The notes under the pieces: model-generated | Told to the model about the DNA's origin: nothing | The model's input: only the letters and a program-made list of their open reading frames with translations | The model's database searches: none | Assembly: GCA_001899635.1 (NCBI GenBank) | Contig: MKVQ01000001.1 | Span: 325,441 to 389,440, forward strand | Direction: 5' to 3' | From: Myxococcales bacterium 68-20 | Lineage (GTDB): Bacteria; Myxococcota_A; Polyangia; Polyangiales; Polyangiaceae | DNA: 64,000 bases | Part shown: positions 1-64,000 of the stretch, one piece after another | How positions within the stretch are numbered: the stretch's first letter is position 1 | Layout of the letters: each line of letters begins with the position of its first letter | Program-made: the position numbers and the translations under genes

Positions 1-309
1 GCATACCTTCTGTCTACGGAACCCTCAAGCAGCGCTGCCGTTTGCGCGTCCCGTCCCCTCTCCAGTCTCGAGGTTGCGTCGGGCGGACCCTCCAGCGCAA
101 TGCCGCGGCTTCGGAGAGGAGGGGACGGATGAGCCTCTGCTCGCTCGAACACCGGATCGACGCACAGCGTCGCGCCGTTCGGAGTGGGCGGAAATCGACG
201 ATGCCGCCGGTCTCGCCGAGCGCGGCGGCGCGTCCGGCTCGAGCTCGTGGAGTGCGATCGCGGCGCGGAACACGACGCGACTCCGAATTGGGCGGCTATC
301 CTCGCAGCG
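1..309. other. left-edge stretch without a supported gene
   Basis: Open frames run through this stretch in several directions, but none has a plausible start, signal peptide or recognisable domain. The only feature seen is a -10-like TATCCT at 297-302, seven bases before the ATG of the next gene, with no Shine-Dalgarno sequence in between. Confidence 0.4.
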
Positions 310-1728
310 ATGAGTCCTCTCAGCTCGACGCGAGGCCGCCTCCTAGCGCCGTTGGCGCTCGTCGGTATCGTCGTCGGGATGGCGGTCGCCTGCGGTGACG
401 AGGAAGAGGCCCCGGCAGTGCTCTCCGGCAACGACGCGGGTGACGAGCCGAGCAATGACGCGAGCGCGGGGCAGGATGCCTCGACTTCGCCGGCCGACGG
501 CGGACCGGAAGGTGGTCGGCCCAACACGAAACTCTCGTCGAGCTTCGTCCATCGCGACGTCAATCATGTCCTCTCGACCGGGCAGAGCCTCTCTGTCGGC
601 GCCACGGGGACGCCGCCGCTCTCGACGTCGCAGCCCTTCGGGAACCTGATGTTCACGAACGGCGTCATCCCGGGCCCGACCAACCTCACGGCCTTCGCTC
701 CGTTGATCGAGGGCCGCGTGCCCAACGGCAACAACCCGGACGTCGAGACCATGTCGGCTGGGCTCGCGAATCTCGTGACGAAGATGGCGCGTGACGAGCT
801 CCTCGTCGGTCAGCCCGCGGACAAGACGAGCCACGATCTCCTCGTGAGCGTCCACGGGATCGGCGGGACCGCATATTCGGGCCTGAAGAAGGGGACGAGC
901 GCGTTCGCCGCGGGCATGGCGCAGGCGAAGGCGGGCTTCGAGCTCGCAAAGGCGCTCGGCAAGTCGTACGTCGTCCGTGCGGTGACGACGGTCCACGGCG
1001 AGACGGATCACGTCCAGAACAACCCGGCCTACGAGAGCAACCTTCTCGAGTGGCAAGCCGCCTACGAGAAGGACGTGAAGGCGCTGACGGGGCAAGCCGA
1101 CGCGATCCCGCTGCTCCAGACGCAGATGAGCAGCTGGACGAGGTACAACTCGACGACGAGTGCGATCCCCGACGCGCAGCTCGCGGCGCACGTCAACAGC
1201 GGTGGCAAGGTCGTCCTCGTCGGGCCGAAGTACCACCTGCCGTATTCGCCCGACGGTGTGCACCTCACGAACGAGGGGTACCGTCACATGGGCGAGGACT
1301 ACGCGAAGGCGTATCGACGGATCGTCCTCGAAGGCCGACGTTGGGATCCGGTGCGTCCGCTCTCGATCGCGCGCGCGGGCGCGGTGATCACGGTGAAGTT
1401 CGTCGTCCCCGCGCCGCCGCTCGTCCTCGACGAGGTGCTCGTGAGCAATCCGGGCCGCTTCGGCTTCGAGATCGCGCAGGTGGGAGCGCCTCCGCCGGCG
1501 ATCGCGAGCGTCGCCGTCACGGCTCCTGACACCGTCACCATCACGCTCGCCGCGGAGCCGACGGGATCGCAGCGTCGCCTCCGCTACGCATTCACCGCTC
1601 CCGCGCAGGCCTCCGCAGGCCCGACCACCGGCGCCCGCGGGAACCTGCGGGACTCGGACGCGACGCCGTCGCGTCACGGCTATTCACTCTACAACTGGTG
1701 CGTGCACTTCGACGAAGCGCTGCCCTGA
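310..1728 (+). CDS. SGNH/sialate O-acetylesterase-like lipoprotein
   Basis: Predicted 472-residue surface or periplasmic lipoprotein. The ATG at 310 is preferred because it gives a short basic n-region, a hydrophobic stretch and a lipobox-like AVAC ending at Cys28; the frame is open further upstream but encodes an Arg-rich non-signal sequence. A low-complexity Asp/Ser/Ala/Gly linker covers about residues 29-75. The catalytic module then shows GQSLSVG (candidate nucleophile Ser93), a block HGETDHVQNN that matches the QGE-D block of the SASA (DUF303) acetylesterases, and a C-terminal DGVH with Asp315 and His318. These are the expected blocks I, III and V of an SGNH-type esterase acting on acetylated sugars. 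The substrate cannot be read from the sequence. It has no operon partner and converges on pckG. Confidence 0.75.
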   Translation: MSPLSSTRGRLLAPLALVGIVVGMAVACGDEEEAPAVLSGNDAGDEPSNDASAGQDASTSPADGGPEGGRPNTKLSSSFVHRDVNHVLSTGQSLSVGATGTPPLSTSQPFGNLMFTNGVIPGPTNLTAFAPLIEGRVPNGNNPDVETMSAGLANLVTKMARDELLVGQPADKTSHDLLVSVHGIGGTAYSGLKKGTSAFAAGMAQAKAGFELAKALGKSYVVRAVTTVHGETDHVQNNPAYESNLLEWQAAYEKDVKALTGQADAIPLLQTQMSSWTRYNSTTSAIPDAQLAAHVNSGGKVVLVGPKYHLPYSPDGVHLTNEGYRHMGEDYAKAYRRIVLEGRRWDPVRPLSIARAGAVITVKFVVPAPPLVLDEVLVSNPGRFGFEIAQVGAPPPAIASVAVTAPDTVTITLAAEPTGSQRRLRYAFTAPAQASAGPTTGARGNLRDSDATPSRHGYSLYNWCVHFDEALP

Positions 1729-1810
1729 CCCGCCGGCTCACGATCCGATTGGGGCGCGCGCCCTGCCCCAACCACCCGCAGTGGTGGGCCTACGTCCCGG
1801 GTTAAATTGA

Positions 1811-1847
1811 AACGCCGCACGCGGTGACGGGCACCGCGTGCGGCGTT
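1811..1847. terminator. intrinsic terminator hairpin between convergent genes
   Basis: A perfect 16-bp inverted repeat (1811-1826 and 1832-1847) with a five-base loop lies between the stops of the esterase-like gene and pckG. Read on the minus strand, the stem is followed by a T-rich tail (TCAATTTAAC), so it is best placed to end pckG transcription. The plus-strand side has a weaker T run. Confidence 0.8.
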
Positions 1848-1863
1848 CGTTCGTCGGGGGTCG

Positions 1864-3666
1864 TCAGCCGTGGCCGCCCTTGACCGCCTCGATGCGCGAG
1901 AGGAGCAGCTCCTTGTGGAGCTTGAGCGCGCGCGGCATCGCCGGGCCGATGTTGTCGAAGAACTCGCCGTACGACTGGACTTCCTTCTCCCACTCGTCGA
2001 GGTCGATGTGCGTCGCCTCGTCGACCTTCTCGTGGGGGATGTCGAGACCCGAGAGATCGAGGTCACCCGCCTTCGGCACCCAGCCGAAGAGCGTCTCCTG
2101 GCCGCCGACGCGCAGGCGCGCGCGGTCGACGATCCACTTGAGGACGCGCATGTTCTCGCCGAAGCCGGGCCACAGGAACTTGCCGTCCTTGCCCTTCCGG
2201 AACCAGTTCACGAGGAAGAACTTCGGCGGCTGCGTCAGCGCCGACTGCATGTGCAGCCAGTGCTGGAAGTACTCGCCCATGTTGTAGCCGCAGAAGGGGA
2301 GCATCGCGAACGGGTCGCGGCGGACGACGCCGACCTTGCCCGTCGCCGCGGCCGTCGTCTCCGAGCCGAGCGTGGCGCCGAAGAACACGCCGTGCATCCA
2401 CGAGAATGCCTGCATCACGAGCGGGATCGTCGTCGCGCGGCGCCCGCCGAAGATGATCGCGCTGATCGGCACGCCCTGCGGATCGTCATAGAAGCGCGAG
2501 AGGCACGGGTTGTTCGTCGCCGGAGAGGTGAAGCGCGCGTTCGGGTGCGCGGCCTTCTCCGTCGACTTCGGGCTCCAGGGGTTGCCCTTCCAGTCGATGA
2601 GCTCGGGCGGCACCGGACCGTCCTTACCCTCCCACCACACGTCGCCGTCGGGCGTACGCGCGACGTTCGTGAAGATCGTGTCGCGCATGACCGTCGTCAT
2701 CGCGTTCGGGTTCGAGTCGTAGCTCGTACCCGGCGCGACGCCGAAGTAGCCGAACTCCGGGTTGACCGCGTAGAGGCGGCCGTCCTCGCCGACGCGCATC
2801 CACGCGATGTCGTCGCCGACGGTCCAGATCTTCCAGCCCTTGAAGCGCTTGGGCGGGATCATCATCGCGAAGTTCGTCTTGCCACAGGCACTCGGGAACG
2901 CCGCCGCGACGTACGTCATCTCGCCCTCGGGGCTCTCGACGCCGAGGATCAGCATGTGCTCGGCGAGCCAGCCTTCCTTCTTACCGAGGTAGCTGCCGAT
3001 GCGGAGCGCCAGACACTTCTTGCCGAGGAGGACGTTGCCGCCGTAGCCGGAGCCGACGGACCAGATCGTGTTGTCCTGCGGGAAGTGGCAGATGAAGCGG
3101 CGCTCGGGGTTGCAATCGAGCGTCGAGTGCAGGCCGCGGTTGAAGTCGTCCGAGTCGCCGAGCATGTCGAGCGCGATCCGACCCATGCGCGTCATCGTGC
3201 GCATGTTGAGGACGACGTAGATGCTGTCGGTGAGCTCGACGCCGACCTTCGACATCTTCGAGCCGGCCGGCCCCATGATGTACGGTACGACGTACATCGT
3301 GCGGCCCTTCATCGAGCCGTCGAAGTGCTTGCCGAGCTTGGCGTATGCCTCGCTGGGGGCCATCCAGTTGTTCGTCGGCCCTGCCTCGTCCTTCGTCGGC
3401 GTGCAGATGAACGTGAGCTGCTCGACACGAGCGACGTCGTTCGGGTTCGAGCGGTGGAGGTAGCAACCGGGCAGCTTCTCCTGGTTCAGCGGCTCGAGGA
3501 TCTTCTGAGCCACGGCCTCGTCTGTGAGACGAGTCTTCTCCGCCTCGCTGCCGTCGCACCAGACGATGCGCTCAGGCTTCGTGAGGGCTGCCATCTCGGC
3601 GACCCACTTGAGGAGGTGATCGTTCTTCGTGAGGAGCTTGCCCGACGAATCCAATGCAGCACTCAT
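1864..3666 (-). CDS. pckG: phosphoenolpyruvate carboxykinase (GTP)
   Basis: A 600-residue cytosolic enzyme that converts oxaloacetate and GTP to phosphoenolpyruvate, CO2 and GDP, the entry step of gluconeogenesis. The GTP-class signature is complete: SACGKTN with Lys263 in the nucleotide-binding loop including the characteristic cysteine, VGDDIAWM as the second metal/kinase motif, and the substrate region around FICHFPQDN. The length matches the family (about 600). The ATG at 3666 was chosen because the protein then begins just before the conserved N-terminal domain; twelve more codons are open upstream. The gene diverges from a crotonase gene across 181 bp and ends at a strong hairpin. Confidence 0.95.
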
Positions 3667-3790
3667 GCTGCCGTCTTTACCGCAGCTTTCAGAGCAGCGC
3701 ATCTCTCTTCAAAGCTCTACGGGAGCTCTGCGGCGAGTTTTCCTGGGGCGTGAGCCCCGATCCCGACACTCAGACGTGCGTGGCGGCGGG

Positions 3791-3838
3791 AATACGCGCA
3801 AGTATTGCGCTCTGTGGTCCGTTTGCGTGCGGTATTCG
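3791..3838. promoter_or_regulatory. overlapping dyads and -10-like element between pckG and crotonase gene
   Basis: The shared intergenic region holds the perfect dyad GCGCAA-GTA-TTGCGC (3796-3810), interleaved with AATAC...GTATT (3791-3795 and 3802-3806). TATTCG at 3833-3838 sits nine bases before the crotonase ATG. The dyad is a plausible operator; no regulator can be assigned. Confidence 0.3.
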
Positions 3839-3847
3839 TCGACGTCG

Positions 3848-4540
3848 ATGAAGACGATCACGCTCTCCGGCGCCGGCAAGAACGCGCTCTCGACCTCGCT
3901 GATGCAGCGGACCCTCGCGGAGGTCCGTGACGCGAAGGACGAGCCGATCTTCCTGACGGGGGACGGTGACGCATTCTCCGCGGGCCTCAATCTGAAGGAG
4001 CTGTCGACGCTCGACGTCGCGGGCATGACGACGTTCCTCGGGACGCTCGAGGAGCTCGTCAAGGCGCTCTACGAGCACCCCGCGCCGGTGGTCGCCTGGG
4101 TGAACGGTCACGCGATCGCCGGTGGCTGCGTGCTCGCTCTCACCGCCGACGTCCGCATCGCGCGTCGAGGCGCGCGCATCGGCCTCAACGAAGTCGCGCT
4201 CGGTCTTCGGTTCCCTCCGCTCACGTTCGCGATGGTCCGCGCGCGTCTCACGGCGCCTGCGCTCGAACGCGTGCTTCTCGAGGCGGCGCTCTACGAGGCG
4301 GAGGACGCGCGCACGCTCGGCCTCGTGGACGTCGTCGGTGACGAGTCGCTCGCGCGCGCGACGTTCTCCACGCTCGCTTCGCACCCGCGTGACATCTACG
4401 CCGCGACCAAGCTCGTCCTTCGTCCGAGACTCGAGGTCTCCGAGGACGACCGGAGGAAGTTCCGCGAGGACACGATCCCGTATTGGGCTTCGCCCGAACG
4501 CCGTGCGGCGCTCCTATCGTTGCTCGAGCGGCGCCGCTGA
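3848..4540 (+). CDS. enoyl-CoA hydratase/isomerase family protein
   Basis: A 230-residue crotonase-fold protein. The oxyanion-hole blocks are present: FSAGLNLKEL near residue 45 and HAIAGGCVLAL near residue 90. NEVALGLRFP follows at the place of the second catalytic-loop glutamate. It is about 30 residues shorter than a typical 260-residue hydratase, mostly at the C-terminus, so the reaction (hydratase, isomerase or thioesterase-like) is uncertain. The start at 3848 is chosen because MKTITLSG begins the first beta strand of the fold; upstream codons do not resemble the family. No Shine-Dalgarno sequence is visible. Confidence 0.8.
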   Translation: MKTITLSGAGKNALSTSLMQRTLAEVRDAKDEPIFLTGDGDAFSAGLNLKELSTLDVAGMTTFLGTLEELVKALYEHPAPVVAWVNGHAIAGGCVLALTADVRIARRGARIGLNEVALGLRFPPLTFAMVRARLTAPALERVLLEAALYEAEDARTLGLVDVVGDESLARATFSTLASHPRDIYAATKLVLRPRLEVSEDDRRKFREDTIPYWASPERRAALLSLLERRR

Positions 4541-4686
4541 CGCGCGTGGAGAAAGCGAGCTTCGTGCCGTGGCTTCATGGTCGCTCGAGTGACCGTGGGG
4601 ACGTGTCCTCCATATCTTCGCGCACCACGCGGTTCGATCGAGCGCGACGTCGTTGGGGCTCGTAGTGTCGACCTCGGAGGAGCTTC

Positions 4687-5481
4687 ATGCGTAAGGTCTT
4701 GTTCGGAGTCGTCGTCGGTTTCGTTTCGATCGCGTGCGGGGGAAGCAGCAGTGAGGCCCCACCCCCCGGCGATCCGTACGGGAGCGAGTCGGGCACCACG
4801 GTCGTCGTCGGTGCGGGTGCGGGCGCTGGCACCGTGACGAAGACCCCGGACGGAGACCAGTGCATTCAGCTTCCATCCGGCGAATGCGTGCGGCCGCAGG
4901 ACAAGTGCAAGAACGGCGAGCGAGCGGACGTCGTCATCGACTCGCGCGGCAAGGTCGTCGAGATCGTCTGCTATCCGGCCTCGCCGCAGCCGGCGCCGGT
5001 CGATGCCGATGGCAACGTCGAGCTCGGCAAGGAGAACAAGGCCGTCGTCTCGATCGGCGACGTCGCCGGCGACGTCACGGCGAAGGGCAACAACGTCACC
5101 GTCTACGGGCAGGGGCCGGGCGTGTCGACGATCGGTGGCAAGGTGGCCGCCGAGGGAAACAACTTCGCGATGCGCGGCGTCACGGTGAAGGGAAACGTCG
5201 AGCTGACGGGAAACAACGCGGCGCTCGTCCTGTGCGTCGTCGAGGGTGACGTCATCATCCGCGGCAACAACACCGTCATCGCCGACTGCACCGTGCTCGG
5301 CAAGATCGACATCGACGGCAACAACAGCGTTCTCGTCGCGAACGAGGTCGGCAAGGGCATCACGCTCTCGGACGCGAGGAACACCGTCTGCGACGGCAAC
5401 ACGAGCTGGAGCGACGCGAACGGGAACAAGGTCCTCGATCCGGGAGAGGGCGGCGCCGCGATCACCTGCTCGCAGAAGTAG
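4687..5481 (+). CDS. DUF3060-domain lipoprotein
   Basis: A 264-residue exported protein. Residues 1-17 are a lipoprotein signal ending in SIAC (Cys17), followed by a Ser/Gly/Pro linker. Residues about 110-245 consist of regularly spaced Gly-Asn-Asn turns (GNNVTVYG, GNNFAMRG, GNNAALVL, GNNTVIAD, GNNSVLVA). This is the pattern of the DUF3060 family and would fold as a short beta-helix or beta-roll. The C-terminus looks like a calcium-loop style segment (DANGNKVLDPGEGG). The start is set by a Shine-Dalgarno GGAGGAGC seven bases before the ATG. The function of the family is unknown. Confidence 0.8.
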   Translation: MRKVLFGVVVGFVSIACGGSSSEAPPPGDPYGSESGTTVVVGAGAGAGTVTKTPDGDQCIQLPSGECVRPQDKCKNGERADVVIDSRGKVVEIVCYPASPQPAPVDADGNVELGKENKAVVSIGDVAGDVTAKGNNVTVYGQGPGVSTIGGKVAAEGNNFAMRGVTVKGNVELTGNNAALVLCVVEGDVIIRGNNTVIADCTVLGKIDIDGNNSVLVANEVGKGITLSDARNTVCDGNTSWSDANGNKVLDPGEGGAAITCSQK

Positions 5482-5532
5482 CGCCTTCGTCGTCGTCCGG
5501 CGCGCGTGCACTCTCGCGCGCCGGACTTCGCG

Positions 5533-7272
5533 TCATCCGCCAGGAGGCCGCACGCTGCGCGCGACCCGATCGATGGCGCGTGCAACGAGCGCCTCGTCGC
5601 CGACGTCCCCGTAGCGGAGGCTCGCGTAGTCGAGCAGGGCCTGCGAGGCAGCCAGCGCCCACGGCGCGTCGAGCGCGCCGATCCTTCGCGCGAACGCCTC
5701 GATCGGCTCCGACTCGGCGCGTGCGTGGCCTGCGCTCGCGAGCGCGTCCGTGAGGAGGACGAAGCAGGGCAGGGGAAGCGCGCTCGCGCGCGTGTCGTGT
5801 CGCCGTCGGCCGCGGCGCTCGCGGAGTCGGTCACCGAGCCAGCGGATGCCGAGGAGGAACGCGATTACCGCTGCGAGCACCGCGGCCGTGTTCAGGAGCC
5901 CGAGCGCCGCGATCGCGCTCACGACGTGTTCGAGCGCGGTCGATAGGAGGTCGCCGACGTGATCGAAGACGCCTGCGCTCGGTCCGGCGGACTCGCTCGC
6001 CGGCGTCGGATCGAATCCACGCCAGGCCCCGTCGATCCACGCCTCGACCCACGCGTGGGCGTTGCGGTCGCGAACGACCGCCCGTCCCGTGAGCGGGTTG
6101 ACCTCGGTCACGTGGTAGCCGCCAACGACGCGTGCCGGGATCCCTTCGAGGCGCGCCATCAGCACCATCGCCGATGCGAACATCTCGCAGTGCCCGGCGC
6201 GGTGCACGGTGACGAAGTCGACGATCGGATCGATCCCTGCCGTCCGCGGCACCGCGAGCGAGTACTCGAAGCGTGCGAGCTCGCGGCTCAGCGCCTCGAG
6301 CTTCTCGCGATCCGTCTTCGCCGAGACGGTCCAGCCGGCGGCGATCGGCGCGAGCGCCCCCTTCAGCTTCGATGGCACGTCGAGGTCGTTCTCCGTCGGC
6401 GGCGCGACCGGAGTCGGTGTGGCGACGCAGCCACGCGTACGGAACGTCAGTGAGAGCGGGACGTCACCGCGAGCGCGGCGGGCGATGCCGAACGCATCGA
6501 TCTCGATCTGCTCCGAGGCCACGCCCAGATCGCACGCGGCGCCGGGCAGGAACCAGCGCATGTCCTCTCCCTGGGGCGCTCCACGAACGAGCGTCACGCG
6601 CGTCGTATCCGCTCCGGCCGGCACGTGTGCCGGCACGCTCCGGCGCGCTCGTCCTGTGTCGGACGTCACCCAGTAGGGAGGCGAGTACCGATCGTAGACC
6701 GCGCCGCGGAGGTACTCGGGGCGTTCGCCCTCGATCCGCATCACGATCGCGTCGCTCTGGAGCATCCCGCGCGTCGAGCCGAGCACCATCGTCGTCGAGA
6801 ACGCCGTCGTCTCCTCGCCACCACCGCCGAACATCGCCTGGAGGCGTCGCTCGATGCGATCGGCGAGCCGAGGAAGGCCCACGATGAGGCCCGCGGTGAC
6901 GCACGTCGCGGTGACGGCGAGGACGATCGTCGCTCGAGCCGGCGCGCGCGCGCGCGGCTGGCCGCTCGCCGCCGGGACCGTGCGCGCGGCGCGCATCGAC
7001 GCGAGACACGCCAGGAGGAAAAGCACACACGCGATGCCGTACGGGATGCCCGCGTCGACCTGTCCGGCCGCGGTCACCGCTCCGATCGCCAGGGCGACGC
7101 TCGCGTGGGCACGGACCTCACGCCGCCCGACTGCGGCGGCTGCTCCCCAAGCAGCGACCAAGCACATGAGCGCGGCCGCGCGAGCGACGGACCCGAGCGG
7201 TCGCGTGGCAGCGACGAGACCGACCACCGCCGATGCGCTCAGCGGCGGAAGGAAGCGCATCGCGAGGTTCAC
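5533..7272 (-). CDS. DUF3488/transglutaminase-like membrane protein
   Basis: About 579 residues. The N-terminal 200 residues contain several hydrophobic helices (TgpA-like DUF3488 region). A periplasmic transglutaminase-like domain follows with the Cys-His-Asp triad: Cys362 in AGHCEMFAS, His406 in NAHAWVEAW and Asp421 in GFDPT. A further transmembrane helix and a cytosolic DUF4129-like tail complete it. It is the third gene of a MoxR-DUF58-transglutaminase operon. Its GTG start overlaps the DUF58 stop codon (GTGA), a coupled arrangement; an ATG four codons later is the alternative start. Homologous loci are linked to cell-envelope or metalloprotein maturation, but the substrate is not known. 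Confidence 0.85.
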   Translation of the reverse strand: MNLAMRFLPPLSASAVVGLVAATRPLGSVARAAALMCLVAAWGAAAAVGRREVRAHASVALAIGAVTAAGQVDAGIPYGIACVLFLLACLASMRAARTVPAASGQPRARAPARATIVLAVTATCVTAGLIVGLPRLADRIERRLQAMFGGGGEETTAFSTTMVLGSTRGMLQSDAIVMRIEGERPEYLRGAVYDRYSPPYWVTSDTGRARRSVPAHVPAGADTTRVTLVRGAPQGEDMRWFLPGAACDLGVASEQIEIDAFGIARRARGDVPLSLTFRTRGCVATPTPVAPPTENDLDVPSKLKGALAPIAAGWTVSAKTDREKLEALSRELARFEYSLAVPRTAGIDPIVDFVTVHRAGHCEMFASAMVLMARLEGIPARVVGGYHVTEVNPLTGRAVVRDRNAHAWVEAWIDGAWRGFDPTPASESAGPSAGVFDHVGDLLSTALEHVVSAIAALGLLNTAAVLAAVIAFLLGIRWLGDRLRERRGRRRHDTRASALPLPCFVLLTDALASAGHARAESEPIEAFARRIGALDAPWALAASQALLDYASLRYGDVGDEALVARAIDRVARSVRPPGG

Positions 7273-8687
7273 CACGAGAGCGCCTCGCCTGAGCGGATCG
7301 CCTGGGCGAGCTCCTCGTCGACCACGAGCGGCGTGCAGACGAGCCCGCGGTCGCTCAGCTTCTGCAACAGGGCCTGCTGCTCTTGGGAGTCCGATCGCGG
7401 GATGATCGCGATCACCATCGAGAGCTGAGCTAGGTGAGGCTCGAGGCGCGCGACGAGCCGGCTCGCGTCGAGCTCGGGGCCTCGGTCCACACCGGAGAGG
7501 AGCTCGAGCGCCTGATCGAGCCACCCGAGGCTGCGTCCGAGAGTCAGCTCGTGCACGGTCTCGCCGACGACGAGGACGTCGATGAGTGCCTCGCCCCGCG
7601 AGAGATGCGCGACGACGCCCGCGGCGAGCTCGATCGCGGCTTCGAGGAGGTCGTGATCGCGCGTGCTCGTGTCGAGCACCACGCCCACGCGCGTGAAGTA
7701 CTCCTGCTGGTACTCACGGACCGCCGGCTTGCCCGTGCGGGCCCATGTCCTCGCGTGCAGGTCGCGGACCGGATCCCCGGGCCGATAGGGGCGCACTCCG
7801 AGGAGGTCCATCGACTCGCCGGCTTTCGACGCGAGCGCGACGCCGCCGGGCTGGTGCTTCGTCGCGATCGCGAGCGGCAGGCGCACGACGTTCGCGATCT
7901 TCGGCACGACGTAGACCTTCACGCCGTCGCTCGATGTCCGCGGGCCACAGGCGAGCCCGAGCGGGGCGGTCCGGGCGACGGTGAAGGGATCGAGGTGGTG
8001 GAGGCCGCGCGCGACGAAGCGTGCTCGCATCGTCGTTTCGGCCTTCTCGCCCGGCGCGACGGTGATCTCCTTCGGCCGCGGTCCCGTCCAGCGACCGTCC
8101 CACGTGAGGAACGGGCCACGCATGCGGAGCGCGATCGGGGCGGCACCCGAGAGCGGATCCTCGTATCGAAACGAGATCGTGAACGAGACCTCGTCACCCA
8201 CGGTCACCCGGCGCGGGACCGAGACGTCTACCGTCGCGTGACCGAGGCGGAGAGAGCGTGCTGCGACGAGCGAGCCGATCAAGAGGCCGACGAGGATCGA
8301 GAAGACGAAGTAGGCGCTCGTTCGCTGGACGTCGATCGCCACGCCGCCGGCCATCGCGGTGACCACGAGCAGCATCCGCCCTTCGTCGGTGAGCGCCCCC
8401 CACACCACGAGGACTGCTCGACCGATCCATCGCTTCCGGAAGCGATCGCGCTCGTCCTTCGTCTTCGGGATGAGGATGTGATTCAGGCGCGCGAGTCGGC
8501 GTGCACGTAGCACGCCGACATCTTTGGTCTCCGACGCGAGTCGGCGTGCACGTAGCACGCCGACATCTTTGGTCTCCGACGCGAGTCGGCGTCCGCGTAG
8601 CACGCCGACACCTACGGTCTCCGACGCGGGCCGGCGTGCACCAAGGGCGGCGCCATCGACAGTCTTCGACTCGAAGTCGCTCCGCAT
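7269..8687 (-). CDS. DUF58 domain protein (MoxR partner)
   Basis: 472 residues as called. Two hydrophobic helices occur near residues 85-135, after the basic segment NHILIPKTKDERDRF. The DUF58 core has the diagnostic block RPYRPGDPVRDLHART followed by a VWA-like GVVLDTS segment. DUF58 proteins partner MoxR ATPases. The first roughly 65 residues are unusual: they are encoded by four 45-bp tandem units and read as a 15-residue repeat (SETKDVGVLRARRLA). The ATG at 8687 lies 12 bp after the MoxR stop and has an upstream GAGGCG, which supports starting before the repeats. No ATG exists between the repeats and the core, but a GTG inside a repeat could also serve. Confidence 0.85.
   Translation of the reverse strand: MRSDFESKTVDGAALGARRPASETVGVGVLRGRRLASETKDVGVLRARRLASETKDVGVLRARRLARLNHILIPKTKDERDRFRKRWIGRAVLVVWGALTDEGRMLLVVTAMAGGVAIDVQRTSAYFVFSILVGLLIGSLVAARSLRLGHATVDVSVPRRVTVGDEVSFTISFRYEDPLSGAAPIALRMRGPFLTWDGRWTGPRPKEITVAPGEKAETTMRARFVARGLHHLDPFTVARTAPLGLACGPRTSSDGVKVYVVPKIANVVRLPLAIATKHQPGGVALASKAGESMDLLGVRPYRPGDPVRDLHARTWARTGKPAVREYQQEYFTRVGVVLDTSTRDHDLLEAAIELAAGVVAHLSRGEALIDVLVVGETVHELTLGRSLGWLDQALELLSGVDRGPELDASRLVARLEPHLAQLSMVIAIIPRSDSQEQQALLQKLSDRGLVCTPLVVDEELAQAIRSGEALSW
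8491..8670. repeat. 45-bp tandem hairpin repeat, four copies, in the 5' end of the DUF58 gene
   Basis: Units lie at 8491-8535, 8536-8580, 8581-8625 and 8626-8670. The first two are identical, the third has a handful of changes and the fourth is strongly degenerate. Copies 1 and 2 contain a perfect 10-bp inverted repeat GTCGGCGTGC / GCACGCCGAC around a five-base loop. The unit is exactly 15 codons, so copy-number change keeps the DUF58 reading frame. Confidence 0.9.
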
Positions 8688-8699
8688 CGAACGCCTCGG

Positions 8700-9614
8700 T
8701 CAGGTGGGGACGCGGACCTCACGAGCGACTTTGGCGACGACCTCCGCCGCGGAGACGCCTCCGTAGCGAGCCTCGGTGGTGAGCTGGACGCGATGCGCGA
8801 GGACAGGGCCGGCGAGGGCCTGGACGTCCTCCGGGCTCACGTACGAGCGCCCGTGGAGTAGCGCCCGGGCCTGCGCTGCGCGGAAGAACGCGAGCGCGCC
8901 GCGCGGGCTGATCCCACGCTCGATCGGCGCGGCCTGTCGGCTCTTCTGGACGATCGCGAGCAGGTACCTCGCGACCGGCTCCTTCACCTCGACCTCGCGC
9001 ACTTCGGCCTGGATGCGAACGATCTCGTCTCTGTCGCAGACCGGCTCCACGGCCGCGAGCGGATCCTCCGTGCGCCGCGCATAGAGCATGGCGAGCTCGG
9101 CCTCGGACGATGGGTAGCCCACGCCGATCCGGAGGAGGAAACGATCGAGCTGCGCCTCCGGGAGCGGGTACGTGCCTTGGTAGTCCGAAGGGTTCTGCGT
9201 CGCGACGACGAAGAAGGGGACGGGCAAGGCGCGTGTCACGCCGTCGACCGTCGCCTGCGACTCGTTCATCGCTTCGAGGAGCGCCGACTGCGTGCGCGGC
9301 GACGCGCGGTTGATCTCGTCCGCGAGGAGGACGTTGGTGAACACCGGGCCCTGATGGAACGACAGTGACCCATCACGAGGATTCAGGATCTGAGTCCCGA
9401 GGATGTCCGTAGGCAGGAGGTCCGGCGTGAACTGTACGCGCGTGAACGTCACGTCGAGCGCGCGCGCGAGCGCCTTCGCGAGCGTCGTCTTGCCCACGCC
9501 GGGGACGTCCTCCACGAGTACGTGGCCTGCCCCGAGGAGGCCGACCAACAGGAGGTCGATGACGTCGTTCTTCCCCGAGAGCACGCCTCGCATCGCGGCC
9601 TGCAGGCGGTTCAT
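8700..9614 (-). CDS. MoxR-family AAA+ ATPase
   Basis: 304 residues from the ATG at 9614. The MoxR hallmarks are intact: Walker A GVGKTTLAKA, Walker B LLADEINRA followed by SPRTQSALLEAM, sensor 1 ATQNPSDYQGTYPLPEAQLDR (start of the family signature) and the C-terminal lid region with ISPRGALAFFRAAQ. It probably acts as a chaperone ATPase with the DUF58 protein encoded just downstream. A TTG seven codons upstream (9635) is an alternative start and has TATGCT eight bases before it. First gene of the three-gene minus-strand operon. Confidence 0.9.
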   Translation of the reverse strand: MNRLQAAMRGVLSGKNDVIDLLLVGLLGAGHVLVEDVPGVGKTTLAKALARALDVTFTRVQFTPDLLPTDILGTQILNPRDGSLSFHQGPVFTNVLLADEINRASPRTQSALLEAMNESQATVDGVTRALPVPFFVVATQNPSDYQGTYPLPEAQLDRFLLRIGVGYPSSEAELAMLYARRTEDPLAAVEPVCDRDEIVRIQAEVREVEVKEPVARYLLAIVQKSRQAAPIERGISPRGALAFFRAAQARALLHGRSYVSPEDVQALAGPVLAHRVQLTTEARYGGVSAAEVVAKVAREVRVPT

Positions 9615-9739
9615 GGTCGCACGCGTGGTCGACAAGCAACTCGAGCATAAACTGCGCGCGCCGCGCAGTCGCGTGATTGGTGCGATTCTCTCGATTGAGT
9701 GGAAATGATGCCCGATTCGTCCAACACTGTCGGAAGGTC

Positions 9740-10573
9740 ATGCTCGAGCGTTTCGGTGCTCTCGTTGACTCCGTTCGGCGTTCGTCGGACGGCGTCGGAT
9801 CCTGTCGACTGCGCCCGGCGAACGGCTTTGCGGTGGCTCGTGTCGTTGCGCTCGCGCTCGTCGCCGCGGGCTGCTCGACCGCGAGTGGCGCTCAGCCGAG
9901 CCGGCCGGTCGCTGCGGCGTCGCCGCCGAAAGACGACGGCAAGCAGGCCCAGGGCGGCACCGGCGGCGACAGCCACTCCGCGGCCCTCGAGCAGCTCAAG
10001 GTCGCGCCCATCACGCGGAAGCCCGACCGTCAGAACGCGGTGCACGTTCCGCTACCCGATGCCGAGCACTGGACGCGGGTTCGGTTCCTGACGCTCAAGA
10101 GCCTCGTCGGCTTCCGCTACGGCAAGGACCACCACGCGATCTTCGCCGGCTTCGTCACGCACGTGGACGACAACTCGGTGCAGGGCGCATGCAACAAGAG
10201 CTTCGAGCAGATGGCGGCGCCATGGGTCGACGCCTTCGAGGTCGAGCTCAAGCACGAGCCGCCGGTCGCCTTCACGTGGAGCGCGCCGCAGCCGCCCGTA
10301 CCGTCCGGGAGCGCTCCGCCGGTGAAGAAGATCAGCATCGTCGACGTGGATCCTCTCCGTGCGAAGACGGCGACGGTGCTCGCGCGCGAGTCGTACGAGG
10401 CGGCCTGGGCGGCGTACCCCGCGTGGGGCGAGAAGGCGTGCCTCGTGCTGGGCGTCGCGATCCCGGCGCGCGACGACCCCCAGCGCGCTCGCGCGGTGCG
10501 CGACCGCTTCCTCCAGGAGGTCTTCCCGAAGGTCGCGGTCACCAGCCACGAAGAGCCGAAGGAGCGCTACTGA
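9740..10573 (+). CDS. hypothetical lipoprotein
   Basis: 277 residues from the ATG at 9740. A hydrophobic stretch VARVVALALVAAGC ends in a lipobox-like AAGC, so the mature protein is probably a lipoprotein. The n-region is unusually long with this start; a GTG at 9833 would give a very short signal instead. A Ser/Pro/Gly linker is followed by a globular domain with no motif I recognise (DAEHWTRVRF, FVTHVDDNSVQGACNKSFEQM). It diverges from the MoxR operon and converges on xthA. No function is proposed. Confidence 0.65.
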   Translation: MLERFGALVDSVRRSSDGVGSCRLRPANGFAVARVVALALVAAGCSTASGAQPSRPVAAASPPKDDGKQAQGGTGGDSHSAALEQLKVAPITRKPDRQNAVHVPLPDAEHWTRVRFLTLKSLVGFRYGKDHHAIFAGFVTHVDDNSVQGACNKSFEQMAAPWVDAFEVELKHEPPVAFTWSAPQPPVPSGSAPPVKKISIVDVDPLRAKTATVLARESYEAAWAAYPAWGEKACLVLGVAIPARDDPQRARAVRDRFLQEVFPKVAVTSHEEPKERY

Positions 10574-10594
10574 TCGCGAGACGACGAGTCGTCG

Positions 10595-11374
10595 TCAGTC
10601 GAGGACGGCGACGACCGGCGCGTGATCCGAGGGGATCGAGCCCGAGGTCTTGCCCTTCTTGCGGTAGTCGCGATCGACGTACACGTCCTTGACGCGGTTC
10701 GCGACCACCGGCGTGGCGAGGAGCAGATCGATCCGCAGCCCTTCCTTCTTGTGAAAGGAGCCGGCGCGGTAGTCCCACCACGAGAACCCGGGCTCTTCCG
10801 GATAACGCGAGCGGAAGAGATCGACGAGACCCGCCGCGCGCAGCCGCTCGATCAGGGCGCGCTCCTCGTCCGTGTGGAAGATGCGTCCTTTGAAGCGGAG
10901 CCCGCCGTACGAATCGAGGTCGGTCCAGCAGACGTTGAAGTCGCCACCGAGGACGAGCGGGGCGTTCTTGTCGGCCCGCGACTCCACGTACGTCGCCAGC
11001 CGATCGAGCCAGCCGAGCTTCATCTTGTAGTCGGCGTGCGAGAGCGTCTTGCCGTTCGGGACGTAGATGCTGGCGACCTCGAGGCCGTGCACCTTCGCCA
11101 CTACGAAGCGTGCTCCGTGCTCGCCCGCACCGGGGAGCTCGCGCATCACGAGCTCGGGGCGCTCTTTCGCGAGCACGGCGACGCCGTTCCATCCCTGCTG
11201 GCCGACGAGCTCCGCCTGATAGCCCGACGCCCGAAGCTCGAGGTGAGGGAAGTCATCCTCGACGACCTTGAGCTCTTGGAGGCAGACGATGTCGGGTTGG
11301 CGTTCGGCGAGGAACTCGGCCAGTCGCTGGGACCGCGCGCGGATCCCGTTCACGTTCCAGGTCGCGAGGAGCAC
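10595..11374 (-). CDS. xthA: exodeoxyribonuclease III
   Basis: 259 residues, full length for an ExoIII/APE1-type enzyme that acts as AP endonuclease and 3' exonuclease in base excision repair. Family motifs occur in order: TWNVNGIRAR at the N-terminus, LQELK with the metal-binding glutamate, YVPNGK, GGDFNV with catalytic Asp and Asn, and the C-terminal SDHAPVV with the catalytic His. The start codon is GTG. It lies 47 bp after the antiporter-EIIA gene on the same strand, so the two may be co-transcribed even though the functions are unrelated. Confidence 0.93.
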   Translation of the reverse strand: MLLATWNVNGIRARSQRLAEFLAERQPDIVCLQELKVVEDDFPHLELRASGYQAELVGQQGWNGVAVLAKERPELVMRELPGAGEHGARFVVAKVHGLEVASIYVPNGKTLSHADYKMKLGWLDRLATYVESRADKNAPLVLGGDFNVCWTDLDSYGGLRFKGRIFHTDEERALIERLRAAGLVDLFRSRYPEEPGFSWWDYRAGSFHKKEGLRIDLLLATPVVANRVKDVYVDRDYRKKGKTSGSIPSDHAPVVAVLD

Positions 11375-11421
11375 CAGGGCTCTCTAGAACGGCCGGCTCT
11401 CACTGTCGACCGTGTCTATCC

Positions 11422-13173
11422 TCAGATGTCGGCGAGGCTCGGGATCCTCACGCCGGGGGCCTGACCGGCGATCCGGCGGCCGTGCTCGTCGAGGCAACGG
11501 ACGGCCTCCTCGAGCGACGTGGCGCCGAGCAGCGCTTCGCGAGCTGCCTCGTCGAAGACCGAGCGCGAGAGCGCCGCGAGCACGCGGACCTCCTCTTCGT
11601 AGGCACGCGGAGGCAGGAGAAGGAGGAAGACGATCCGCGCCGGTCGGCCGTCCGGCGCGTTGAAGTCGATCCCGGTGGGCGAGAGCCCCAGCGCTACGAC
11701 CGGCTTCGTGAGCCCTTCGACTGCTGCATGCGGGATCGCGACGTCGTCGCCGAGGCCCGTCGGCGCGACGAGCTCGCGCTCGAGCACCGAGATGAGTGCC
11801 GGCTCGACGAGGTCGCCGATCGACGGACGGAGCGCGCGTCCGAGCTCCTCGATCGCGTGCGCGGACGTGGACGACGAGAGCAGCGGGATGAATGCGCCCT
11901 CGCGGACGAGCCCGGCGGCGTCGTCGGGGCGGATCCCGCCGCGGCCCGCGGAAGGGTAGAGCAGTCGCTTCATCGAAGGCCCTGCGAGGAGCGACGTCGC
12001 GATGGCCATCGTGACGAGCGCGACGAACACGCTGTCGTTGATGACCTTCGCCTCGCGCGCGAGGAGCGCGAGGAGGATCTCCATCGCGCCCCGAGCGTTG
12101 AGCCCGAACCCGACAGCGAGCGACTCCCTCCACGGCAGCCCGGTGAAGCGCGCGCCGCCGGCGCACCCGATGAGCTTCGCCGCCGTCGCTACGAGGAAGA
12201 CGACGAGGCAGAGCACGGGATCGAAGTTCGCGACGAAGTCGACGTGCAGGGCGACGGACGCGAAGAAGACGGGGGCGAAGACGTTGGTGACGAACTGGTG
12301 GATCGTCTGGCGCGTCCGCTCGCGTAGACGGGGCGAGTCGCCGAACGCGACACCGACGACGAATCCACCGAGGACGGCGTGGACGCCGATCGCCTGGGTG
12401 ACGGCGGCGCCGAGCATGGCGACGACGGCGACGAGCGAGAGGACGCGTCCCGGGGCGAGCTCGCCGTTCTGCTCGATCGCGGCGAGGACGCGGTCGATGA
12501 CGCGCCGTCCAGGGATCAGGCAGAGGAGCGCGAACCCGGTCGCAAGGACGATGGTGCGGACCAGGACGCCGAGCTCGATCCCGCCGCCTTGCATCGGACC
12601 GAGGAGGACGCTGAACGCGACCCATCCGATGAGATCGTCGAGCATCGCGACCGTCATCACGAGCAGCCCGACGTCGGTCTTGAAGAGTCCGAGATCGAGC
12701 AGTGTCTTCGCGACCACCGGCAGCGCCGAGATCGAGAGCGCGACGCCCATGAAGATGGCGAAGAGCCCGCGATGATCCGGTGCGCCGACCACGGAGTCGG
12801 GGACGAGGTAGCCGAGGACCAGGCCGCCCGCGAGCGGCATGACGATGCCGAGCGCGGCGACGACGAGCGCGCTCTTGCCGCGACGGCGGACGATCCCGAG
12901 ATCGACCTCGAGGCCTGCGACGACGAGGAGGAGGACGACCGCGACGGTGGTGTACCCGGAGAGCATCTCCGCGGGCGCGCCCGTCGGGAACAGCCAGGCA
13001 TGGACGCCGGGCAGCACGCGCTGGAGACCGGTCGCTCCGAGGAGAAGGCCGGTGAGGAGCTCGCCGACGACGAGCGGCAGGCCGAAGGCGCGCGCGGCCT
13101 CGCCGAGGAGGCGCGCGACGCCGAGGATCAGCCCGAGCGAGAGGAGGAATACGAGCGCATCTTGACCGTGCAC
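11422..13173 (-). CDS. CPA2-type cation:proton antiporter fused to a PTS EIIA domain
   Basis: 583 residues. The first 400 hold about 12 hydrophobic helices of the monovalent cation:proton antiporter-2 fold (LPLVVGELLTGLLLG, VLGGFVVGVAFGDS, GLNARGAMEILLA). Residues about 435-580 form a fructose/mannitol-type EIIA domain with the phospho-acceptor context DDVAIPHAAVEG (His482) and the following GIDFNAPDGRPARIVFLLL. The GTG at 13173 is preferred because a strong GGGGGAGG precedes it. The fusion suggests control of ion exchange by PTS phosphorylation state; this is inferred from architecture only, and no other PTS gene lies in the window. It follows the isocitrate dehydrogenase gene by 34 bp. Confidence 0.88.
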   Translation of the reverse strand: MHGQDALVFLLSLGLILGVARLLGEAARAFGLPLVVGELLTGLLLGATGLQRVLPGVHAWLFPTGAPAEMLSGYTTVAVVLLLVVAGLEVDLGIVRRRGKSALVVAALGIVMPLAGGLVLGYLVPDSVVGAPDHRGLFAIFMGVALSISALPVVAKTLLDLGLFKTDVGLLVMTVAMLDDLIGWVAFSVLLGPMQGGGIELGVLVRTIVLATGFALLCLIPGRRVIDRVLAAIEQNGELAPGRVLSLVAVVAMLGAAVTQAIGVHAVLGGFVVGVAFGDSPRLRERTRQTIHQFVTNVFAPVFFASVALHVDFVANFDPVLCLVVFLVATAAKLIGCAGGARFTGLPWRESLAVGFGLNARGAMEILLALLAREAKVINDSVFVALVTMAIATSLLAGPSMKRLLYPSAGRGGIRPDDAAGLVREGAFIPLLSSSTSAHAIEELGRALRPSIGDLVEPALISVLERELVAPTGLGDDVAIPHAAVEGLTKPVVALGLSPTGIDFNAPDGRPARIVFLLLLPPRAYEEEVRVLAALSRSVFDEAAREALLGATSLEEAVRCLDEHGRRIAGQAPGVRIPSLADI

Positions 13174-13207
13174 GACCTCCCCCTCCCCCCGAGAGCGCAC
13201 TCTCCCG

Positions 13208-14212
13208 TCAGGCGCGGCCGACCGCCTCGCACAGCGCTCGGGTGTACTCCTCCGTGCCCGCAGTTCCGCCGAGGTCGGCGGTCCGCACGCCGCTCTCGAA
13301 CGTTGCGAGCAGCCCCTTCTCGATCTTCTGCGCCGCGGTGTGCTCGCCGAGGTGGTGGAGCATCATCACGCCGCTCTGGATGAGCGCGGTCGGATTGGCG
13401 AGGCCCATGCCCGCGATGTCCGGTGCCGTGCCGTGGACCGCCTCGAACACCGCGGCCTCGAGCCCGATGTTCGCGCCGGGCACGATCCCGAGACCGCCGA
13501 CGAGGCCGGCGCCGAGATCGCTCAGGATGTCTCCGTAGAGGTTCTCCGTGACGATGACGTCGAGCTTGTTCGCGTTCTTGACCATCTGCATGGCGCACGC
13601 GTCGACGATCACCTCGTGCGGCTCGATCCGCGGATGCTTGAGTGCGACCTTGCGGAAGCACTCCAGCAGGAGGCCGTCGGAGAGCTTCATGATGTTCGCC
13701 TTGTGGACGACAGTAACGCGCTTGCGACCCAGCCGCTCGGCGTAGTCGAAGGCGTACTCGCAGATGCGAGTGCAGGCGCGCTCGGTGATGAGCTTCATCG
13801 ACTGCGCGACGCCCGGCATGATCATGAGCTCGAGGCCTGCGTAGAGGTCCTCGGTGTTCTCACGAACGATGACGATGTCCGTGCCCTCGAACCTCGGTTC
13901 GATCCCGGGCAAGCTCCGGACCGGACGGACGTTCGCGTAGAGGTCGAGCGCCTGGCGGAGCGTGACGTTCACGGAACGGAAGCCCTTGCCGATCGGTGTA
14001 CCGATCGGGCCCTTGAGCGCGACTTTGTTCCTGCGAATCGACTCGAGGACTTCGTCCGGCAGAGTCGTGCCGCGCTTCTCGGCGACGGCGGCGCCTGCCT
14101 CCTGTACCTCCCAGTCGATGACGACGCCGGAGGCGGCCAGAACCCGTCGTGTGGCGTTCGCCACCTCCGGTCCAATTCCATCCCCCGGAATGAGCGTGAT
14201 CGTATGGGCCAT
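13208..14212 (-). CDS. isocitrate dehydrogenase (NAD-type), isocitrate/isopropylmalate family
   Basis: 334 residues from MAHTITLIPGDGIGPEV, the canonical family N-terminus; an upstream extension is open but does not resemble the family. Substrate and metal motifs are present: LDLYANVRPVRSLPG, IVRENTEDLYAG, VTENLYGDILSDLGAG and HGTAPDIAGMGLANPTA. The TEDLYAG form and short length are typical of NAD-dependent isocitrate dehydrogenases, the TCA enzyme making 2-oxoglutarate; homoisocitrate or isopropylmalate activity cannot be excluded from sequence alone. It diverges from an alpha/beta hydrolase with only 31 bp between start codons. No Shine-Dalgarno is present; TACGCT lies 11 bases before the ATG. 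Confidence 0.85.
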   Translation of the reverse strand: MAHTITLIPGDGIGPEVANATRRVLAASGVVIDWEVQEAGAAVAEKRGTTLPDEVLESIRRNKVALKGPIGTPIGKGFRSVNVTLRQALDLYANVRPVRSLPGIEPRFEGTDIVIVRENTEDLYAGLELMIMPGVAQSMKLITERACTRICEYAFDYAERLGRKRVTVVHKANIMKLSDGLLLECFRKVALKHPRIEPHEVIVDACAMQMVKNANKLDVIVTENLYGDILSDLGAGLVGGLGIVPGANIGLEAAVFEAVHGTAPDIAGMGLANPTALIQSGVMMLHHLGEHTAAQKIEKGLLATFESGVRTADLGGTAGTEEYTRALCEAVGRA

Positions 14213-14243
14213 TAGCGCTCGCCAGCGTACTCTGTGCGGCGCG
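14213..14243. promoter_or_regulatory. 31-bp divergent promoter region with back-to-back -10 elements
   Basis: On the minus strand TACGCT (14229 down to 14224) faces the isocitrate dehydrogenase ATG, 11 bases away. On the plus strand TACTCT (14228-14233) faces the hydrolase ATG, 10 bases away. The two hexamers share the same TA base pairs. Any -35 contacts would lie inside the opposite coding region, and no good TTGACA match is seen there. Confidence 0.45.
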
Positions 14244-15149
14244 ATGACGAAAGCTTCTGTCTCCGCGAATGTGCTTCGGCTCGAATCGAACGGGCTCGAG
14301 CACAGCATCCTCGAGTGGCCCTGCCGCGGGGAATCGAAGCGTTCAGCAGCGTCCGCGCATACGGTTCTGCTTGTGCACGGCTACATGGACGCGGCGGGCA
14401 CATGGGACCGCGTCGCGCCGGCGCTCGCGGCGGCCGGGTATCGCGTGCTCGCTCCCGACATGCGGGGCTTCGGCGCCGGCGGCCGGGCGCCGCGTGGAAG
14501 CTACTACCACTTCGCCGACTACGTCGCCGACCTTGCCGGTCTGGTCGAGGCCCTCTCGCCGAACGACCCCGTCGCGCTCGTCGGTCACTCGATGGGCGGC
14601 ACGATCACGACGCTCTACGCGGGGGCGTTTCCGGAGCGGGTCGTCCGCCTCGCGAACCTCGAAGGGCTCGGCCCGCCCGACAACCCGTGGGAAAGCGGCC
14701 CGACGCGCATGCGTCGATGGATCGAGGACCTCCGCAGCGTGCGCTCGCGCGGAGAGACGGCGCCTCTGCGTCGAGAGGACGCCCGGCGGCGCCTCATCAC
14801 GAACCACCCCGGAGTGCCCCGCGAGGTGCTCGATCATCGGCTGCCCCACCTCGTCCACGAGACGACCGACGTCGAAGGTGCTTCGCGTGTGGTGTGGCGC
14901 TACGACCCGTTGCATCGTACGACATCGCCTGTCCCGTTCTTTGCGAAGCTCTTCGTCGAGTTCGCCCGGCTCGTCACCTGTCCCGTCCTCTTCGTCTCGG
15001 GCGGCTCCACCGGCTATCACGTGCCTGACGAGGAGGAGCGCCTGGCCGCGTTCGTCCACGTCGATCGCGTGACGCTCGAGGGCGCAGGGCACATGCTGCA
15101 CTGGACGCAGCCGGCTGAGCTTGCGACCTTGCTCGTCGATTTCCTCTGA
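14244..15149 (+). CDS. alpha/beta hydrolase
   Basis: 301 residues. The fold's landmarks are clear: VLLVHGYMDAAGTWD with the oxyanion HG, nucleophile elbow VGHSMGG, an acid-bearing segment near LFVSGGSTGYHV, and catalytic His in EGAGHMLHW close to the C-terminus. No signal peptide, so it is probably cytosolic. The substrate is unknown; the set of motifs would fit an esterase, epoxide hydrolase or similar enzyme. The ATG at 14244 is the first methionine in frame near the domain. It is transcribed divergently from the isocitrate dehydrogenase gene. Confidence 0.85.
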   Translation: MTKASVSANVLRLESNGLEHSILEWPCRGESKRSAASAHTVLLVHGYMDAAGTWDRVAPALAAAGYRVLAPDMRGFGAGGRAPRGSYYHFADYVADLAGLVEALSPNDPVALVGHSMGGTITTLYAGAFPERVVRLANLEGLGPPDNPWESGPTRMRRWIEDLRSVRSRGETAPLRREDARRRLITNHPGVPREVLDHRLPHLVHETTDVEGASRVVWRYDPLHRTTSPVPFFAKLFVEFARLVTCPVLFVSGGSTGYHVPDEEERLAAFVHVDRVTLEGAGHMLHWTQPAELATLLVDFL

Positions 15150-15205
15150 TCAATGGGGCGCTAGCCTCAATCCCGCTCGGTTAGGCCGCGGTCACCGGAG
15201 ACAGA

Positions 15206-15277
15206 AACAGGAAGGCGGGAAGGCGGGAAGAGTTTATTGATCAAACTATGAGCTTCCCGCCTCCCCGCCTTCCTGTT
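15206..15277. repeat. 25-bp inverted repeat with an inner dyad
   Basis: Arms 15206-15230 and 15253-15277 match at 24 of 25 bases (purine-rich AACAGGAAGGCGGGAAGG type). The 22-base centre contains a second dyad, AGTTT (15231-15235) with AAACT (15243-15247). It sits between the hydrolase gene and mntP. It could act as a bidirectional terminator, but neither arm is followed by a T run, so a small mobile palindromic element is equally possible. Confidence 0.7.
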
Positions 15278-15297
15278 GAATCTCTCTGTCGGTTCGC

Positions 15298-15324
15298 TTG
15301 AACGAACGGCATTGGCGCTAGCCT
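15298..15324 (+). promoter_or_regulatory. possible sigma-70 promoter of mntP
   Basis: TTGAAC (15298-15303) and TAGCCT (15319-15324) are separated by 15 bases, slightly short, with the ATG of mntP 18 bases further on. No manganese (yybP-ykoY) riboswitch consensus was recognised in the 193-bp leader. Confidence 0.35.
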
Positions 15325-15342
15325 CGAGTTCGAGCTTCCTTC

Positions 15343-15918
15343 ATGTCGTTCTTCGAAATCGTCGTACTCGCCGTCGCCCTCGCCATGGATGCGATGGCCG
15401 TCGCTGGCGCTCGCGGCCTTGCTGCGAAGGCCGTCCGTGCGCGCGACGCGCTCCTCATCGCCGCGTTCTTCGGCGGAGCTCAGGCGTTGATGCCGGCGCT
15501 GGGATGGGCGCTCGGAGCGTCGTTCGCTTCACGCATCACCGGCTGGGGACACTGGCTCACGTTTCTCGTCCTCGGCGGGATCGGCATCAAGATGATCCAC
15601 GAGGCAGTCGGCGCGTCCGACGACCCCGAGGATCAGCGCGATGCCGCGCATCCGTTCGGGCTGAAGGTCCTCGCCGTGCTCGCGGTGGCGACGAGCATCG
15701 ACGCGCTCGCGGCCGGCGTCACCCTCGCCATGCGCAACGCGAGCATCGTCCGCGCCTGCGCGACGATCGGAGTCGTGACGGCCGTGCTCTCGTTCGCCGG
15801 TGTCTACGTCGGCCATCGCTTCGGCGCGCGCGTCGGCAAGCGGCTGGACGTCTTCGGCGGCGTCGTCCTCGTCGTCCTCGCGGTGAAGGTGCTCGTCGAG
15901 CACTTCCTCGCTGCGTGA
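15343..15918 (+). CDS. mntP: MntP-family manganese efflux pump
   Basis: 191 residues, the usual MntP length, with six hydrophobic helices in two repeated halves. The membrane-embedded acidic motifs are present in both halves: ALAMDAMAVAGARG (Asp near residue 16) and ATSIDALAAGVTLA (Asp near residue 120). Glycine-rich helix GGIGIKMIHEA follows the third segment. The family exports Mn2+ and relieves manganese stress. It appears to be a single-gene unit. Confidence 0.92.
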   Translation: MSFFEIVVLAVALAMDAMAVAGARGLAAKAVRARDALLIAAFFGGAQALMPALGWALGASFASRITGWGHWLTFLVLGGIGIKMIHEAVGASDDPEDQRDAAHPFGLKVLAVLAVATSIDALAAGVTLAMRNASIVRACATIGVVTAVLSFAGVYVGHRFGARVGKRLDVFGGVVLVVLAVKVLVEHFLAA

Positions 15919-15951
15919 CGTGCGCCGCTGCGGGCGAGCGACGCGCGCGCT

Positions 15952-16878
15952 CTAACGAGCGCCGTCGCCCAGCGCGAGCGCGGCGCGAGCGACGAGGATG
16001 GTGTCGCCGTCGACGGCGGGCGAGGGGAGCTGGTCGCCTGGCCGAGCGCTCCGAGCGAACGTCTCGAGCGCGGCCTTCGCGGCGGCGCTCAGCCGGACCT
16101 GTGCGAGCCGATCGCGATCGACGACGTGCGCCTTCGGGCGATCGGCGTCGTTCACGCCACGCTCACCGAGCACGGCCTCCACAGCCTCCGCGATGGCGGG
16201 GCGTGATGGAGTACCGCCGTTCAGGCGCACGAGGAGATCCTCGCCGAGCTTCTTCGCGACTTCGGGCGCCTTCGCCTTGCGGTAGGCGCGCTCGATCTCG
16301 TCGTCGGATGCACGGTCCTTCCGGACGACGTGGAAGCCGTCCTTCGTGCGCACGGGTTGGGCCGTGGTCTTCCCCGGCTCGAGCGCGGCGAATGCGGCGC
16401 TCAATGCCGGTGGGAGCTCCTTCACTTGCTCGGGCGTGTACTCGCCGCCGCTGTCCCGCGTGCTCGCGTCGTCGGACAGCTGCCTCGCGAGCTTCGCGAA
16501 GTCTTCGCCCTTGTCGAGGCGCGCGATGATCCCCTGCGCCTTCTTCTTCGCTGCGAGCCCGGGATCCTTCTCGCCGCCGGGGACCTTGACGAGGATGTGG
16601 TGAAACGAGCCGTTCGTCGCGGCGGCGTTCTCCGGTGCGTCGCTCCACGTCTTCAGGTCGGCCGGAGCGATCGGCAGGAGCCTCTCGACCCATCGCCGAT
16701 GGATGACGACGTACTCGACGACGAGCGGCGGCGTCTCCGGCGTCGTCGCCTCAGCGGGCTGCGGGTGTTTGGTGGGGGACGACGCGGGCGGAGCGGCTCC
16801 GCCGCAGCCTGCGAGCAGGGCCAAGGACAGCCCGAGCGCGAGCAGACTCGTTTGGCGCGGTTCCCTCGAGCGGATCAA
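15952..16878 (-). CDS. parvulin-type peptidyl-prolyl isomerase lipoprotein
   Basis: 308 residues. It starts with TTG at 16878, overlapping the stop codon of the M16 peptidase gene (TTGA), which implies coupled translation. Signal residues 1-24 end in LLAG-Cys25, so it is a lipoprotein. The parvulin/PpiC rotamase domain spans about residues 90-190: FHHILVKVPGG, KGEDFAKLARQLSDD, DSGGEY, then GFHVVRKD. The C-terminal 110 residues are helical and unassigned. It probably assists folding of exported proteins, together with the PpiD-like foldase encoded two genes upstream. Confidence 0.88.
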   Translation of the reverse strand: MIRSREPRQTSLLALGLSLALLAGCGGAAPPASSPTKHPQPAEATTPETPPLVVEYVVIHRRWVERLLPIAPADLKTWSDAPENAAATNGSFHHILVKVPGGEKDPGLAAKKKAQGIIARLDKGEDFAKLARQLSDDASTRDSGGEYTPEQVKELPPALSAAFAALEPGKTTAQPVRTKDGFHVVRKDRASDDEIERAYRKAKAPEVAKKLGEDLLVRLNGGTPSRPAIAEAVEAVLGERGVNDADRPKAHVVDRDRLAQVRLSAAAKAALETFARSARPGDQLPSPAVDGDTILVARAALALGDGAR

Positions 16879-18194
16879 GGCGCGACGTATCCCTTCACCA
16901 CGTCCTCGAGGCGACGGTCTTCACCGTCCTCGAGGAGCCCGACGGCGAGGACGTTCAAGCGATCCGGCTGGGCGACGAGCTCCGCCAGCGCGCGGATGTC
17001 CTCGCCCGTGACCGCAGCGTTCTTCTCTGCACGCTGCTCCGGCGTCTCGAGGCGATCGAACAACATGCCCACGCCGTAGAAGCCGGCGAGATCGTCGGGG
17101 GAGTCGAGCATCGTCCGCATGTCCCAGAGGTGGCGGCGGCGCGCCTTCTCGAGCTCCTCTTCCGAGGGGCCCGTGCGCGCAAGCTCGGCGAGGAGCGAGG
17201 TGATCTCGGTCGTGACCACGGCCGCGCGCGCGTGCTGGACGCCGGCGGCGAAGTCGACGATGCCGTCGTCGTCGTAGCCGTCGTAAGACGCGCTCACGTC
17301 GTAGCAGAGCCCCTTGTTGTCACAGACGCGGTGATAGAGTCGCGTCGACATGCCGTCGTCGAGGACGCGCATGAGCATGTCCATCGTGTGACGCTTCTCG
17401 GAGCCATCCGGCACGGCGCGGTAGCAGACACGGAGCTCCGTCTGGCTGGAGAGGTTCTCGACGAGCTCGAAGCGCGCGCGTGTTTGCGCGTGGACGGGCG
17501 CGACGCTCGTGACGCGCTCACCTCGCGGCATGCGAGCGAAGTGCTTGTTCGCGAGCTCGATCGCGCGATCCGGATCGACGTCGCCCGAGAAGACGAGGAC
17601 GGAGTTCGACCCGTTGTAGTGCCGGGCGTGGTGCTCCCTCAACATCGCCTGCGTGAAGGAGCGCACGCGCGTCTCGTCCCCGGTGATGGTGAAGCCGAGC
17701 GGGTGGTCCGGATAGATGAGCTGACGCGACAGGTTGTCGGCGTCGATCATCCGTCCCTCGTCGTCGAGGTCCTCGAGGATTTCCTCGCAGACGATCTCCT
17801 TCTCGATCTCGATGTCCGAGAAGATCGGATCGATCATGACCTCGGCGAAGAGGCCGGTCGCGTCCGCGAGCGTCTCGCCGGGGAGCGTCACGGAGAAGAC
17901 GCCGAAGTCCACTTGCGTCGCCGCGTAGAGGTAGCCGCCGAGGCTCTCGAACGCGAGGTTCACGTCGTGCGAGTGGGGGAGCCGCGGCGTCCCCCGATAG
18001 AGCATGTGCTCGAGGAAATGCGAGAGGCCGTTCTGCGCAGGCGTCTCGAAGCGGGAGCCGACGCGCACGTAGAGCGCCAGGTGCGCCCGATGGAGCTGCG
18101 GCTGGGGCGCGACGATGACCTCGAGCCCGTTGTCGAGCCTCGCGACGCGATGGGCGGAGGAGCGCCGGGCGATCGCCTGTCGGGTGATGTCCAT
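16875..18194 (-). CDS. M16 family zinc metallopeptidase
   Basis: 439 residues from ATG 18194 (a GTG directly before it is also possible). The inverted zinc motif HFLEH (His60, Glu63, His64 counting from the GTG) and the distal ligand region EKEIVCEEILE near residue 140 mark an active, catalytic-type M16 subunit; the C-terminal M16C domain follows. No signal peptide is evident, so the location is uncertain. It lies between the PpiD-like gene (44 bp gap) and the parvulin lipoprotein (overlap), which ties it to handling of exported or membrane proteins. Confidence 0.9.
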   Translation of the reverse strand: MDITRQAIARRSSAHRVARLDNGLEVIVAPQPQLHRAHLALYVRVGSRFETPAQNGLSHFLEHMLYRGTPRLPHSHDVNLAFESLGGYLYAATQVDFGVFSVTLPGETLADATGLFAEVMIDPIFSDIEIEKEIVCEEILEDLDDEGRMIDADNLSRQLIYPDHPLGFTITGDETRVRSFTQAMLREHHARHYNGSNSVLVFSGDVDPDRAIELANKHFARMPRGERVTSVAPVHAQTRARFELVENLSSQTELRVCYRAVPDGSEKRHTMDMLMRVLDDGMSTRLYHRVCDNKGLCYDVSASYDGYDDDGIVDFAAGVQHARAAVVTTEITSLLAELARTGPSEEELEKARRRHLWDMRTMLDSPDDLAGFYGVGMLFDRLETPEQRAEKNAAVTGEDIRALAELVAQPDRLNVLAVGLLEDGEDRRLEDVVKGYVAP

Positions 18195-18238
18195 CACCCG
18201 ACCTCGCTGCTGGACCAGCGCGCGCGCGTGCGCACGGC

Positions 18239-19912
18239 TTACTCGTCCTCGTCGTCGCGCTGGGTGCCTGCGTCGCTCTTGTGACCGAAGAGGTTGTTCT
18301 CGTCGATCTTGATCTCCTGCTTCGAAGATTCGCGGAGGCGGCGGACGTAGTAGGCGAGCGCCTCGTTCTGCTTGGCGCCGAGGAGCTGGAGCACGTACGT
18401 GTCGCGCTCCTTGTCGAACTCCTCGCGCGTCGCCGGCTTGCGGTCCTTGACCTGCACGACGATGTAGCCGTCGTCGGTGTGGACCGGCTCGGCAGCGACG
18501 TCGTTCGGCTTGCCCTCGAACGCGAACTTCACGATCGACTCGGTCGCCTCGCCGGAGATCGCCGGGATGGGATCGCCGCCGCGGTTGAACGCGCTCGAGG
18601 TGAGGAGCTGCGGGCGGACCGGATCCTTGTCGGCCGTGAACGCCTCGGGAGAGGGCGCGGCGCCGGCGTCGCCGTCGGCAGCGGGCTTCTCGACCTTCGG
18701 CGTGTACTTCCCGTACTTCGCGATCGCCGCGGCGATCGCGTCGTCGGAGGTCTTGCCGGCCTTCATCTCGTCGGCGATGTCCTTCGCCATCGCCTTCGCG
18801 AGGTCCTCGGACTTGGTGCTCTTGAACGCCTTGACGATGTCCTCGCGCGTCGCGGGATCACGCTTGATGATGTGGAAGCCGAACGAAGTCTGGACGAGCT
18901 TCTGATCGAGCTCGCCGGGCTTGAGGGCCTCGACCGCCGTCTTGAACTCGGGGACGAAGTTCTCGACCATCTCGCCGGGGTACTGGCCGCCCTTGTCCTT
19001 GCTGCCGGGGTCGTCGGAGAACTCCTTCGCGAGCGCGGCGAAGTCCTCGCCCTTCTTGATTCGCTCGAGGATCCCCTCGGCCTTCTTGCGCGCTTCCTCG
19101 AGCTCCTCGGGCTTCTCCTTGTCGCCCTTCACGAGGATGTGGCGGACGGGGACGACGATCTTCGAGGCGTTCGCCTTCGACCAGTCGTCGACCTCCTTGC
19201 CATCCGAGCTGATCGCGTACTTCTCGATCCAGCCCTTGCGCACGACGATGTAGCTCACCGTCGCGGTGCTGCGCTCCTCGACGTAGCGGTCGAACGCCTC
19301 GTCGTCGGCGACGCGCACGGGGGCCTTCACGAGGTCGCGCATCTTCGCGGCGAGAAGCTCGCGCGCCTGCCAGTCACGGAACTCCGACGGGGAGCGATTC
19401 ACGAGCTGCTTGACCGTGCGCTCGTAGACCTTGAGGTCGAACTCCTGCGTGTCCTTGTTCTTGTAGCCGTTCGGGATGAGGTAATCGATGACGGTGTGGC
19501 CGTCGTCGAAGCCCATTTGACGGCCGACGGCCGGGTTGTCGGCCGGGAGGCTGACGTACAGGTCGCCGTGGAAGATGCTGTTGGTGATCTCGTCTTCACC
19601 GACGGTGAGCCCGAGACGCTCCGCCTCTCCGATGAGGAGCTCGCGCTCGATGAGCCCTTCGAGGACGAAGCGCGATGCCGTCTCCTGCTTCATGCCCGGC
19701 GTCCCGCGCGCGAACACGAGTCGATACGCGGCGCGGTGCGCCTTCGGCTCGATGCAGTTACCGCGAATACGCGCGACGCATGCGTCGTCGAGCGGGCCGA
19801 GCTTCTTGCCTGCGCTCGGGTTGAACCCGAGGATGAAGACGAGGACGGTGGCGACGATGACCGCGCCGTAGACGACGGAAGTCAGCCCTTTTTGCCTGAA
19901 GAGGTCGAGCAT
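18239..19912 (-). CDS. PpiD/SurA-like membrane-anchored peptidyl-prolyl isomerase
   Basis: 557 residues from MLDLFRQKG. One N-terminal membrane anchor (about residues 10-30) leaves a large periplasmic region. A SurA-type N-terminal chaperone region (LEGLIERELLIGEAERLGL) is followed by a parvulin domain at about 270-370 (VPVRHILVKGD, GEDFAALAKEFSDD, GGQYPGE, FGFHIIKRD). A second, degenerate parvulin-like segment lies near the C-terminus (TDDGYIVVQVKDRKP). This is the PpiD arrangement. An upstream ATG at 19957 would prefix a non-conserved 15 residues. First gene of a three-gene envelope-folding operon. Confidence 0.9.
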   Translation of the reverse strand: MLDLFRQKGLTSVVYGAVIVATVLVFILGFNPSAGKKLGPLDDACVARIRGNCIEPKAHRAAYRLVFARGTPGMKQETASRFVLEGLIERELLIGEAERLGLTVGEDEITNSIFHGDLYVSLPADNPAVGRQMGFDDGHTVIDYLIPNGYKNKDTQEFDLKVYERTVKQLVNRSPSEFRDWQARELLAAKMRDLVKAPVRVADDEAFDRYVEERSTATVSYIVVRKGWIEKYAISSDGKEVDDWSKANASKIVVPVRHILVKGDKEKPEELEEARKKAEGILERIKKGEDFAALAKEFSDDPGSKDKGGQYPGEMVENFVPEFKTAVEALKPGELDQKLVQTSFGFHIIKRDPATREDIVKAFKSTKSEDLAKAMAKDIADEMKAGKTSDDAIAAAIAKYGKYTPKVEKPAADGDAGAAPSPEAFTADKDPVRPQLLTSSAFNRGGDPIPAISGEATESIVKFAFEGKPNDVAAEPVHTDDGYIVVQVKDRKPATREEFDKERDTYVLQLLGAKQNEALAYYVRRLRESSKQEIKIDENNLFGHKSDAGTQRDDEDE

Positions 19913-20052
19913 CGGAAGCGGGCTCCAATAACACGGGAGCGTCGCGTTCTCTACCAAGGCAAAGGTGCCCGTGCGACCTCATCAGGGCCGGTTATCCCAA
20001 GGAGGCAAGCAGGGGCAACCCGACCCAGCCGTTCGGAGCGGACAATCGACCC

Positions 20053-20065
20053 GGGCCGAAGGCCC
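20053..20065. repeat. GGGCCGAAGGCCC palindrome, copy 1
   Basis: A perfect five-base-arm hairpin with GAA loop lies in the 225-bp gap before the PpiD-like operon. The same 13 bases recur at 27286-27298 with partly similar flanks (CGAC/GCGGGCC...CC-C-GC). Two copies are too few to define a family. Confidence 0.4.
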
Positions 20066-20137
20066 CTGCGGTGGTTGGCCTGCGGGCCTCGGCTCGGCGC
20101 CGGATTCATGCCCGAGACGGGCCCGGCACTGTCCGTC

Positions 20138-20575
20138 TCAGCGCTGGCTGACGGCTTTCTCGAGCGACAACACGAACTTGAGAACCGGAACGGCGTCCTC
20201 GACGTTCGCGACGTCGTGCGAGAGGTTGACCTCGTAGAACGTGTCGAGCGTGCGCGAAGCGTCCGCCGGGTCCGTCACCGCCGTCACGGCCGTCGACCTC
20301 TCGGCGAAGCCCTGCGCCACGGCAGGCTCCGCGAGCTTCCGGACGCGAGCGAAGAGAGCGGGCTCGTCCTCGTTCGGGAAATCGGCCTTCTGTGCGCGAA
20401 GCACGACCCGCACCTGGAGCTTGCCGTCCTCGAGCGGGGCTACGCGGACACCCGAGTCGAGAATGAGGTTCTCCCGCACACGCTCGGCGAGGACGACCTC
20501 CTCGGGGAGCGTGCGGAAGACCTCGAAGCCGCTCGCGACGAGAGCCTTCTTCAGCTGCTGTGGAGTTGACGTCAA
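20138..20575 (-). CDS. conserved-looking hypothetical protein
   Basis: 145 residues read from a TTG at 20575, with no in-frame ATG available. The composition is that of a real soluble protein: alternating amphipathic strands and helices (QLKKALVASGFEVFRTL, GKLQVRVVLRAQKADF). No cysteine, signal peptide or membrane segment is present. I do not recognise the family. It lies 225 bp upstream of the PpiD-like gene on the same strand and may or may not belong to that transcript. Confidence 0.6.
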   Translation of the reverse strand: MTSTPQQLKKALVASGFEVFRTLPEEVVLAERVRENLILDSGVRVAPLEDGKLQVRVVLRAQKADFPNEDEPALFARVRKLAEPAVAQGFAERSTAVTAVTDPADASRTLDTFYEVNLSHDVANVEDAVPVLKFVLSLEKAVSQR

Positions 20576-21034
20576 AGGCGAACCAAAGCGAGTCAGGGAG
20601 GCGAGTCAGGGAGCAGGTGAGGAGAGTCGAGTTCGACCCTCGTGTCCTGCTGCCACCACGTGCGGTTTCCGCACGGCGGAGTGTCCTACATTCTGGCCAA
20701 AGCGCCCCGGCCGTCAACAGCGAAGACGCCGCCTGGGACTTTCACCACGAAATGCCGGTGTGGGCGGACGATTCGTCGAAAGACGCGATTGGCCACGGGT
20801 TGTGGGGGCGCGGGCGGAGAATGGGCGGACGGACGGGCGACGCCACGCGCCACGCGCGGGGCGGAATGAGAGAAGGGGCCGGCCGCTTCTTCCCCTCGTT
20901 CCCACCTTCCCGCGCGCACGGGAAGGACGGGCGGGCGAGCATGGCTCATGACCCGAAGGCGGCGCGGGCCGCATCGTCCGAGGACTTGCATGGCGCACGA
21001 TGGCGTCTGCTACCATGGCGAAAGGTCGACACCT
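20576..21034. other. intergenic stretch before the PilZ gene
   Basis: No gene is supported. A 13-bp direct repeat GCGAGTCAGGGAG occurs twice in tandem (20588-20600 and 20601-20613). TTGCAT...TACCAT, starting near 20986 and ending at 21016, could be a promoter for the PilZ gene although the spacer is long (about 19 bases). An AAAGG follows eight to nine bases before the GTG at 21035. Confidence 0.4.
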
Positions 21035-21502
21035 GTGACCGAGCGAACGAATCCTCCCCCCGGTAGTACTCCGCCCGGTCCTGCTGGCTCGGGGCACCGC
21101 ACGCTCCCGAACGCGGTCCATGCGATGCGTCGTGGTGGAGCACGTCGTGAGGTCACCGAACGCGTGACGCTCCGCCACGAGGACGGTCGCGTCCTCGAGG
21201 GGTGGGCGCTCAACGTCAGTCGTGGCGGGCTTCGCGCCATCCTCGAAGAGAAGGTGTTCCTCGGCCAGAAGTTCGACGTCGGCATCGGCACCGACGAAGT
21301 GATCCAGCGCGTCGGACGCATCGTCTGGGTGCAGGAGGAGCCCGACGGAGTCATCGTCGGGATCGAGTTCATGGGGATGTCGGGGATGCACAACTCCGTG
21401 CCCCCTCCGCCGCCTGGCGCGCTCAGCGAGCCGTCGATCGCCACCACATCCGAGGCCGCGCCCTCGGATGACGACGCTCCCGCGTCGTCGAAGAAGCCGT
21501 AG
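21035..21502 (+). CDS. PilZ-domain protein
   Basis: 155 residues from GTG 21035, supported by an upstream AAAGG and by a TACCAT element that would lie inside the gene if the ATG at 20990 were used. The PilZ domain covers about residues 40-110: RRGGARREVTERV carries the arginine motif, NVSRGGLR the (D/N)xSxxG motif, and GRIVWVQEEPDGVIVGIEF the last strands. It should bind cyclic di-GMP and act as an effector, partner unknown. The C-terminal 45 residues are a Pro/Ser/Asp-rich tail ending in a lysine pair. Confidence 0.85.
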   Translation: MTERTNPPPGSTPPGPAGSGHRTLPNAVHAMRRGGARREVTERVTLRHEDGRVLEGWALNVSRGGLRAILEEKVFLGQKFDVGIGTDEVIQRVGRIVWVQEEPDGVIVGIEFMGMSGMHNSVPPPPPGALSEPSIATTSEAAPSDDDAPASSKKP

Positions 21503-21871
21503 CGCCGGGGGCGCTCGCTTCGGGGCGCGAGGCGCACTCGAACGAGGGGACGGGATCGGCGCCCGCCCTGCTCGCTGACCTCCTCGCATCGGAGCGTCGT
21601 GAGCGGTGCCGAACGAGGATCGCGACGCTCGGCGCGCGCGTTCGTGCTCGACGTGCCTTCGAGCGGCGCAGCGCGTCGAGGGCGCCGCTCTTCGTCGATG
21701 GCGTGCGTCGAGGTCATGCGCGTGAGAGCGCGGCGATCGGACGCAACTCGGCTCGCACGAGGCGCAACGTCGACGAGCCAGAGCGTGCGCGTGTCGAGCT
21801 CGGCTCCGACCGCGCCCTCGCACGCGCGCGGTGATTCATCGAGCGTTACACTCGAAACGGAGGACACGATC
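21503..21871. other. intergenic stretch between PilZ and VWA-FHA genes
   Basis: The plus frame of the next gene stays open back to 21599 but reads as an Arg/Ser-rich sequence without a domain. The gene start at 21872 has a good Shine-Dalgarno, so I treat this stretch as non-coding. No repeat or hairpin stands out. Confidence 0.35.
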
Positions 21872-23509
21872 ATGCCGCTCGAGCTTTCCGTATGGGTCGA
21901 TCGCTCGTGTCTTCGCTCGGACCAGGAGGGCCGGTGCTCGATCGCGATCGAGCTCGCGGCGTCGGGGGCGCCGCTCGAGGGCACGCGACCCGCGGCGCGC
22001 ACGGTGCTCGCGCTCGACGTCTCCGCCTCGATGAAGGGCGAGCCGCTCGCGCAGGTGATCCGCTCGGTCGATCGGATCCTGGACGCGCTCGACGGCGGCG
22101 ATTCGGCAACCGACGAGGTCGGCATCGTCGCGTTCTCGGAGAACGCGACCCGCGTCGTCGAGCCGGTGCGCGTCGATGCGGCAGGCAAGCGACTCGTGCG
22201 CTCGCGCGCCTCCCGGCTCTTCGCCGAGAGCGGGACCAACATCGAGGCGGGGCTCGATCGTTCGGCGGAGATGCTCGCCGGTACGCCCGCGTCGATGCGT
22301 CGCGGCGTCATCCTCCTCTCCGACGGCGCTCCGAACGTCGGCGCGCACACGGCAGAGGCGCTCCGCGAGGTCGTGCGCCGGCACCGGCCCGGAATCTCGT
22401 TCTTCGCGCTCGGCTATGGCGCCGATCACAGCGAGGACGTGCTCTCGTCGGTCGGAGACGCAGGGGGCGGCGGCTACGAGTTCGTGCAGGATCCCGCGAC
22501 GTGCGCGCGATCGTTTGCGCGCGCGCTCGGGGCGCAAGGCGACGTCGTCGCCTCGGGGATCGAGCTGGTCGTGTCGCCGGCCGACGGCGTCGAGCTCGTT
22601 CGCTTCGTCGGGAGCGAGGACACGCGCTTCTCGCGCGAAGGAGTCGCCGTGTCGCTCGCGGACATGGTGAACGGCGCGCGCCGCCTCGTCGTCGCCGAGC
22701 TGCGCGTGCGTGCGCCGGGCAAGGAGCGCTTCTTCGCCGATCTGCTCGAGGCAACGGTGCGCTGGCGTTCGCCCTGCTCGGTGGAAGAGCCGTCGTCGCG
22801 CTCTGCCCGGGCGACGCTCGAGGTGGCCGAGCACGATCCGGTGGTCGTCCCCGAGGCCGCGCGGCGCGTCCTGCTCGCACGTGCCGACGAGGCGCGCGCG
22901 TCCGCGCGGGCGCTCGCGGATCGCGGCCAGTTCGGCGGAGCGGCCGTGGGCCTGCGCGCGTTGATGGCGGAGATCGAGCGCCTGCCTGGGTGGGTCACCA
23001 ACGACGGCACGCCGCTCGCGGAGGCGTACGAGCTCCTCGTCGACGAGGCGACGGCGTTCGAGCGGCGCCCTTCGCTCGAGGCGTACGCCGCGTTTCGCAA
23101 GGCGACGGCCGGCTCGAAGCTCGCGGCGGCGGTCCCTTCCGCGGCGAGGTCGCGCGGCGATGCGAGCCAGAAGCTGATCGAGCACGTCGCGGGCGATTGC
23201 CCCGAAGCGTGGCTCGTCGTCATCGACGGGACGAACGTCGTGCGGCACCCGCTGCGCGAAGAGTGCGTGATCGGACGGACGAACGACGCCGACATCCGCG
23301 TCGAGAGCGCCCAGGTCTCGCGCCGCCACGCCGAGGTGTTCGCGGATGCGGGGGCCTACTGGATCGCCGACCTCGGCTCGACGAACCCGACGATCGTGAA
23401 TGGGAACGACCTCGGCCGCGCTCCGCACAAGCTCGAGCCGGGCGACGTCGTCCTCGTCGGTGACGTGGAGCTCCGCTACGAGGAGGGGCTGCGGAAGGGG
23501 CCCATCTGA
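21872..23509 (+). CDS. VWA-domain and FHA-domain protein
   Basis: 545 residues. The ATG at 21872 has GGAGG about nine bases upstream. A von Willebrand A domain occupies about 40-220 with a complete MIDAS: DVSAS at 49-53, the threonine in SGTNIEAGL and the aspartate in LLSDGAPN. A middle region of beta strands and helices follows, and a C-terminal FHA domain (about 460-535) shows VIGRTNDADIRV, SRRHAEVF and DLGSTNPT. VWA-FHA proteins are signalling scaffolds that bind phosphothreonine partners; the partner kinase is not in the window. No signal peptide, so probably cytosolic. Confidence 0.9.
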   Translation: MPLELSVWVDRSCLRSDQEGRCSIAIELAASGAPLEGTRPAARTVLALDVSASMKGEPLAQVIRSVDRILDALDGGDSATDEVGIVAFSENATRVVEPVRVDAAGKRLVRSRASRLFAESGTNIEAGLDRSAEMLAGTPASMRRGVILLSDGAPNVGAHTAEALREVVRRHRPGISFFALGYGADHSEDVLSSVGDAGGGGYEFVQDPATCARSFARALGAQGDVVASGIELVVSPADGVELVRFVGSEDTRFSREGVAVSLADMVNGARRLVVAELRVRAPGKERFFADLLEATVRWRSPCSVEEPSSRSARATLEVAEHDPVVVPEAARRVLLARADEARASARALADRGQFGGAAVGLRALMAEIERLPGWVTNDGTPLAEAYELLVDEATAFERRPSLEAYAAFRKATAGSKLAAAVPSAARSRGDASQKLIEHVAGDCPEAWLVVIDGTNVVRHPLREECVIGRTNDADIRVESAQVSRRHAEVFADAGAYWIADLGSTNPTIVNGNDLGRAPHKLEPGDVVLVGDVELRYEEGLRKGPI

Positions 23510-23570
23510 CGGAGCCGCGCGTTCGTCGTACGCCGCCCATCTGACGGAGCCGTGCGTTCGCCGCACGCCG
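23501..23570 (+). repeat. 35-bp tandem duplication across the VWA-FHA stop codon
   Basis: Copies at 23501-23535 and 23536-23570 differ at three positions. The first contains the last two codons and the TGA of the VWA-FHA gene; the second repeats the same end in non-coding DNA. It looks like a recent local duplication. Confidence 0.85.
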
Positions 23571-23584
23571 CCCGCACAAAGCGG

Positions 23585-23619
23585 CGAAGACGCGCCCCCC
23601 GGAGCGGAACGCGTCTTCG
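23585..23619. terminator. hairpin between convergent VWA-FHA and MlaC-like genes
   Basis: A 10-bp perfect stem, CGAAGACGCG (23585-23594) with CGCGTCTTCG (23610-23619), surrounds a 15-base loop between two converging genes. There is no T run, so termination is plausible from position rather than proven by structure. Confidence 0.5.
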
Positions 23620-23669
23620 TGGTGCTGCTGCCTCTCGAGGGAGGCTTCTCTCGTCCCTGGCGTGTGGGG

Positions 23670-24302
23670 CTACTTCTTCGCGATCTTCTCGCGCAGCTTC
23701 TTGACGAAGTAGTCGTAGCCCTGACCCTGCGTCGTCAGCATCTTGTGCGACTGGTCGTAGTAGTTCTTCGAGAGGATGGAGCCCTCGGTCACGAGGTCGA
23801 CGACCTTGTGAGTCGAGCCGTTGCTCTTGATGATGTAGTCGACCTGAACCGCGGGGTCGCGCGGCTTGGTCTTGTTCTTCGCCTCGGTGCGGACCTTCGC
23901 GATGTCGGTGCCCTGCTCCTTGGCGCCGCGGTACGAGATATCGAAGTCGCGCGTCTTGTAGGCGTTCTCGCGGTACTTCTTCTCGACGAGACCCTTGAAG
24001 AGGGAAGTGACCTCCGTCTTCTGGGCGTCGGTGAGCGTGTCCCAGTGGTTCGTGCAGTTCGGGATGGTCGTCGGGCAGGGCTTACCGAGCGCGCGCTGGG
24101 CGATCTCGCCGTAGTCGACCATGCCGTCGATCGCCTTCGTGACCTCGGCCGCGGGGGCGTTGCGCTCGACCAGCTTCTTGATCTGGCCGTGCTCGCGTTC
24201 GACGAACGACTGTGCTCCAGCTACGTCGGCAGACGCGGCGAGCGAGAGGGTCGTGACGCTGAGGCCAAGAATGACTGCACGGAAGAAGTGGCGGGCCCGC
24301 AT
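23670..24302 (-). CDS. MlaC/Ttg2D-like phospholipid-binding protein
   Basis: 210 residues. Residues 1-31 are a Sec signal peptide (MRARHFFRAVILGLSV...ADVAGA). The mature part has the MlaC-family outline: a helical segment with LVERNAPAAEVTKAIDGMVDYGEIAQRALG, then KTEVTSLFKGLVEKKYREN, a central beta sheet with VQVDYIIKSNGSTHKVVDLVTEG, and terminal ILSKNYYDQSHKML. MlaC carries phospholipids between membranes with an MlaFEDB transporter, which is not encoded here. A good Shine-Dalgarno (AAAAGGA) sets the start. It follows pilS on the same strand in the place where pilR would be expected. Confidence 0.85.
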   Translation of the reverse strand: MRARHFFRAVILGLSVTTLSLAASADVAGAQSFVEREHGQIKKLVERNAPAAEVTKAIDGMVDYGEIAQRALGKPCPTTIPNCTNHWDTLTDAQKTEVTSLFKGLVEKKYRENAYKTRDFDISYRGAKEQGTDIAKVRTEAKNKTKPRDPAVQVDYIIKSNGSTHKVVDLVTEGSILSKNYYDQSHKMLTTQGQGYDYFVKKLREKIAKK

Positions 24303-24425
24303 TGGTTTCCTTTTGAGTCCCCTCTCGGCGGTCAGGGCGAGGGGGAGCTGGGGTATGCCTGGTTGGACGACCACCAACGAGCGTGATTCATGCCCGGAGG
24401 TGCCATTTGAAACAAGCAGAATGGT

Positions 24426-25916
24426 TCAGGTTCCTTCGGACTGTGACCGTGCGTTCTCGCCCGGACCGACACCGGGATCCGATGCGCGATCGCGGCCAAC
24501 GGTTGCGCCCCTTCTAGCCGGGGACGGCGCACGTGCAAGTCCGACCTCGAAGGTGGCGCCGATGGGCCCGCCCGACAAGTCCTCGGCGGCGTCCTCCGTG
24601 TTGCTCCGAACCTCGATCGAGGCGCCTACGTCCGCGTGATCGTCGATGATTCGTCGCACGACCGCGAGCCCCATCCCTGCGCCTCCGGAGCGCGTGGTGA
24701 AGAACGCCTCGAAGATCTTCGCTTGCGACGTCGGAGCGATCCCGGGCCCACGGTCCGAGACGGCCATGAGCACGCGCCGGGACGATCCGGTGCCGACCTC
24801 CTTGATCGACACACGTACGGTCGAGCCTGCCCCGCTGGCCTGGACACCGTTGCGGACCAGATTCCAGAGGACCTGCCTCATCTGTTCGCCGTCGCAGATC
24901 GCCCGGACGGGCGTCGTGGGGCCCTCGTACACGACCGCGACGTCACCCGCGCCGCTCCGCTCCGATCGCGATGCGAGCTCGACGACGTCGCGCGCGAGCC
25001 CGGCCACGTCGACCGCCTCCGGGACCGGCTTTCGCGGTCGGGCGAGGTCCATCATGTCGGTGACGAGATGGTTGAGCCTGCCAGCCTCGCGCTGGATGAT
25101 CTCGCAGAGACGTCGGTCCTCGTCGGTGAGGCCCGGCGCCTCGCGAAGGAGCTCGATCGAGCCCGAGATCGAGCCGAGCGGATTGCGGATCTCGTGCGCG
25201 AGCCCGGCCGCGATCCGTCCGAGCACCGCGAGGCGCTCCGCCAGATCCGCGCGCTCGTTTGCTTCCTGGAGCGCGCCGCCCGTTCGCCGGAGCCGCTCGG
25301 CAAGGTAGCCCGCGAGCACCGCCACGATGACGATGCCGATCGCGTTCACCCCGAGCGGGTAGGTGATTCGCTGCCACTCGACGATGAAGTTCGCGGCGCG
25401 CTGGTCCGCGGGTGGCTCGATCGAGCCGAGACCGAAGCCCACGCAAAGCGCCGCGAACGCTCCGAGCCCGGAGATCGCCGCGATGACGGCGCCGCGGACG
25501 CCGATGAGGACGGCGCCGACGAGGCAAGTGAGACCGTAGAACGACGTTGCTCCGCTCGACGCTCCCCCTGTGACGTAGACGATCGCCGTCCAGGTGATCT
25601 GGTCGAGGACGATCTGCACCTCCGCGAGACGGCGGAGATGACGTCTCCGGTGGAGGAGCGTCGCGTAGATCGCCGCGAGCGCGAAGGCCGCGCCGATGGT
25701 GGCGAGCAAGAACGACTGGCTCTGCGGGTACTGGCTGAGCGCGCCGCGGAGATAGAAGAACGCCGTCGAGCCGAGCAGGAGGGTGAGGAAGCCGAGCCGG
25801 AGCCCGGTCACCCATGCGAGCCGGTTCGGGAGGCGATCGTCACGCTCCACGTCCCGGCGCTCCTCGTAGGCGCTTCGCGGTAGGACCGAGAGCGACGAGC
25901 CCTCGCTCTCGAGCAC
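24426..25916 (-). CDS. pilS: PilS-like sensor histidine kinase
   Basis: 496 residues from a GTG. About six hydrophobic helices fill residues 33-210, the polytopic sensor of the PilS type. A HisKA domain shows AGLAHEIRNPLGSISGS with the phospho-accepting His, and the HATPase domain has the N box LWNLVRNGVQA, G1 DRGPGIA and G2 GGAGMGLAVVRR. The C-terminal 40 residues are a disordered tail. It lies 42 bp after pilC on the same strand, as in myxobacterial pilus clusters, which supports PilS rather than a generic kinase. The expected NtrC-type partner PilR is not adjacent. Confidence 0.85.
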   Translation of the reverse strand: MLESEGSSLSVLPRSAYEERRDVERDDRLPNRLAWVTGLRLGFLTLLLGSTAFFYLRGALSQYPQSQSFLLATIGAAFALAAIYATLLHRRRHLRRLAEVQIVLDQITWTAIVYVTGGASSGATSFYGLTCLVGAVLIGVRGAVIAAISGLGAFAALCVGFGLGSIEPPADQRAANFIVEWQRITYPLGVNAIGIVIVAVLAGYLAERLRRTGGALQEANERADLAERLAVLGRIAAGLAHEIRNPLGSISGSIELLREAPGLTDEDRRLCEIIQREAGRLNHLVTDMMDLARPRKPVPEAVDVAGLARDVVELASRSERSGAGDVAVVYEGPTTPVRAICDGEQMRQVLWNLVRNGVQASGAGSTVRVSIKEVGTGSSRRVLMAVSDRGPGIAPTSQAKIFEAFFTTRSGGAGMGLAVVRRIIDDHADVGASIEVRSNTEDAAEDLSGGPIGATFEVGLARAPSPARRGATVGRDRASDPGVGPGENARSQSEGT

Positions 25917-25958
25917 CGTTCTCGTGCCCCGAGCCCGAGATCCCGCGGACCACGGACA

Positions 25959-27170
<1,212 letters not shown>

Positions 27171-27179
27171 GTCGAGGGA

Positions 27180-27209
27180 ATCTTACCGGCGTCAAATCCG
27201 CTCGGTAAA
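27180..27209 (-). promoter_or_regulatory. predicted pilC promoter
   Basis: On the minus strand TTTACC (27209-27204) and TAAGAT (27185-27180) are 18 bases apart. Only nine bases separate the -10 from the ATG of pilC, so the transcript would be leaderless or nearly so. Confidence 0.45.
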
Positions 27210-27253
27210 GTATCCGCCGTGGCGGGCGTCGTTTCTTTCGGGGTGCGGATGAG

Positions 27254-28480
27254 ATGAGCGACGGCTGCAAGCCCAAATTCGACGCGGGCCGAAGGCCCAC
27301 CGCTGCGGGGGGGCGGGGCGCGAGCCCCAACTTCGCGCTCTCGCCCGCCGGACTCGATTCCGAGGGGATCGCTCGGTTCCTCGTCTCGACCGGGGTTGCT
27401 CGTGATGCTGCCGTGGGATGGGCGGTCCGCACGTCGGGAGGGTGGGTGCTTGGAGCAGGTCGGGCGAGCGTCGAGGGACCGCTCGAGCTCGAGCCCGTCT
27501 TCGATCTCGCGAGCGTCACGAAGCCGATGACCGCGTTTGCGGTGGCCCGGAGCAGGCGGCTCGCGCGCACGGACCGTCTCGGTGACGTCCTCGACGAGGC
27601 GCGCGGCACTGCGAGCGCGGCGAGCCCGCTCGAGCTGCTCCTCGCTCATCGAGCCGGCCTCGAGGCGCACCTCCCGCTCTTCGAGGCCGCGGTCACCGGA
27701 TCCATCGATCGTGGCGCGGCGCTTCGAACCGCTGCTGCCGCCCGGCGCGCCGACGCCGGCGGTCGGATCGTGGCGGAGGGCTTCGCGCCCGTCTACAGCG
27801 ACCTCGGCTACCTCCTCGCCGGCGAGGCGCTGGCGCGAGCGGAGCAGGCGCCCGACGCCGGGGAGGTCATCGAGCGACTCGTCGTGAACGCGCTCGGTCG
27901 GGACGATCTCGGCACCGCTCGCACGCTCGCTGCGCGCGGCTCCGTCGACTTCGCGAGGCGCGCACGTCCCACCGAGGTCGTGGCCTTTCGCGGCGGCGAG
28001 ATTCGCGGCGTCGTCCACGACGAGAACGCCTGGGCGTTGACGGGCGCCGGCGGCTCGGGGCACGCGGGGATGTTCGGGACGGCTGCGGCCGTCCTTGCCT
28101 TCGGCTGCGCGGCGTTCGACGCGATCGAGCGCGGCGAGGGGCCGCTCGTGCCCGATGCCCTCGAGGCGCGCGACCTCGGCTGGCTCGTCAGGCCGCGGCC
28201 CGGCGGGACCCTGCGTGCGGGCTTCGACGGCAAGAGCGACAGCGGTTCGAGCGCGGGCGCTTGCGCCGGGCCCCGGACGTTCGGCCACCTCGGCTTCACC
28301 GGGACGAGCCTCTGGATCGACCCGGATGCCCACGCGGTCGTGACCGTCCTGACGAATCGCGTGCATCCTACACGAGACAACGTGGCGATTCGCGCCGCAC
28401 GTCCCGTCGTTCACGACGCCCTCTTCGCGCTCGCGCGGGAGGCGCGGGAGGCGAGCGAGCGCTCCGAGCGGGGGCGATAG
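27254..28480 (+). CDS. beta-lactamase-family serine hydrolase
   Basis: 408 residues. The class C beta-lactamase / DD-peptidase fold is indicated by DLASVTKPM (SxxK, the nucleophile motif), YSDLGYLLAGEAL at the place of the YxN motif, and HLGFTGTSLWID at the place of the KTG block. No clear signal peptide, so a cytosolic esterase-like role is as likely as peptidoglycan work. The first about 30 residues (KFDAGRRPTAAGG) overlap a palindromic repeat-like DNA segment, so the true start may lie downstream, near LDSEGIARF. It diverges from pilC across 83 bp. Confidence 0.8.
   Translation: MSDGCKPKFDAGRRPTAAGGRGASPNFALSPAGLDSEGIARFLVSTGVARDAAVGWAVRTSGGWVLGAGRASVEGPLELEPVFDLASVTKPMTAFAVARSRRLARTDRLGDVLDEARGTASAASPLELLLAHRAGLEAHLPLFEAAVTGSIDRGAALRTAAAARRADAGGRIVAEGFAPVYSDLGYLLAGEALARAEQAPDAGEVIERLVVNALGRDDLGTARTLAARGSVDFARRARPTEVVAFRGGEIRGVVHDENAWALTGAGGSGHAGMFGTAAAVLAFGCAAFDAIERGEGPLVPDALEARDLGWLVRPRPGGTLRAGFDGKSDSGSSAGACAGPRTFGHLGFTGTSLWIDPDAHAVVTVLTNRVHPTRDNVAIRAARPVVHDALFALAREAREASERSERGR
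27286..27298. repeat. GGGCCGAAGGCCC palindrome, copy 2
   Basis: Same 13-base hairpin as at 20053-20065, here inside the annotated 5' end of the serine hydrolase gene. Its position suggests that the first codons of that gene may be repeat-derived or not translated. Confidence 0.4.
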
Positions 28481-28499
28481 AGCTCGGACCGTCCCAAGT

Positions 28500-28528
28500 T
28501 TGTGGTACCGCTGCGGCCAGCATAGGCT
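28500..28528 (+). promoter_or_regulatory. predicted promoter of the UbiB-family gene
   Basis: TTGTGG (28500-28505), a 17-base spacer, and TAGGCT (28523-28528) form a good sigma-70-like promoter. Nine bases separate it from the ATG, with no Shine-Dalgarno, which predicts a near-leaderless mRNA. Confidence 0.55.
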
Positions 28529-28537
28529 TCCGTCTCG

Positions 28538-30403
28538 ATGTCCGAGCCGCATCTCGAACCCGTTCCGGCGAAGGCCGCCGAGCCCGACGACGGCTCGGCG
28601 GGCCTGCGGACGAGCGTCGAGCCGACGCGGGACAGCTCCGCCGACGAGAGCGGGCCGGTCAAGCGGCGCCGCTCGGTCGTGCCGCCAACCTCGCGGTCGC
28701 TCGTCCCGAGTCACCGCGAGAAGCGCGTCGTGCGCTATCGCGCTCGCAGCGAGAACACCTGGCGCTTCGTTCGCGCTTACACGACGACGTTCCAGGTCAT
28801 CTTCAGCTACCTGTGGCTCTTCTGGAAGGCGAAGCTCCTCGGCAAGAGCTACCGCGACCAGAACCTCCCGAAGGTCCACCGGACCAACGCGCGACGGGTC
28901 TACGAGACGATCCTCAAGCTGCAGGGCCTCTTCATCAAGGTCGGCCAGGCGCTCTCGATCATGGCGAACTTCCTCCCGGAGGCGTTCCGGGCGGAGCTCG
29001 AGGGGCTCCAGGATCAGGTCCCGCCGCGCCCCTTCGAGGAGATCTCGTCGCGGATCGAGGAGGAGCTCGGCAGCAAGCCGCGTGAGCTCTTCGCCCGCTT
29101 CGACCGCGTCCCGCTCGCGAGCGCTTCGCTCGGTCAGGTGCACGAGGCGGAGACCCGCGACGGCCGCCGCGTCGCGGTGAAGGTCCAGCACCTCGACATC
29201 GACCAGATCGTTCGCCTCGATCTCAAGACGATCCGCCGCATCATGGCGATCGTGCAGTGGTTCGTGCCCGTCCAGGGGCTCGACGCCTACTACCACCAGA
29301 TCAAGGAGATGCTCGGGCGCGAGCTCGACTTCACGCTCGAGGCCGACAACATCGAGCGCATCTCGAAGCACTTCGAGAAGGACCCGCGCGTCATCTTCCC
29401 GACGCCGGTCCGCGAGCTGTCGACGAGCCGCGTGATCACCACGACGTTCGTCGAGGGCCGAAAGCTCTCCGACCTCGCGGGCCTCGATGCGATGGGCATC
29501 GACAAGAAGGAGCTCGCGAGCCGCCTCGTCCGCGTCTACTGCCAGATGATCTTTGTCGACGGCGTCTATCACGCCGATCCGCACCCCGGGAACATCCTGG
29601 TCGACAAGAACGGCAACTTGGTGCTCCTCGATTTCGGCGCGGTGGCCGAGCTGTCGCCGCAGATGCGCGAGGGGATCCCGGAGTTCCTCGAGGGCGTGCT
29701 CCGGCGTGACACCGAGCGCCTGATCCGAGCGCTCCGGAAGATGGGCTTCCTCTCGCGCACGAGCGACGAGGTGGTGAGCGAGAAGATCATCGAGTACTTC
29801 CACCGCCGCTTCCAGGAGGAGGTGAAGCTCGAGTCCTTCAACCTGAAGGACATCAAGATCGATCCGCAGCGCGGCTTCGAGAACCTGCTCGACCTCCGGA
29901 AGATGAATGTCGGCCTGAAGGAGCTCTCGGGCGCGTTCCACATCCCGCGCGACTGGGTCCTCCTCGAGCGCACGATCCTCCTCGTCTACGGCTCGTGCGC
30001 GCTGCTCGACCCCGAGCTCAACCCGATGGCGATCATCCAGCCGTACCTCCAGGACTTCGTCCTCGGGAACCGCGACTGGCAGAAGGTCGCGATGGACACC
30101 GTGCGTGACATGGCGCTCGGCGCGGTCACGCTCCCGGACGACCTCCGCAAGTACCTCGTGCGCGCGACGCGCGGCGAGATGGAGGTCCGCGTGAAGGGCG
30201 TGCAAGAGGGCGCGCGGACGGTCTACGCGATCGGCCGACAGCTCATCTACACGGCGATCGGCATCGCGACCGGGTTCGCCGCGCTCTGGCTTCACGGTCG
30301 CGGCGAGGACGGGACGCCCATGCGCGTGCTCGTCGGCGTCACGTGCTTCTGCGGCTTCATGCTCGTGGTGTCGTCGATCTTCTCGCGCCCGCGCAGTCGT
30401 TAG
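28538..30403 (+). CDS. ABC1/AarF/UbiB-family atypical kinase
   Basis: 621 residues. After a disordered basic N-terminus of about 65 residues, the family core begins: KxGQ motif in FIKVGQALS, the alanine-rich nucleotide loop ASASLGQVHEA, VAVKVQ with the ion-pair lysine, catalytic YHADPHPGNILV and the metal motif LLDFGAV. Two hydrophobic helices at the C-terminus (about 565-615) anchor it in the membrane. The family supports ubiquinone or other isoprenoid-lipid metabolism; the exact substrate is unclear. No ubi genes are adjacent. Confidence 0.9.
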   Translation: MSEPHLEPVPAKAAEPDDGSAGLRTSVEPTRDSSADESGPVKRRRSVVPPTSRSLVPSHREKRVVRYRARSENTWRFVRAYTTTFQVIFSYLWLFWKAKLLGKSYRDQNLPKVHRTNARRVYETILKLQGLFIKVGQALSIMANFLPEAFRAELEGLQDQVPPRPFEEISSRIEEELGSKPRELFARFDRVPLASASLGQVHEAETRDGRRVAVKVQHLDIDQIVRLDLKTIRRIMAIVQWFVPVQGLDAYYHQIKEMLGRELDFTLEADNIERISKHFEKDPRVIFPTPVRELSTSRVITTTFVEGRKLSDLAGLDAMGIDKKELASRLVRVYCQMIFVDGVYHADPHPGNILVDKNGNLVLLDFGAVAELSPQMREGIPEFLEGVLRRDTERLIRALRKMGFLSRTSDEVVSEKIIEYFHRRFQEEVKLESFNLKDIKIDPQRGFENLLDLRKMNVGLKELSGAFHIPRDWVLLERTILLVYGSCALLDPELNPMAIIQPYLQDFVLGNRDWQKVAMDTVRDMALGAVTLPDDLRKYLVRATRGEMEVRVKGVQEGARTVYAIGRQLIYTAIGIATGFAALWLHGRGEDGTPMRVLVGVTCFCGFMLVVSSIFSRPRSR

Positions 30404-30428
30404 CCTCGTGCACGACGATGCGGTCGTT

Positions 30429-30449
30429 GACGTCCCGAGGAGGGACGTC
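30429..30449 (+). promoter_or_regulatory. hairpin placing a Shine-Dalgarno-like sequence in its loop
   Basis: A perfect 8-bp stem GACGTCCC / GGGACGTC surrounds the loop GAGGA, so GAGGAGGG spans loop and 3' arm. It lies between the UbiB-family stop and the chagasin-like gene. The spacing suits an out-of-frame ATG at 30454 (a 16-codon frame) better than the lipoprotein ATG at 30462. Confidence 0.45.
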
Positions 30450-30461
30450 GACGATGCGCGG

Positions 30462-30935
30462 ATGTTCTCACGACTCCTTCGTGCGGCGAGCGCGCTCGCG
30501 CTGATCCATTGCGGCGGTCCGCAGACGGTCTCCGCTCCGCTTGCGCCCGCTCCCGACGCCGAAGCGCCCGCACCGGCGAGCAGCTCCGCCGCGCCCTCTC
30601 CGGAGATCGCGCTCGACGAGAAGAGCGCGGACAAGACGATCGAGGTGCGCGCCGGACAGCAGATCGTGCTCACGCTCGTGACGAACCCGACGACGGGCTA
30701 CGACTGGACGGTCATCTCCGCGCCGCCCGCGCTCGGGGAAGCGACGACGGCGATCGCACCCCCCGAGTCGGATCTTGCCGGAGCCCCGACGAAGCGAACC
30801 TTCATCTGGACGCTCGAAGGACCGCTCGGTCCGGGCGAGCACCTGCTCGAGCTCGGGTACCGGCGGTCGTTCGAGAAGGGCGTCGCGCCCATCAAGTCGT
30901 TTCGCGTGACCCTGAAGGCCGCCGCGGGCGCGTGA
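30462..30935 (+). CDS. chagasin-like (I42) protease-inhibitor lipoprotein
   Basis: 157 residues. A short signal with a lipobox-like LIHC (Cys17) and a Pro/Ala/Ser linker precede one I42 domain. The first inhibitory loop is clear: NPTTGYDW starting at Asn75. The later blocks match the family: TFIWTLEGPLGPGEHLLELGY and a final strand KSFRVTLKA. Chagasin-type proteins block C1 cysteine proteases. A role in protecting the cell envelope from its own or prey proteases is only an inference. It starts 58 bp after the UbiB-family gene and may be co-transcribed with it. Confidence 0.8.
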   Translation: MFSRLLRAASALALIHCGGPQTVSAPLAPAPDAEAPAPASSSAAPSPEIALDEKSADKTIEVRAGQQIVLTLVTNPTTGYDWTVISAPPALGEATTAIAPPESDLAGAPTKRTFIWTLEGPLGPGEHLLELGYRRSFEKGVAPIKSFRVTLKAAAGA

Positions 30936-31001
30936 CTCGCGATTCGCGCCACGGTGAATGGCGGCGAACGGCTCGTGGCTTCAGCGATCAGGCTGCAGGC
31001 T

Positions 31002-32336
31002 TCAGAGCGTTGCTTCGAATGCCGTGAGCGCGTCGTCGAGCGCGGAGAGACCTTCCTCGACTTCCTCCTTCGAGGCGGTGAGGGGAGGGGCGACCATCAC
31101 GCAGTTGAACTTGCCGAACGTGTAGACGCCGCGCTTGCGGAGCTCCACGTAGAGGTTCTTCATCACGCCCGGCCCGTCGCCGTGCCACGGGACGAGCGGC
31201 TCCTTGGAGCTGCGGTCCTTCACGAGCTCGAGGGCGAAGAACGCGCCCACGCCGCGCGCTTCGCCCACGGTGCGGTGCTTCTCGGCGATGTTCGCGAGCC
31301 CGGCGCGGAGGACCCCCTCGAGCGCGGCGCCGCGCTCGAAGACCTTCTCCTCCTTGTACGCGCGCAACGTCGCGAGGCCGGCGGCGACGCACATCGGATG
31401 GCCGGAGTAGGTGTGACCGCACGGGAGCGCGCGGGTGTCGAAGGTCGAGGCGATCTTCTCGCGCACCATGATGCCGCCGAGCGGCAGGTACGCGGACGTC
31501 ACGCCCTTCGCGAAGGTGAGCATGTCGGGGACGATGCCGAACTTCTGCGACGCGAACGCGGCGCCGGTGCGGCCGAAGCCGGTCATGACCTCGTCGGCGA
31601 TGAGGACGATGCCGTGCTTCTCCGTGAGGGCGCGGAGCGCGGCGAGGTAGCCCTCGGGGTAGACGATGACGCCGTTCGAGCCCACGACGGGCTCGATGAG
31701 GACCGCGGCGACGCGCTTCGGGTCCTCGTGCATGAGGACGCGCTCGAGGTGCTCGATCGCGCGCGAGGTCTCCTCCGCCGGCGTCGTCGCGTGGAACGGC
31801 GAGCGATACGGGTACGGGGCGAAGAAGCGCATGATCGACGGCGGGCCGGGCTCGCCGCCCCAACGGCGGTCCTCGCCCGTGAGCATGATCGACGTGCCGC
31901 TCGAGCCGTGGAACGAGCGGTAGGCGGTGAGCACCTTCGAGCGGCCGGTGAACGCGCGCGCGATGCGTACGGCGTCGTCGTTCGCGTCCGCGCCGGCCGT
32001 CGTGAAGAACGTGCGGCAGCCCTCGCCGCCGGCCCACGGTGACATCGCCGCGAGCTCTTCGCCGAGGAGGGCGCGCTTGTCGTTGAAGAGCGAGGGGGCG
32101 GCGTAACCGAGCGCGCTCGCTTGCTCCTGGATCGCCGCGACCACCTTCGGGTGTCCGTGACCGAGATTCACTGCGATGAGGCCGCTGCCGAAGTCGAGGT
32201 ACTTCTTGCCGTCGGAGTCGAAGAGATACGAGCCCTCTCCTTTCACGATGACGGGGGCGACGAGTCCGCCCTGGGCGAGCCAGGGGCTGAGGACGTACTT
32301 CGCGTGTTTGGCCTGGATCTCGGCGGTGGTGCTCAT
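31002..32336 (-). CDS. class III (omega) aminotransferase, PLP-dependent
   Basis: 444 residues from MSTTAEIQAKH. PLP landmarks: TTAGADANDDAVRIAR for phosphate binding, LIADEVMTGFGRTG with the pyridine-contacting Asp, and TFAKGVTSAYLPLGG with the Schiff-base lysine. It belongs to the group that uses pyruvate or a similar keto-acid acceptor (taurine, beta-alanine or other omega-amino donors); the substrate cannot be fixed. It diverges from glpK across 86 bp and has one of the best promoters in the window. Confidence 0.88.
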   Translation of the reverse strand: MSTTAEIQAKHAKYVLSPWLAQGGLVAPVIVKGEGSYLFDSDGKKYLDFGSGLIAVNLGHGHPKVVAAIQEQASALGYAAPSLFNDKRALLGEELAAMSPWAGGEGCRTFFTTAGADANDDAVRIARAFTGRSKVLTAYRSFHGSSGTSIMLTGEDRRWGGEPGPPSIMRFFAPYPYRSPFHATTPAEETSRAIEHLERVLMHEDPKRVAAVLIEPVVGSNGVIVYPEGYLAALRALTEKHGIVLIADEVMTGFGRTGAAFASQKFGIVPDMLTFAKGVTSAYLPLGGIMVREKIASTFDTRALPCGHTYSGHPMCVAAGLATLRAYKEEKVFERGAALEGVLRAGLANIAEKHRTVGEARGVGAFFALELVKDRSSKEPLVPWHGDGPGVMKNLYVELRKRGVYTFGKFNCVMVAPPLTASKEEVEEGLSALDDALTAFEATL

Positions 32337-32350
32337 GGTCGTTGGTGCGC

Positions 32351-32379
32351 ATTGTAGTGTCGCGGCCGCTCCGTTCCAA
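32351..32379 (-). promoter_or_regulatory. strong predicted promoter of the aminotransferase gene
   Basis: On the minus strand TTGGAA (32379-32374), a 17-base spacer and TACAAT (32356-32351) match the sigma-70 consensus well. Fourteen bases separate the -10 from the ATG at 32336, so the leader would be about eight bases. Confidence 0.7.
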
Positions 32380-32382
32380 GGA

Positions 32383-32413
32383 CGCTTCAGCTTGCCCCTG
32401 AAGCGCGTATGCT
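32383..32413 (+). promoter_or_regulatory. glpK promoter region with an inverted repeat
   Basis: CGCTTCAG (32383-32390) and CTGAAGCG (32398-32405) form a perfect 8-bp inverted repeat. It is followed at 32408-32413 by TATGCT, nine bases before the glpK ATG. The repeat covers where a -35 and spacer would be, so it is a candidate operator. Confidence 0.45.
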
Positions 32414-32422
32414 CGCGACGCC

Positions 32423-33931
32423 ATGTCACCTCGTCAGCAGATGCTCCTCGCCATCGATCAGGGCACCACTGGTTCAACAGCGCTCGTGCTCACGCTCGAG
32501 GGCGAGACGCTCGGGAAGAAGACCGTCGAGTTCCAGCAGCACTTCCCGAAGCCGGGTTGGGTGGAGCACGACGCGGAGCAGATCTGGAAGAGCGTGGAAG
32601 AGGCGGTCTCCGGCGCGCTCGATGCGGCGCGCGTCGCCGGCACCGACATCGGCGCGATCGGGATCACGAACCAGCGCGAGACGACGCTGCTCTGGGATCG
32701 GCAGACGGGCAAGCCCGTTCATCGCGCGATCGTCTGGCAGTGCCGTCGTACGGCGCCGGAATGCGACCGGCTCAAGGCCGAAGGTGTCGAGCCGCTCGTG
32801 CGCGCGAAGACCGGCCTCGTCATCGATGCCTACTTCTCGGGGACGAAGATCGCGTGGATCCTCGACGCGGTATCGGGGGCGCGCGCGCGGGCGGACAGGG
32901 GCGAGCTCGCGTTCGGGACCATCGACGCGTTCCTCGTGAATCGGCTCACCGGTGGCGTCGTGCACGCCACCGACGTGACGAACGCGTCGCGCACCCTCCT
33001 CATGGACCTCCAGAAGCTCGCGTGGGACGACGAGATGCTCCGGCTCTTCCGCGTGCCCGCGAGCGTCTTGCCGAAGATCGTCCCGAGCGCAGGCCCGATC
33101 GGGACGACACGCGGCGTGGGCTTCCTCCCCGACGGGATCCCGATCACGGGCATCGCCGGAGATCAGCAGGCCGCTCTCTTCGGGCAGGCGTGCTTCGGCG
33201 AAGGCGATGCGAAGTGCACGTACGGCACCGGCGCGTTCGCGTTGATGAACATCGGCAAGGTCCCGACGGCGAGCAAGCATGGCCTCATCACCACGGTCGC
33301 GTGGCAGTTTGCCCGCGGGACGGGAGGTGCTCCGATCACGTACGCGCTCGAGGGCAGCGCGTTCATCGCGGGCGCGGCGGTGCAGTGGCTCCGCGACGGG
33401 CTGGGTCTCGTGAAGAACGCGGCCGACATCGAGGCGCTGGCGCGGCAGGTGGATTCCACCGAGGGCGTCGCGTTCGTGCCCGCGCTCGCCGGGCTCGGCG
33501 CGCCGTACTGGGATCAGAACGCCCGCGGAACGATCACCGGGATCACGCGCGGCACGACCGCCGCGCACCTCGCGCGGGCAACGCTCGAGGGGATCGCGTT
33601 CGAGGTGTGGGACCTCCTCGAGGCGATGACGAAGGACGCCGGCAGGGACCTCACCGCGTTGAAGGTCGACGGCGGCGCGTCGAAGAACGATCTGCTCGTG
33701 CAGTTCCAGGCGGACGTCGCGCAGGTCTCGGTCGTCCGGCCGACGGAGGTCGAGTCCACCGGACGCGGCGCGGCGATGCTCGCCGGGGTCGGTGCCGAGC
33801 TCTCCGATCTCGCCGCAGCGACGCGGATGGTGAAGCTCGACCGCACCTTCGAGCCGACGATCGACACGGCCGCGCGCGCAGCGCACCTCGAGCGATGGCG
33901 GCGCGCCGTCGAGCAAACGCGCTCGCGCTGA
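32423..33931 (+). CDS. glpK: glycerol kinase
   Basis: 502 residues, the family length. It phosphorylates glycerol to sn-glycerol 3-phosphate using ATP. The FGGY signature is complete: AIDQGTTGSTALVL, EFQQHFPKPGWVEHD, GITNQRETTLLWDR, IAGDQQAALFGQ, GTGAFALMN and the C-terminal LKVDGGASKNDLLVQFQAD. The ATG at 32423 lacks a Shine-Dalgarno and follows a -10 element by nine bases. The glycerol facilitator and glycerol-3-phosphate oxidase are not adjacent; gpsA, which makes the same product, lies at 50.4 kb. Confidence 0.95.
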   Translation: MSPRQQMLLAIDQGTTGSTALVLTLEGETLGKKTVEFQQHFPKPGWVEHDAEQIWKSVEEAVSGALDAARVAGTDIGAIGITNQRETTLLWDRQTGKPVHRAIVWQCRRTAPECDRLKAEGVEPLVRAKTGLVIDAYFSGTKIAWILDAVSGARARADRGELAFGTIDAFLVNRLTGGVVHATDVTNASRTLLMDLQKLAWDDEMLRLFRVPASVLPKIVPSAGPIGTTRGVGFLPDGIPITGIAGDQQAALFGQACFGEGDAKCTYGTGAFALMNIGKVPTASKHGLITTVAWQFARGTGGAPITYALEGSAFIAGAAVQWLRDGLGLVKNAADIEALARQVDSTEGVAFVPALAGLGAPYWDQNARGTITGITRGTTAAHLARATLEGIAFEVWDLLEAMTKDAGRDLTALKVDGGASKNDLLVQFQADVAQVSVVRPTEVESTGRGAAMLAGVGAELSDLAAATRMVKLDRTFEPTIDTAARAAHLERWRRAVEQTRSR

Positions 33932-34306
33932 GCGGAGCGGGCAGCGCTCGCACCGAGTCGAGCGTGCGCGCTCGCCCCCTGTCGAGTGGACCGAGTCGCG
34001 TGGTCGCGCTTGTGTCGGGCGAACGCGAGCGTCGCACCCGCTCCGACACGGCCGCGTTCAGCTGGGTCGAAGGCAACAGATCCGCTTCCCCGAAGGACCG
34101 GGCCGTGCGACCCTTGAGGTTCGCCAGCGCTCACGCGGCGCTTGCTTATCCTCCGCAGCTCGCTGCGGGCGTTTCACCCCCCTTCTTTTCTTCGCCTGCA
34201 TCACACTTGTCGATGTGAGGTCGTGCCGCCAGCCCACGGTGCGCCCCGCTCGAGCTCCAAGGAGAGAGGGAGCTCGAGGCCGCTTGCCTTTGAAAGGGAG
34301 ATCACG
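33932..34306 (+). other. leader region before the UPF0158 gene, with a 10-bp inverted repeat
   Basis: No gene is supported in this 375-bp stretch. Near its end CTCGAGCTCC (34249-34258) and GGAGCTCGAG (34269-34278) form a perfect 10-bp stem with a ten-base purine-rich loop. It lies 28 bases before the ATG and upstream of a separate Shine-Dalgarno (AAAGGGAG). A smaller six-base stem occurs at 34153-34168. Confidence 0.45.
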
Positions 34307-35146
34307 ATGAGCAATGACCGTCATCCGGCGGCCGCCCTACGGGAAGTCCCCGTGGATTGGGAGGCGCTCGAGGATGCTTTCGAGAACAACGCGCCCGAGG
34401 TTCATAGCTACCTCCACCTGACGACGGGCGAAGTCCTTCGCGTCGTCGACGGTGTCGCCGATCCCCAGATGCACGCGAGGATCAGCGCCGACCCGAACTA
34501 CCTGAGGATCGATCCGGTCTCGTCCCGAGAGCAGTACCGGTGGATGGAGCGCTTCATCCCGATGGTGGATGACGCAGAGCTTCGCGGGAAGCTGGCGAAC
34601 GCCATCGACGGTAAGGGCGCGTTCCGGCGCTTCAAGGACGTCCTCATGACCTACGCCGCGGACCGCGAGCGCTGGTTCGCGTTCCGGAGCGAGCGACTCC
34701 GGACGTTCATGGAGGCGTGGCTCAACGCCCATGCGATCCAGGCCGTGCCGCGCCCGGGCTGGAGCGACAGCCCGCCCGCGTCGGCCGAGGAGCCCTCGCC
34801 CGAGAGCCTCGCGCCGGTCAGTCAGAACAACGTCGGAGCCGCGACGGCGACGGTCGCTGACGAGCCGCCGAAGTCGCAGAGCGGCCGCCGCCAGCGCAAC
34901 GCGGACTCGTTGCGGCAGCTCCTGAAGGAGCTGGGCGATGCGCTCGGACCTCGCGAGCTCGACCTGCTGGTCTCGTTCGCCGAGTTCCTCAAGGCTCGTC
35001 GTGCAGCGCGAGGCTTCGCTCATCACCACGAGCACATGATCGCGGAGCGCGACGACAAGAGCGCGTCGCAGCGTGGTGGACGCCTTGTGGAGGCGCCGCC
35101 ACCGAGCTCGGCGACGTCGCTCGACAAGGGCAGCAGCAGCTCCTGA
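34307..35146 (+). CDS. UPF0158-family protein
   Basis: 279 residues, start set by AAAGGGAG before the ATG at 34307. Residues about 15-145 match UPF0158: VDWEALEDAFENN, YLHLTTGEVLRVVDG, YLRIDPVSSREQYRWMERF and KGAFRRFKDVL. The family is of unknown function; the pattern resembles small regulatory or nucleic-acid-associated proteins. The C-terminal half is a Ser/Pro linker followed by a helical segment (LRQLLKELGDALGPRELDLLVSF) and a disordered tail, which lengthens it beyond a typical member. It is followed by the SurA-like gene after 13 bp. Confidence 0.85.
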   Translation: MSNDRHPAAALREVPVDWEALEDAFENNAPEVHSYLHLTTGEVLRVVDGVADPQMHARISADPNYLRIDPVSSREQYRWMERFIPMVDDAELRGKLANAIDGKGAFRRFKDVLMTYAADRERWFAFRSERLRTFMEAWLNAHAIQAVPRPGWSDSPPASAEEPSPESLAPVSQNNVGAATATVADEPPKSQSGRRQRNADSLRQLLKELGDALGPRELDLLVSFAEFLKARRAARGFAHHHEHMIAERDDKSASQRGGRLVEAPPPSSATSLDKGSSSS

Positions 35147-35159
35147 AGGGAGGACGCCG

Positions 35160-35879
35160 GTGCGTCAGCTCCTCTTCCGGATAGCGCGCATCGCGCTGTG
35201 CATTGGACCGGCGGCGCTGTTCGCGGCGCCGGTCCACGCCGACGTCGTCGCGGATCGCGTCGCCATTCGGGTCGTGACTCCGGAGACGGGGGGCGTAGCA
35301 CGACCGCGCTTCTTCACTGAACGCGAGCTCGCGTTCTTCGCGCGCATCGAGGCGCTGCTCGAGCAGACACCGCTCGAGCCGAACGACTATCCGGAGCGCT
35401 ACGTCCGGTCAGCCATCGATCGTCTCGTCGCGCGTTCGATGCTCGCAAGCCTGATGATCCAGCGTGGCGTCGAGCCTCCCGAGCTGCCTCACCTCGCGCT
35501 CGAGGCCCGCGCAGAGCTCGAGGCGCGCCTGGGCGGTCCGCACGTCCTCGCCGACGCGATGAAGAAGGAGGGAATCGAGGACGAGGAGCTCCTCTCGTTC
35601 CTCCGCGACGAGGTGCGGGCGAGGTACTACGTCGACCGGGCGATCGCGCCGATCCTCACGGTGACGGAGGACTCGCTCCGAGAGGCGTTCCGCTCCACCC
35701 TCCACCCGTTCCGTGGAGGGAAGTTCGACGACGTGCGCGTCAAGCTTCGCCGCTGGCTCGTCACCGAGCGCCTTCGCGCCGCGGAGCTCGAGTTCCTCCA
35801 GGGCGCTCGTGCGCGCATCAAGATCACGACCGTGCGCGCCACCAGCTCGAGCGAGGACTCCACGAGAGCGCACCGATGA
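35160..35879 (+). CDS. SurA N-terminal-domain-like periplasmic protein
   Basis: 239 residues from GTG 35160, which has GGGAGG seven bases upstream. A Sec signal (about 1-27, cleavage after VHA) directs export. The mature part is all-helical and follows the SurA chaperone-domain outline: RYVRSAIDRLVARSMLASLMIQRGVEPPE, a middle segment with MKKEGIEDEELLSFLRDEV, and VTEDSLREAFRSTL. No parvulin domain is present, so it would be a chaperone without isomerase activity. Its stop overlaps the start of the BMP-family gene (ATGA). Assignment is by pattern, not by a decisive motif. Confidence 0.65.
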   Translation: MRQLLFRIARIALCIGPAALFAAPVHADVVADRVAIRVVTPETGGVARPRFFTERELAFFARIEALLEQTPLEPNDYPERYVRSAIDRLVARSMLASLMIQRGVEPPELPHLALEARAELEARLGGPHVLADAMKKEGIEDEELLSFLRDEVRARYYVDRAIAPILTVTEDSLREAFRSTLHPFRGGKFDDVRVKLRRWLVTERLRAAELEFLQGARARIKITTVRATSSSEDSTRAHR

Positions 35880-36946
35880 GCGCGGAGGGGGGAGCGAGCG
35901 ATCGAGCGGGGCTGCCGCCGGGCGCGCGCTGGACCCTCGCGCTCGTCGTGCTCGCGGTCGTCGCGACGTTCCTGCCCGCGCGTGCGGCGGAGGGCGTTGG
36001 CGCTCGCGCCGCGACGGCGCACGGTGGCGGCGTCCGCATCGGGCTCGTGTTCGACGTCGGCGGTCGCGGCGACAAGAGCTTCAACGACGCCGCGTTCCTC
36101 GGGATGTCGCGCGCGGAGCGCGAGCTCGGTGTCGAGGCGAGCTACCTCGAGCCTTCGAGCACGGAGGACCGCGAGGCGGCCCTCCGGCTGTTTGCTGCGC
36201 GTGGGCTCGACCTCGTCATCGGTGTCGGCTTCATCTTCTCGAGCGACATCGATGCCGTCGCTCGCGCCTACCCGGACGTGCGCTTCGCCGGGGTGGACTA
36301 CTTCGCCGGGCCGAACGGCGTGCCGCCCAACGTCGCGGCGCTTGCGTTCCGCGAAGAGGAGGGCTCGTTCCTCGTCGGCGCGCTGGCCGGGTTCATGTCG
36401 AAGAGCAAACACGTCGGCTTCGTCGGCGGGATGACCGGCCCGCTGATCCGCAAGTTCGAGGCGGGCTACATCGCGGGCGTCTCGGCCGGCTGCCCGGACT
36501 GCGTCGTCCATGCGGCCTACGCCGGGACGACGCCCGACGCGTTCCGCGATCCTGCGAAGGGAAAGGCGCTCGCCAACGCGCAGATCGCAGCGGGGAGCGA
36601 CGTCATCTATCACGCGTCTGGAGCGACGGGGCACGGCGTCTTCGAGGCCGCCGCTGACGCGAAGAAGCTCGCGATCGGCGTCGATGCCGACCAGTACGAC
36701 GAGATGCCCGGCACCGTCGTCAGCAGCATGATCAAGCGCGCCGACGTCGCCGTGTTCGATACGATTCGAGACGTGGTCGAGGGCCGGTTCACCGGTGGGA
36801 CGAAGGTCTTCGGTCTCGCCGACGACGGCGTCGACTACGTGCACGATGGCCCGCATGCGGCCGGCATCCCCGACGACGTGAAGAGAAGGGTCGAGGCCCT
36901 CCGCGCCGACGTCGTCGCGGGGCGAGTGATCGTGCCGAGCCGCTGA
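35876..36946 (+). CDS. BMP/PnrA-family substrate-binding protein
   Basis: 356 residues. An N-terminal hydrophobic segment (about 18-37) serves as a signal peptide; there is no lipobox. The family blocks are clear: IGLVFDVGGRGDKSFNDAAFLG, VIGVGFIFSSDIDAVARAYPD, FREEEGSFLVGALAG, GMTGPLIRKFEAGYIAG and IYHASGATGHGVFEAA. BMP/PnrA proteins bind nucleosides or related ligands for ABC importers. No ATPase or permease genes are next to it. Translation is coupled to the SurA-like gene through a 4-bp overlap. Confidence 0.88.
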   Translation: MSAEGGASDRAGLPPGARWTLALVVLAVVATFLPARAAEGVGARAATAHGGGVRIGLVFDVGGRGDKSFNDAAFLGMSRAERELGVEASYLEPSSTEDREAALRLFAARGLDLVIGVGFIFSSDIDAVARAYPDVRFAGVDYFAGPNGVPPNVAALAFREEEGSFLVGALAGFMSKSKHVGFVGGMTGPLIRKFEAGYIAGVSAGCPDCVVHAAYAGTTPDAFRDPAKGKALANAQIAAGSDVIYHASGATGHGVFEAAADAKKLAIGVDADQYDEMPGTVVSSMIKRADVAVFDTIRDVVEGRFTGGTKVFGLADDGVDYVHDGPHAAGIPDDVKRRVEALRADVVAGRVIVPSR

Positions 36947-37021
36947 GCACCGATCGGACGCCTCGACCCACGATCCGGCGCATCGCCCGAACGCGCTGAC
37001 TCTTCCGGAGCGGTGAAGAGC

Positions 37022-37154
37022 CGTCCAAGATTGGACGCGCGGGGAGCTCGAGGGGGAGACCCCTCGAACAAAGGACGATGGAGCTCGAGGGGGAGACCCC
37101 TCGAACAAAGGACGATGCTCGAGAGCTGTCCCGTATTTTCGGACAGCTCTCGAG
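37022..37154. promoter_or_regulatory. array of palindromes and a 37-bp tandem repeat before the ThDP enzyme gene
   Basis: In order: dyad CGTCCAA-GA-TTGGACG (37022-37037); two identical 37-bp direct repeats (37044-37080 and 37081-37117), each containing CGAGGGG-GAGA-CCCCTCG, a seven-base stem capped by a GNRA tetraloop; and a perfect 14-bp inverted repeat (37118-37131 with 37141-37154) around a nine-base loop. A clean Shine-Dalgarno GGAGG follows before the ATG at 37202. Confidence 0.75.
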
Positions 37155-37201
37155 TGCTCGTTTACCGTAACGGAGCCCACGATCTGGAGGAGTGATCAAC
37201 G

Positions 37202-38839
37202 ATGGCGTTCGTTCATGGCGGTCGACTCGTCGCGCAGGCGCTCAAGCGCCACGGCACGTCCCACCTCTTCACGCTCTGCGGTGGCCACATCCAGGCGATC
37301 TACGACGGCTGCATCGACGAGGGCATCCGCGTCGTCGACGTGCGTCACGAGCAGACCGCTGGTCACGCCGCCGACGGCTACGCGCGCGTGACGGGAAGGC
37401 CGGGTGTTTGCGCGGTCACCGCTGGCCCCGGCGTCACCGACGTCGTGACCGCGATCGCGAACGCGCAGCGGGCGCAGGTGCCCCTCGTCTGCATCGGCGG
37501 CGCGGGGCCGAAGGTGCTCTGCGACATGGGCTCGCTCCAGGACATGGACCACGTCGCGCTGATGCGCCCGATCACGAAGTGGAGCGTGCAGGTGCCCGAG
37601 ACCCGCCGCATCGCCGAGTACATCGACGCAGCTTTTCGCGTCGCTCAGTCGAACGTGCCCGGTCCGGTGTTCCTCGAGATGCCGCTCGACCTCCTCATGA
37701 ACATGCACGACGACGCGGACCTCCCGGCGACGCGTCCCCTCGAGGAGCCGCCGCGTCCCGGTGCCGATCCGCGCTCCGTCACGAGGGCAGCCGAGCTCCT
37801 GAAGTCGGCGCAGCGTCCGTGTTTCCTCGTCGGCTCGCAGGTGCGGTGGTCGCCGGCGCGCGAGCGCATCGCGGGCATCCTCGAGCGGTTCGGCGCGCCG
37901 GTGTACGTCAACGGCATGGCGCGCGGGACGCTGCCTCACGCGCATCCGCTCCTCTTCAGCCGCTCGCGGCGCTTCGCCCTCTCGCAGGCGGACGTCGTCT
38001 TCGTGCTCGGCACGCCGTTCGACTTCCGCGTCGACTACGGCCGTTCGCCGACGTGGAACGAGGTGGCAAAGATCGTCCAGATCGATCTCGACGGCGCGGA
38101 GCTCGGTCGCAACCGTCGCGTGGACGTCCCGATCCACGCCGACTCCGGGATCGCGCTCGAGCAGCTCGCACGTGAGCTGGGCGAGAAGCTCTCGTTCGAT
38201 GGCTGGGTGAGCGCCGTACGCGCCGACGAGGACAAGCGCCGCGCGAAGATGCAGCTCGAGATCGAGTCGAACGACTCGCCGCCGAACCCGCTCCGCGTCT
38301 GCGCCGAGCTCGGCAAGCGGCTCGGTCCGAACGACATCGTGATCGGCGACGGCGGCGATTTCGTCGCGACTGCCGCGTACGTGCTGAAGCTCCAGCAGCC
38401 GCAGCTCTGGATGGACCCGGGGCCGCTCGGGACGCTCGGCGTCGGCCCCGGCTACGCGATGGCCGCGAAGCTCGCCCGGCCCGACGCGAACGTCGTCCTC
38501 GTCTACGGCGACGGGAGCTTCGGGCTCCACGGGATCGAGTTCGAGGCGATGGCGCGGCAGGGCATTCCCGTCATCGCCCTCATCGGCAACGACGCCGGCT
38601 GGACCCAGATCCGGCGCGGGCAGGTCGATATCTACGGTGCGGAGCGCGCGGTCGCGACGGCGCTCGACTACACGCGCTACGAGAAGATCGTGGAAGCGTG
38701 CGGCGGCCTGGGCTTCTGGGTCGAGACGATCGAACAGCTCGGCCCCGCGCTCGACGAGGCCTTCGCGAGCAAGAAGCCGGCGTGCATCAACGTGAAGATC
38801 GCGAAGAGCGACTTCCGCAAGGGCGCGATCAGCGTCTGA
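37202..38839 (+). CDS. thiamine-diphosphate-dependent enzyme (acetolactate synthase-like / ILVBL type)
   Basis: 545 residues, cytosolic. The ThDP fold is complete: HEQTAGHAADGYARVTG with the catalytic glutamate Glu50, TAGPGVTDVVTAIANA, a central domain, and the GDG...N motif GDGSFGLHGIEFEAMA followed by IGNDAGW. The closest-looking groups are acetolactate synthase large-subunit paralogues, 2-hydroxyacyl-CoA lyase and ILVBL-like lyases; no regulatory small subunit is adjacent, which argues against biosynthetic acetolactate synthase. The reaction remains open. The Shine-Dalgarno CTGGAGGAG lies 10 bases before the ATG, behind the palindrome array. Confidence 0.85.
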   Translation: MAFVHGGRLVAQALKRHGTSHLFTLCGGHIQAIYDGCIDEGIRVVDVRHEQTAGHAADGYARVTGRPGVCAVTAGPGVTDVVTAIANAQRAQVPLVCIGGAGPKVLCDMGSLQDMDHVALMRPITKWSVQVPETRRIAEYIDAAFRVAQSNVPGPVFLEMPLDLLMNMHDDADLPATRPLEEPPRPGADPRSVTRAAELLKSAQRPCFLVGSQVRWSPARERIAGILERFGAPVYVNGMARGTLPHAHPLLFSRSRRFALSQADVVFVLGTPFDFRVDYGRSPTWNEVAKIVQIDLDGAELGRNRRVDVPIHADSGIALEQLARELGEKLSFDGWVSAVRADEDKRRAKMQLEIESNDSPPNPLRVCAELGKRLGPNDIVIGDGGDFVATAAYVLKLQQPQLWMDPGPLGTLGVGPGYAMAAKLARPDANVVLVYGDGSFGLHGIEFEAMARQGIPVIALIGNDAGWTQIRRGQVDIYGAERAVATALDYTRYEKIVEACGGLGFWVETIEQLGPALDEAFASKKPACINVKIAKSDFRKGAISV

Positions 38840-38873
38840 GAGAGAACCCGGAAGACGGGAAGGGGGACTACGT

Positions 38874-38892
38874 AGCGCAACTCAGTTGCGCT
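38874..38892 (+). terminator. hairpin after the ThDP enzyme gene
   Basis: AGCGCAAC-TCA-GTTGCGCT is a perfect 8-bp stem with a three-base loop, 35 bp after the stop codon. It is followed by GATTGTGAAAAG rather than a T run, so efficiency is uncertain. A second 8-bp dyad (38945-38952 with 38961-38968) lies further on. Confidence 0.45.
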
Positions 38893-39071
38893 GATTGTGA
38901 AAAGTTGGAAGCGAGTGCTCAGACCGGTTGCTCTGGACCGAGCTCGACGCCCACCCGTTCGGGCGTCGCGCTCCGTCCATGCAAGCGAGCACCGCTATAG
39001 GGAATTGGGCTTTTCCCGTCGCTCGTCTTCTTGTTTCATTGCCTCGTCGGTCAGCAGGAGAGGGAGTCACC

Positions 39072-39533
39072 ATGACGATCAATGCGTTTCTTCCCATCGG
39101 AGCGATCGGGGATCAGGACCGCGCCGACACGTTGCTCGAGCTCGCCTTCCTCGTGACGGCGGCCGACGGGCGCCTCGCCGCCGAAGAGGCCGCCGCGTTC
39201 CGTGAGCTGATGGAGCGCGTGCGCGGGCGGACCGTGTCCGATGACGAGGTCGGCGTCCTCTACGCGCGCTTCACGAAGGAGCTCGACGGGGCGACCTGCA
39301 TCGATCGCGTGAAGGCCATCGCGCCGAAGCTCGCTCCGGATCTCCGAGAGTCGGCGTTCCGTGTCGTGCTCGCGCTCGCGTTGATCGATCGCGACGCGAG
39401 CCCGCAAGAGGACGCCCTCATCGACGTCCTCTTCCACTCGCTCGATCTCGCTCTCGACCGCGCCGAGGCGCTGGCGAAGGAGGTCCGCGTCGCGCTCAGC
39501 CCTCCGCCGAGCTCGGCCGTGCCGACGGCGTGA
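39072..39533 (+). CDS. TerB-like helical protein
   Basis: 153 residues. The ATG at 39072 has AGGAGAGGGAG upstream. The all-helical TerB/DUF533-like pattern is seen: LLELAFLVTAADGRLAAEEAAAFRELM, and later VVLALALIDRDASPQEDALIDVLFHSL. The paired acidic DG and DxxxxxxE motifs of TerB metal-binding helices are recognisable. Function in this context is unknown; a link to tellurite is not implied. It converges on the small LysR-type gene, with 38 bp of overlap. Confidence 0.7.
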   Translation: MTINAFLPIGAIGDQDRADTLLELAFLVTAADGRLAAEEAAAFRELMERVRGRTVSDDEVGVLYARFTKELDGATCIDRVKAIAPKLAPDLRESAFRVVLALALIDRDASPQEDALIDVLFHSLDLALDRAEALAKEVRVALSPPPSSAVPTA

Positions 39534-39798
39534 CCACGGAAGCCGCGACCCGCGCGGCTTCCCCTGCGCGGTCCACGGCAGCGAGGATCGCGCGGGCGTG
39601 ATCGAGGAACGCCTCGCCGGAGGGCAGAAGGCTCATTCCGCGCGGCGTTCGAGCGAAGAGCGGGGTACCGATTTCGTCCTCGAGGGCGCGGATCTGGCGG
39701 CTGACCGGCGGCTGCGCGACGTGAAGGCGCTCGGCGGCGCGGCCGACATGGCCCTCCTCGGCGACGGCGACGAAATAGCGGATCTGAGCGAGGCTCAC
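39496..39798 (-). CDS. stand-alone LysR-type winged-helix DNA-binding protein
   Basis: 100 residues from GTG 39798. It is a textbook LysR N-terminal domain: LAQIRYFVAVAEEGHVGRAAERLHV, then the recognition helix QPPVSRQIRALEDEIGTPLFART, the wing RGMSLLPSGEAFLDHA and the linker helix. It stops where a LysR linker helix ends; the usual 200-residue effector domain is absent, and the DNA beyond is the TerB-like gene on the other strand. Either a truncated pseudogene or a small repressor/dimer partner. It diverges from map, so its usual LTTR target would be the map promoter. Confidence 0.75.
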   Translation of the reverse strand: MSLAQIRYFVAVAEEGHVGRAAERLHVAQPPVSRQIRALEDEIGTPLFARTPRGMSLLPSGEAFLDHARAILAAVDRAGEAARVAASVVTPSARPSSAEG

Positions 39799-39897
39799 GC
39801 TTCCAGCGTGCCGTGCTCTCGGTCGCGGAGCAAGGCCCTGGCGCGCCAGATCGAAACGGTATTGGACGCGCGCGCGCAGCGTTCGCATGGATGCGGC

Positions 39898-40650
39898 ATG
39901 GCAATCGAGATTCTGAGCGCGGCCGAGATCGAGCGGATGCGCCGTGCTGGCAGGGCGGCGGCGGAGACCCTGGCGTTCATCGGCTCGCAGCTACGACCGG
40001 GGATCTCGACGGCCGAGATCGACCGCTGGGTTCGCGAGGACACGGCGCGCCGCGGCGGACGTCCGAGCCAGCTCGGCTACAAGGGCTTCCCCGCGGCTGT
40101 CTGCACGAGTCGGAACGAGGTCGTCTGCCACGGGATCCCGAGCGCGCGCGAGGTGCTCCAGCCGGGTGACATCGTGAACGTCGACGTCACGACGAACCTC
40201 GATGGCTACCACGGCGACACGTCGGCGACGTTCATCGTCGGGGAGGCGAGCGAGGACGCGAAGCGGATCGCCGACATCGCGCGCCGCTGCCGCGACGCCG
40301 GCATCGCGGTGATCCGCGAAGGCGCGCGTCTCGGTGACATCGGGGCGGCCATCCTCGAGCTCGCGAGGAAGGAAGGCGTGAGCGTCGTCACCGACTTCGG
40401 CGGACACGGCATCGGCCGTCGCATGCACGCCGACCCGCACGTCTCGCACACGGGCACGCGCGGCTCGGGTCCGCGCTTGAAGGCGGGGATGGGGCTCACC
40501 GTCGAGCCGATGGTGAATCTCGGCCGCCCCGACGTCCGCTTCCTCGACGACGGATGGACGGTGGTGACGGCCGACGGCAGCCTCTCCGCGCAGTGGGAGC
40601 ACACGGTGATCGTGACGCGCGACGGTCACGAGATCATGACCGCGCTCTGA
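39898..40650 (+). CDS. map: methionine aminopeptidase, type I
   Basis: 250 residues, the usual bacterial length. It removes initiator methionine from nascent proteins. The five metal ligands are in place: Asp96 and Asp107 (NVDVTTNLDGYHGDTS), His170 (FGGHGIGRRMH), Glu in GLTVEPMVNLG and Glu in QWEHTVIVT. The ATG at 39898 begins the conserved MAIEILSAAEIERMRRAG; upstream codons do not fit. No Shine-Dalgarno is apparent. Its essential role and isolation from ribosomal genes suggest either the main copy or a second isozyme. Confidence 0.93.
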   Translation: MAIEILSAAEIERMRRAGRAAAETLAFIGSQLRPGISTAEIDRWVREDTARRGGRPSQLGYKGFPAAVCTSRNEVVCHGIPSAREVLQPGDIVNVDVTTNLDGYHGDTSATFIVGEASEDAKRIADIARRCRDAGIAVIREGARLGDIGAAILELARKEGVSVVTDFGGHGIGRRMHADPHVSHTGTRGSGPRLKAGMGLTVEPMVNLGRPDVRFLDDGWTVVTADGSLSAQWEHTVIVTRDGHEIMTAL

Positions 40651-40700
40651 GCGCGCGCCGATTCGAGCTCCACGTGGCCGACGCGATGCGGCCGCCCGGA

Positions 40701-40736
40701 CGCGAAAGTTCGCGACGACGGTCGCGAAAATTCGTG
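40701..40736. promoter_or_regulatory. two phased dyads upstream of the TrpB2 gene
   Basis: CGCGAAAGTTCGCG (40701-40714) is a perfect palindrome and CGCGAAAATTCGTG (40723-40736) is a near copy with one broken pair. Their centres are 22 bp apart, about two helical turns, as expected for a dimer-pair operator. They lie 110-150 bp before the gene start. Confidence 0.45.
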
Positions 40737-40848
40737 AATCGCGAGCGGCCGTGTCCGCCACGACCGATAACTGCGCGGAAGTACGTAAGGCATGCATGCT
40801 GCAGAGGTCGTTCGCTCTCCCCAACGACCGCGAGGAGCGACGCCTGCC

Positions 40849-42210
40849 ATGAGCGACACCATCAAGTACGTGCTCGACGAAGAGCGGATGCCGAAGGCCT
40901 GGTACAACATCGCCGCGGACCTGCCGGCGCCGCTGCCTCCGCCGCTCCATCCCGGAACGCATGCACCGCTCGGCCCGGCGGATCTCGAGCCTCTCTTCCC
41001 GATGGCGCTCATCGAGCAGGAGGTCTCGACCGAGCGGATGATCGAGATCCCGCGGCCCGTTCGGGACATCTACCGCCAGTGGCGACCGGCGCCTCTCTTC
41101 CGAGCACGGCGCCTCGAGAAGCTGCTCGGGACGCCCGCGCGCATCTACTACAAGTACGAAGGCGTCTCGCCCGCCGGGTCGCACAAGCCGAACACCGCCG
41201 TCCCGCAGGCGTTCTACAATAAGGAAGCCGGGATCAAGCGCCTCGCGACCGAGACGGGCGCCGGGCAGTGGGGATCGTCGCTCGCGTTCGCGGGGGCCCT
41301 CTTCGGGCTCGAGGTGACGGTCTTCCAGGTGCGGGTCTCTTACGATCAGAAGCCGTACCGCCGTGCGCTCATGGAGACGTACGGTGCGCGATGCATCGCG
41401 TCTCCGTCGGAGGAGACGGAGTCGGGCCGCGCGATCCTCGCGGCCAACCCCCATCACACCGGCAGCCTCGGCATCGCGATCAGCGAGGCGGTCGAGGTGG
41501 CAGCGAAGGATCCGGGAACGAAGTACGCGCTCGGCTCCGTGCTCAATCACGTGCTGCTGCACCAGACGATCGTCGGCCAGGAGGCTGCTCTCCAGCTCGA
41601 GCAAGCGAACGACTACCCCGACGTGATCGTCGGGTGCACCGGCGGCGGCTCGAACTTCGGCGGCATCGCGTTTCCCTTCATCGGTGAGCAGCTCCGCGGT
41701 GGGAAGAAGGTCCGCGTCGTTGCCGTGGAGCCTTCCGCTTGTCCGACTCTGACTCGCGGGCGCTATGCGTACGACTACGGCGATACCGCGCATCTCTCGC
41801 CGCTCGTGAAGATGCACACGCTGGGCTCGACGTTCACCCCGCCGGGCTTCCACGCCGGGGGCCTCCGCTATCACGGGATGGCGCCGCTCGTCTCTCACCT
41901 CAAGGAGCTCGGTCTCATCGACGCGGTCGCCTATCCGCAGAGCAAGGTGTTCGAGGCTGGGCTGCTCTTCGCGCGCGCCGAGGGGATCCTTCCCGCGCCC
42001 GAAGCCAATCACGCGGTGCGCGCGACGATCGACGAGGCCCTTCGCTGCAAGGAGGAGGGCGTCTCGCGAGCCATCCTCTTCAACCTCTGTGGCCACGGCC
42101 ACTTCGACATGGCCGCATACAGCGAATACGCCGCGGGCCGGCTCACGGACACGAGCTACGCCGAAGGCGAGCTCGCGATGGCGCTCTCGGGCTTGCCGTC
42201 CATGGCCTGA
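40849..42210 (+). CDS. trpB: tryptophan synthase beta-like protein, TrpB2 type
   Basis: 453 residues; start chosen at [20 protein letters not shown] with CGAGGAGCGA upstream. The PLP lysine is Lys113 in GSHKPNTAV. The phosphate-binding [11 protein letters not shown] and [12 protein letters not shown] are conserved. The N-terminal PKAWYNI and the extra length mark the TrpB2 group, which works without, or with a divergent, TrpA. It condenses indole with serine. No other trp gene is adjacent, so it may scavenge indole rather than serve a trp operon. It converges on mutS2. Confidence 0.92.
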
Positions 42211-42243
42211 ACGCCGGCGAACCTCGGTCTTCGGTCCCCGATG

Positions 42244-42278
42244 CGCTCGGCGACCGCCGAAGGGCGGAGCGCCGAGCG
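42244..42278. terminator. bidirectional terminator hairpin between trpB and mutS2
   Basis: Outer arms CGCTCGGCG (42244-42252) and CGCCGAGCG (42270-42278) enclose an inner CCGCC-GAAG-GGCGG stem, giving a long GC-rich hairpin 34 bp after the trpB stop and 10 bp after the mutS2 stop. There is no T run. Confidence 0.6.
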
Positions 42279-42287
42279 ATTGCGGGC

Positions 42288-44741
42288 TTACGAGAGCCAG
42301 GCGATCGTGACGCCGTCGCCGCCTTCGCCGGGGTTGCCGGCGCGGTAGTAGCGGACGTACGGGCTCGACTTGAGCTCGCGCCGGATCGCTTCCTTGAGCG
42401 CGCCGGTGCCGTGACCGTGGACGAGGAAGCAGATGCGGCGCTCGTCGTTGATGGCGCGATCGAGGAACGAGACGGCCATCGAGAGTGCGTCGTCCGTCCT
42501 GAGGCCGCGGAGGTCGCAGGTGTTGTCGCTCGTCTGCACCGCGACCTCGAGCCCGGCGGGATCGCCGCCCGGCCTCGCAGAAGGAGCAGCCTTGCCGCGC
42601 GGCTCCGATTGGGCGGGCGTGACGGCGCGCACCTCCGACGGATCGACGACGAGCTTCATCGGGCCCGCCTGGACGCGGGCGGCGCCGTCGGGGAGGAGCT
42701 CGATCACGTCGGCTTCGGCGCGAACACGCTCCACCCAGACGCGCGCGCCCTTCTTCAGGACGGGCGCCTGAGCAGGCACGGAGACGGGCGCGGGCGTGGC
42801 GAGCCTCGAGGGATCGAGCATGCCGCCGACGGCGACCTGGGCAGCGACCCGATCGACGGCGGCCTGGGCTTCCTTCACGAGCGCGGCGTCGAGCTTCTTC
42901 GCGCGCAGCTTCGCCTGCGCCTCGCGGAGCTCCTCGCGGGCGCGACGGACGGCGCCGAGGAGCGTCTCGGCCTCCTTCGACACGATGCGCTGCTCGCGGT
43001 CCTTCGCTGCGCGGAGCTCGCCGTCGAGCGCGCGGCGCGTGTCGTCGGCCTCCTTCTCGCGGCGCTCGGCGGCGGCGCGCGCGAGCTCGAGGGCAGCGCG
43101 CTCGTCGTTGAGCTTCTTCACCACGGTCTCGAAGTGCACGTCTTCGCGCGTCAGGAACCGCTCGGCCCGCTCGATCACGGTGCCGGGCAGTCCGAACTTC
43201 CGCGCGACGGCAAGCGCGCTCGAGCTGCCGGGCACGCCCTGGGCGAGACGGAACGTCGGGCTCATCGTCGTGAGATCGAAGCCCATGCTCGCGTTCTCGA
43301 ACCGATCGTCGGCGAGGGCGAGCGCCTTGAGGCCCTCGTAGTGCGTCGTGACGACGACGGCTCCGCCGCGGGCCGTGAGTGAGTCGAGCATGCCGGCGGC
43401 GAGCGCCTCGCCCTCGCGCGGATCGGTCCCGCCCGCGAGCTCGTCGAGGAGCACGAGCGCGCCGGGCTGCGTGTCGTCGAGGATGCGCGCGAGGTTCCGC
43501 ACGTGAGCACTGAACGTCGACAGGCTCTTCGTGAGGCTCTGATCGTCGCCGACGTCGGTGAGGACGACCTCGAAGATGCCGACGACGCTCCCGTCGCCGC
43601 ACGGGACCGGCAGGCCGGCGCGGACCATGAGCGCGACGAGGCCCATCGTCTTGAGGGCGACGGTCTTTCCGCCGGCGTTCGGGCCGCTGACGACCATCGC
43701 GCGGCGGGCGGAGATCGACAGATCGCTCGGCACGACCGCGTCGAAGCGCACCTCGCTGTGACCTCCGCCGCTCGAGGGCTCGGCGCTCTCGAGCAGGAGT
43801 AAGGGATGGCGTGCCTGGCGGAGCTCGAGGCGAGCTTCGTCGGTGATCTCGGGGAACCCGAGGTGGAGGTCGTACGCGAGCCGAGCGGTGGCAGCGCGGA
43901 CATCGGCGCGCGCGAGGGCGTCGACCGCGGCGACGAGGCTCGGGAGCGACTCACCGATGCGGTCCGACAGCTTCGCGTAGATCGCTTGCTCCTCGCGTTG
44001 GACCTCGGCCTCGAGCACCTTGAGCCGGTTCCCCATCGGGATGACGGCGCGTGGCTCGACGAAAAGCGTCGCGCCGCTCGCGCTCGTCGCGTGGACGATG
44101 CCGGGGAAGCGTTCGTGTGCGTCCGAACGGACGGGCACGACGTAGCGACCCTCGCGCTCGGTGACGAAGCGATCCTGGAGGATCGCCTCGTACTTCGACA
44201 TCAGGTCTTCGAGCCTCGAGAGCATCCGCTGGCGCGCTGCGTGGAACTCGCTGCGGAGCTCCTTGAGCCGCGGGCTCGCGTGATCGGAGAGGGTGCCGTC
44301 CGCATCGAACGCGGCCGCGAGCTCGTCGGCGAGCGCATCGAGCGTGGGGTCGGTCGTGCAGGCGCCGTGGAGTGCAGGCACGCGTGAGCGCCGCGCGCCG
44401 AGGAAGCGGCGGAGCACGCGGGCGGCCTCGATCGCCTTTCCGATCTCACGGAGCTCGGGGGGCGCGAGGACGCCGGCGGCGCCGACGCGACCGACCGCTC
44501 CCGAGACGTCGCCCAGCGCCACGACGGGCAGAGGCTCGGCTGCGTCGAGCAGGGCCGTCGCCTCGCGCGCCTCGTCCAGGAGGAGGCGTGACTCCGAGCG
44601 CGTCGCCGCGAAGGGCAGCTCGTGCGCCAGCGTCTTGCCCATCGCGGAGACGCATCGCGATGCGAGCGCCTCGAGCACGCGACCGTACTCGAGGTCGGTC
44701 CGGGTCTTGTCCGGGCAGGGGTCGCGGAGAGCGTCGGTCAC
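42288..44741 (-). CDS. mutS2: MutS2 family endonuclease/ribosome-rescue ATPase
   Basis: 817 residues from GTG. The MutS core and ATPase are complete: VVSGPNAGGKTVALKTMG (Walker A), LVLLDELAGGTDPREG (Walker B), VTTHYEGLKALA and a long coiled-coil (about 520-630). A KOW-like segment and a C-terminal Smr domain (CDLRGLRTDDAL, LVHGHGTGALK) finish the protein. MutS2 lacks the MutS mismatch-recognition domains and acts in recombination control or on collided ribosomes. The Smr catalytic LDxR-type residues read as CDLR, with Cys at the first position. Confidence 0.93.
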   Translation of the reverse strand: MTDALRDPCPDKTRTDLEYGRVLEALASRCVSAMGKTLAHELPFAATRSESRLLLDEAREATALLDAAEPLPVVALGDVSGAVGRVGAAGVLAPPELREIGKAIEAARVLRRFLGARRSRVPALHGACTTDPTLDALADELAAAFDADGTLSDHASPRLKELRSEFHAARQRMLSRLEDLMSKYEAILQDRFVTEREGRYVVPVRSDAHERFPGIVHATSASGATLFVEPRAVIPMGNRLKVLEAEVQREEQAIYAKLSDRIGESLPSLVAAVDALARADVRAATARLAYDLHLGFPEITDEARLELRQARHPLLLLESAEPSSGGGHSEVRFDAVVPSDLSISARRAMVVSGPNAGGKTVALKTMGLVALMVRAGLPVPCGDGSVVGIFEVVLTDVGDDQSLTKSLSTFSAHVRNLARILDDTQPGALVLLDELAGGTDPREGEALAAGMLDSLTARGGAVVVTTHYEGLKALALADDRFENASMGFDLTTMSPTFRLAQGVPGSSSALAVARKFGLPGTVIERAERFLTREDVHFETVVKKLNDERAALELARAAAERREKEADDTRRALDGELRAAKDREQRIVSKEAETLLGAVRRAREELREAQAKLRAKKLDAALVKEAQAAVDRVAAQVAVGGMLDPSRLATPAPVSVPAQAPVLKKGARVWVERVRAEADVIELLPDGAARVQAGPMKLVVDPSEVRAVTPAQSEPRGKAAPSARPGGDPAGLEVAVQTSDNTCDLRGLRTDDALSMAVSFLDRAINDERRICFLVHGHGTGALKEAIRRELKSSPYVRYYRAGNPGEGGDGVTIAWLS

Positions 44742-45072
44742 GGCGGGTGTTCCTTCATCGGGGCTTCGAGCGCGTGGCGTCGAGCCTTCTTCTGTCTGGG
44801 CGTCTGGGCGATCTGGACGATCGATGGGGGACTCGCATCGTGATCACGCCATCGCGTCCTTTCAAGAGCTTGCCACGCGCCGACCGTCACGATCGCGAGC
44901 ACGCATCGCCCTCCCGCGCCCGATCGACCGCGGCGTGAGGCGTTGCCTGGTCGGGGTGAGCCATCGGCCGAAAGCCGGAGCGGAGCGGCAACGCGTCACG
45001 GAACAAGTGGCGGAATGGATGGGGGATTTCCCGTGTCCCACAAAGCGTTTGCGCGACCTTGTGGCGACCCAT
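44742..45072. other. intergenic stretch between mutS2 and the RHH/zinc-ribbon gene
   Basis: No gene is supported. The plus frame of the next gene is open through much of it, and an alternative ATG at 45019 would add 18 residues (MGDFPCPTKRLRD...). No strong hairpin or promoter was seen. Confidence 0.35.
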
Positions 45073-45618
45073 ATGTACCACGACGTGACACAGATCTTCG
45101 ATTTGGGGGGGCGCCGGCGCGAAACCGAAGAGAGCTCGTCACGGGAGGGCGAGCCGAGCGACGTCCACGACATCAGGAAGGACGCGAGCGGTGAGGAAGG
45201 AGAGGACGCTGCCGCGCGGAAGGAGCGTGCTCATCACGCGCGCATGCCGATCGTGCTCGAGCGGGAGATGAAGCGGCTCGCCGAGACGTTGCGGGTACCG
45301 ATGACGAACCTCGTCCGCGCGTTCCTCGAGGACGCGGTGGCGGTGGCGGACTTCGCGGGCTCGAACGTCGAGGCTCGGCTCAAGACGTTCGCGTCGACGC
45401 TCGAGCACGAGCGCGACAAGTTTCGCCGCCGCGTGATGCGTGATCCGCTCGACGGCGTCTTCGCGTTCCAGCCCATCAAGCTCGCGCAGTTCGCGACGTG
45501 CGCGAAGTGCAAGACGGAGCTCCGTCGCGGCACGAACGCCAACCTCGGTCTGCGCGACGAGGCTCGGCCGAACGCGTCACGCGTGTTCGTCTGCGATGCG
45601 TGCGTCCCCGCCGACTGA
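45073..45618 (+). CDS. hypothetical protein with RHH-like segment and C-terminal zinc ribbon
   Basis: 181 residues. A charged, disordered N-terminus of about 55 residues is followed by MPIVLEREMKRLAETLRVPMTNLVRAFLEDAV (in two parts: strand PIVLE, helices to FLEDAV), which resembles a ribbon-helix-helix DNA-binding unit. A helical middle leads to a zinc-ribbon-like end with two CxxC pairs, FATCAKCKTELRRG and VFVCDACVPAD. I do not know a named family with this order. A DNA-binding regulator is the best guess, not shown. Start could also be ATG 45019. Confidence 0.65.
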   Translation: MYHDVTQIFDLGGRRRETEESSSREGEPSDVHDIRKDASGEEGEDAAARKERAHHARMPIVLEREMKRLAETLRVPMTNLVRAFLEDAVAVADFAGSNVEARLKTFASTLEHERDKFRRRVMRDPLDGVFAFQPIKLAQFATCAKCKTELRRGTNANLGLRDEARPNASRVFVCDACVPAD

Positions 45619-45690
45619 CCGCACGTAGCGATCCGGACCGGCCTGGGCTCACGCGGAAATAAGAGGCGCGTTCGATGGTTTCTTTTGCAC

Positions 45691-46296
45691 ATGAATAGAG
45701 GGATCGCTCTTCGGGCCGCTCTCGTCTGCCTCGCCGGATTCCTCGGCGGCGCGTGCACGGCTCCGGTGTCCTCGTCGGGGCAGGCCCTCAGCGCACCGGA
45801 GCCCGACGTCGCGCCACGGGTGTACATCGAGACGATGCTCTTCCTCGAGCCTCCGGGCGGGCTTGGCGCCCTCGGCGTCAACCCGGCAGCGGCGAGCTTC
45901 GGTGACATCATCGCTCTAACGGGGTCGCATCACGTTTCGGCTGGAGGCGGGATCGTCGCCGACGACGCCATCATGCGAATGCCTCGGCCCGATCCAGACG
46001 CAAAGGCGCCCGCCGATCCGCTCGACGGCTACGAGCTCGCGATCAAGCCGCACGTCCTCGACGGTGGTCGGATCCGGCTCGGCGTCGACCTCACGCTCGC
46101 GTCGAAGAAGGCTACGACGAGCGTGGTGCTCGCGGACAAGCAGCTCATCATCATGCCCACGGAGATCATGGTCGAGGACCGCTGCTTCATCCTCCTCGTA
46201 CGTCCGAACATCGTTCGAAGCGACGACGACCTCCAAGCGCTCCTGTCGCGAAAGATGGAAGCGCTTCACGATGCGAAGCCCTCACCCATGAGGTGA
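45691..46296 (+). CDS. lipoprotein with a secretin-like beta segment
   Basis: 201 residues from ATG 45691 (a TTG two codons earlier is possible). Signal residues 1-21 end in LGGA-Cys22. The mature part reads like a miniature of secretin domains: VYIETMLFLEPPGG-LGALGVNP near the N-terminus (N-domain-like), then RLGVDLTLASKKATTSVVLADKQLIIMPTE in pieces typical of the secretin beta barrel, and CFILLVRPNIV as the final strand. It is far too short to form a full secretin. It may be an accessory or vestigial secretin, and the assignment is tentative. Confidence 0.6.
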   Translation: MNRGIALRAALVCLAGFLGGACTAPVSSSGQALSAPEPDVAPRVYIETMLFLEPPGGLGALGVNPAAASFGDIIALTGSHHVSAGGGIVADDAIMRMPRPDPDAKAPADPLDGYELAIKPHVLDGGRIRLGVDLTLASKKATTSVVLADKQLIIMPTEIMVEDRCFILLVRPNIVRSDDDLQALLSRKMEALHDAKPSPMR

Positions 46297-46368
46297 ATGC
46301 CGGCGCGCTCGGTTCGCGCCGCTCTTGGAGAGCGCCGCGCCCGAGCATCGCGGGAGGGGGAACAGCGA

Positions 46369-48264
46369 CTACTCCGGCTTGGAGCTCGGAGAGCCGCCGG
46401 CGCCCGACGGCATCGGGTTCTGCTCGCGCTCGAGGTACCGGAAGATCGTCCGCGGATCGACGCCGAGGTCGCGCGCCGTCTGGGTGCGGTTGCCGTTGTT
46501 TCGCTCGAGCACCTCGAGCACGTACTTCCGCTGGAACTCCTCCTTCGCCTTCTCGAGCGGGAGGATCGAGCTCTCGTTCGCCTGATCGAGCTCGAGATCC
46601 TCGACTCCGAGGAGCGTCCTGTCGCAGAGGACGAGCGCCTTCTTCAGGCGGTTCTCGAGCTGGCGGATGTTGCCCGGCCAGTTGTTCTTCCGGATGGCGG
46701 CGAGCGCCTGGGGCGTGAAGCCTTGCACGGACGAGTGCAGCTCCTCGGCGTACTTCGAGAGGAGCGCCTTCGCGATGATGAGCACGTCGTCGCCGCGCTC
46801 GCGGAGCGGCGGCAGCCAGATGTTGACGACGTTGAGGCGGTAGTAGAGGTCCTCGCGGAAGCGCCCGCCCTTGATCTCGTCCTCGAGGACGCGGTTCGTC
46901 GCGGCGACGACGCGGATGTCGACCTTCTCGGGCTTGCTGTCGCCGACGCGGAAGACGACGCGCTCCTGCAGCGCGCGGAGCAGCTTCACCTGGAGGTTGA
47001 GCGGCAGCTCTCCGATCTCGTCGAGGAAGAGCGTGCCCTTGTCGGCCGCCTGGAACTTGCCGGGACGCGATGCGATCGCGCCGGTGAACGCGCCCTTCAC
47101 ATGGCCGAAGAGCTCGCTCTCGATCAGGTTCTCGGGGATCGCGCCGCAGTTGATGACGATGAACGGGCCCTGCGCGCGGTTCGAGCGGCGATGCAGCTCA
47201 CGGGCGATGAGCTCCTTGCCGGTGCCCGTCTCGCCGGTGATGAGGACGGAGATGTCCGTCGTCGCGACCTTCTGGAGCTTCCGGAAGACCTCCATCATCG
47301 ACGGACACACGCCGATGATCTCGCCGAAGCGCTTGTCCTTCAGCTCGGCGGCGAGCTTCTCCTTGTCGGCCCGGAGGGCGCTGAGGAGCATCGCGTTCTG
47401 GAGGATGAGCGACGCCTGCCCGGCGAAGATGCTCAGCAGGTCGAGCTGCGACTTCTGGAAGAGCCCCTTCACGCGGTCGTTGCCGACGTAGAGCGCGCCG
47501 GTGACGTGACCCTGCGAGACGAGGGGTGCGCACATGACGCTCGAGAGCCGAAGCGCCACGACGCTCTCGCTGGTACGGAAGGTGTCGTCGGAGAGCGCGT
47601 CGGAGACGATGACCGGGCGGCCGGAGTCGAGGACACGACGCACGATGCTGTCGGAGATCGCGCCCGTCGTATCGGTGATCGCCTCGCGATTGACCTGGCG
47701 GGACGCGCGGATGACGGGCTTGCCGCCCTGGCCCGAGGCGCTTCCGTCGGAGCCGTAGGCCTCGTCGAGGAGGAGGACGAGCCCCTTCTCTGCGCCGGTG
47801 ACGTCGATCACGGCGTCGAGCATCGCCTCGAGCAGCTCGTCGAGGTTCTTCAACGTCATCAGCTTTTCGCTGAACTCGTGGAGCTTCCGCACGGCGGCGA
47901 GCTGGACGCTGCCTTCCGTGGACTGCTGGGCGGATGCCGCCGACGACGGCGTCGCCCGCGCGGCAGAGCCCGGCTCGTCGAAGATGCTGAACTGAAGCTC
48001 GGCGTCACCGAGCGTCAGGCGATCGCCGTGGACGAGGCGAGCGCGGCGCTTCTTCTTGCCGTTGATGAGGATCTCGCCGCTCTTCTCGACCTCCTCGAGG
48101 TTGAAGTCGCGGCCGTCGAAGAGCACCTGGGCGTGCGTCTCGCCGATGCCTTGCGTCGCGATCGCCACGTCGTTTCCGAGGGCGCGGCCGATCGTCGAGA
48201 CGGGCTTGTAGAGCACGTACGTGCGCGGAGAGCCCTGCGGCGGGAACCACTTGAGGATGGGCAT
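46369..48264 (-). CDS. FHA-GAF-AAA+-Fis sigma-54-dependent transcriptional activator
   Basis: 631 residues. Domains in order: FHA (about 1-110, with STIGRALGNDVAI and GETHAQVL), GAF (about 125-300), sigma-54 AAA+ (about 315-545) with Walker A GETGTGKE (Lys350), the sigma-54 contact loop GAFTGA, Walker B LFLDEIGEL, and a C-terminal Fis-type HTH (GNRTQTARDLGVDPRTIFRYL). All residues for open-complex formation are present. FHA input couples it to Ser/Thr kinases, a common myxobacterial design. No sigma-54 site was recognised nearby, so targets are unknown. Confidence 0.93.
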   Translation of the reverse strand: MPILKWFPPQGSPRTYVLYKPVSTIGRALGNDVAIATQGIGETHAQVLFDGRDFNLEEVEKSGEILINGKKKRRARLVHGDRLTLGDAELQFSIFDEPGSAARATPSSAASAQQSTEGSVQLAAVRKLHEFSEKLMTLKNLDELLEAMLDAVIDVTGAEKGLVLLLDEAYGSDGSASGQGGKPVIRASRQVNREAITDTTGAISDSIVRRVLDSGRPVIVSDALSDDTFRTSESVVALRLSSVMCAPLVSQGHVTGALYVGNDRVKGLFQKSQLDLLSIFAGQASLILQNAMLLSALRADKEKLAAELKDKRFGEIIGVCPSMMEVFRKLQKVATTDISVLITGETGTGKELIARELHRRSNRAQGPFIVINCGAIPENLIESELFGHVKGAFTGAIASRPGKFQAADKGTLFLDEIGELPLNLQVKLLRALQERVVFRVGDSKPEKVDIRVVAATNRVLEDEIKGGRFREDLYYRLNVVNIWLPPLRERGDDVLIIAKALLSKYAEELHSSVQGFTPQALAAIRKNNWPGNIRQLENRLKKALVLCDRTLLGVEDLELDQANESSILPLEKAKEEFQRKYVLEVLERNNGNRTQTARDLGVDPRTIFRYLEREQNPMPSGAGGSPSSKPE

Positions 48265-48609
48265 GCGAGTCGAGACCGGAGCCTGCGGCTGAAGAGCGCC
48301 TGAAGAGCGAACCTTCAGCCAGAGTGCCTATAGCCAGAGGTGAGTAGTGAGCCTTCAGCCAGAGGGCCTTCGGCCGAGAGCCAAGAAGCGAGACGAAAGC
48401 CTTCAGCCAGAACGAGCGTTCCTGTCGGGAGTCACCCCACTGGTCGCTTCGGGGGGAAGAGTATCGCAAAAGCAGAACACCGTCGCCGGGATCGACGAGG
48501 TGGCCACGGTGAAGCGGGTCTGTGTAGAATGGCTCACGCAGCGCAGGTTCGGCCGTCCGGGCCGGACCTTCACCCGGCTTTCGAGCCGAACATTGCGGAG
48601 GTGGTCTCG
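48265..48609. repeat. intergenic stretch with a short direct repeat, three copies
   Basis: CTTCAGCCAGA-type units start at 48313, 48353 and 48401, with a partial TAGCCAGAGG between the first two. GGCTGAAG (48287-48294) is an inverted copy pairing with 48313-48320. No gene is supported. At the right end lies a possible promoter for the small lipoprotein: TGGCCA (48501-48506), 18 bases, TAGAAT (48525-48530). Confidence 0.55.
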
Positions 48610-48777
48610 ATGCGTAGGTTCGTCATGCTCTTCACGATCGGTGCTGCTTTCGCCGCGCTTGGAGCGGTGGCGTGTGGGGATGGGAACAAGCCGCCGCCGC
48701 TGACGCCCGACACCGAGCATCAGGTGCCTGCCGAGGGCGCCGAGGCCGGCGCGCCCGAGACTCCGCCCGCGAACTGA
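48610..48777 (+). CDS. small lipoprotein
   Basis: 55 residues. The ATG at 48610 is preceded by GCGGAGGTGG. Residues 1-21 are a clear lipoprotein signal (RRFVMLFTIGAAFAALGA) ending in VA-Cys22; the mature 34 residues are Pro/Glu/Ala-rich and probably unstructured. No function is proposed. Confidence 0.7.
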   Translation: MRRFVMLFTIGAAFAALGAVACGDGNKPPPLTPDTEHQVPAEGAEAGAPETPPAN

Positions 48778-48961
48778 AGTCGACGGCGCATCGAGCGCGA
48801 GCGCCGCTCCTCTTCGAGGGAGCGGCGCGTCGCAGCTCGTCTGCGCCGTGGTCGCGCGGTCAGCCGTGTCGCGCCCATCGATCGGCGTTCGTCGCGAACG
48901 TCGACTCGAGGCGCGCGCTCGTGCCAGCCGTGTTCGGGTGGGGCAGACTCGTGGCTGCAGA

Positions 48962-48982
48962 CGAGAGGCCTGAAGCCTCTCG
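48962..48982. terminator. hairpin between two convergent genes
   Basis: CGAGAGGC-CTGAA-GCCTCTCG is a perfect 8-bp stem with a five-base loop, about 50 bp beyond the stop of the Pro/Gln-repeat protein gene and 185 bp beyond the small lipoprotein. No T run. Confidence 0.5.
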
Positions 48983-49032
48983 CCTGAAGCCACATGCCAT
49001 CCGCCCGACTTCGGCGAACGGCGCGTCGGAGC

Positions 49033-50289
49033 TCAGAAGGTCCCGATCGCGGTCACCATCGCGCCCGGCGGCGGTGCGTTGAGGCGCGGGTCGGGGCCAA
49101 CCATGTTCGTGATGCTCCGGCTCGAGGCGGTCGTCTGGACCGTCGGCGGCGTGAGCGCCGGGATGGGAGTGACGGCGACGTTGAACGGTGGCTCCCATTC
49201 GCCGTGCGTCGGGGTCGAGCCGTCGTCGTCCTTCATGTTCCAGGTGAGCGCCCCGGCGAGGGCCGTGCCCGCAAGGCCGCCGATCGAAGGGCCGATGAGG
49301 CCGCGCTTCACGACCGGGTTGTCGACGAACAGATAGAAGGGAAACACGAGGCTGCCGGCGAGCGCGCCGATGCCGTAGCCGAGCCACATGTACTTCTGCG
49401 AGTTGTACGACGGCGTGTGGAGGATGCTGATCGCGCCGCCGCCGACGATGCCGACGTTGTAGCCGATCAGGCCGGCGACGCTCGAGCCGTCCTTCCAGTC
49501 GGCGTGCCGGCCCTGGACCGCGATCCCGAACATCGAGCCGCTGAGCGCGCCCCACGCCGCGCCGCTGCCGATGAACGTCATGCTGCGCGGATCGGGGCGG
49601 AACCACTCGCCGAAGGCCCACCCGCCGACGCCGCCAGCCGTCGCCATGAGCCAGGTGACCGTGGTCTGCGTTCGGAATGACCAGTCGCGGTTGTCGTCGC
49701 GCGTGTACTGCCACTGCGTGCCCGCGATCGCGATTCCTTCGACGGCGCCGAGCACGAGGCCGGTCGAGGTCGCGGCGGGGACGCCGCGATGGAGTGGACC
49801 TGCTTGGCTGTCCCAGAGCCACACGCCGACGGGCGCGGCGACTCCGAGCGTGAGCGGGAGGAGGACGGCCGGCCCCGGGTCGTCGATCTTGAAGACGGCG
49901 TCGAGCCAGATGCCGGTGCCGACCCCGTAGAGCGCGCTCGTGACGTAGAGCGGGATCATTTCGCCCTGGCTCCGCGTGTTCGAGACCGCGGGCGCGGGCT
50001 GCGGCTGCGGGTAGGGCTGGTAGGGCTGCTGCGGGTAGGGCTGGTAGGGCTGCTGCGGATAAGGCTGCTGCTGCGGATAAGGCTGCTGCTGCGGATAGGG
50101 CTGCTGCTGCGGATAAGGCTGCTGCTGCGGATAAGGCTGCTGCTGCGGATAAGGCTGCTGCTGCGGGTACGGCTGCGGCGGATAGGGCTGCTGGGCAGCC
50201 GCATCGGACGCACCGAGCGCGACCGCGGTCAGGACGGCCGAAAGGACGAATGTAGAGGAGAGGAAGGAGGAGAAGCGGGATCCGCGCAT
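49033..50289 (-). CDS. exported protein with N-terminal Tyr-Pro-Gln repeats
   Basis: 418 residues. A Sec signal (about 1-33, ending ASDAAAQ) precedes about 65 residues of PYPQQQ-type repeats. The remaining 300 residues are rich in glycine and hydrophobic stretches (VTSALYGVGTGIWLDAVF, GVGGWAFGEWF, GYGIGALAGSLVFPFYL), like a family of myxobacterial proteins with paired membrane-associated segments. No enzymatic motif is seen. An envelope or outer-membrane location is inferred. It is flanked by gpsA on the same strand but 75 bp away. Confidence 0.75.
   Translation of the reverse strand: MRGSRFSSFLSSTFVLSAVLTAVALGASDAAAQQPYPPQPYPQQQPYPQQQPYPQQQPYPQQQPYPQQQPYPQQQPYPQQPYQPYPQQPYQPYPQPQPAPAVSNTRSQGEMIPLYVTSALYGVGTGIWLDAVFKIDDPGPAVLLPLTLGVAAPVGVWLWDSQAGPLHRGVPAATSTGLVLGAVEGIAIAGTQWQYTRDDNRDWSFRTQTTVTWLMATAGGVGGWAFGEWFRPDPRSMTFIGSGAAWGALSGSMFGIAVQGRHADWKDGSSVAGLIGYNVGIVGGGAISILHTPSYNSQKYMWLGYGIGALAGSLVFPFYLFVDNPVVKRGLIGPSIGGLAGTALAGALTWNMKDDDGSTPTHGEWEPPFNVAVTPIPALTPPTVQTTASSRSITNMVGPDPRLNAPPPGAMVTAIGTF
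49994..50190. repeat. 18-bp codon repeat encoding Gln-Pro-Tyr-Pro-Gln-Gln
   Basis: On the plus strand the unit GGCTGCTGCTGCGGATAA recurs with single-base changes. It encodes the PYPQQQ tract of the exported protein and can expand or contract in frame. Confidence 0.85.
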
Positions 50290-50363
50290 GAGCCTCGCCG
50301 GAGGGTAGTGGATGAGCGCCTTCCGGTCGAGGTCGGTCCCTGGTGAGCCGAGTCCTGCGACTC

Positions 50364-51419
50364 TCAGGTGGGAGTGGCGGCGCGAAGGCCGGGCATGCTC
50401 TCGAACTCTGCAGTGAGCTCACGGCCCATCAGGTCCTTCACGGCGTCGAGCGCGGGCTTGTCCTCGTAGAGGACGCGGTATGTCTCGGTGATGATCGGGA
50501 GCTCGACGCCGAGCTTGTTACCGAGGTCGAACGCGCTCTTCGCGGTCTTCACGCCCTCGGCGACATGGCCGAGCCCGGCGAGGATGTCGGCGAGCTTGCG
50601 TCCCTTGCCGAGCTCGAGGCCGACGGTGCGGTTGCGCGAGAGCTCTCCGCAGCAGGTCAGGACGAGGTCTCCCATGCCTGCCAGGCCCGCGAGCGTGATC
50701 GCCTCGCCGCCGCGTGCGAGCGAGAGCTTCACCATCTCGGAGAGGCCGCGCGTGATCAGCATGGCGCGGGTGTTGTGGCCGAAGCCGAGGCCGTCGGCGG
50801 CGCCAGCCGCGATCGCGATCACGTTCTTGATCGCGCCACCGCACTCGACGCCCGGGATATCCTTGCTGGCGTACGTGCGCATGTAGGATGCATGGAAGCG
50901 GCGCATCACGTGGTCGCGCACGCGCTCCTCCTCGGACGCGATGACGACGCCCGTGGGCAGGCCGGCGGCGAGCTCCTTCGCGAAGGACGGGCCGCTGAGG
51001 AAGGCGAAGTGCCGGTGGGTCTCGCCCGGGAGCTCGGCCGCGAGGATCTCGTCGATGAACGTGAGGGAGTCGTTCTCGATCCCCTTGGTCGCGCTGACGA
51101 TGGGCGCTTCCTTGGGCACCTTGCGCGCGACGAGCTGCGCGACCTCGCGCGTGGCGTGGCTCGGCGCGACGAACACGACCATCGATGCGCCGTGGAGCGC
51201 CTCCTCGGGATCGACCGTGGCCGACAGGGTGGCCGGTAGCTTCGCGCTGGGAAGGTAGCGCCCGTTGAGGTGCTCCTCGTTGATCTGAGCCACGAGGTCT
51301 GCCCGCCGGCAGTACATCGCGACCGGATCGCCCTTCTCTGCCAGGACCTTCGCGAGCGCCGTTCCCCACGCGCCCGCCCCGAGGACCGCAACCTTTCGCT
51401 CCACCGCTGCGCTCGTCAT
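50364..51419 (-). CDS. gpsA: glycerol-3-phosphate dehydrogenase (NAD(P)+)
   Basis: 351 residues from ATG 51419. It reduces dihydroxyacetone phosphate to sn-glycerol 3-phosphate for phospholipid synthesis. Signatures: VAVLGAGAWGTALAKVLAEKG (nucleotide fold), SATKGIE, FLSGPSFAKELAAGLPT, GGAIKNVIAIAAGAADG with the catalytic lysine, GFGHNTRAMLITRGLSEM and GLAGMGDLVLTC. TATCCT lies only six bases before the ATG and there is no Shine-Dalgarno. It diverges from a lipoprotein gene at 51548. Confidence 0.95.
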   Translation of the reverse strand: MTSAAVERKVAVLGAGAWGTALAKVLAEKGDPVAMYCRRADLVAQINEEHLNGRYLPSAKLPATLSATVDPEEALHGASMVVFVAPSHATREVAQLVARKVPKEAPIVSATKGIENDSLTFIDEILAAELPGETHRHFAFLSGPSFAKELAAGLPTGVVIASEEERVRDHVMRRFHASYMRTYASKDIPGVECGGAIKNVIAIAAGAADGLGFGHNTRAMLITRGLSEMVKLSLARGGEAITLAGLAGMGDLVLTCCGELSRNRTVGLELGKGRKLADILAGLGHVAEGVKTAKSAFDLGNKLGVELPIITETYRVLYEDKPALDAVKDLMGRELTAEFESMPGLRAATPT

Positions 51420-51547
51420 TCCGTCAGGATATCGCGATCGGCCCGAGCATCGACATCCACGGCGATTTCCTCGCGCCGGGGGGGCGGGGACAGCCGACCT
51501 GTTCGGTCGACTCAGGTGCACGCTCCTTGTGGTAGCCTCCGGGGGCT

Positions 51548-52603
51548 TTGCAGAAGACTTCCGGTGCTTTGCTCGCCGTCGTCGCGCTGGCTGCGTCGTC
51601 GGCTCTGACCCAGGGCTGCAATCCCGCGTGTCGGTTCCGCGGGACGATCAACCAGCCCGAGAACCTCACCATGCGTCGCTCGATGCTCCGCAAGGCGATG
51701 GGCGACTTCTGCCAGCAGATGAAGACGCGGAACGCCCCGCTGAAGCTCTCCGCGGACTCGCCGGTGATCGGGCGCTTCTATCCGAACCAGTGCACCACGA
51801 CCGAAGGTGATCTCCTCAACGTGACGTTCAGCGGCTACGGCTACGCCTGGACGAACGTGACGAAGAAGACGACCTTCGTCGGAGGGAGCTCGGCCGCCTT
51901 CCGCTACGACTTCCAGGTTCCCGAGGACGGCGACTGCGATATCTACGCGTATTTCCGGCCGGCGCGCATCGACAACACGAACTTCCAGACCCATCGGATC
52001 GAGAGCCAGATGGCTTCGATGTTCGCGGGCATGTCCTCGCTCGGGAACGACTTCGGAAAGCAGACGCTCTCGACGAAGCTCCGTGATGGGTTCACGGTCA
52101 TCGCCCGGGACGGGAGCGAGGCGAACGTCGGCTTCGCGCTCGGGATCGTCCCGGTCGGGAAGAAGCCTTTCCACCCGTACCAGGTGGAGCGCGGCGACGG
52201 GAAGATCACCTACGAGAACGAGCGCACCGAGATCCATCAGAACCAGCGTGACTTCGTGGGGCCGATCGTCGTCGAGGAATCCGGTCGCGCGATCTACCTG
52301 ACGGCTGCGGTGGACGGTGTCCCGGCCATCGACGTGATGGTCATGCGCAAGGCCGAGGCCGAGCAGTCCCTCCACTACTACTTCGAGTACGCCCAAGCTG
52401 GGCCCATGGCCGGCACGCCGATGTCCTCGGAGGTGCTCGCGAATGGGAATCCCATGAAGCGCGCGATTGTCGTCCCTCCGGGGACGTACTACGTCGTGTT
52501 CGACAACACGCCGACGGCAGGGCAGGTCTCGCCGACGATCAACCCGCTCGATGACCGTGCTGCGGTGGTCAACTACCTCATCCAGATCGGCGATGCCTCG
52601 TGA
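51548..52603 (+). CDS. hypothetical lipoprotein, coupled to signal peptidase I
   Basis: 351 residues from TTG 51548; the signal peptide (KTSGALLAVVALAASSALTQG-Cys24) requires a start here, and a TAG lies just upstream in frame. The mature protein has mixed beta structure (NLTMRRSMLRKAMGDFCQQM, GGSSAAFRYDFQVPEDGDCDIYAYF, PPGTYYVVFDNTPTAG) and looks like a conserved myxobacterial lipoprotein, but I cannot name the family. Its stop overlaps the GTG of lepB (GTGA), so the two are translationally coupled. TAGCCT lies nine bases before the TTG. Confidence 0.75.
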   Translation: MQKTSGALLAVVALAASSALTQGCNPACRFRGTINQPENLTMRRSMLRKAMGDFCQQMKTRNAPLKLSADSPVIGRFYPNQCTTTEGDLLNVTFSGYGYAWTNVTKKTTFVGGSSAAFRYDFQVPEDGDCDIYAYFRPARIDNTNFQTHRIESQMASMFAGMSSLGNDFGKQTLSTKLRDGFTVIARDGSEANVGFALGIVPVGKKPFHPYQVERGDGKITYENERTEIHQNQRDFVGPIVVEESGRAIYLTAAVDGVPAIDVMVMRKAEAEQSLHYYFEYAQAGPMAGTPMSSEVLANGNPMKRAIVVPPGTYYVVFDNTPTAGQVSPTINPLDDRAAVVNYLIQIGDAS

Positions 52604-54177
52604 AGAAGGACGAAGAGACTCTCGGGACCTCTGCGGACGAGGCTGAGCCGTCCCCTCGCGACACCAACGAGGGGGCGAACGAGGCCGTCGGGCCCAGCGA
52701 CGACGGCGAGGACGAGGTCGACGGCGCGAAGGAAGAGTCGAAGTCGAAGCCGGGCGCCGAGCGCCGTGCCGTTGCGCGGGAGGCCGACGACGGGCGCAGC
52801 GCGCGCCGCATCGCTGGCGCGGGCGACGGCGGAGCGAAGAAGCCGCAGCCGGCGCCGCGACGGATCCTCCGCACGGTCTACTGGGCGACGTGGTTCATCG
52901 TCGTGCCGTTCGCCCTCGCATGCATCTTCGTCTGGGCGCTCACGCCGGCGAGCGGTGTCGACCACGGCGGCGTGCTCGGCTGGATCGAGGAGAGGGTCCG
53001 CGACCAGCCGGTGCCGTTCGGGATCGTCACCTTCACCCTGTTCGAGATGGCGCTCTGGGCCGTGCGGCATCACTTGCCGCTCGCCTATCACGCGCACCCG
53101 CCCCTTCGAGAAGGGCTGCCGACGTCGATGCGCGCGCCGTTCGAGAAGGCGCGTGCGATCATCGAAGAGGCCGAGGCCATCCTCGAGAAGAACAAGGACG
53201 CCGTCGTCCGTGAGCTCTCGACGAAGGAGCGCGACAAGCTGCGTGCCGATCTCGAGGCCCTCGAGCAGTCGATGGAGCGCGAGCCGTTCGACGAGGACGC
53301 CTTCCTCGATGCGCTCGTGAAGGCCGACGGCGAGGTCGACACCAAGCTCGGACGCTGGCGAAAGAGCGAGCTGCGCGAGTACGCCGAGTCGATCCTGGTG
53401 GCGATCGCGGTTGCGATGGCGCTCCGCGCGTTCGTCGTGGAGGCGTTCAAGATCCCGAGCGGATCGATGATCCCCACGCTGCAGGTGGGCGATCACATCT
53501 TCGTGAACAAGTTCACGTACGGCCCCGCCATCCCGTGGACCCACTCGCGCCTCTGGTCGCGCATGCCGCCGGAGCGCGGCGACGTCATGGTGTTCGCGTA
53601 TCCCGAGCACCCCGAGCAGGACTTCATCAAGCGCGTCATCGCGGCCCCGGGCGACAAGCTCGAGGTCCGTGGCGGTCATCCGATCATCAACGGTTGGGAG
53701 GTCCCGAGCTGCTCGGTCGGTACCTACACGTACACGGAGCAGCCGGACGGCGCGCGCCACGAAGGCGAGGTCTTCGTCGAGTTCCTCGAGGACGAGGCGT
53801 ACCTCACGCTCTACGACCACCAGAGCCTTTCCATGGAGTACCAGGGCCCGTACTACGTGAAGCCGGGCGAGGTCTGGGTCATGGGCGACAACCGGCACAA
53901 CAGCCACGACTCGCGCATGTGGTTCGGCGGCACCGGGGGAGGCGTCCCCTTCGAGAACATCAAGGGCCGCGCCCTGTTCGTCTGGCTGAGCGTCTCGGAT
54001 ACGATCGACTGGTCGCGCATGTTCGCGCCCGTCATGGGGCGACCGCCGAGCCACGGGCCCTTCCCGGGGATGAACCCGTCGCTCAAGGCGCTCGAGCCCG
54101 CCGTCGAGAAGTGCCTTCGCGAGCGGCCGCCGCTCGACAAGACCAGCCCACCCCCCAGCTCCGCTACCATTCGTTGA
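52600..54177 (+). CDS. lepB: signal peptidase I with a long N-terminal extension
   Basis: 525 residues from GTG. The S26 catalytic dyad is Ser289 in PSGSMIPT and Lys344 in FIKRVIAAPGD; the GDNRHNSHDSR block is intact. Membrane helices lie at about 94-114 and 266-286. The first 85 residues are a disordered acidic/basic region (DDGEDEVDGAKEES...), and a helical, partly coiled segment (about 165-245) separates the two helices. Standard bacterial enzymes are 250-330 residues, so this one carries about 200 extra. Translation is coupled to the preceding lipoprotein gene. It releases exported proteins from the membrane. Confidence 0.93.
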   Translation: MKKDEETLGTSADEAEPSPRDTNEGANEAVGPSDDGEDEVDGAKEESKSKPGAERRAVAREADDGRSARRIAGAGDGGAKKPQPAPRRILRTVYWATWFIVVPFALACIFVWALTPASGVDHGGVLGWIEERVRDQPVPFGIVTFTLFEMALWAVRHHLPLAYHAHPPLREGLPTSMRAPFEKARAIIEEAEAILEKNKDAVVRELSTKERDKLRADLEALEQSMEREPFDEDAFLDALVKADGEVDTKLGRWRKSELREYAESILVAIAVAMALRAFVVEAFKIPSGSMIPTLQVGDHIFVNKFTYGPAIPWTHSRLWSRMPPERGDVMVFAYPEHPEQDFIKRVIAAPGDKLEVRGGHPIINGWEVPSCSVGTYTYTEQPDGARHEGEVFVEFLEDEAYLTLYDHQSLSMEYQGPYYVKPGEVWVMGDNRHNSHDSRMWFGGTGGGVPFENIKGRALFVWLSVSDTIDWSRMFAPVMGRPPSHGPFPGMNPSLKALEPAVEKCLRERPPLDKTSPPPSSATIR

Positions 54178-54192
54178 CCCGTTGAGCCGTTG

Positions 54193-54426
54193 ATGACCGC
54201 CCGACACCTGTACATCGTCCTCGCTGCGTTCCTCGCTCTCGCACCCTCCGTGGCGTGCAGCGCCGCTCAGAAGGCGGCGCGCGAAGACCCGATGAGGTGC
54301 GAGCGCGATCCGAAGTGCGAGCAGAAGCGCGGGCGCACGGCGGACTGCTCGATGCAGTGCAGCGACGATCCGGCGTGCGTGGAGCGCTGCGAGCAGATCC
54401 AGGCGCCGACGAAGCTCGGTCGCTGA
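54193..54426 (+). CDS. small cysteine-rich lipoprotein
   Basis: 77 residues from ATG 54193, 15 bp after lepB on the same strand. Signal residues 1-21 end in SVA-Cys22. The mature part has six more cysteines in a compact pattern (MRCERDPKCEQK, DCSMQCSDDPACVERC), which suggests a disulphide-bonded domain. No family is recognised. It is probably co-transcribed with lepB. Confidence 0.7.
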   Translation: MTARHLYIVLAAFLALAPSVACSAAQKAAREDPMRCERDPKCEQKRGRTADCSMQCSDDPACVERCEQIQAPTKLGR

Positions 54427-54450
54427 AGCCCCTCGCGGTGCGCTGGCTGC

Positions 54451-55836
54451 TCAGAGCGCCAGGCGGAAGTGAATCGCCTTCGGGCGCGTGAGCGCGTCGA
54501 AGCCGAGCGCGCTGAGCGTGACGCCGCGGCCGGAGTCCTTCACGCCTGTCCACGGAAGTGCGGGATCGAGCGCGTCGCAGCGATTCATGTAGACGGTGCC
54601 GAACTGGAGGGCGCGGGCCATGCGCTCGGCGCGGCCCTTGTCGCGCGTCCAGACGCTCGCCGTCAGCCCGAGGCGGGATGCGTTCATCTTCTCGAGCGCA
54701 TCCTCGTCCGAGCGCACCGGCGCGATCGCGAGGATGGGCCCGAACGACTCCTTCTGCATCAGGTCGGCATCGGCGGGGACGTCGGTGAGCATCGTCGCCT
54801 CGAAGAAGCGGCCCTTGCCGTTCACCGCGACGGGCTTCCCGCCGGTGACGAGCTTGGCGCCCTTCTTCGTGGCGTCAGCGACGAACGCCTCGAGCTCCTT
54901 CGGATGCCACGGCTGCGCGACCGGGCCGAGCGTCGTCTTCGCGTCGGTCGGATCGCCCATTACGTAGGCGCGGACGAGCGGCTCGGCCGCGGCGACGAAG
55001 CGCTCGTAGATCGACTCGTGCACGTAGACGCGCTCGACGGCGCAGCAGCTCTGCCCCGCGTTGTAGATCGCGCCGTCGACGATGTTCTCGACCGTCTTCT
55101 CGAGGTCGCAGTCCGAAGCCGCATAGGCGGGATCGTTTCCGCCGAGCTCGAGGCCGACGTGGAGGAAGCGGTCCTTCGCGGCGGCCTGGATGCGATGGCC
55201 TCCATGGACGGAGCCCGTGAAGAGGACGTGGTCGATACGGGGATCCCCGACGAGCCGTTCGGTGTGCCCGTAGTCGACGAAGATCGCGGCAACGGCGCCC
55301 TTCGGCGCGCCCGCCTCGACGAATGCGCGCGCGAAGTGCTCTCCGCACAGCGGCGTTCGGGGTGAGTGCTTCACCACGACGGCGTTGCCGGCCAGCACCG
55401 CTGGGACGATCGCGTTGACCGCGGTGAGGAGCGGGTAGTTCCACGCCGGGAGGTCCAGCACGACACCGAGCGGCTCCTTCGCGATGCGACGCTCGAAGCC
55501 TTCCTTCGGCGGGAGCACCACGTCCGCCAGCGCGTCCTTCGCGCTCTCCTGCATGTGGCGCCAGCGGCCGGCCATGCCGCCGACTTCGCCGCGCGATTGC
55601 GATAAGGGCTTGCCCATCTGCCGGGTGATGTCGGCGGCGACGGCTTCGGTCCGGGCTTCGAGCTTCGCGAGCGCGCGCTCGCAGAGCGCGACGCGCTCAT
55701 CGACGCTCAGGCGGGCGAGCTCGTGTGCTGCCCGGCGGGCGTCGTCGAGGATGCGCGACAGCGCGGCATCATCCGTCGTCTCGACGGTGCACGCGGTCTC
55801 GCCGGTATAGGGATTGTCGACGGTGTGCGTGGTCAT
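54451..55836 (-). CDS. aldehyde dehydrogenase family protein
   Basis: 461 residues, cytosolic. NAD(P)-dependent oxidation of an aldehyde is indicated by PAWNYPLLTAVNAIVPAVLAG in the cofactor fold, GLELGGNDP with the general-base glutamate, and NAGQSCCAVERVYV with the nucleophile Cys264. The substrate is not fixed; the sequence looks nearest to succinate-semialdehyde/lactaldehyde-type enzymes. TATGCT is 11 bases before the ATG and no Shine-Dalgarno is present. It converges with the small Cys-rich lipoprotein gene. Confidence 0.9.
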   Translation of the reverse strand: MTTHTVDNPYTGETACTVETTDDAALSRILDDARRAAHELARLSVDERVALCERALAKLEARTEAVAADITRQMGKPLSQSRGEVGGMAGRWRHMQESAKDALADVVLPPKEGFERRIAKEPLGVVLDLPAWNYPLLTAVNAIVPAVLAGNAVVVKHSPRTPLCGEHFARAFVEAGAPKGAVAAIFVDYGHTERLVGDPRIDHVLFTGSVHGGHRIQAAAKDRFLHVGLELGGNDPAYAASDCDLEKTVENIVDGAIYNAGQSCCAVERVYVHESIYERFVAAAEPLVRAYVMGDPTDAKTTLGPVAQPWHPKELEAFVADATKKGAKLVTGGKPVAVNGKGRFFEATMLTDVPADADLMQKESFGPILAIAPVRSDEDALEKMNASRLGLTASVWTRDKGRAERMARALQFGTVYMNRCDALDPALPWTGVKDSGRGVTLSALGFDALTRPKAIHFRLAL

Positions 55837-55917
55837 GCTCGGCCGCCAGCATAGCGTTCCTCGCGGCGCGATGCCCTTCCGGTTCTGCTCTAGCTGGCGC
55901 CGCGGCTCTAGGCCGCC

Positions 55918-56628
55918 TCAGGTCGCCGGCGCGCTCGAGCCCGCGATCTCGCGTACCGCGAGCTCCCGTGTCGGGCGCGTCGTGAGGCGGCGGAGCACGC
56001 GCTTCGTCCCGATCGAGCCGAGCGCGCCCACGGCGAAGACGACCGGCGCTGCCACTCCGCCGGTCAGCGCAATGAGGCCCGCGCCGGCGAGGACCCCGGC
56101 GCCCGTCGCCACCGCTCCGGTCGCGGCCTCCTTCGCGACGTAGGTGATGGCATTCTTCCGGTCCATCGCGCCCTCACGGACGGCAAGGGCGGCCTCGACG
56201 CTCGCGACGGCACCGTCGACGACGAGGCCGATGCCGGCGGCCTTTCCAGCGCCTTTCAGGATCTCCTTGCCCGCCGCACGGGCGGCGAGGGGAGCGGCCG
56301 AGCGTGCGGCCTTGCTCGCGCTGGCGAGCATCTTGATCGGCTTCTTCGCGAGCATCGTCGCCGGTCCGAGGAGCGGTCCGGCGGCGACCGCCAGCGCGCT
56401 CTCGGCGCCGCGCTCGGCGGCGCTGCGGAGGAGGTTCTTCATTCCCTCGTCGAGGAGCAACTTCCCGCCGGCCTCGAAGAGTGCGACCGACGAAGCAATC
56501 ACGCTCGTGGCGCCGCCGCCCGAGATCACGGCGCGGAGCGCATCTCCGATCTTGCGCGGCTCGTGAGCTGCTGCCGATACCGCCGCCACCACGTCGTTGG
56601 TCGTGTCGTCCCGTTCGATTCTCGGCAT
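55918..56628 (-). CDS. Gly/Ala-rich hypothetical membrane-associated protein
   Basis: 236 residues. Long Ala/Gly-rich helical stretches (ALAVAAGPLLGPATMLAKKP, AAGIGLVVDGAVASVEAALAV, GAGVLAGAGLIALTGGVAAPVVFAVGALG) resemble the C-terminal regions of toxin-like or pore-like proteins, or of simple multi-pass membrane proteins. No signal peptide or motif. TACGCT lies seven bases before the ATG. It sits between an aldehyde dehydrogenase and an ICMT-like gene on the same strand, each with its own gap. Function unknown. Confidence 0.65.
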   Translation of the reverse strand: MPRIERDDTTNDVVAAVSAAAHEPRKIGDALRAVISGGGATSVIASSVALFEAGGKLLLDEGMKNLLRSAAERGAESALAVAAGPLLGPATMLAKKPIKMLASASKAARSAAPLAARAAGKEILKGAGKAAGIGLVVDGAVASVEAALAVREGAMDRKNAITYVAKEAATGAVATGAGVLAGAGLIALTGGVAAPVVFAVGALGSIGTKRVLRRLTTRPTRELAVREIAGSSAPAT

Positions 56629-56710
56629 CGAGACGAGCGTAGCGTGCCCGGACCATTCGGGCGAGCACGCTCGGCCGCTCTCGGCCCTCGCCGGCGCCGG
56701 AACGCGACCG

Positions 56711-58234
56711 TCAGTACACGCCGGGGAAGAGGACCCACGGGGTCTTCTTCTTGTATTCGCGGTACTCGGGATCCATCCCGAGGTGCCGTTCCTCCGTCCA
56801 GGCGCGGAGCGCGTACACCCCGCAGAGGAGCGTGAGGAAGAACGACTTGGTCAGCGTCATCGTGGGGATGTGCTCGAGCCACCACGCCATGCACTTGCAC
56901 AGGTATGCGGGGTGTCGCACGAAGCGGTAGGGGCCGCGCGTGACGATTCCGCGGTTCGTGAGGTTCGAGAACTTGAACCCGAAGGACACCGTTGCGGCGG
57001 CGTAGATCGCGAAGAGGAAGACGGTGGCGCCGCGGAGCCAGAGATGGCCCGTCTCGGTCGAGATCAGTTGAGGCCCGTTCTCGAGCGGGAGGTACGTGCC
57101 GAGGACCGGGTTGAACGGCGGGTAGCAGGCAAGGCAGACGAGCCATCCGAACGCGGTCGGCTCCACGCTTCGCGTCTTGTTGCCGAGCCAGCGGCTCTCG
57201 GAGGCGTAGCCGAAGAGCGCCCAGCCGCAGTCGACGGCGAAGATGATGTCGTACGTGATGCCGAGGCCCCAGCTCAACTCGGCGCGCGTCCAGGTCCACG
57301 GCTGGACGAGCGCGGCGAGGTCATGGAGCGAAGGGACCAGGTCGCCCAGACGGACGCCGACGTTGTTCCACCACAACGACACCGTGCCGCCGATGTTGCC
57401 GTCGTTCGGGACTTTGAAGTCCATCGGTGGCAGGTGCTTGTGGTTCAGCCACGCCCGCGAGATGCCGTTGAGGTGACCGACGACGAACCCGGTCATCAGC
57501 GGCGTGAAGAACGCCTTCACGACGATGGCGAGGACGGTCGTTCGTACGCGGCGGTTCCGGATGAGGCGCCAGACCCGCTTCGGCCGGAAGCCGCGAACGA
57601 GGAGGAGCGTGGCGAACAGGCACGAGAAGTAGATCGCGATGCTCGCGTAAGCGTCGTACCAGATGCTCGTCTTCGGTGTCAGCGCGCGCATCCCGCCGAG
57701 GAACGCTGCGGTCCCGACGAGGAAGGTCACGCTGTACCAGTGCCAGCGCTCGAGGACGTCGTCGAAGGCGGCCTTTCCGAGCGCAATGAGATGCAGCCCG
57801 CTGTCGCGCATCGTGTAGCGCTGCTCGGAGAACTTCTCGAGCGTCGCTTTGACGTAGAAGAGGCCGAAGACGATCCAGAGGACGAACGCCGGCGGGAAGA
57901 TCGTCTTGAACGGCGTGAACTGCTGGTTCCTGTAGTACGGGTGGTAGCTGTAGAGGACGAGGAGCGCCGCGAGGACGACGGTGATCGCGGTCCAGCGGTA
58001 CGTCGCGCGCTGCCAGATCGTCGAGCGCTTGTCCTTCGCGTGGCCGGCAGGGGTCGAGCCGCGATACGGCGTCTCGCCGTCCTTCGCTCGAGCGGATGCG
58101 GCGTCGCTCTCTTCGCCGGCCTCCGCGTCGTTCGCGGCGGTATCGGCCGCTTCATCGATCGCGCGCGCCTTCGACGGGGCGGGGCCGCCGTTCTTCGCGG
58201 TCTGCTTCTCTCCCGGCTTCGATGCGTCGCTCAT
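56711..58234 (-). CDS. ICMT/PEMT-like membrane methyltransferase with a large N-terminal membrane domain
   Basis: 507 residues from ATG 58234. A charged disordered N-terminus (about 1-75) leads to about ten hydrophobic helices. The C-terminal 130 residues carry the isoprenylcysteine-methyltransferase pattern: GPYRFVRHPAYLCKCMAWW, then AWTEERHLGMDPEYREYKKKTPWVLFPG. That is an S-adenosylmethionine-dependent, membrane-embedded fold acting on lipid or prenyl substrates. Ordinary members have 150-250 residues, so the 370-residue front half is extra. I do not recognise that front half. Confidence 0.75.
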   Translation of the reverse strand: MSDASKPGEKQTAKNGGPAPSKARAIDEAADTAANDAEAGEESDAASARAKDGETPYRGSTPAGHAKDKRSTIWQRATYRWTAITVVLAALLVLYSYHPYYRNQQFTPFKTIFPPAFVLWIVFGLFYVKATLEKFSEQRYTMRDSGLHLIALGKAAFDDVLERWHWYSVTFLVGTAAFLGGMRALTPKTSIWYDAYASIAIYFSCLFATLLLVRGFRPKRVWRLIRNRRVRTTVLAIVVKAFFTPLMTGFVVGHLNGISRAWLNHKHLPPMDFKVPNDGNIGGTVSLWWNNVGVRLGDLVPSLHDLAALVQPWTWTRAELSWGLGITYDIIFAVDCGWALFGYASESRWLGNKTRSVEPTAFGWLVCLACYPPFNPVLGTYLPLENGPQLISTETGHLWLRGATVFLFAIYAAATVSFGFKFSNLTNRGIVTRGPYRFVRHPAYLCKCMAWWLEHIPTMTLTKSFFLTLLCGVYALRAWTEERHLGMDPEYREYKKKTPWVLFPGVY

Positions 58235-58700
58235 CGTCGGCTCGCCCCCCACGTGCGCCGGCTTCCGCTCGCGACGTCGCAAGCGACGTCCGCGCTGGAG
58301 GCATTCGCGAGCAGCGTCCCCTGGCCGTCCGTCAGGTTGCCCTGAACGACGGCGATCCGCGGCGCGATCATCCCCCTCTTGATACCGCCAATCGTCGGTC
58401 CGCGCAGCTACTTCATCGGGAGGCGAGCGGCCGCGCTCGGCTCGACACCTCCACGAGCGCGACCTTTTGGCCGGCCCATCCGTCGAGGCGACTCGAGTCG
58501 AGTCGAGCACTCGACGACGACGCGCGGTGCTCGGGCGCGCACGTCTTCGCGCACCGTCGTAGCGCCACCGGCGAGCGCCATCGTGGCGCAACCCGCGCCT
58601 CGCGCGCCCACGCGTTGGCTGCCAACCCCGCGAGAAGACGTGCACACGCCGGAGGTACGTGCCTTGCGAACGCCGCCGCGTCCTTCATCTGGAGCGTGAC
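58235..58700. other. intergenic stretch between divergent ICMT-like and Cys-repeat genes
   Basis: No gene is supported. It contains a 12-bp perfect palindrome CGACTCGAGTCG (58489-58500) inside a GAGTCGAGTCGAG run. The right end has TGGAGC before the ATG at 58701. Confidence 0.4.
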
Positions 58701-59540
58701 ATGACGACGATTCGTTCGCGTTTGGCCTCTTCGATTTCTTCCACCAGCGCCGCGTCGGCGCTCGCAGTCTTGCTCCTCGTCGCTTGCAGCGGCGGGAGCT
58801 CGGCGATCCCGGAGACGGGATCCGATCCCGGCAACGCGAGCAGCTCCAGCGGCTCGAGCTCCAGCTCGAACATCTCGTCCTCCGCCGAGCAGGTCAACGG
58901 AGGCTGTCCGACGAATCCCGAGAAACTGGTGGGCAACGGGAAGCCGGGCGCGAGCTGCTCGACGTATGTAGACTGCATGCCGACGTGCTGTGACTGCTCG
59001 AGCGGAACCTCGTATCTCGCAGCGGCCTGTGTCGACGGCGTGTGCGGAGGGGCCGAGGTCGCGTGTGGACGCGCGCGCAAGGCATTCTGCGGCGAGGACG
59101 AGACGAGCCGATCGGGCGGTTCGAGTGGCTCGAGCGGTTCGAGCGGCACGAGTAGCTCCAGCAGCTCGTCGAGCGGCTCGAGCGGCTCGAGCGGCTCGAG
59201 CGGCGGGAAGGAGTGCGTCGAGGGCACTTCGTTGTCTTGTTACGGCAGCAAGATGTATTGGACCGGATCGAAGTGCTGCGTCGACGGCCCGGTCGAATGC
59301 GTCGACGGCACGTCCTTGTCTTGTTACGGCACCGGGATGATGTGGACCGGCGCCAAGTGCTGCGTCAGCGGCAACCCAACGTGCGTCGACGGCACGTCGC
59401 TCTCCTGCTACGGCTCGCACATGAAGTGGACGGGCGCGGAGTGCTGCATCGACGTTGCCGTCCAGTGTGTCCCGGGCACCTCGACGAGCTGCTACGGGAC
59501 GGGGAAATACTGGACGGGCGCGCTCTGCTGCCTGACGTGA
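58701..59540 (+). CDS. lipoprotein with four Cys-rich WTG repeats
   Basis: 279 residues. Lipobox VA-Cys29 is followed by a Ser/Gly linker, a cysteine-rich domain (about 70-140, with VDCMPTCCDCSSGTS and VDGVCGG), a second SGSSGSSG linker, and four repeats at 172-199, 200-227, 228-255 and 256-279. Each repeat reads C-V-x-G-T-S-x-S-C-Y-G-x-x-x-x-W-T-G-x-x-C-C, four cysteines in 22 residues, so each could be a small disulphide-closed module. I know no family of this form. Surface display and binding (sugar, prey cell, matrix) are guesses. It starts behind TGGAGCGTG. Confidence 0.8.
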   Translation: MTTIRSRLASSISSTSAASALAVLLLVACSGGSSAIPETGSDPGNASSSSGSSSSSNISSSAEQVNGGCPTNPEKLVGNGKPGASCSTYVDCMPTCCDCSSGTSYLAAACVDGVCGGAEVACGRARKAFCGEDETSRSGGSSGSSGSSGTSSSSSSSSGSSGSSGSSGGKECVEGTSLSCYGSKMYWTGSKCCVDGPVECVDGTSLSCYGTGMMWTGAKCCVSGNPTCVDGTSLSCYGSHMKWTGAECCIDVAVQCVPGTSTSCYGTGKYWTGALCCLT

Positions 59541-59543
59541 GCG

Positions 59544-59831
59544 CTACACGCTGGAAGGTGGCGGCGGCGGCGGCTCGGCTCGTTCTTGCACGACGCAGCG
59601 GTCCTGACCGCGAAGCCTAGTCGCCCGGTGCCCGCTCTCCGCGCCGCGTCGAGTCGCGGGGGCGCACTCGGCGCCGCCGTCCTTGTGACCGCGCGCGGGG
59701 GAATGACCCGCGCCGGTATGCAAGGGAAGGCGATCGCCGCTGCAGGCTTCGGCGACGAAGAGCGTCGCGCCCATGATGACCGACAAGACAATGCAAAGAC
59801 CTCGATCCACGATGACGCGCGTCGAGTGCAT
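59544..59831 (-). CDS. possible small lipoprotein
   Basis: 95 residues from ATG 59831. The N-terminus has the shape of a lipoprotein signal (VIVDRGLCIVLSVIMGATLFVAEA-Cys30, quoted in part), with a GGGGGGCACGAG upstream. The rest is basic and low complexity, ending in polyproline, and could be chance coding in high-G+C DNA. It converges on the Cys-repeat gene. Confidence 0.4.
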   Translation of the reverse strand: MHSTRVIVDRGLCIVLSVIMGATLFVAEACSGDRLPLHTGAGHSPARGHKDGGAECAPATRRGAESGHRATRLRGQDRCVVQERAEPPPPPPSSV

Positions 59832-60000
59832 CGCTCGTGCCCCCCAACCGACGAGCGCGGGCCGCTTTCACAGCGGGCGATCCCGCGAATCCATGCGCTC
59901 GACGATGCGCCCTCGCGCGAGACAGTGTGGCGCTCGCGTCCCGCAGCTCGACCATGGGCTGAGCGGCGGATACCGTCCTCGTGACAAAGCCGCGCGGCGA

Positions 60001-63000
60001 TCACTCCGCTGCTTCGATCGCTCCGCGCGATGGCGCTGCGAGCGCGCGGCCGGTGGCCGTCTTCTTCTTCAGGAGCGCCTTTGGCTCGCCCTCGAAGACC
60101 ACGCGTCCGCCCGCCTCGCCGGCTTCGGGGCCGAGCTCGACCACCCAATCTGCGTTCAAGATGACGTCGGGATGGTGCTCGACGATGACGAGCGTGTCGC
60201 CGCGCTCGACGAGTCGATCGAGCACGCGAATGAGGCGTGCGACGTCTGCGAGGTGGAGCCCGGTCGTGGGCTCGTCGAGCACGTAGACCGTCGGCTCGTG
60301 CGCAGCGCCCGCGGTGAGCTCGCTCGCGAGCTTGAGCCGCTGCGCCTCGCCGCCGGAGAGGGTGTTCGATCCCTGCCCGAGCGCGACGTAGCCGACACCG
60401 AGCTCGGCGAGCGTGCGAAGGGGCCGCGCGATCTTCGGATGAGCGGCGAAGACGTTCGCTGCGTCCTCGGCCGAGAGCCGCAGCACGTCGCCGATCGAGA
60501 GTCCGGCCCACCGCACGTCGAGCGTCGACGGCTCGAAGCGTGCGCCTTGGCAGGTCTCGCAGGGCGTGACGACCTCGGGCAGGAAGGACATCTCGGCGAC
60601 GATCGAGCCCTGCCCGTCGCACGCAGTGCAGCGGCCTCCGTGTGGCGTGTTGAAGGAGAAGCGGGCCGCCGAGAAGCCGCGGACCTTCGACTCCGGGAGT
60701 GCGGCGAAGAGCTTCCGGATCTCGTCCCAGACGCCGAGGAACGTCGCAGGTACGGAGCGCGGCGTGCGCCCGATCGGCGATTGATCGACCGCCAGCGCGC
60801 GCCGCACGTTCTTCGGCACCTCGATCGAACGGTACGGTCCCGGCGTCGGCGCGACGAGGTCGAGCTCACGGCGAAGGGCAGGGAAGAACACGCGCTGGAC
60901 GAGCGTGCTCTTGCCGGAGCCGCTGACGCCGGCAACGACGCACATGCGACCGACGGGGACGCGGAAGGTGACGTCCTGGAGGTTGTTTGCGCGTGCGCCG
61001 GAGAGGTCGATCCACGCGTCGCTCGTCGGCCGCCGCGGACGCACGACGCCGAGCGGCTCCCGGAGCGCGCGGCCGGTCGGCGAGCCTGCGCTCGCGAGGA
61101 CGGTGGCAGGCGCGCCTTCGGCGATGATGTGACCGCCGCTCTGCCCGCCGCCGGGGCCGAGGTCCGTGAGGTGATCGGCCGCGAGGATCGTCTCCGCGTC
61201 GTGCTCGACGACGAGGACGGTCGAGCCCGTGTCGACGAGCGCGCGCAGGTTCGCGATGAGGCGCTTCGTGTCGCGCGGATGGAGGCCGATCGTCGGCTCG
61301 TCGAGCACGTAGAGCGCACCGGTGAGCCCACTGCCGAGCTGTGCCGAGAGGCGGAGGCGCTGCATCTCGCCGCCGGAGAGCGAGCTCGCCGCGCGCCCGA
61401 GGCCGAGGTAGCCGAGCCCGACCTCGACCACGAACCGGAGGCGCCGCACGAGCTCTGCCAGCGGCGCCTTCGCGATCGTTCCGCTCTTTCCGGCGAGGGA
61501 GAGGTGCTCGACCTTCGCGAGCGCCGCCGCGACGCTCAGGTTCATCATCTGCGGGTACGTCTGGCCGCCGAGGCGCACGCTCCGCGGGATCGGCGCCAGG
61601 CGGTCGCCCTTGCACACGCGGCATTTCTCGCGCGGCTTGCCCTCGTCCTCGACGTCCTCTTCGCCGCCGCGAAAGCCGGTGCCCTCGCACGCTTCGCACT
61701 GCCCCTGCTTCGTGTTGAACGAGAACCAGCGCGGATCGAGCTCAGGGATGCCGGTGCCGCAGCTTCCGCACGCGCGGGCGGTGGAGAGGACCTCCTCGCC
61801 GGGTGCGGGCGCGGCGGTCGGGGTGCCTCGAGCAATGCGGATCGCGCCGCCGCCCCACGCGAGCGCCCGGTCGAACGCGGCGCGATCGAGCGAGCCGAGC
61901 GGCCCGTAGTGGACGATCAGGTCGATCGAGTGCTCCTTCGTCTTCGCGAGCTTCGGCGGAGGATCGATCGCGACGAGCGCTCCATCGACGCGTGCGCTCT
62001 GGATCCCCGCGCGCGAGGCGTTCGTGAAGACGTCGAGATAGGTCCCCTTGCGCGCGCGAACGGCGGGGGAATAGAGGGTGCGTTTGCCATCGAGGTCGCG
62101 GAGGCGCGCGAAGAGCTCGTCGGGTGAGCTCGGCGCCACGTGTCCGCCGCACTTCGGGCAGTGAAGGTCGCCGACCTTCGCGTAGAGAAGACGGAGGTAG
62201 TGCGCGATCTCGGTGACGGTCGCGACCGTCGAGTTGGCTCCCGCTCGTGAGGTGCGCTGCTCGAGGGCGATCGACGGAGGAACACCGGTCACGAGATCGA
62301 CGTCCGGGCGCGGGAGCGTCGGAAGGAACTGGCGCGCGTACGGCGTGAGCGTCTCCATGAAGCGGCGCTGGCCTTCGGCGAAGACGACGTCGAACGCGAG
62401 CGAGCTCTTGCCGGAGCCACTCGGACCGGTGACGACGCAGAGCTTGCCGTGGGGCACCTTGCAGGAGACGTCCTTGAGGTTGTGCTCGCGTGCGTGCTGA
62501 ACGGTGATCGCGTCGGGAGCGGCCGCGCGCGGGGCCTTCTTCTCACGGGGCTCTTCGCGCCGGCGGGCTGTCGGGCCCGGGCTCGTGACGCGTGCTCCTC
62601 GCCTTTGGGCGCGTAGCGCCTCGCCAGTCTTCGTCGCGCTCTCCGCGACGGTCTCGGGGGGGCCTTCGGCGACGACCTGCCCGCCGCGCGGGCCGCCACC
62701 GGGGCCGAGGTCGATCACCCAATCGGCCTCGCACACGACCGAGAGGTCGTGCTCCACCATGATCACGGTGGCGCCGCCTTCGACGAGCTCGTGGAGCGCG
62801 CCGACGACGTGCGCGGCGTCCTCTGCATGGAGGCCTGCGCTCGGCTCGTCGACGACGAAGAGCGTGCCCGCGGCCTCGCTCGAGAGCGCACGCGCGAGCT
62901 TCAGGCGCTGCGCTTCGCCGCCCGAGAGCGTCGAGAGCGGCTGGCCGAGCGGCAGGTAGCCGAGGCCGACCTTCACGAGCGGCTCGAGCGCGCGCTCGAG

Positions 63001-64000
63001 GACGTAGTCGCGGTGCTGCTTCGGCGAGAGGAACGCGAGCGCCTCCTCGACCGTCATCGCGAGCACGTCGGCGACCGTCCGAGCCGGTGCCTGCGGGTGC
63101 GCGCGTGAGGTGACGGCGAGGACGTCGGCGTTGAAGCGCTTCCCCTGGCAGACCGGACAGAGGAGCATCACGTCCGCGAGGAACTGCATCTCGACGGTCT
63201 CGTACCCCTCGCCGGCGCAGCTCTCGCAGCGTCCCTTTCCGGGGACGTTGAACGAGAACGAGGCTGCGGAGAGCCCGCGCCGCCCTGCTTCCGGCTCGGC
63301 CGCGAAGCGCATTCGCACGCGGTCCCACGCCTTGGTGTAGGTCGCGGCGTTGCCGCGTGCGGTGCGCCCGAGCGGCGACTGATCGACGAGGACGGCATGC
63401 TGGAGCTCGTCTTCGCCGCCGACGAGCTCCTCGAAGCTGCCGGTCTTCGGGACGCCGCTCTCGCCCGTCCTCCGCGCGATGGCGCGATAGAGGATGTCCT
63501 CGGCGAGCGTGCTCTTGCCGGAGCCGCTCGGTCCGGTGATCGCGCAGAGGACCCCGAGCGGGACACGGAGCTGCTCGATCGCGAGGTTGTTCTCTCTCGC
63601 CCCGCGGAGGTCCATCCATGCGTCGGGCTCTCGGCGTCGGCGCTTCGCGTCGCTGCTCTTGCGCCACGCGCGGCCGGTGGCCGTGTCACTCTTCGCGACC
63701 TCGGCAGGCGTGCCGGAGAAGAGGAGGCGGCCGCCGCGAGGCCCTGCACCGGGGCCGAGCTCGATCACGCGGTCGCAGCCCTCGACCACGGCGCGATCGT
63801 GCTCGATGACGAGGACGGTGTTGCCGGCGCGGGCGAGGTCGTCCATCGCGCTCGCGAGCCGCGGTATGTCCGTGGCGTGGAGGCCGACGGTCGGCTCGTC
63901 GAGCACGAAGAGCGACCCCGTGAGCGAGGCCCCCAGCGCGGTGGTGAGGCTCGCGCGCTGGGCCTCGCCGCCGGAGAGCGTGCGCGCCTGGCGATCGAGC
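60001..64000 (-). CDS. uvrA: tandem-fused UvrA-like excinuclease subunit (partial, 5' end beyond the window)
   Basis: At least 1,333 residues, open to the right edge. The visible part begins inside a first UvrA unit (LSGGEAQRASL, then LDEPTVGLHATD), continues through that unit's second ATPase (GPSGSGKSTLAEDIL, CESCAGEGYETVEM zinc site, LSGGEAQRLKLARAL, VDEPSAGLHAED), then enters a complete second UvrA unit: GPSGSGKSSLAFDVVFAEGQ, zinc ligands LHCPKCGG and CEACEGTGF, LSGGEMQRLRLSAQL, a fourth ATPase VSGSGKSTLVQRV, zinc site CTACDGQGS...CETCQGARF, and LSGGEAQRLKLASEL. All four visible ABC signatures and three Walker A sites are intact, so neither half is degenerate. UvrA normally acts as a dimer of about 940 residues per subunit in nucleotide-excision repair. 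This chain supplies both halves. No uvrB or uvrC lies in the window. Confidence 0.93.
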   Translation of the reverse strand, partial: LDRQARTLSGGEAQRASLTTALGASLTGSLFVLDEPTVGLHATDIPRLASAMDDLARAGNTVLVIEHDRAVVEGCDRVIELGPGAGPRGGRLLFSGTPAEVAKSDTATGRAWRKSSDAKRRRREPDAWMDLRGARENNLAIEQLRVPLGVLCAITGPSGSGKSTLAEDILYRAIARRTGESGVPKTGSFEELVGGEDELQHAVLVDQSPLGRTARGNAATYTKAWDRVRMRFAAEPEAGRRGLSAASFSFNVPGKGRCESCAGEGYETVEMQFLADVMLLCPVCQGKRFNADVLAVTSRAHPQAPARTVADVLAMTVEEALAFLSPKQHRDYVLERALEPLVKVGLGYLPLGQPLSTLSGGEAQRLKLARALSSEAAGTLFVVDEPSAGLHAEDAAHVVGALHELVEGGATVIMVEHDLSVVCEADWVIDLGPGGGPRGGQVVAEGPPETVAESATKTGEALRAQRRGARVTSPGPTARRREEPREKKAPRAAAPDAITVQHAREHNLKDVSCKVPHGKLCVVTGPSGSGKSSLAFDVVFAEGQRRFMETLTPYARQFLPTLPRPDVDLVTGVPPSIALEQRTSRAGANSTVATVTEIAHYLRLLYAKVGDLHCPKCGGHVAPSSPDELFARLRDLDGKRTLYSPAVRARKGTYLDVFTNASRAGIQSARVDGALVAIDPPPKLAKTKEHSIDLIVHYGPLGSLDRAAFDRALAWGGGAIRIARGTPTAAPAPGEEVLSTARACGSCGTGIPELDPRWFSFNTKQGQCEACEGTGFRGGEEDVEDEGKPREKCRVCKGDRLAPIPRSVRLGGQTYPQMMNLSVAAALAKVEHLSLAGKSGTIAKAPLAELVRRLRFVVEVGLGYLGLGRAASSLSGGEMQRLRLSAQLGSGLTGALYVLDEPTIGLHPRDTKRLIANLRALVDTGSTVLVVEHDAETILAADHLTDLGPGGGQSGGHIIAEGAPATVLASAGSPTGRALREPLGVVRPRRPTSDAWIDLSGARANNLQDVTFRVPVGRMCVVAGVSGSGKSTLVQRVFFPALRRELDLVAPTPGPYRSIEVPKNVRRALAVDQSPIGRTPRSVPATFLGVWDEIRKLFAALPESKVRGFSAARFSFNTPHGGRCTACDGQGSIVAEMSFLPEVVTPCETCQGARFEPSTLDVRWAGLSIGDVLRLSAEDAANVFAAHPKIARPLRTLAELGVGYVALGQGSNTLSGGEAQRLKLASELTAGAAHEPTVYVLDEPTTGLHLADVARLIRVLDRLVERGDTLVIVEHHPDVILNADWVVELGPEAGEAGGRVVFEGEPKALLKKKTATGRALAAPSRGAIEAAE

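Follow-up and report, generated by a model that had tools for sequence, protein, structure and literature searches.

A tandem cysteine repeat without a match above curated Pfam or NCBIfam cut-offs forms the C-terminal end of predicted lipoproteins in one class of Myxococcota

Introduction

Proteins built from tandem cysteine repeats have been described in several settings. The coral skeletal matrix protein Amgalaxin-like 1 carries one di-cysteine and two single cysteines in each 29-residue unit (PMC2726143, in the excerpt available), while the cysteine repeats of the myxobacterial protein TraA have been proposed to form a stalk (PMC3325183, excerpt). Tandem disulphide-rich domains, many bacterial sequences included, have furthermore been placed in the descriptive class of SCREPs (PMC6262176, excerpt), and the six-cysteine scaffold of pacifastin represents another cysteine-rich architecture (PMC13388995, excerpt). 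No paper on the repeat analysed here was listed by the literature search, which was limited to open-licence papers, and the passages retrieved from PMC10045328 and PMC12093494 concern analogous repeats or carbohydrate use rather than this repeat. We describe its organization in a window of 64 kb, which is the whole stretch of DNA that was analysed, as well as its distribution, evolution and possible function.

Organization of the lipoprotein gene and its product

A predicted lipoprotein of 279 residues is encoded on the forward strand at positions 58701-59540 of the window, stop codon included. The translated frame contains no internal stop, homologues of like layout are found and the sequence is under purifying selection relative to its counterpart in genome G006, all of which support its assignment as a coding sequence. 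A longer frame is possible from a GTG codon at 58659; the ATG at 58701 was taken as the start because a normal signal peptide results. The predicted signal peptide (residues 1-28) and lipobox Cys29 (58701-58787) were identified by sequence reading and by script, with an ALAVLLLVA stretch preceding the cysteine, and as such the translated product displays the signal peptide with lipobox cysteine by which bacterial lipoproteins are recognized. A first Ser/Gly-rich linker (residues 30-61; 58788-58883) leads into an unnamed N-terminal Cys-rich domain (residues 62-130; 58884-59090), which is followed by a second Ser/Gly linker (residues 131-171; 59091-59213) encoded by a 9-nt repeat. The 22-residue cores of four repeat units, all located by pattern matching, then occupy positions 59214-59279, 59298-59363, 59382-59447 and 59466-59531. 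The stop codon stands two residues past the last CC, so that the four units make up the entire C-terminus. This layout agrees with an earlier note on this DNA, which had described a lipoprotein with a lipidated cysteine, a Cys-rich domain distinct from the repeats, and Ser/Gly linkers, the signal peptide and the lipidation being predicted features. The gene is present as a single copy in its own genome.

The upstream neighbour of the gene, on the other strand, is an ORF that matches ICMT and DUF1295; the downstream neighbour, likewise on the other strand, is a UvrA-like ORF. As both neighbours are located on the opposite strand, the gene seems to stand alone. A sigma-70 scan returned no promoter-like site, and two terminator-like sites fall inside the gene. 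Among the 13 neighbourhoods compared, the neighbouring genes are shared only by G006, a member of the window's genus. The UvrA-like ORF, on the minus strand between 60001 and 64000, exceeds 1,300 residues and runs off the window; the corresponding frame in G006 (L101, 11504-17212) comprises approximately 1,900 residues and has the appearance of a single chain containing UvrA twice.

The repeat unit and the architecture of the arrays

The repeat unit conforms to the consensus C-x2-G-x4-C-x6-W-T-G-x2-C-C. A degenerate DNA pattern of the unit matches four times in the 64-kb window, in all cases within this gene, and was not matched in any of 100 shuffles. The unit starts are spaced by exactly 28 residues and the 22-residue cores share 68-82% pairwise identity. 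Four cysteine units, as claimed in the earlier note, are thus recovered by the pattern, although their description as near-identical is slightly strong. Similarly, the positions at which the units were said mainly to differ (12-15 and 19-20) do vary among the cores, but so do positions 3 and 7.

Across the 20 array proteins identified (see below), three to eight units are found per protein. The total of 95 was obtained by script, which overlooks the fourth unit of G177b, where the first two cysteines stand closer together; in addition, contig ends truncate the arrays of G488 and G524, and G065 is incomplete on its N-terminal side. The 22-residue core (C-x7-C-x11-CC) is found in 84 of the 95 units. 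Residues C1, C9, W16, T17, G18, C21 and C22 are invariant in all 84 standard-length units, and G4 varies once. Arrays start at C1 and finish at CC, without half-units, and in all 18 proteins with a visible stop they are located at the C-terminal end, with one to four residues after the last CC. The signature [GN][KQ]xW[TS]G occurs in 11 of the 18 last units and in 1 of the 77 others (Fisher p 4.5e-9, a descriptive value only, since the motif was picked after the data had been seen and the proteins are related); it appears as G-K-Y-W in unit 4 of the window protein.

A lipobox was detected in 14 of the 20 proteins by a strict script and in 18 by eye, the latter adding G177a, G435, G527 and G531. 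The N-terminus of G065 is missing, and no lipobox was found in frame in G123 (L108), a three-unit array protein for which an in-frame signal peptide was likewise not found and which is possibly a broken or misassembled copy. Two alternating types of inter-unit segment are present in G030, G080, G108 and G109, and the units themselves alternate in part of G177a, suggesting a two-unit building block in those arrays, while no such alternation of segment types was found in G112, G488 and G123. The alternating types in L105, L106 and L109 suggest that some arrays have grown by two-unit duplication.

Distribution of the array proteins

Profile searches were run with successively larger alignments. 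Among 58 relatives searched, 43 matched at E<=10, with strong matches only in G000 (the window's genome), G006, G011 and G030. At E<=0.01, matches were obtained in 10 of 108 genomes within the family, 12 of 183 within the order (the weak G098 included) and 6 of 377 across the phylum (the weak G309 and G353 included), while 20 of 317 genomes within the class matched at E<=0.001 (the weak and partial G141 included). With these four weak matches left out, 20 array proteins are found in 19 genomes, all of which belong to the window's class (19 of 317): G000, G006, G011, G030, G065, G080, G108, G109, G112, G123, G177 (two proteins), G435, G488, G511, G524, G527, G529, G531 and G583. These are spread over five families of the class (f1, f3, f15, f66 and f74). 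Other weak single matches (L062, L082, L083, L149, with no unit seen, G054, G008 and further weak rows) were also left uncounted. A narrow peptide pattern scanned over genome contigs returned 32 stretches, of which one was a relative, L032 of Labilithrix sp. ACE_MYX7. Viral contigs contained no exact pattern match and the phages searched gave no match. Two plasmid records matched at <30% identity, one of which was inspected and carries no annotation under the match.

The searches delimit a module that the family libraries searched do not name, characterized by a sharp consensus and an unchanging place at the C-terminus, with 95 example units from 20 proteins. Were one member to be assigned a function, the annotation would extend to proteins in five bacterial families of this class.

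The N-terminal domain and its association with different arrays

The N-terminal Cys-rich domain lacks a Pfam match in all seven members scanned. At E<=0.001, its profile detects the domain in 21 of the 183 genomes of the order, where it sits in lipoprotein-like frames of several kinds. Eight of the 20 array proteins carry it ahead of the WTG array (G000, G006, G011, G030, G080, G108, G109 and G511), the assignment having been made by reading in G511 and by profile in the other seven. In the remaining array proteins, the N-terminal part is Cys-rich but of another kind, or nearly absent (G112, G435, G529 and G531). In G113 (L121), the domain leads through a Gly-rich linker into another tandem cysteine repeat, of the CYxxC...CETIC type, with units of approximately 28-30 residues. 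The predicted adaptor domain is, as such, one that carries two unrelated arrays, the WTG array and that of G113.

Evolution of the repeats

Ratios of dN/dS were determined by the Nei-Gojobori method on the aligned codons of G000 and G006, the two closest orthologues. The ratio is 0.19 over the whole gene, 0.07 in the N-terminal domain and 0.14 in the repeats, and reaches 0.36 in the second linker and 0.44 in residues 1-61. Within the units, it is 0.03 at core positions, 0.30 at variable positions and 0.24 at positions 12-15 and 19-20; the contrast between core and variable positions is partly circular because the split was defined on the same units. Purifying selection acts over the repeats.

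When individual units of G000 and G006 were compared, each proved closest to its counterpart of the same rank, and this also holds between G108 and G109, with one tie. However, the nearest match of unit 2 in both G000 and G006 is unit 1 of G011, and for two G000 units it is the last unit of G030. Close relatives thus retain the identity of each unit, which becomes less distinct as the relationship grows more remote.

Predicted structure of the array

AlphaFold models were built from the window and L032 sequences only (6 and 2 rows). The two-unit model has a mean pLDDT of 79.2 and a pTM of 0.53, and the four-unit model, which is extended, a mean pLDDT of 78.7 and a pTM of 0.62. Both are all-beta, with strands predicted at C1, at the residues up to the Trp and at the CC. 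Foldseek comparison against the PDB gave no fold match (best E 8.2 and 6.7), VIA-align, run on the Foldseek candidates only, gave no Z of 2 or more, and the best match of the four-unit model, the only one compared with a viral structure library, had an E of 2.9. Sequence searches of solved structures returned Ser/Gly-linker matches and, for 16 units, no match, while the array profile matched an ice-binding protein (PDB 3ult; E 0.0016) via Gly/Thr periodicity.

Putative function of the array

We tentatively suggest that the protein is a lipoprotein of the cell surface whose small beta modules together form a multivalent tail for binding, a reading to which we give somewhat less than an even chance. 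The product of this single gene would be exported, lipidated at Cys29 and presumably placed on the outer surface, where the Ser/Gly linkers and the Cys-rich domain would serve as spacers that keep the C-terminal array of four predicted beta modules off the membrane. Each module is probably self-closed by two disulphides among C1, the second cysteine and the CC pair, since the arrays begin at C1 and finish at CC; the unvarying cysteines and the export signal agree with disulphide pairing in the repeats. The array is taken as the working end because nothing follows it in any relative with a visible end, and the repeated copies of a conserved Trp-Thr-Gly hairpin could provide multivalent, protease-resistant binding, with a polysaccharide or another cell or matrix surface as the most likely target.

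The C-terminal location of the array in all 18 visible ends implies that no head is carried and that the array itself is the free end. This constant place points to a tail that is sticky and not to a spacer, and the role in adhesion or binding put forward in the earlier note is consistent with it. The N-terminal parts differ among the relatives while the array stays, which is also consistent with a binding tail. Further points in its favour are the predicted signal peptide and lipobox, the seven residues that are invariant in standard-length units, the all-beta models and the distinct last unit. The invariant Trp, on the other hand, may be part of the core rather than exposed, which would argue against it. 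Also counting against it, the structure and library searches gave neither a fold match nor a confident domain match, and dN/dS gives no indication of diversifying selection at the variable positions. Should the array bind polysaccharide, it would represent a tandem binding module of very small size that disulphides hold together, and would offer a handle on the substrate attachment of predatory or saprophytic myxobacteria.

The main alternative, possible but of clearly lower probability, is that the protein is a structural component of a matrix or stalk, with the array forming a stiff, protease-resistant rod or a cross-linkable matrix component. There are precedents in the galaxins, whose tandem cysteine repeats of approximately 30 residues with CC have been proposed to be structural (PMC2726143, excerpt), and in the stalk proposed for TraA (PMC3325183, excerpt); the galaxin resemblance of the arrays is, however, one of periodicity, with Galaxin_repeat matched by four of ten forward and six of ten reversed arrays. 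The free variation in unit number, from three to eight, would suit a rod, as would purifying selection over the repeats and the extended shape of the predicted all-beta models, but a special last unit is unexpected in a uniform rod, and there is no head domain for a stalk to bear, as nothing follows the array at the 18 visible ends.

A role in supplying small Cys-rich modules with antimicrobial or protease-inhibitor activity, either as their precursor or as their carrier and with the modules used whole or cleaved free, appears improbable. Tandem disulphide-rich units are a common format of inhibitors and toxins (SCREPs; PMC6262176, excerpt), but the predicted lipid anchor, the inter-unit segments, in which no common cleavage motif was apparent by eye, and the lack of conserved neighbours beyond G006, with which methyltransferase-like and UvrA-like genes are held in common, argue against such a precursor. 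Least probable of all is a binding face undergoing diversification among units, as put forward in the earlier note, and among strains: most changes among the window units do fall at positions 12-15 and 19-20, and the variable positions have higher ratios than the core (0.24-0.30 versus 0.03, with positions taken from the same data), but every dN/dS value, obtained between species-level sequences, is well below 1 (0.14 for the repeats as a whole, 0.24 for the positions named), and each unit is closest to that of the same rank between G000 and G006, as between G108 and G109 bar the one tie, a rule broken by unit 2 relative to G011.

Comparison with known protein families

The whole window protein has no Pfam match, and the NCBIfam candidate SP_0198_lipo (E 0.0099; 15.8 bits versus a cut-off of 100) was rejected, as it covers the signal peptide and linker only. 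The earlier statement that no named domain has this pattern is upheld at the level of the curated Pfam and NCBIfam cut-offs, and the unit defines a repeat family with no match above those cut-offs and no credible PDB relative. When the arrays alone were compared with Pfam, matches below cut-off at E up to 1 were obtained to LbR_Ice_bind (10 of 20), CBM_1 (10 of 20) and Galaxin_repeat (6 of 20). Repeats inflate profile scores, given that a reversed array matched Isoamylase_C above cut-off. Among ten arrays compared in both directions, CBM_1 and LbR_Ice_bind were each matched by six forward and no reversed arrays, and these direction-dependent likenesses are leads at most.

The best array match to LbR_Ice_bind has an E of 8e-6 (26.3 bits versus a cut-off of 30), and of four whole proteins one matched this family, at 2.1e-5. 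The alignment of the array profile with the ice-binding protein (PDB 3ult) rests on Gly/Thr periodicity, with no cysteines paired. This beta roll was set aside as a 14/28-residue resonance, by judgement rather than proof.

The galaxins (Galaxin_repeat, PF24748) likewise consist of tandem cysteine units, of approximately 29-30 residues, with di-cysteines. Their single cysteines are three residues apart in the excerpt of PMC2726143, in contrast to seven in the arrays described here. None of the matches listed exceeds the cut-off of 28 bits, and the best reversed array scores better than the best forward one (E 5.8e-6 versus 0.0017; ten arrays). Homology to galaxins was rejected, as reversed arrays match as often and better, and the likeness is ascribed to CC periodicity. 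Over 177 genomes of the order, the galaxin family matched in eight at E<=0.01 and above cut-off in one, in a frame with stops in G062; the sole array protein touched was that of G109 (E 0.004, under cut-off).

TraA of Myxococcus (TIGR04201) is also a myxobacterial surface protein with tandem cysteine repeats. It differs in having a PA14 head and a MYXO-CTERM tail, whereas the proteins described here have a predicted N-terminal lipid anchor and the array as free end, and neither the window protein nor four typed arrays matched the NCBIfam model TIGR04201. SCREPs, in turn, represent a format rather than a family, and the available passages on them (PMC6262176) do not name the WTG unit.

The arrays have a local C-x-G-x-W-T-G-x2-C signature in common with CBM_1 (PF00734), the fungal-type cellulose-binding module. 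The best of the 20 arrays reaches 18.6 bits (E 0.0017), below the cut-off of 20.6 bits, and the match covers the module only in part. The four-cysteine spacing of CBM_1 is unlike C-x7-C-x11-CC, and the arrays, as tandem units of 28 residues, depart from it. No CBM_1 match was found in a search of the window's own genome, and among 177 genomes of the order four had CBM_1 above cut-off, none of which is an array genome. Among these four, G101 (L169, frame around 1501), of the same family, provides the sole protein read with a clear module of the CBM_1 type, CGGAGWTGPTCC ... NPYYSQC, located C-terminally in a frame of 453 residues.

The sub-threshold, direction-specific resemblance to CBM_1 hints at a polysaccharide target, although direction-specific weak matches are no sure guide, since LbR_Ice_bind is matched as often (6/10). 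A more elaborate and unlikely scheme, an undescribed form of surface display in this class of Myxococcota, would combine these elements, with interchangeable lipoprotein stalks, composed of various Cys-rich N-terminal parts and Ser/Gly linkers, displaying C-terminal arrays of a new two-disulphide, polysaccharide-binding beta module, either convergent with CBM_1 or its distant kin, and a specialized unit at the tip. If this were true, the N-terminal domain would represent a general adaptor for the display of repeat arrays, that of G113 included.
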